From Oscillospiraceae bacterium (GTDB taxonomy: Bacteria > Bacillota_A > Clostridia > Oscillospirales > Oscillospiraceae), in the NCBI GenBank assembly GCA_016302015.1, contig JAEDOJ010000011.1, positions 1-17,013 of the forward strand: a stretch of 17,013 bases of DNA, in the 5' to 3' direction. The notes under the pieces are model-generated. The model worked only from the letters and a program-made list of their open reading frames with translations. It did no database searches and was not told where the DNA came from. The stretch's first letter is position 1. Each line of letters starts with the position of its first letter. Positions 1 through 17,013 of this stretch are shown here, in pieces. A program made the position numbers and the translations under genes.

Positions 1-20
1 CTGCGGTGCGTTTTCTTCAT
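1..20 (-). CDS. possible start of a downstream gene (partial, leaves the window)
   Basis: An ATG at 20-18 overlaps the TGA stop (19-17) of the glycosyltransferase as ATGA, the usual layout of translationally coupled genes. The six complete codons visible read MKKTHR. A purine-rich GAAGAG lies just upstream of the ATG and could act as a weak ribosome site. Too little is visible to name a product, and the frame could close just outside the window. Confidence 0.35.
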
Positions 21-1129
21 TGCTCTTCAATAAAGCTGCAAAGCTGGGACGTGGAGAACCGATTCAGATTGGTGTGCTGCGCCTGCCGCATCTGTGCAGT
101 AACGGCAGGATCCCTCAGCGCTTCCAAGGCGGGCAGCAGCTCCCGTTTCAAATTTTTTACGGCAATGCTCATCCCCCGCTGTGCGAAAAAGCGATAGTTA
201 TGAGACTCACAGCCGGGAATCGGCGAAATATGGATCAGCGGTACCCCGGCGGCAGCGGCTTCCGTGGAGGACAGTCCCCCCGGCTTGGTGATAAACACGT
301 CGCTGCCATGCAGATACTCCGCCATCTGATTTGTCTTTTGAATCAGGGTGATCTGATCACATCCGGCGCAGGCTTTGGTCAGCTTTTCGTAGAGCTTGCG
401 GTTATTTCCGCAGATCACGATCAGCCGCCGCTTGCTGTCGCCGGACAGGTAAGGGCGCAGCACGGAAATCGCCGTGGAGATTTGCCCTGCGCCGATACTG
501 CCGCCGGACAGCAGCATCACAAAGCTGCCGTCGTCCCAGCCCAGCCTTCGCCGAGCCTCCTCCCGGGGCAGTTCCTGGGCAAATTCTCCCCGAACCGGAA
601 TGCCGAAGGGCAGAAGCCGGTCACCGTCAAAGCCGTAGCGGCAGAATTCCTCCCTCAGTTCCGGGGAGGGAATCACGGTGAAATCGCAGTCGGACTCCTC
701 CTCAAAGGGTGAGCAGGTATAGTCCGTGGCGACAAAATACGTCTTCGGCAGAGAAAAGCCCTCCCGCTTCATTTTGGTCAGGGTCAGAGCAGGAAAGGTA
801 TGGGAGGCCACGATTGCGTCATAGGGATGCGCCGTCAGGTATTCCCCCAGATATTTTGCCATTTTACCGTTTGCCCAGTAGACCGGGGATTTGATAGGCA
901 GATGCCGGTAGGCATTTCCCAGAAAATAAATTGTGCCGAACAACCGGGGAAGCCGTTGGGCAAGAAAGATATAAGCGCGGTTGATGAAGGAGGAGGTCTT
1001 CTCTCCTTTCAGATCAAAGGCGTTCATAAATGTCACGCTATGCCCTCTGCGTTCCATTTCCTCTGCCACCGCCTGTCCGGCGGAATTGTGTCCGCCGCCC
1101 ATGCCGCAGGATAATACTAAGACTTCCAT
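17..1129 (-). CDS. MurG/MGDG-synthase-type glycosyltransferase, probable diacylglycerol glycosyltransferase
   Basis: This 370-residue protein has the two-domain GT-B layout of the monogalactosyldiacylglycerol synthase/UgtP/MurG group. The N-terminal acceptor domain opens with a glycine loop, CGMGGGHNSA (residues 9-18), after a hydrophobic strand. The C-terminal nucleotide-sugar domain has SGGSIGAGQ (207-215) and the family's K-P-G-G-x-S-x-x-E signature (281-289), then AAGVPLI. There is no signal peptide, and these enzymes usually sit on the inner face of the membrane and add a hexose from a UDP-sugar to diacylglycerol. The ATG at 1129 lies inside the end of plsY (13-nt overlap), with GAGG about 10 nt upstream. 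Pairing with plsY favours a lipid acceptor over lipid II, but sugar and acceptor cannot be read from sequence. A MurG-like role is less likely because the opening motif and neighbour fit lipid synthases better. Confidence 0.85.
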   Translation of the reverse strand: MEVLVLSCGMGGGHNSAGQAVAEEMERRGHSVTFMNAFDLKGEKTSSFINRAYIFLAQRLPRLFGTIYFLGNAYRHLPIKSPVYWANGKMAKYLGEYLTAHPYDAIVASHTFPALTLTKMKREGFSLPKTYFVATDYTCSPFEEESDCDFTVIPSPELREEFCRYGFDGDRLLPFGIPVRGEFAQELPREEARRRLGWDDGSFVMLLSGGSIGAGQISTAISVLRPYLSGDSKRRLIVICGNNRKLYEKLTKACAGCDQITLIQKTNQMAEYLHGSDVFITKPGGLSSTEAAAAGVPLIHISPIPGCESHNYRFFAQRGMSIAVKNLKRELLPALEALRDPAVTAQMRQAQHTNLNRFSTSQLCSFIEEQ

Positions 1130-1725
1130 CCGAATTTTACCTCGAGCTTTTCCTTTTTCTCTTTGCTGGCCACCAGCTTCAGGATGACGGCCTCGGCAAT
1201 CAGCAGAAAGCCGATGCGGATCGCCGCTTCGTGGATGACGACAAACATAAGGGGCATGGTCACGATGTAGGTGGCCAGGGTACGGTAGTAATGGGGCGTG
1301 ATTTTGATAACCACCGAAAATACAACAAACATCACCGCCAGCAGCAGGGCAGGTCGCAGGTCCGGTGCCAGTCCCAGCAGACAGCCAAAGGAGACGGCGA
1401 TCCCCTTTCCGCCCCGGAAGCCGTGAAACACGGAATAGTTATGTCCCATGACCGGTGCGGCCATCACAAGGGCAAATCCCAGCGTTGGAAGGGAGTCTGC
1501 GCTGTGGAAGTACAACGCCACAGGCAGGAAGCCCTTCAGCATATCAAAGCACAGGGTCAGGCATCCGCACCAGAAGCCTCCGTAACGGAAGGCGTTGGAG
1601 GTGCCCGGATTGCCGTCGGGGCTGGCGGCGGTAATATCTTCTTTTGCCAGAAGATTGCCAAAAAACTTCGCCCACAGCAGGCTGCCGGATAAGTATCCCA
1701 GCAGAACGTATGAAATGATTCTCAT
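1117..1725 (-). CDS. plsY: acyl-phosphate:glycerol-3-phosphate acyltransferase PlsY
   Basis: PlsY is the membrane enzyme that moves an acyl group from acyl-phosphate to glycerol-3-phosphate, giving lysophosphatidic acid, the first committed step of phospholipid synthesis. The 202-residue length and strongly hydrophobic, multi-helix profile match the family. All three family motifs are present: YLSGSLLWAK near the N-terminus (11-20), the glycine-rich GNPGTSN loop (38-44) and GHNYSVFHGFRGGKGIA (94-110). The ATG at 1725 is fixed by an excellent ribosome site, AGGGAGGTGG, ending about 4 nt upstream. The stop (TAG, 1119-1117) lies inside the next gene, a lipid-type glycosyltransferase, so the two are almost certainly translated together. 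This order suggests a small lipid module: phosphatidic acid precursor, then glycolipid. The promoter upstream is a perfect consensus, fitting a constitutive housekeeping role. Confidence 0.95.
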   Translation of the reverse strand: MRIISYVLLGYLSGSLLWAKFFGNLLAKEDITAASPDGNPGTSNAFRYGGFWCGCLTLCFDMLKGFLPVALYFHSADSLPTLGFALVMAAPVMGHNYSVFHGFRGGKGIAVSFGCLLGLAPDLRPALLLAVMFVVFSVVIKITPHYYRTLATYIVTMPLMFVVIHEAAIRIGFLLIAEAVILKLVASKEKKEKLEVKFGWKS

Positions 1726-1775
1726 AAGACCACCTCCCTTTCTCCAGATCCTTCGACAGGAAATATGCTTAGGGT

Positions 1776-1804
1776 ATTATACCGCTTTTATGTACGACTG
1801 TCAA
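1776..1804 (-). promoter_or_regulatory. perfect-consensus sigma-A promoter of plsY
   Basis: On the minus strand, TTGACA (1804-1799) and TATAAT (1781-1776) are separated by exactly 17 nt. Both hexamers and the spacing equal the housekeeping consensus. Transcription should start near 1769, giving a leader of about 44 nt that ends in the AGGGAGGTGG ribosome site of plsY. It lies downstream of the opp operon terminator, so plsY and the glycosyltransferase have their own transcription unit. Confidence 0.9.
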
Positions 1805-1832
1805 TACGAGGATTTCCATTGGCTTGGGATGC

Positions 1833-1866
1833 AAAAGGAGACCGCTGCCCTAAGCGGTCTCCTTTT
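1833..1866 (-). terminator. intrinsic terminator of the opp operon (symmetric, works on paper both ways)
   Basis: A perfect 14-bp inverted repeat has arms 1833-1846 and 1853-1866 with a 6-nt loop. The core pair is GGAGACCGCT with AGCGGTCTCC, flanked by A4 on one side and T4 on the other. Read on the minus strand it is a GC-rich hairpin ending in TTTT, about 60 nt after the stop of the ApbE-like gene. The plus-strand reading ends in T5, so it could also stop transcription from the other side. Confidence 0.9.
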
Positions 1867-1873
1867 TGTAGCA

Positions 1874-1895
1874 AACATGGTGCCGGCACCATGTT
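1874..1895. repeat. perfect 22-bp palindrome beside the opp terminator
   Basis: The sequence equals its own reverse complement over 22 bp; each half is AACATGGTGCC. It lies between the ApbE-like stop codon and the terminator, 7 nt from the terminator stem. As RNA it would fold to a hairpin with a short loop and could protect the 3' end. As DNA it could be a dimeric protein site. Confidence 0.85.
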
Positions 1896-1925
1896 ACTGC
1901 TCTCTGTCCCGTGGGAAAGAGAACC

Positions 1926-3176
1926 TTATTTTTTCACCTCATACCGGACAGACTCTCCGGCGTATAGATCGGAGAACCCAAGGCCGGGATCTGTGGAAAT
2001 GATCACAGCATTGTCACAGTATATGGTATCGATTCCTGTTTCGGATTTCTCCTGCAGCGCCGCCGGGTCAAATTCCTCCGAAGTAAACAGGGGAAGCAGC
2101 TCCAGCGCAATTTCCGCGCAGGATTTCTCGGAAGAAATACCGACGAAATCATTTACAGAGGATTTGCACAGGCCATCCTCTAAATTGACATAGGGCGTTC
2201 GGATTTCTCCGTTTTCCAGTTCGTAATAATGAATCTCGTCCATTGCGCTCAACCCAAAATTCCGGAAATACACCAGGTTGGCAGGTGCGGTATACTCCAC
2301 AGACGCCGCCTGATAGACTGTTTGCCCAATGCGGTCAAAGAGGTTGAAGGAATATCGATCGCTCTCCTCCCCCAAGGTGGCGGAAAAACCGTCAAAGCTG
2401 GAAATCGTGCCATACCGGTAGCCGGCGTCCGACAGGGACTTTGCGGTATAATCCAGAATAAATGCGTTTCTGAGCCAGAAAAAATCAAGATATTCCGTAA
2501 TACCATTTTCCTGGGCATAGGCCTGGTATGCATCGGAGACATACAGCTCTACGGTGGAATTTCCCAGCAGTTTCACCTGAACCGCCTCAGGATCATGGGC
2601 AAAGGTGAGAATTTCCCCGAAATATGTCCTGATTTCTTCGTTCTGGTAGGGGTCGAAATAAACGGTATCGCTGTCGTTGGTACAACTGAACAGTCCTCTG
2701 TACTGCTCATAAACCGGGGCGAGGTAGAGGTAGCGGCTGTCCTGCAGCAGCTCAAAAGCCTCATAGAGAGGGGCCTCTACCTGTACCGGTTGGTTCACAT
2801 GACGGTTCAGGTAGTAGATATTGGTATGCTCCGGAAAGCTCTCGTTGGTGAAGAGCATATATCCCAGATCCGTCGCCTGGGTGTAGGCTTCAGAAATCAG
2901 CTTGTACTCTGCGGTTGCGCCCAAATCACTTGCTCCCAGATGGTACTGGAAGGAGAATTCCTGAGCGCAAACCGTCTGTGCTTTGGAATTGGTCTCGATG
3001 TCCCGCCAGCCCTTCTCCGTGGTAAGCAGCTTCAGCACGCCCACGGAGAATGCCGCAAGGGCAATCACAGCAAAGACGATCATTAAGATAAACCGTACTT
3101 TTTTGTGACTTTCGGACAAATTGATCTTTTGCACCTCACGCAGAGGAGATTCATGTTTTCTTGCTGATCGCTTCAT
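1926..3176 (-). CDS. membrane-anchored ApbE-like (degenerate flavin-transferase fold) protein
   Basis: The 416-residue protein has a basic cytoplasmic N-terminus, one hydrophobic helix (about 28-51) and a long hydrophilic extracytoplasmic part. It has no signal cleavage site or lipobox, so it is probably a signal-anchored surface protein. The order of motifs resembles ApbE, the FAD:protein FMN transferase: a strand-helix start after the membrane segment; YYLNRH (121-126) where ApbE has S-x-L-N; LDYTAKSLSDAGYRYGTIS (241-259) where ApbE has KGYAxD, a helix and a strand; RTPYVNLEDG (326-335) for HxxDPxTG; and CAEIALEL (353-360) for the metal-binding ADALxTAL. Key residues are changed: the His of HxxDP is absent, Asp of the ADA motif is Glu, and the KG is lost. 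I infer a non-catalytic or repurposed ApbE fold; homology is weak by eye. It starts 18 nt after oppF with a modest ribosome site (CAGGTACGAG), so it is the last gene of the opp operon and may assist peptide uptake. Confidence 0.6.
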   Translation of the reverse strand: MKRSARKHESPLREVQKINLSESHKKVRFILMIVFAVIALAAFSVGVLKLLTTEKGWRDIETNSKAQTVCAQEFSFQYHLGASDLGATAEYKLISEAYTQATDLGYMLFTNESFPEHTNIYYLNRHVNQPVQVEAPLYEAFELLQDSRYLYLAPVYEQYRGLFSCTNDSDTVYFDPYQNEEIRTYFGEILTFAHDPEAVQVKLLGNSTVELYVSDAYQAYAQENGITEYLDFFWLRNAFILDYTAKSLSDAGYRYGTISSFDGFSATLGEESDRYSFNLFDRIGQTVYQAASVEYTAPANLVYFRNFGLSAMDEIHYYELENGEIRTPYVNLEDGLCKSSVNDFVGISSEKSCAEIALELLPLFTSEEFDPAALQEKSETGIDTIYCDNAVIISTDPGLGFSDLYAGESVRYEVKK

Positions 3177-3194
3177 ATCTCGTACCTGAATTGT

Positions 3195-4508
3195 TTAAAT
3201 TGTAGCCAGCAACAGCAGCGCACCAAATATCAGAATCACCACTGCCAACAGGGTCAGACTGATCACAGCGCCCTTTCGGCATGCTTTAAAGTTGCGGATA
3301 TAATTGTGTTTTCTGAAAATAAATGCGGCAATCAAACCAAAAATAGGCAGGAGGAAGGACAGGAGGGCATACCAGAAGCTGCCGGTATCATGCACCGGGC
3401 GGGCCTTGATAAAGTCGCCGCTGGACATCTCATTTTCTTCCTTGGGCTTCTCCTCTTTCTTGGTCTCGGGATCTACAATGGTGATGCTCTTCAGAGGCAC
3501 GCCGGCTTCCCGCTGTTCCTTGTACTTTTCGATCTCAGCCTTGTTGCCGTAGACATAGTGTCCGTGGCCGATGCAGACCATCTCAGGCTTGTCCTCGCTG
3601 TAGTCATGGACGGAGGGATCGTAGGTAAACAGCTCCTTATGCTTCTCCAGCTTGGGATCGGGAATAGGAATTGCGGAAATCAAAGAACGGGTATAGGGAT
3701 GCAGAGGATAGTTAAACAGCTCTTCAGCCTCCGCAACCTCAACAATATTACCCTTATAGATAACGCCGATGCGGTCGGAAATAAAGCGGACGATGGACAG
3801 GTCGTGGGCAATAAACAGGTAGGTGGTCTGACGCTCCCGCTGGAATTTCTTCAGCAGATTCAGAACCTGGGCACGAATGGAGACGTCCAGTGCGGAGATG
3901 GGTTCATCTGCCACAACCAATTCCGGCTCCATAATCATGGCTCTTGCCAGGCCGATTCTCTGGCGCTGACCGCCGGAGAATTCATGGGGATAACGGGTCA
4001 GATGCTCAGGCAGCAGACCGACCTCGTTGATCATGTTTTCTACCTTTCTGACCCGGTCGGCCTCATCTTCATAGAGATGGAAGTTGTACAGACCTTCAGA
4101 AATGATATAGTCCACGGTGGCACGTTCGTTCAAAGACGCCGCCGGATCCTGGAAGACCATCTGGATATTCCGAATGACTTCACGATCCAGAGAACGGGGA
4201 ATCTTGCCGTTGATCTTTACGCCCTTATACTCGATGGAACCGGCAGAGCAGGGGTTGACCCGGATGACGGCACGGCCGATGGTGGTCTTACCGGAGCCGG
4301 ACTCGCCAACCAGGGAGAAGGTCTCACCCTTGTAGATGTCGAAGGAAGCGTTCTTGACCGCCTCGACCTTATTATCTCCCTTTCCGAAGGTAATATCTAC
4401 GTTTTTTACGGAAAGGAGAATTTCCTTGCCGTCCTCAGTCTTCGGGCCATGCTCAGGCAAATGCCGAACCTTGACATCTTTATTTTTCAGTTCAGTTTGT
4501 TTACTCAT
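3195..4508 (-). CDS. oppF: oligopeptide ABC transporter ATPase OppF/AmiF with a two-helix membrane tail
   Basis: One of two ATPases powering peptide import through OppBC. Visible motifs: Walker [10 protein letters not shown] (68-76), Q-loop VFQDP (Q120), signature SGGQRQR (178-184), Walker B LVVADE (197-202), D-loop SALD and switch His235. The region after the ATPase core ([23 protein letters not shown], about 301-325) matches the way streptococcal AmiF proteins end and lacks the Cys motif found at the end of many DppF/OppF proteins. AmiF normally stops near here (about 310 residues). This one continues for about 105 more: a charged linker rich in Lys/Glu (345-372) and two hydrophobic helices (about 376-398 and 412-435). 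The start at 4508 has a strong AGGAGG site 7 nt away that overlaps the oppD stop. The ATPase call is firm; the role of the tail is unknown. Confidence 0.95.
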
Positions 4509-4519
4509 GGCAGCCCCTC

Positions 4520-6268
4520 CTAAATATTGAAAGCATTCAGCAGCTTTTCGTGCAGATTCTGAATCGCTTCCGGCTTTTCGATCTTAGGCGCTCTGGGGTC
4601 AAGCAGCCATGTCTTTGCAAAATGCGTGTCCGTGATCTGGAACATGGGCGGCTCCTTCAGGGTGTCGATCTTCAGGCAGTAGGGATTTCTGGGCGCAAAG
4701 GGATCGCCGACGATCTTGTTGTACAGAGAAGGAGGCGTGCCGGTGATGGAATACAGCTTGGTATTTCTCTGCGCCAACTGGGGCAGAGAGGAAAGCATCG
4801 CCCAGGTATAGGGATGGCGGGGATCATAGAAGACTTCCTCCACCGTGCCGAGCTCCACGATCTGTCCGGCATAGAGAACCGCAACGCGATCCGCAATATT
4901 GGCGACCACGCCCAAGTCGTGGGTAATGAACACGATGGTGTAATTGAATTCCTTCTGCAGATCCTTGATCAGGTTCAGAATCTGCGCCTGAATGGTAACA
5001 TCCAGAGCGGTGGTGGGCTCGTCGCAAATCAGGATCTTCGGCTGGCAGGACAGAGCGATTGCGATAACAATTCTCTGACGCATACCGCCGGAATACTGGA
5101 AGGGATAGTCATCAAACCGGTTTTCCGCATTGGGAATGCCGACCTTCTTCATCAAATCCAGCGCCCGAACCCGAGCCTCGGCCTCAGAGCAATCCTGATG
5201 CTTCAGAATAATGGAGGTAATCTGCTTGCCAATGGTGATGATGGGGTTCAGAGAGGTCATGGGATCCTGGAACACGGTGGCGATTTTGCTGCCACGGATC
5301 TGAGACAGATCCTTGGAATAGCGAATGTTGGCCAAATCCAGTTCGCAGGTGCCGTGGAGCGTTTCCGGCGTCTCATCCAAAAACTTCACACGGAAGGCCA
5401 CGGTGCTGAATACATTACTGCGCTCTACGTCATTATCCAGATCAACGCCCAGACGCATGGCTTCCTTCACCGCTGCCTCCAGCTTGGAAACCAGCTTCAT
5501 GCGGTGATAGAAATCATAACGACCCACGGAGAGGTAGATTTCCTTGGCAATGACTTCGTTCCGGTCGATGATGGTCTGGGGAACCTCCTGCTTACACTCC
5601 TGAGCGTACTTCTCCTTCAGCTGCGCCATCTTTGCGGCGTAGGTTTCCTGATAGGCGGTGTCGTTCTTTGCGGCAGTCTTATGCTGAGCGATGGTCTTTT
5701 CCTTTTCTTCCTCCAACGCCTTGATCTGTGCGTCGAAGGCAGCGATCTGATGGGCAGTCTCCTTGATTTTGTCCTTTTCCTTGGACGGATCAAAGGTCTG
5801 CTTCAGGTTGAACGCCTCGGTGCGCTGGAACTTCAGCTCCTCCATTCTGGCAGTGAAGCTCTCATCCTCCTCGTCGCTGAGGACATACTTTGAACGCTTT
5901 TCGGCCTCCAGCTCAACGATCTTCCGGTAGGTTGCGGCACCAAGCTCCAGCTTGGAGTAGCTGTTCAGCTTCTTATGGATGCCGCGAATGGTGCGACGCT
6001 CGGAGGCGCCGATCATCACGGTGGTATCCGCAAGCTCGGGATCATTGAACAGAATCTTGCCATGATCGATATAGCCGTTGGAATCCAACATATTGGCAAA
6101 GGTCTTGGTAAAGACGGACTTGCCGGAGCCGGACTCGCCTACGATGGCGATGGACTCATTTTCATAAATATCAAGAGAAATGCCGCGAATTGCAGTGAGG
6201 ATTCTGCCGCGGACGCGGAATTTCACAACCAGGTCCTGTACGGACAACAATACTTTCTTTTCTTCCAT
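4520..6268 (-). CDS. oppD: oligopeptide ABC transporter ATPase OppD/AmiE with a large coiled-coil insertion
   Basis: The partner ATPase of OppF. Motifs: Walker A GESGSGKS (44-51), Q-loop [11 protein letters not shown] (Q334), signature YSGGMRQR (392-399), Walker B ILICDEP (412-418), D-loop ALD (421-423) and switch His450. The C-terminal peptide-family region ([40 protein letters not shown]) closely follows AmiE. The length is 582, against about 355 for AmiE. The excess is a single insertion between Walker A and the Q-loop, from about residue 80 to 310, after ILFNDPEL and before [17 protein letters not shown]. The insert is charged and helical; 112-225 looks like coiled coil rich in Lys, Glu, Ala and Gln. 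All catalytic motifs are intact, so the ATPase should be active. The ATG at 6268 follows an AAGAGGGTG site, 12 nt after oppC. It also lacks the C-terminal cluster cysteines known in some OppD proteins. Confidence 0.95.
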
Positions 6269-6280
6269 AGCAGCACCCTC

Positions 6281-7258
6281 TTACATATGCGTTCTGGGGT
6301 CAGATGCGTCGCCCAGGTTCTGGCCGACCACATACAGAACGACAGTAATGATGGAAGCCACGACGACAGGGCTCCAGAACTCAAAGCCCCAGCCGGGAGT
6401 CAGCATTGCGCTTTCTGCGGAGTAGATCAACTTACCAAGGGACATATCCTTCAGGCCCATGCCGATATAGGACAGGAACACTTCGTAGGAAATATAAGAA
6501 GGAATCTCAGTTGCGGTCAGGGTCACGATGACGGAGGTCATGAAGGGCAGAATGTTCTTCATGGCGATACGGATGGTAGAGGTGCCCAGACAGCGGGAAG
6601 CCAGATTATATTCCCGGTCTCGAATAATGATAACCTGCGTTCGGATAAAATATGCGATGCCAAGCCAGCCGGTGACGGTCATTGCCAACACCATGGTCCA
6701 GAAGCTGGCACTGAAGATCATCACCATGACGGAGATCAGCAGGATATAGGGAACGTTGGCAACGATGTTGTAGACCTCCTGCATGATGATATCCACCTTT
6801 TTGGAGAAGCCCCAGATGGCGCCCACAATGACGCCGATGGTGAGGTTGATCGCCGCACACATGAAGGCCAGAGAGATGGAGATCCGTGCGCCGTTCCAGA
6901 TGGCGTCAAAGGTGGATTCACCGGAGGCGCCACGGCCAAGGATGGTGGAGAAGCCGAAGCCGCCCTGCTCAATGGCAGCCGCAGGAGAAAGATGCTTCAT
7001 TTCGGGGTTTCTGATGTTGGCAAACTGGTCATAATTGGAAAACAGGGGATAAATATAGGCAAATCCAATCACCACTGCCAGCAGCACCAGAATGATAATA
7101 TTGATCTTCTTGCGGAAGAAGACACGGAACACGGACGCCCAGTAGGAATACCGGGGCGCAGTGATTTTTTCGGATTCCTGATCCTTGTGATCAACATGAG
7201 CAAAGAGCTCGTCGTCAGACATATGCAGATCCTTCAGATCAACGAGGTTATTCTTCAT
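6281..7258 (-). CDS. oppC: oligopeptide ABC transporter permease OppC/AmiD
   Basis: Second membrane subunit of the peptide transporter. From the chosen start it has 325 residues: an acidic cytoplasmic N-terminus of about 45 residues, a first helix (about 51-72), an external segment ending in GASGESTFDAIWNGARISIS (typical of the DppC/OppC entry to the transport domain), then about five more helices. The cytoplasmic coupling loop EYNLASRCLGTSTIRIAMKN (about 216-235) is the EAA-type motif that contacts the ATPase. A GTG at 7267 forms a GTGA overlap with the oppB stop and would add three residues. I prefer the ATG at 7258 because AGGTGA, an exact match to the 16S tail, lies 5 nt before it. Gene order and spacing place it between oppB and oppD in one operon. 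Confidence 0.95.
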   Translation of the reverse strand: MKNNLVDLKDLHMSDDELFAHVDHKDQESEKITAPRYSYWASVFRVFFRKKINIIILVLLAVVIGFAYIYPLFSNYDQFANIRNPEMKHLSPAAAIEQGGFGFSTILGRGASGESTFDAIWNGARISISLAFMCAAINLTIGVIVGAIWGFSKKVDIIMQEVYNIVANVPYILLISVMVMIFSASFWTMVLAMTVTGWLGIAYFIRTQVIIIRDREYNLASRCLGTSTIRIAMKNILPFMTSVIVTLTATEIPSYISYEVFLSYIGMGLKDMSLGKLIYSAESAMLTPGWGFEFWSPVVVASIITVVLYVVGQNLGDASDPRTHM

Positions 7259-7263
7259 GTCTC

Positions 7264-7269
7264 TCACCT
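7264..7269 (-). promoter_or_regulatory. ribosome binding site that decides the oppC start
   Basis: Minus-strand AGGTGA, within AAAGGTGAG, lies 5 nt before the ATG at 7258 and overlaps the TGA stop of oppB. It supports initiation at the ATG rather than at the GTG at 7267, which itself is part of this site. Confidence 0.6.
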
Positions 7270-8835
7270 TTCTTTCGTATTGAATGAGATCCGAGGATCG
7301 ACCATGGCCATAAGGACGTCACCCAGAATCAGGGAAGTAACCGTCAGGACGGCGTAGAACAGGGTCACACCCACGATAACGCCGTTATCATACTGGTTAA
7401 TCGCCTTGGTCAGCAGATTACCGGCACCGGGAACTACATAGACACGCTCGGTGATGATGGCGCCGACCAGACAGAACATGATATCTGCGGGGATGTTATG
7501 AACCACGGGGATAGCCGCATTCTTGAGAATGTGCTTGGTGAAAATTTCGCCCTCGGAAAGGCCGCCGGAACGAGCGAACTTGACATAGTCAGAGTTCATC
7601 TGGTCGATCATATAGCGGCGGAGCCACTTCATCAGGCCAGCGGCGGAAGGCAATGCCAGAGAAATAATGGGCAGGATATACTGGAGCTTCGTACTCTTTT
7701 CCATCTCAAAGGTGGCAGGCAGACCGATCTTGCTGCCGATGGCCTTGAAGAGGAAGATATACGCCAGAGAAGGCACTGCCATAATAAAGACGATGTAGAC
7801 CGTACCAATCTTGTCCACCAGCTTGTCCTTCTTGCGTGCCATCAGGATGCCAAGGGGAACGCCCAGCAGGTAGGCAAGGGCAATGGCAAAAATACCAATG
7901 ACAAAAGAGAAGCCGATCTTGGACATATTGTTGCTTTTGGTCAGAACACTCGTATAATCGTCAACGTAACGGGATTCAAACACCAGACTGGAGCCTAAAG
8001 AACCGGGAGCGTAGGTGGCAGTATGGAGATCGTCTGCAGTTTCCTCCACCAAACCGGTGGGATAGGTCGCGACTGATGTCTTATGGGAACCCTGGGACTG
8101 GGTCATGGTAGTGAAAACATCCACGCCGGTATTCACGGAATAGGACTTGCCCAGATTCAGGGACAGAAGATTCTGATGGATAAAGGGGAACTCGCCATCA
8201 AAATACAGGAGATACTTGTGCGTTGTACCATTACCCATAATCGCCGGTGCGAAGGTGTCGCCTCCGTAGACAGGGTCATGGAGGGTAAAGGTCAGTCCGC
8301 GCTCACCGATGTCTTCCTCCACATTGTGGATGTTGTCCACGGTGAACAGACCGGAAAAATAGGATACCAGTCGATTGATCAAAGGAATATCCTTATAGGC
8401 AAACAACTGGGGCTGGCCGCCATCCGCAATCTTTCTGCCGGCCAGAGTCACTGCGTCCATACGTTGCGTCTCGTAACCCTTGGACTTATAGTATTCAATA
8501 AATTTCTGGGTATACTCTTCTGTCAATGCACTGTCTTTCTCAGGAGTTCTGCCCAGAGCGGCTGCTTCTTTCCGAGTTTCCTCATCAATCTCGCCATTCT
8601 TTGCAAGCTCATTCAACCAATCACCGTAAGGAACATAGTCCAGATAACCATACTCTTCCCACTTACGATACTTATAGGTTTCCTTCTGATTGTTCTGCTG
8701 ATGGGAATAAACAGGGTCAGAAGCAAAGATAAGGTTCCGATCCAACAATGCATAAATCATGACCATAACGATCGCCACGACCGCAATTACAGAGAGTAAA
8801 GCATGCAGTATGCGTTTCAGTAAATATTTAGTCAT
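7264..8835 (-). CDS. oppB: oligopeptide ABC transporter permease OppB/AmiC with large extracytoplasmic domain
   Basis: First membrane subunit of the importer, 523 residues against about 310 for ordinary OppB. A first helix (about 9-31) is followed by a long extracytoplasmic domain (about 32-305) and then the usual permease core with five helices (about 307-333, 344-366, 385-405, 450-470, 485-511). The cytoplasmic coupling loop is visible as DYVKFARSGGLSEGEIFTKH (416-435), followed by ILKNAAIPV. The C-terminal GDVLMAMVDPRI is typical of the family. Large domains at this place are a known trait of AmiC-type permeases, and the motif HKYLLYFDGEFPFIHQN (206-222) fits that group. The ATG at 8835 has only a modest GTGAAAG site. 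The 89-nt gap from oppA holds a strong hairpin, so the permease may be made in lower amounts than OppA. Confidence 0.95.
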   Translation of the reverse strand: MTKYLLKRILHALLSVIAVVAIVMVMIYALLDRNLIFASDPVYSHQQNNQKETYKYRKWEEYGYLDYVPYGDWLNELAKNGEIDEETRKEAAALGRTPEKDSALTEEYTQKFIEYYKSKGYETQRMDAVTLAGRKIADGGQPQLFAYKDIPLINRLVSYFSGLFTVDNIHNVEEDIGERGLTFTLHDPVYGGDTFAPAIMGNGTTHKYLLYFDGEFPFIHQNLLSLNLGKSYSVNTGVDVFTTMTQSQGSHKTSVATYPTGLVEETADDLHTATYAPGSLGSSLVFESRYVDDYTSVLTKSNNMSKIGFSFVIGIFAIALAYLLGVPLGILMARKKDKLVDKIGTVYIVFIMAVPSLAYIFLFKAIGSKIGLPATFEMEKSTKLQYILPIISLALPSAAGLMKWLRRYMIDQMNSDYVKFARSGGLSEGEIFTKHILKNAAIPVVHNIPADIMFCLVGAIITERVYVVPGAGNLLTKAINQYDNGVIVGVTLFYAVLTVTSLILGDVLMAMVDPRISFNTKER

Positions 8836-8859
8836 AATCTTTCACTCACTTATTATCGT

Positions 8860-8892
8860 CAAGAGGGTGAACTGCTGGAGTCCACCCTCTTG
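8860..8892 (-). promoter_or_regulatory. intercistronic hairpin between oppA and oppB
   Basis: A perfect 10-bp inverted repeat (CAAGAGGGTG, 8860-8869; CACCCTCTTG, 8883-8892) with a 13-nt loop that can pair three more bases. No T-run follows on the minus strand, so it is not a standard terminator. In binding-protein-dependent operons such hairpins commonly stabilise the upstream mRNA or cause partial termination, giving more binding protein than permease. Confidence 0.75.
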
Positions 8893-8924
8893 CGCTTAGT
8901 CATTCATTACGATGCAATTGGATA

Positions 8925-11105
8925 TTAGAAGACACCCAGGCACTTGGTCATGTAGCCTGCGTAGTCAGGCAGCATGGTATCCAGATAGGTCTGAGGATCG
9001 CCGTAGTCGGGGCCCCAACCGGAAACATCGTAGATGTTGTAGTTGGCGTCTGCACCGGTATCAGCATAGTAGCCAGCATAGTACCAGTCAGCAGATTCAG
9101 CGCACTCAACCAGGTTGATGATCACAGCGCCGCCCAGAACTTCTTCCACAGACTGCTTGAAGGTGTTAGCACGGTTCAGGAAAACCTCGGAACCGGAGTA
9201 GCAGGGCAGATCCAGGTAGATGGGGTTCGCAGCGGAGACCTCAACGCCGTTGACAGCCAGCTCTTCAACAGCCAGTGCCAGTTCAGCAACAGCAGCGGTG
9301 GGGTTGTACCAGCCGTCAAAGCTGTCGGAGGTCAGGTTAACAGGATCCCATACGGTCAGCGGGACGCCGTCAGCGTCGATCTGAGCCTGAACGATCTCAC
9401 CATAGAAGGTGCCTGCGGGGAAGGTGGTCTCGGTGCCGTTGATGTCGATGGTAACATCCTCGGTCAGGAAGACGAAGTTGCCGGGGGTGTAGGTGTTACG
9501 CAGGGAGTTCAGCTTCAGCTCTTCGCCCTGGGTCTGTGCGTTGTAGGAAGCACGGTCGATGGACATGTTCAGAGCGCGGCGGAAGTGGACGTTACGCATA
9601 GCCATGTTGGCACGGGCGCCGTCTTCTTCGGTCATGGTGGACACAGCGATGGTCTCGTCGTTGAAGTTGGCGTATGCGGAGCGGTTCAGGTTGAAGAATG
9701 CGCAGAAGGAAGTAGCGTCGGTCTCGGAGACGTATGCATACTCGTCGAACAGGCCGTCAGCCTTTGCGGCTTCCAGAGCGGCAGCGTTCAGACCGGCACC
9801 GGACAGAACACCGGCCTTCAGGTCATTGTAGGCCTTGGTGGCATCCTGGCCATCGTTGAACAGCCAAGTCAGGGTCTTGACGGTGATGTTGTCAGCGTTC
9901 CAGTAGGCGTCGTTGGCAACGAAAACAATGCTGTTTTCAGCAGTGTGGTTGGTAACACGGTAGGGACCGCAGTATGCGATGGAGTTGACGTCCTTGCCAT
10001 ACTTGTAGGAAGGATCTTCGCTGTTATACTCAGCGCCGAACTTGCCGCCCATGGACTCGTAGTAAGCTCTGCTCATGGGAGCGAAGACATTGTAGCCCAG
10101 CATGGTCATGAAGTAGGGGCAAACATCGGTCAGAGTGTATTCCAGGGTGTAGTCGTCGATCGCCTTGACGCCAACTTCGGAGAAGTCAGTGATATCGCCG
10201 TAGATGTACTCAGAAGCGTTCACGATGATGCCTTCGACCAGGTATTCCAGGCCGCCCATGGCGTCCATCATGTGCTGCATGCCGGCAACAAAGTCGTCAG
10301 CCACAACGTCAGCGACCTCACGGCCCTGAGAGTCAACCCACTTCAGGCCTTCACGGAGCTTGAAGGTGTAGACGGTGCCGTCAGGGGAAACCTCAACGCT
10401 CTCAGCCAGAGCAGGCTGCTGAACGCCTTCTACGTCGTACTCATACAGGCCATCGAAGGTGTTGACGATGGCTTCGGAGTCAGCGGCGCGGGAGGTTGCC
10501 AGAGCGTCCCAGGTCTGGGGATCGGAAGCATAGCCGATGGTGTAGGCGTCGGTCAGAACATAGCCCTTCTCGGTCAGGAAGTTCTTTGCCCACTCTTCGT
10601 AGGTGCCGGTGCCCTTCAGCTCTGCGTACTGAGCCTTCATTTCAGCTCTGTCAGCAGCGGTGATGAACTTGTCGGTGACCAGCATGTTGTGGAAACGATC
10701 GGAGTCGTTGCCCCACAGAGCATTGCCGTAGCCATAGGGAGCCGCGCAGGAGATGGCGTAGTTGCCGCCCTGGGTAGACAGGGGCAGGAACGTGCCGGAG
10801 GTCAGCAGCTTTGCCTCAGCCTGAGCCATGAGAGCATATCTCAGGGACAAGTTGTTGACCTCTCCCTTGCCGGCCTCGTACAGGGAGATGAACTCACCCA
10901 GAGCCTCGTCGTAGAGGAGAGCGGAGGCTTCGTCATAGGACAGGCCAGTGACGTCAGCCATGGTTTCAAGGACGTCTTCAGTAGCTTCGGTAGCTTCGGT
11001 AGCCACTTCAGACGTTGCGGTGGTTTCTTCGGTATTGCCGGAGCAGCCAGCAAACAGGCTTGCAACCAGAGTCAATGCCAGAAGAAGAGCAATCAGTTTC
11101 TTCAT
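8925..11105 (-). CDS. oppA: oligopeptide-binding lipoprotein OppA/AmiA, apparently circularly permuted
   Basis: Surface peptide-binding protein (SBP family 5), 726 residues. A signal peptide ends in the lipobox LFAGC with lipid-bearing Cys21, followed by an acidic Ala/Thr/Glu linker. The usual family start is not here but at about residue 186: YTIGYASDPQTWD, then FDGLYEYD (217-224) and the family signature PDGTVYTFKLREGLKW (241-256). The usual late motif GWGPDYGDPQTYLDT (696-710) is only 16 residues from the end, although AmiA proteins continue for well over 100 residues. The missing tail appears instead at residues 48-182: GLSYDEASALLYDEA, SLRYALMAQAEAKLL, FLPLSTQGGNYAIS, KFITAADRAEMKAQY and EEWAKNFLTEK match the order and spacing of the AmiA C-terminus. 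The ATG at 11105 follows GGAGGTAAGAAA. It heads the operon, so it should be the most expressed gene. Confidence 0.93.
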   Translation of the reverse strand: MKKLIALLLALTLVASLFAGCSGNTEETTATSEVATEATEATEDVLETMADVTGLSYDEASALLYDEALGEFISLYEAGKGEVNNLSLRYALMAQAEAKLLTSGTFLPLSTQGGNYAISCAAPYGYGNALWGNDSDRFHNMLVTDKFITAADRAEMKAQYAELKGTGTYEEWAKNFLTEKGYVLTDAYTIGYASDPQTWDALATSRAADSEAIVNTFDGLYEYDVEGVQQPALAESVEVSPDGTVYTFKLREGLKWVDSQGREVADVVADDFVAGMQHMMDAMGGLEYLVEGIIVNASEYIYGDITDFSEVGVKAIDDYTLEYTLTDVCPYFMTMLGYNVFAPMSRAYYESMGGKFGAEYNSEDPSYKYGKDVNSIAYCGPYRVTNHTAENSIVFVANDAYWNADNITVKTLTWLFNDGQDATKAYNDLKAGVLSGAGLNAAALEAAKADGLFDEYAYVSETDATSFCAFFNLNRSAYANFNDETIAVSTMTEEDGARANMAMRNVHFRRALNMSIDRASYNAQTQGEELKLNSLRNTYTPGNFVFLTEDVTIDINGTETTFPAGTFYGEIVQAQIDADGVPLTVWDPVNLTSDSFDGWYNPTAAVAELALAVEELAVNGVEVSAANPIYLDLPCYSGSEVFLNRANTFKQSVEEVLGGAVIINLVECAESADWYYAGYYADTGADANYNIYDVSGWGPDYGDPQTYLDTMLPDYAGYMTKCLGVF
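10977..11003 (-). repeat. three 9-bp tandem repeats in the OppA linker
   Basis: Three copies of GCTACCGAA (the last with two changes) encode A-T-E three times, residues 35-43, just behind the lipobox. The stretch is a flexible acidic tether between the membrane anchor and the folded part. Its copy number could vary by slippage without a frameshift, since units are 9 bp. Confidence 0.8.
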
Positions 11106-11218
11106 TTTCTTACCTCCATATGAATTATATTCCCTCCGTGATTACACGGTAAGAATTGAGCTTTGCCCCGGCAGGGCGGAGCCGATTCAACTACAGGTTG
11201 TACTATATGTCGAATCTT
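11106..11218 (-). promoter_or_regulatory. structured 113-nt leader of the opp mRNA
   Basis: From the predicted start at 11218, three local hairpins precede oppA. First, GATTCGAC (11216-11209) pairs with GTTGAATC (11191-11184) over 8 bp with one G-U, enclosing a smaller TACA/TGTA stem. Second, GCTCCG (11182-11177) pairs with CGGGGC (11170-11165). Third, CCGTG (11149-11145) pairs with CACGG (11140-11136) across a 4-nt loop. The ribosome site GGAGG follows unpaired. I do not recognise a known riboswitch or T-box, and none of the hairpins has a terminator T-run. Confidence 0.5.
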
Positions 11219-11219
11219 T

Positions 11220-11242
11220 GGGCTATTGTACCACAAAAGCCC
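11220..11242. promoter_or_regulatory. 23-bp dyad over the opp -10 element, candidate operator
   Basis: Arms GGGCT and AGCCC (5 bp, perfect) enclose TTGT and ACAA (4 bp, perfect) around a 3-bp centre, so 18 of 23 positions are symmetric. The dyad covers the -10 hexamer and half of the spacer, the classic position for a repressor. The inner TTGT-N3-ACAA fits the GT-N3-AC pattern of FadR-type GntR sites, but other dimeric regulators are possible. Confidence 0.6.
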
Positions 11243-11253
11243 GGAAGAATCAA
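11225..11253 (-). promoter_or_regulatory. sigma-A promoter of the oppABCDF operon
   Basis: TTGATT (11253-11248) and TACAAT (11230-11225) are 17 nt apart, and a TG dinucleotide one base before the -10 gives an extended -10. Runs of A and T directly upstream look like an UP element. The predicted start is the A at 11218. Confidence 0.85.
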
Positions 11254-11342
11254 TAAAAAATTTACAATTTCTTCTCATTTTTTAAAAATTTATTAATTCC
11301 ATAGGATTTTGAGTTGAATCCATATATTTTTGTTCATTTTCG

Positions 11343-11373
11343 ACAAAAATATCAGGCTTTATGCAGCAAAGCC
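11343..11373 (-). terminator. probable terminator of the glgP-GH13-pepF unit
   Basis: GGCTTT (11373-11368) pairs with AAAGCC (11360-11355) across a 7-nt loop, followed on the minus strand by TGATATTTTTG. The stem is short and the T-run is interrupted, so termination may be partial. It lies about 107 nt after the pepF stop and upstream of the opp promoter. Confidence 0.6.
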
Positions 11374-11479
11374 ACCCAAATATGGATATTTATACGTTTT
11401 TTATTGGTAATTCGCCTCCGGCGGTCGTTTTTTGCGTATTGTCTCCGATAAACGGACAGTTGTGTATATTTGTTCGGTT

Positions 11480-13171
11480 TTATTCAGCGGAATTTTCTCT
11501 CAACCACTGGGAAACCTCCGTCGCAACTTCCTTCACAACCCCCTCTTCATAGGGAACTCTCAGCCCCACGCTTCTGCAAAGGTCCGCAAAGGTCCTGGTT
11601 CCGGCAAGATCCACAAAGGCCAGATATTTTTCCCACGCCGCCTTCCGATCCTTCAGAGACAGCATCCAAAGCTGATAGGCCACCAGCTGCGCCATGCAGT
11701 AGTCAATGTAATACAGGGGATAGAGGTAAACGTGCAGCTTCCACTGCCAATGAGAATACCGTCCGTAGAAGGGCAGGTGATCCATGTCCAGCCAGGGCCG
11801 GTACTTCTGCTCCAGCTCCTTCCAGACCTGATTCCGCTCCTCCGGGGAAAGGTTCTCGTTTTCGTACATCCGGTGCTGGAATTCATCGATCATACAGCCA
11901 TAGGGGAGAAAATCCAGACTCTCCTCGCAGTGGGCCAGCTCATACCTTCCGGTCTTTTCCCCAAAGAAATACTTATGGAAGTCCTGGGTCAAAAATTCCA
12001 TGCTCATGGAATGGCACTCGCAGGCTTCCAGGGTGGGGTCCTGCAGGTCGGGATGAATGTGGGAGTGGGCGGCACGGTAGAAGGCAAAGGCGTGTCCCGC
12101 CTCATGGGTCAGCACGTCCACATCCCCCGCCGTCCCGTTAAAGTTGGAGAAAATAAAGGGCATATGATAGCAGGGCAGGTTGCTGCAGTAGCCGCCGGGC
12201 GCCTTTCCGTCCCGGGAAAGGACGTCGAACATCTCATCCCGGAACAGATCCTCAATAAAAACCTTCGTCTCTGGGCTGAGCTGCTGATACATGGCCTTTC
12301 CCGCTGCAAGAATGTCGTCGGCAGTTCCCTGGGGCTTTGCGTTTCCCTCCGGGAAGCGGAAGCCGTTATCATAAATGCAGAGGTGGTCTACGCCGATGCG
12401 CTTTCGCTGGGCTTCCTTTACCTGAGCAACCAGAGGAACCAGATCCTCCGCAATCTGGCGGCGGAAGGCTTCCAGCTCCTTTGTCCCGTAGCAGTTTCTG
12501 CCCAGACGGTCATAGCCCAACTGGAGATAGTTCTCGTAGCCCAGCAATCTCGCCTGCGCGTTCCGGTTTTTGACCAGCCTGTCGTATATTTCGTCCAGCT
12601 CCGCCTGATGGGCGTCAAAGCATTCGCCCTCCACCCGGTAGGCCTCCCGCCGGGTGGCACGGTCGGCGCTTTCCTTGTACTTGCCCAGCATGGGCAGAGG
12701 CATGGTCTCCCCGTTGAACTCCACCGTCATGCCGGCGTAGAGCTTCTGGTACTGCGCCTCCAGCTTGCTGGCCTCCTGCATGAGAGGAATCATCTCCGGC
12801 GTAAAGCTGCGGCGGGCAATTTCAAGATTCCGGAACAGCAGGCTGCCGTAATGCGTCTCCAGTTCCTTCCGGAAGGGGGAGTCCAGCAGGGCGATATGCA
12901 CCTTCTGATTTGTTTCCTCCAGCTTCGGCGCAGCCTCGTCCAAAAATTCCCGCTCCTCTTCGTAAAAGGCATCCGCCGTATTGATGCTGTTACGGATTTC
13001 CGCCACGGCGCTGTCCGTCTGATAGCGCTGGTTCAGCTCCGTCGCCTGGTCGAAGGCGGCAATCTGTTCCTGTACGTTCTCTGCCTTCGCAATTCTGTCG
13101 GCGCAGGCGGAAAGCTGGGCGTTCAGAGTCTCCACATCCGGTCTGGTATAGGGAATCTCAGAAAATTTCAT
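11480..13171 (-). CDS. pepF: oligoendopeptidase F, M3B family zinc metallopeptidase
   Basis: Cytoplasmic zinc peptidase that cuts short and medium oligopeptides. The 563-residue length fits the M3B oligoendopeptidases. The zinc site HEAGH (356-360) supplies His356, Glu357 and His360, and Glu385 in CECHSMSMEF is the expected third ligand. The N-terminal half is helical and channel-lining in the family. The C-terminal YYIDYCMAQLVAYQLW (487-502) is a family hallmark, containing the region of the transition-state tyrosine. There is no signal peptide. The ATG at 13171 has a strong AAAGGAG site that overlaps the stop of the GH13 gene, 13 nt away, so it is cotranscribed with the glucan genes. Functionally it complements the Opp importer encoded just downstream. 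Confidence 0.95.
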   Translation of the reverse strand: MKFSEIPYTRPDVETLNAQLSACADRIAKAENVQEQIAAFDQATELNQRYQTDSAVAEIRNSINTADAFYEEEREFLDEAAPKLEETNQKVHIALLDSPFRKELETHYGSLLFRNLEIARRSFTPEMIPLMQEASKLEAQYQKLYAGMTVEFNGETMPLPMLGKYKESADRATRREAYRVEGECFDAHQAELDEIYDRLVKNRNAQARLLGYENYLQLGYDRLGRNCYGTKELEAFRRQIAEDLVPLVAQVKEAQRKRIGVDHLCIYDNGFRFPEGNAKPQGTADDILAAGKAMYQQLSPETKVFIEDLFRDEMFDVLSRDGKAPGGYCSNLPCYHMPFIFSNFNGTAGDVDVLTHEAGHAFAFYRAAHSHIHPDLQDPTLEACECHSMSMEFLTQDFHKYFFGEKTGRYELAHCEESLDFLPYGCMIDEFQHRMYENENLSPEERNQVWKELEQKYRPWLDMDHLPFYGRYSHWQWKLHVYLYPLYYIDYCMAQLVAYQLWMLSLKDRKAAWEKYLAFVDLAGTRTFADLCRSVGLRVPYEEGVVKEVATEVSQWLRENSAE

Positions 13172-13184
13172 GGTGTTTCTCCTT

Positions 13185-15023
13185 TCAGGGATTTCGTAAA
13201 ATCACGCAGAAGCCCTTGGGCAGCAGCATGGAAATTTTGCCGTTATAGGAAAGGCCTCGTCCGAAAACGACCTTTCCGTTGGGAATCGCCCACTCCTTAT
13301 CGGACTGGTTGACGAAAATCTCCGCAATTTCCCCCTCGGAGCGGCGTACAAAGGAGATTTTTCCCTTTCCCGCCTCGGTGACGTAGATATCGCCATAGCG
13401 AAGGGCTTCGGATTCGTTCTTCACCGCGGCAAGAGAGCGGAAGAACTCGATCAGCGTCTGATCCTCCTTCCCCCAGGGGTAGGTACGGCGGCAGAAGGGG
13501 TCCTCATAGCCTTCGCAGCCCGCTTCGTCTCCGTAATAGATGCTGGCCATGCCCGGCAGCATAAACTCCAGGAAGGCCGCCATCCGCAGCCGCTCGATGG
13601 CCTTCTTCCGGTTCACGGAAGTCATGCGGCGAACCGCCCGGTCTTCCTTGTCCCCGCCGGGATCGCCGCCCAGAGCAGTCAGAATCCGCAGCGTATCATG
13701 GGTGCCCAGCAGATTCATCACGCAGGTCAGCACCTGGGGCGGGTAGTTCTCGGCAAGGGTCATGATCGTCTCGCCCAGCTCTCTGCCGTCGTCCTCCCCC
13801 ATGACAAACCGCACAACGGCGTTGCGCCAGGGATAGTTCATCACGCTGTCCAGCTCGCCGTCCACAAAGTAACGACGGGACACGCTGTAGGCACGTTTAT
13901 TGGAAGCGTCCTCCCAAACCTCGCCAAGAAGCATTGCCTGAGGATTGATCTCCCGAATCCGTTTTTTCATCCGCAGGATGAATTCGTCAGGCAGCTCGTC
14001 CGCCACGTCCAGACGGAAGCCGTCGGCCCCCAGCCGCAGCCAGTGCGCCACCACGGAATCCTCGTCCTCTATTATATATTGTATATAGCCGGGATTCAGC
14101 TCGTCCACATTGGGCAGAGTGGGCATATTCCACCAGCAATCGTATCCCTGAGGATAGTCATAGAAATGATACCAGTCCCGATAGGGAGAGTCGGGATTGC
14201 TGACGGCGCCGTTGCCGAAGTGGTTTTTTGCGTCAAAATAAATACTGTTGCTGCCGGTGTGGGAGAAAACGCCGTCCAGAATGATGCGGATGCCCAGATC
14301 ATGGGCGGCGTCGCAGAGGTTTTTGAAGTCCTCCTCCGTGCCCAGCATGGGATCGACGCGCTTATAGTCCGCCGTGTCATAGCGGTGATTGGAATAGCAC
14401 ATGAAAACGGGGTTGCAATAAATCACACCCACGCCCAGAGATTTTAAATATGGCAGTTTTTCCTGAATGCCACGGAGATTTCCGCCGAAGAAATCCCCGC
14501 ACCAGTTTCCTTCCTCGTCCGGGTGGAAGGAAGGCGTGTCCTCCCAGTTTTCATGGACGGTGAAGGGCTGTAGTTTTTCTGTCAGGTCGCAGTCGCCGGA
14601 TTTGTAGAAGCGATCCGGCATAATCTGGTAAATCACCGCACCCTTGGCAAAGTCGGGGGTGGTGAAATCCTCGGGGATCACGCTGAGCTGCCACTTGTCC
14701 CCTGCCTCCATATTGGTATCTCTGCCCTGACGCAGAAGGCGGAAGCCGCCCTCTGCCTTGGTCACATAGAACCAGTAGAAGTACAGACCGTTATGCTGCG
14801 TGGAAAAATCGCAGCGATAAATGTCGTAATAGCGGTTACTCCCTTCCAGCGTGAAAGGGTACTCCCCTGTCAGATGGTAATCGCAGTCTTCCAGCATGAG
14901 CCGCACCCCTGTGGCGCCGCTGGACTTGGGCACATGAATGTGCATAACGCAGCACTGCCCCGTCCGGATTGTTCCGAACGGGGTCTTGTACTGCGTATCT
15001 CTGCTGTCGTAAAGTATTCTCAT
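13185..15023 (-). CDS. GH13 alpha-glucan hydrolase, neopullulanase/cyclomaltodextrinase-like
   Basis: A 612-residue alpha-amylase-family enzyme without a signal peptide, so it acts on internal or imported alpha-glucans. Residues 1-125 form a beta-rich N-terminal domain as in neopullulanases. The barrel follows with region I DGVFSH (250-255), region II GFRLDVADE with nucleophile Asp339, region III LLGEVWED with acid/base Glu368, and region IV THD (His442-Asp443). Asp and His in region I plus the N-terminal domain favour the neopullulanase/maltogenic amylase group over plain alpha-amylase. A C-terminal beta domain begins near residue 540. Its ATG shares one base with the glgP stop (TAATG), which means translational coupling and explains the weak ribosome site GAAGAAA. 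It probably trims or debranches glycogen or maltodextrin for GlgP. The exact bond and product specificity cannot be told. Confidence 0.92.
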   Translation of the reverse strand: MRILYDSRDTQYKTPFGTIRTGQCCVMHIHVPKSSGATGVRLMLEDCDYHLTGEYPFTLEGSNRYYDIYRCDFSTQHNGLYFYWFYVTKAEGGFRLLRQGRDTNMEAGDKWQLSVIPEDFTTPDFAKGAVIYQIMPDRFYKSGDCDLTEKLQPFTVHENWEDTPSFHPDEEGNWCGDFFGGNLRGIQEKLPYLKSLGVGVIYCNPVFMCYSNHRYDTADYKRVDPMLGTEEDFKNLCDAAHDLGIRIILDGVFSHTGSNSIYFDAKNHFGNGAVSNPDSPYRDWYHFYDYPQGYDCWWNMPTLPNVDELNPGYIQYIIEDEDSVVAHWLRLGADGFRLDVADELPDEFILRMKKRIREINPQAMLLGEVWEDASNKRAYSVSRRYFVDGELDSVMNYPWRNAVVRFVMGEDDGRELGETIMTLAENYPPQVLTCVMNLLGTHDTLRILTALGGDPGGDKEDRAVRRMTSVNRKKAIERLRMAAFLEFMLPGMASIYYGDEAGCEGYEDPFCRRTYPWGKEDQTLIEFFRSLAAVKNESEALRYGDIYVTEAGKGKISFVRRSEGEIAEIFVNQSDKEWAIPNGKVVFGRGLSYNGKISMLLPKGFCVILRNP

Positions 15024-17013
15024 TATTTCTTCAGATACCAGATGTCTTCCGCATATTCGTCCACTGCCCGGTCAGAGGAGAAGATGCCAGCCTTCGCAAT
15101 GTTCACCAGGGACATATTGGAGAACTTCTTCACGTCACGGTAGGTCTCCGCCACGACCTTCTGGGCACGGGTATAATCCTGGAAGTCCGCAATGGTCATA
15201 TAGGGATCCGCAATGCCGAAGCGGTTGGTCAGGAGAGAGGCAACCAGATCATCGAAGCGCTGACCCAGCACACCGGAGGTGAGCATATCCAGCACAGCCT
15301 GCAGCTCGGGGGTCAGGAACTCGTTGGGATGGTAGCCCCGCTGCCACAGCTCCTCAACCTCATGGGCCTTCATGCCGAAGAGGAAGATGTTCTCGTCGCC
15401 CACCTGCTCGTGAATTTCCACGTTTGCGCCGTCCAGCGTACCGATGGTCACAGCGCCGTTGATCATCAGCTTCATGTTGCCGGTGCCGGAGGCTTCCTTG
15501 CCCGCCACGGAAATCTGCTCGGAAATATCGGCGGCAGGAATGATGATCTCTGCCAGAGAGACCTTATAGTCCTCCATAAAGACCACCTTCAGCTTATCCC
15601 GAACGTCGGGATCGGCGTTGATGAAGTTGGAGACCGCCACGATCAGGCTGATGGTCTGCTTCGCGCGGATGTAACCGGCAGAAGCCTTTGCCGCAAAGAT
15701 GAAGGTTCTGGGCGTCCAGTCCCCATTGGGGTTGGCCTTGATCTCGTTATACAGATGCAGCACGTGGAGAATATTCAGAAGCTGACGCTTGTACTCGTGC
15801 AGACGCTTGATCTGAATGTCAAAGATGGAATCGGGATCGACTCTGACGCCGTTGCGCTTGGCAATCAGGTTGGCCAGACGTTCCTTATTCTTCCGCTTGA
15901 TGGCCCGCAGGTCGGCGAGAACCTTCTCGTCATCCTGATACTTCAGCAGCGCTTCCAGATTTTTGGCGTCATGCTTGAAGCCGTCGCCGATGAGATCGGT
16001 CAGATAGTCGGTCAGCAGGGGGTTGGACTGGCACAGCCAGCGGCGATATGCGATGCCGTTGGTAACGTTCATGAAACGGTCGGGGGTAATCTGGCAGTAG
16101 TCACGGAAGATGCCGTTGCGGAGGATGTCCGTATGGAGCTTGGAAACGCCGTTGACCTTATGGCAGGCTGCCAGACACAGGTTTGCCATGCGGATCTCGT
16201 TGTTGCCGATGACCGCCATATAGTTGATCTTGCCCCAGTCGCCGGGATAAACCTTGTTCAGCTCTTCCACCAGACGGCGGTTGATTTCCACGCAGATGGA
16301 GTACACCCGGGGCAACTGCTCCCGGAACAGATCCACATTCCAACGCTCCAGAGCCTCGCTCATCACCGTGTGGTTGGTGTAGGACAGGGTCTTGCAGGTG
16401 ATTTCCCACGCCTGATCCCAGCCGTACTCGTTCTCGTCGATCAAAATACGCATCAGCTCCGGCACGCACAGGGCGGGATGGGTATCGTTGATATGGATGG
16501 CAACCTTATCCGCCAGATTGTCAAAGGTGCGGTATTTCTTATAGTGCTTCTTCAGAATGCTCTGCAGAGAGGCGGAAACCAGCAGGTACTGCTGCTTCAG
16601 GCGCAGACGCTTGCCCTGAATATGGTCGTCGGCGGGATAGAGCACCTTGGAGATGGTCTCCGCCATGGCGTTCTGCTCCAGCGCCCGGACGTAATCACCA
16701 CGGGAAAAGGCCGCCATATCAAAGCTCTGGGGCAGCTTTGCGCTCCACAGGATCAGACGGTTGACCGCATCGCTCTCATAGCCGGAAATAAACAGGTCAT
16801 GAGGCACGGCGGTGACGGAGTTGTAGCCCACCTGTGCCACCTTGAACTTGCCGTTGTCCATCCACTCCCGGACTTCGCCGCCGAAGCGAACCTCCACAGC
16901 GTCGTCCTCCCGGGCACGGAGCCAGACGTCGCCCATTTCCAGCCAGTTGTCGGGGAACTCCATCTGCCAGCCGTCCACGATCTTCTGACGGAAGATACCG
17001 AACTCATAGCGGA
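15023..17013 (-). CDS. glgP: glycogen/maltodextrin phosphorylase, 5' end outside the window
   Basis: GT35 phosphorylase, releasing glucose-1-phosphate from alpha-1,4-glucan ends with a pyridoxal phosphate cofactor. The PLP signature EASGTGNMKLMIN is present, with the cofactor lysine encoded at 15472-15470, followed by TIGTLDGANVEI. Other family blocks: IHINDTHPAL, SYTNHTVMSEALE, RFMNVTNGIAYRRWL, QIKRLHEYKRQ and VVFMEDYKVSLAE. The frame stays open to the window edge: codons before 16978 read RYEFGIFRQKIV, a conserved phosphorylase block, so the GTG at 16978 is an internal valine, not a start. About 660 residues are visible and roughly 130-150 at the N-terminus are missing. It leads into the GH13 gene with a 1-nt overlap, giving an alpha-glucan breakdown pair. 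Confidence 0.97.
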   Translation of the reverse strand, partial: RYEFGIFRQKIVDGWQMEFPDNWLEMGDVWLRAREDDAVEVRFGGEVREWMDNGKFKVAQVGYNSVTAVPHDLFISGYESDAVNRLILWSAKLPQSFDMAAFSRGDYVRALEQNAMAETISKVLYPADDHIQGKRLRLKQQYLLVSASLQSILKKHYKKYRTFDNLADKVAIHINDTHPALCVPELMRILIDENEYGWDQAWEITCKTLSYTNHTVMSEALERWNVDLFREQLPRVYSICVEINRRLVEELNKVYPGDWGKINYMAVIGNNEIRMANLCLAACHKVNGVSKLHTDILRNGIFRDYCQITPDRFMNVTNGIAYRRWLCQSNPLLTDYLTDLIGDGFKHDAKNLEALLKYQDDEKVLADLRAIKRKNKERLANLIAKRNGVRVDPDSIFDIQIKRLHEYKRQLLNILHVLHLYNEIKANPNGDWTPRTFIFAAKASAGYIRAKQTISLIVAVSNFINADPDVRDKLKVVFMEDYKVSLAEIIIPAADISEQISVAGKEASGTGNMKLMINGAVTIGTLDGANVEIHEQVGDENIFLFGMKAHEVEELWQRGYHPNEFLTPELQAVLDMLTSGVLGQRFDDLVASLLTNRFGIADPYMTIADFQDYTRAQKVVAETYRDVKKFSNMSLVNIAKAGIFSSDRAVDEYAEDIWYLKK

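Follow-up and report, generated by a model that had tools for sequence, protein, structure and literature searches.

An oppA-like gene encodes, with high probability, the peptide-binding receptor of an Ami-type oligopeptide importer, and its chain is a genuine circular permutant of the AmiA/AliB fold, as judged from sequence comparison and a predicted structure. The gene lies on the 17,013-nucleotide stretch of Oscillospiraceae bacterium DNA analysed here (contig JAEDOJ010000011.1; the window). Permuted order, its conservation, a single origin, the operon and a breakpoint in lobe 2 are supported by sequence and model; we infer peptide uptake, lipidation, the geometry of the anchor in the cell and any effect on hand-over of the peptide. 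In its canonical order, the AmiA/OppA fold of peptide receptors has been studied extensively. Window OppA would be a surface peptide-catching protein of a gut bacterium, built as a clam shell whose parts have been rotated. The gene and its parts are:

8925..11105, minus strand: oppA-like gene for a putative circularly permuted peptide receptor, 726 aa (open reading frame, Pfam and phmmer matches)
11046..11105, minus strand: signal peptide, residues 1-20, with LFAGC lipobox (by eye)
11043..11045, minus strand: lipobox Cys21, expected site of lipid attachment (own motif pattern search)
10965..11042, minus strand: flexible linker, residues 22-47, rich in E, T and A (pLDDT <50 over residues 15-45)
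10614..10964, minus strand: moved segment, residues 48 to ~164, homologue of the AmiA/AliB C-terminal part (phmmer, profile and reordered match)
10551..10613, minus strand: new connector, residues ~165-185, from the old C-terminal helix to the old N-terminal strand (alignment and model)
8928..10550, minus strand: main part, residues 186-726, with AmiA homology from the N-terminal strand to just past WGPDYxDPxTYLD
9003..9017, minus strand: WGPDY, residues 697-701, invariant in 83 sequences

A GGAGG lies 7 bases upstream of the oppA ATG (11105, minus strand). Window OppA has the signal peptide and lipobox cysteine (Cys21) of a bacterial lipoprotein, and 36 residues lead from Cys21 to Y57 in the first helix. 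Pfam PF00496 (SBP_bac_5), the family of cluster C substrate-binding proteins, matches residues 230-713 at 146.3 bits (cut-off 32.4), with no accepted Pfam family N-terminal of residue 230. An NCBIfam search of residues 48-185 gave no match, and the NCBIfam OppA equivalogs stay below their curated cut-offs for window OppA (PRK15104, 86.2 vs 947 bits; MMSYN1_0169, 116.1 vs 650). PF27766, a Pfam label on some relatives, had no match in the local Pfam profile search. Annotation that is blind to order conceals rearrangements of this kind: neither the Pfam nor the NCBIfam copy searched registers the moved segment of window OppA.

Segment order and predicted fold

A phmmer search against PDB sequences aligned window residues 186-712 with AmiA (8a42) 14-498 at 256 bits, which bears out the original prediction of a canonical N-terminal start near residue 186. 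A second stretch matched out of order, residues 55-160 with AmiA 509-618 (of 638) at 13.9 bits, and an out-of-order stretch was also found with AliC (15.1 bits) and AliB (10.4 bits). Because these second stretches are weak taken singly (10-15 bits, E 0.05 to 1.4), a tail HMM was built from permuted proteins only, using residues 48-185 of their 83-sequence alignment. It matches the C-terminal part of canonical relatives with E down to 3e-11, at positions equivalent to window residues ~66-166. Rejoined in canonical order, window OppA gives one collinear match each to AmiA, AliB, AliC and AliD (PDB); the reordered chain covers AmiA 15-618 in a single match and outscores the native order for each of the four. 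The predicted alignment of residues 45-185 with the C-terminal part of AmiA-type proteins is found by phmmer, by profile and in the reordered match. As to the extent of this tail, proposed as residues 48-182, similarity is clear over ~55-165, but residues 48-65 are assigned to the moved segment by position more than by similarity.

Set behind residues 186-726, the real tail outscored every one of 20 shuffled tails for 21 of the 23 canonical relatives; for L067 and L071 it added nothing over the shuffled tails. The reordered chain scored higher than the native one in 17 of the 23, and by at least 5 bits in four only (L091, L090, L095 and L069); the gain is small because the program also sums separate stretches. 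Thirty-nine unpermuted ORFs from the loci match the main part, and in 21 of them the tail HMM hits C-terminal of that match. The other 18 matched the main-part HMM but not the tail HMM at E 0.01; five of these belong to the permuted family and are cut at the 5' end, and the rest are mostly more distant receptors, including two kinds. At the same threshold, the tail HMM matched none of the 120 listed relatives (best of 6729) of the L103/L104-type OppA described below, all matched by the main-part HMM.

Window OppA has the homology of an Ami-type receptor, extra C-terminal region included, and not its canonical segment order; both segments are homologous to one canonical chain and occur once each, in exchanged order. 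The ends are exchanged as the predicted reciprocal breakpoints imply, but the exchange is not seamless. Pairwise alignment leaves 21 (vs L095) or 31 (vs L081) canonical loop residues without a window counterpart, and the connector of ~20 residues, with a helix predicted at 169-179, has no match in the AmiA alignment. The chain does stop shortly after WGPDYxDPxTYLD, with 17 residues following TYLD and not the predicted 16. W697 and D700 of this motif are invariant in the alignment of 83 permuted proteins and align with AliD W498 and D501, which grip the amino end of the peptide (PMC11192437).

The model of window OppA is confident as a monomer (pLDDT 91.2, pTM 0.87), its tail and connector included, and predicts a complete fold in one chain. 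The known structures nearest to it are those of AmiA/Ali and further peptide receptors. Foldseek and VIA-align, which produce sequential alignments, put window residues 184-726 on AmiA 33-533 only, with 493 residues in the sequential alignment; roughly the last 125 residues of AmiA stay unpartnered, so residues 184-726 do not make up a complete canonical topology. The tail modelled alone, without an alignment, was poor (pLDDT 55.7), and it is homology together with model confidence that gives it its probable place in the fold.

A canonical receptor runs from lobe 1 into lobe 2 and back to the end of lobe 1. Window OppA would run from the end of lobe 2 through the whole of lobe 1, uninterrupted, to the remainder of lobe 2. 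That both termini of the canonical fold lie in the same lobe had been predicted correctly: the old ends are together in lobe 1, where the new connector would bridge them, and the new ends are modelled in lobe 2. With its new ends there, window OppA should have its lipid anchor moved from lobe 1 to lobe 2, tied through the flexible linker. Lipobox and tail match were called together in 118 of 121 permuted (class A) proteins by our own pattern, and the leash from the cysteine to the first helix has a median of 35 residues in class A. It is longer in the window protein (36 residues, Cys to helix) than in 18 canonical relatives (median 16.5 residues, Cys to first strand). The permuted receptor would close both lobes on a peptide and hand it to OppBC, and capture should persist because the residues gripping the amino end of the peptide are kept. 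In the E. coli Dpp structure, a DppB motif contacts both receptor lobes (PMC12136057), so by analogy a change of anchored lobe could matter for transport.

Distribution and origin of the permuted order

The best 120 of 6108 database matches were examined, within a comparison over 2448 sequences. An N-terminal tail was found in the window protein, in all 120 of these best-listed matches, and so in the close homologues, and in 70 locus proteins (63 distinct). The tail is C-terminal in 31 locus proteins (22 distinct). None of the 222 proteins with a main-part and a tail match carries the tail at both ends, and hence no intermediate with a duplicated tail, as the proposed route of duplication and trimming might leave, was seen. 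Relatives keep the permuted order down to 42% identity (L107), and connector residues G165-T166-G167 and G181-Y182 vary little or not at all among 83 sequences. Genome surveys, in which at most three or four candidates were scored per genome, give lower bounds: by match range, permuted receptors are present in at least 13 of 250 genomes of one probe's family (two being the probe genomes, with G378 split over two contigs), at least 5 of 291 genomes of a class (two probes; one genome shared with the family survey) and at least 2 of 299 genomes of a phylum (both probes). A named carrier is the cultured Butyrivibrio hungatei DSM 14810.

For the contiguous part common to both orders, a tree was built from 55 chosen rows, after L069, L070 and L089 were dropped for their long branches in a first quick tree. 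The 27 permuted proteins form one clade (100/99). Its sister is a group of four canonical AliB-like proteins (L112 and three from G297), with joint support of 98/90. Since the sister group and the other Ami-like relatives have the canonical order, the permutation is the derived state.

Four canonical proteins with long N-terminal extensions (L084-L087) were considered as intermediates and rejected, the extension of L085 being a copper amine oxidase N-terminal domain. L085 is a canonical Ami-like receptor with PF07833 fused in front, and L084, L086 and L087 look alike by eye. Locus L035 carries a canonical and a permuted receptor gene on one contig (at 238 and 7725), ~7.5 kb apart. In L051 the permuted receptor gene occupies two open frames (6464 and 7381), perhaps through an assembly frameshift.

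On its profile annotation, with PF00496 at 230-713, no accepted family before it and NCBIfam blank over 48-185, window OppA could pass for a C-terminally truncated canonical receptor behind an unrelated N-terminal domain. We consider this very unlikely, given that the N-terminal part is homologous by profile to precisely the missing C-terminal part, that reordering yields one collinear AmiA match, and that the real tail outdoes its shuffled versions in 21 of 23 canonical relatives. A domain-swapped dimer, in which the moved segment would complete the fold of a neighbouring molecule, has a precedent in AliC, crystallised in that form (PMC11192437), and window OppA was modelled as a monomer only. 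However, the monomer model is confident in tail and connector, and the swap appears unlikely. To an assembly error or a decayed gene we give practically no credence: no supporting point was seen, the 726 aa frame is open, and the same order recurs both in cultured B. hungatei DSM 14810 and across many separate assemblies.

Known systems and a second kind of permutation

The permuted window OppA is homologous over most of its length, extra C-terminal region included, to AmiA, AliB, AliC and AliD of pneumococcus (8a42, 8qlj, 8qlh and 8qlc), and it retains the W and D that grip the peptide. It differs from them in its rotated segment order, in having its ends in lobe 2, and in a shorter last helix region joined through the new connector. 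Mollicute OppABCDF (MMSYN1_0165 to 0169) provide the top NCBIfam matches of window OppA, B, C, D and F, all below cut-off. A permutation common to mollicute OppA, suggested by these NCBIfam names, is not supported: main-part fragments of window OppA fall at 49 to 733 of the 896 positions of the mollicute OppA profile in canonical order, and the tail fragment is unmatched. The place of the window tail on this profile is one that we infer.

TpMglB-2 (Tp0684) is presented in PMC4990184 as a natural circularly permuted glucose receptor of 'Type Ic / Cluster Bc'. Like window OppA, it is a naturally permuted lipoprotein receptor of an ABC importer, and it has relatives in Gram-positive gut bacteria. 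It has the cluster B sugar fold, with the first three N-lobe strands moved to the C-terminal end and still in the N lobe. Window OppA, in contrast, is a cluster C peptide receptor with its ends shifted to the other lobe, and the cluster B fold with permuted N lobe of Cluster Bc is not found in it. Within the open-licence PMC literature, titles and abstract openings revealed no natural permuted peptide receptor, and TpMglB-2 as the only natural permuted receptor. Natural permutation of a cluster B receptor was already known from TpMglB-2; permutation in a peptide receptor, exchange of lobes and recurrence appear to be new.

The class survey also yielded L103 and L104 (P0123), in which the WGxDY motif stands near the N-terminus. 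Among the listed relatives of this OppA type (best 120 of 6729), 13 are permuted and 107 canonical:

P0123-P0131, P0134, P0137, P0142 and P0223: permuted, second kind (alignments and trees)

Carriers include Mahella australiensis (3.1 Mb contig) and Caldanaerobius polysaccharolyticus. Like window OppA, these proteins are cluster C receptors, circularly permuted, and, taking the break where the alignment puts it, their ends would lie in lobe 2. The break site differs: in pairwise alignments it lies mostly 55-63 residues before the W of WGxDY, apart from two comparisons that start earlier (-81 and -85) with linker drawn into the alignment, whereas in window OppA it lies 12-27 residues after the W on one side and 44-49 on the other. 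Between P0123 and P0132 the break is seamless to one residue. These OppA proteins are of standard length, and the OppB of two loci has 322-329 aa. Pfam's own profile splits into two stretches in all four second-kind proteins tested, the larger ending C-terminally near profile position 280.

A main-part tree of the 13 permuted proteins and 51 canonical representatives requires three placements of the second-kind permuted form, and a single grouping is rejected (AU p 5.9e-39). The tail tree also separates the three permuted groups (p 2e-4), and with both trees holding them apart, one event followed by recombination is not supported. Comparable rotations in related proteins thus appear to have arisen independently. 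Together with the window family, at least four permutation events would have occurred, and in each the ends would fall in lobe 2, provided that the alignment places the break correctly; exact reversals to canonical order (one second-kind gain and two reversals) would lower this count and seem unlikely to us. P0223 has different nearest rows in the main-part and tail trees, within the same larger clade, and is the one second-kind protein of 13 without a lipobox by our own pattern.

It is possible, if rather doubtful, that peptide receptors of Clostridia were permuted at least four times, with ends and anchor moving from lobe 1 to lobe 2 each time, because a tether on lobe 2 alters docking on, or waiting beside, OppBC; the leash lobe would then be a selected trait of Gram-positive importers. 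We put at about even the chance that the permutation is real but neutral, which is compatible with window OppA being a permutant: loops of lobe 2 would be permissive and the anchored lobe irrelevant to transport. Breakpoints that cluster in related OppA proteins suit a permissive loop, the cluster B permutant has no obvious advantage in the view of its authors (PMC4990184), and class A leashes with a median of 35 residues would blur a change in geometry. Against neutrality stand the order kept down to 42% identity, the nearly invariant connector residues in 83 sequences, and the placing of ends in lobe 2 by all inferred events, although four events do not suffice for a statistic. Permutants that occur naturally in cultured bacteria (Butyrivibrio; Mahella and Caldanaerobius) offer ready material on anchor lobe and peptide hand-over.

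The opp operon

The oppA gene is the first of a minus-strand operon, oppA-oppB-oppC-oppD-oppF, with the following further elements:

8857..8894, minus strand: strong RNA hairpin in the gap from oppA to oppB (z -3.4)
7264..8835, minus strand: oppB permease, 523 aa, with a permease domain at 325-517 and a long extra stretch before it
6281..7267, minus strand: oppC permease (Pfam/NCBIfam profile matches)
4520..6268, minus strand: oppD ATPase, 582 aa, with an insert within the ATPase (profile matches)
3195..4508, minus strand: oppF ATPase, 437 aa (profile matches), with a hydrophobic C-terminal extension (by eye)

Among L001-L060, 48 of the 56 loci of at least 6 kb have the A-B-C-D-F order; seven of the other eight have fewer genes, presumably cut by contig ends, and L060 is canonical. 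The operon suggests that window OppA binds oligopeptides and feeds the permease. No T run was seen by eye behind the hairpin between oppA and oppB, which could be of the kind that keeps oppA messenger in excess.

The alignment of window OppD to the mollicute OppD profile runs from end to end and scores 717 bits (cut-off 740), and OppD has 360-383 aa in the canonical loci L112 and L114. The C-terminal extension of OppF resembles two membrane helices by eye, which is unusual in an ATPase subunit. A sixth gene of the operon (1926-3176, minus strand, 416 aa) matches no accepted Pfam or NCBIfam family and appears by eye to encode one membrane segment and an outer part. A relative of it lies behind oppF in 34 of the 56 loci.
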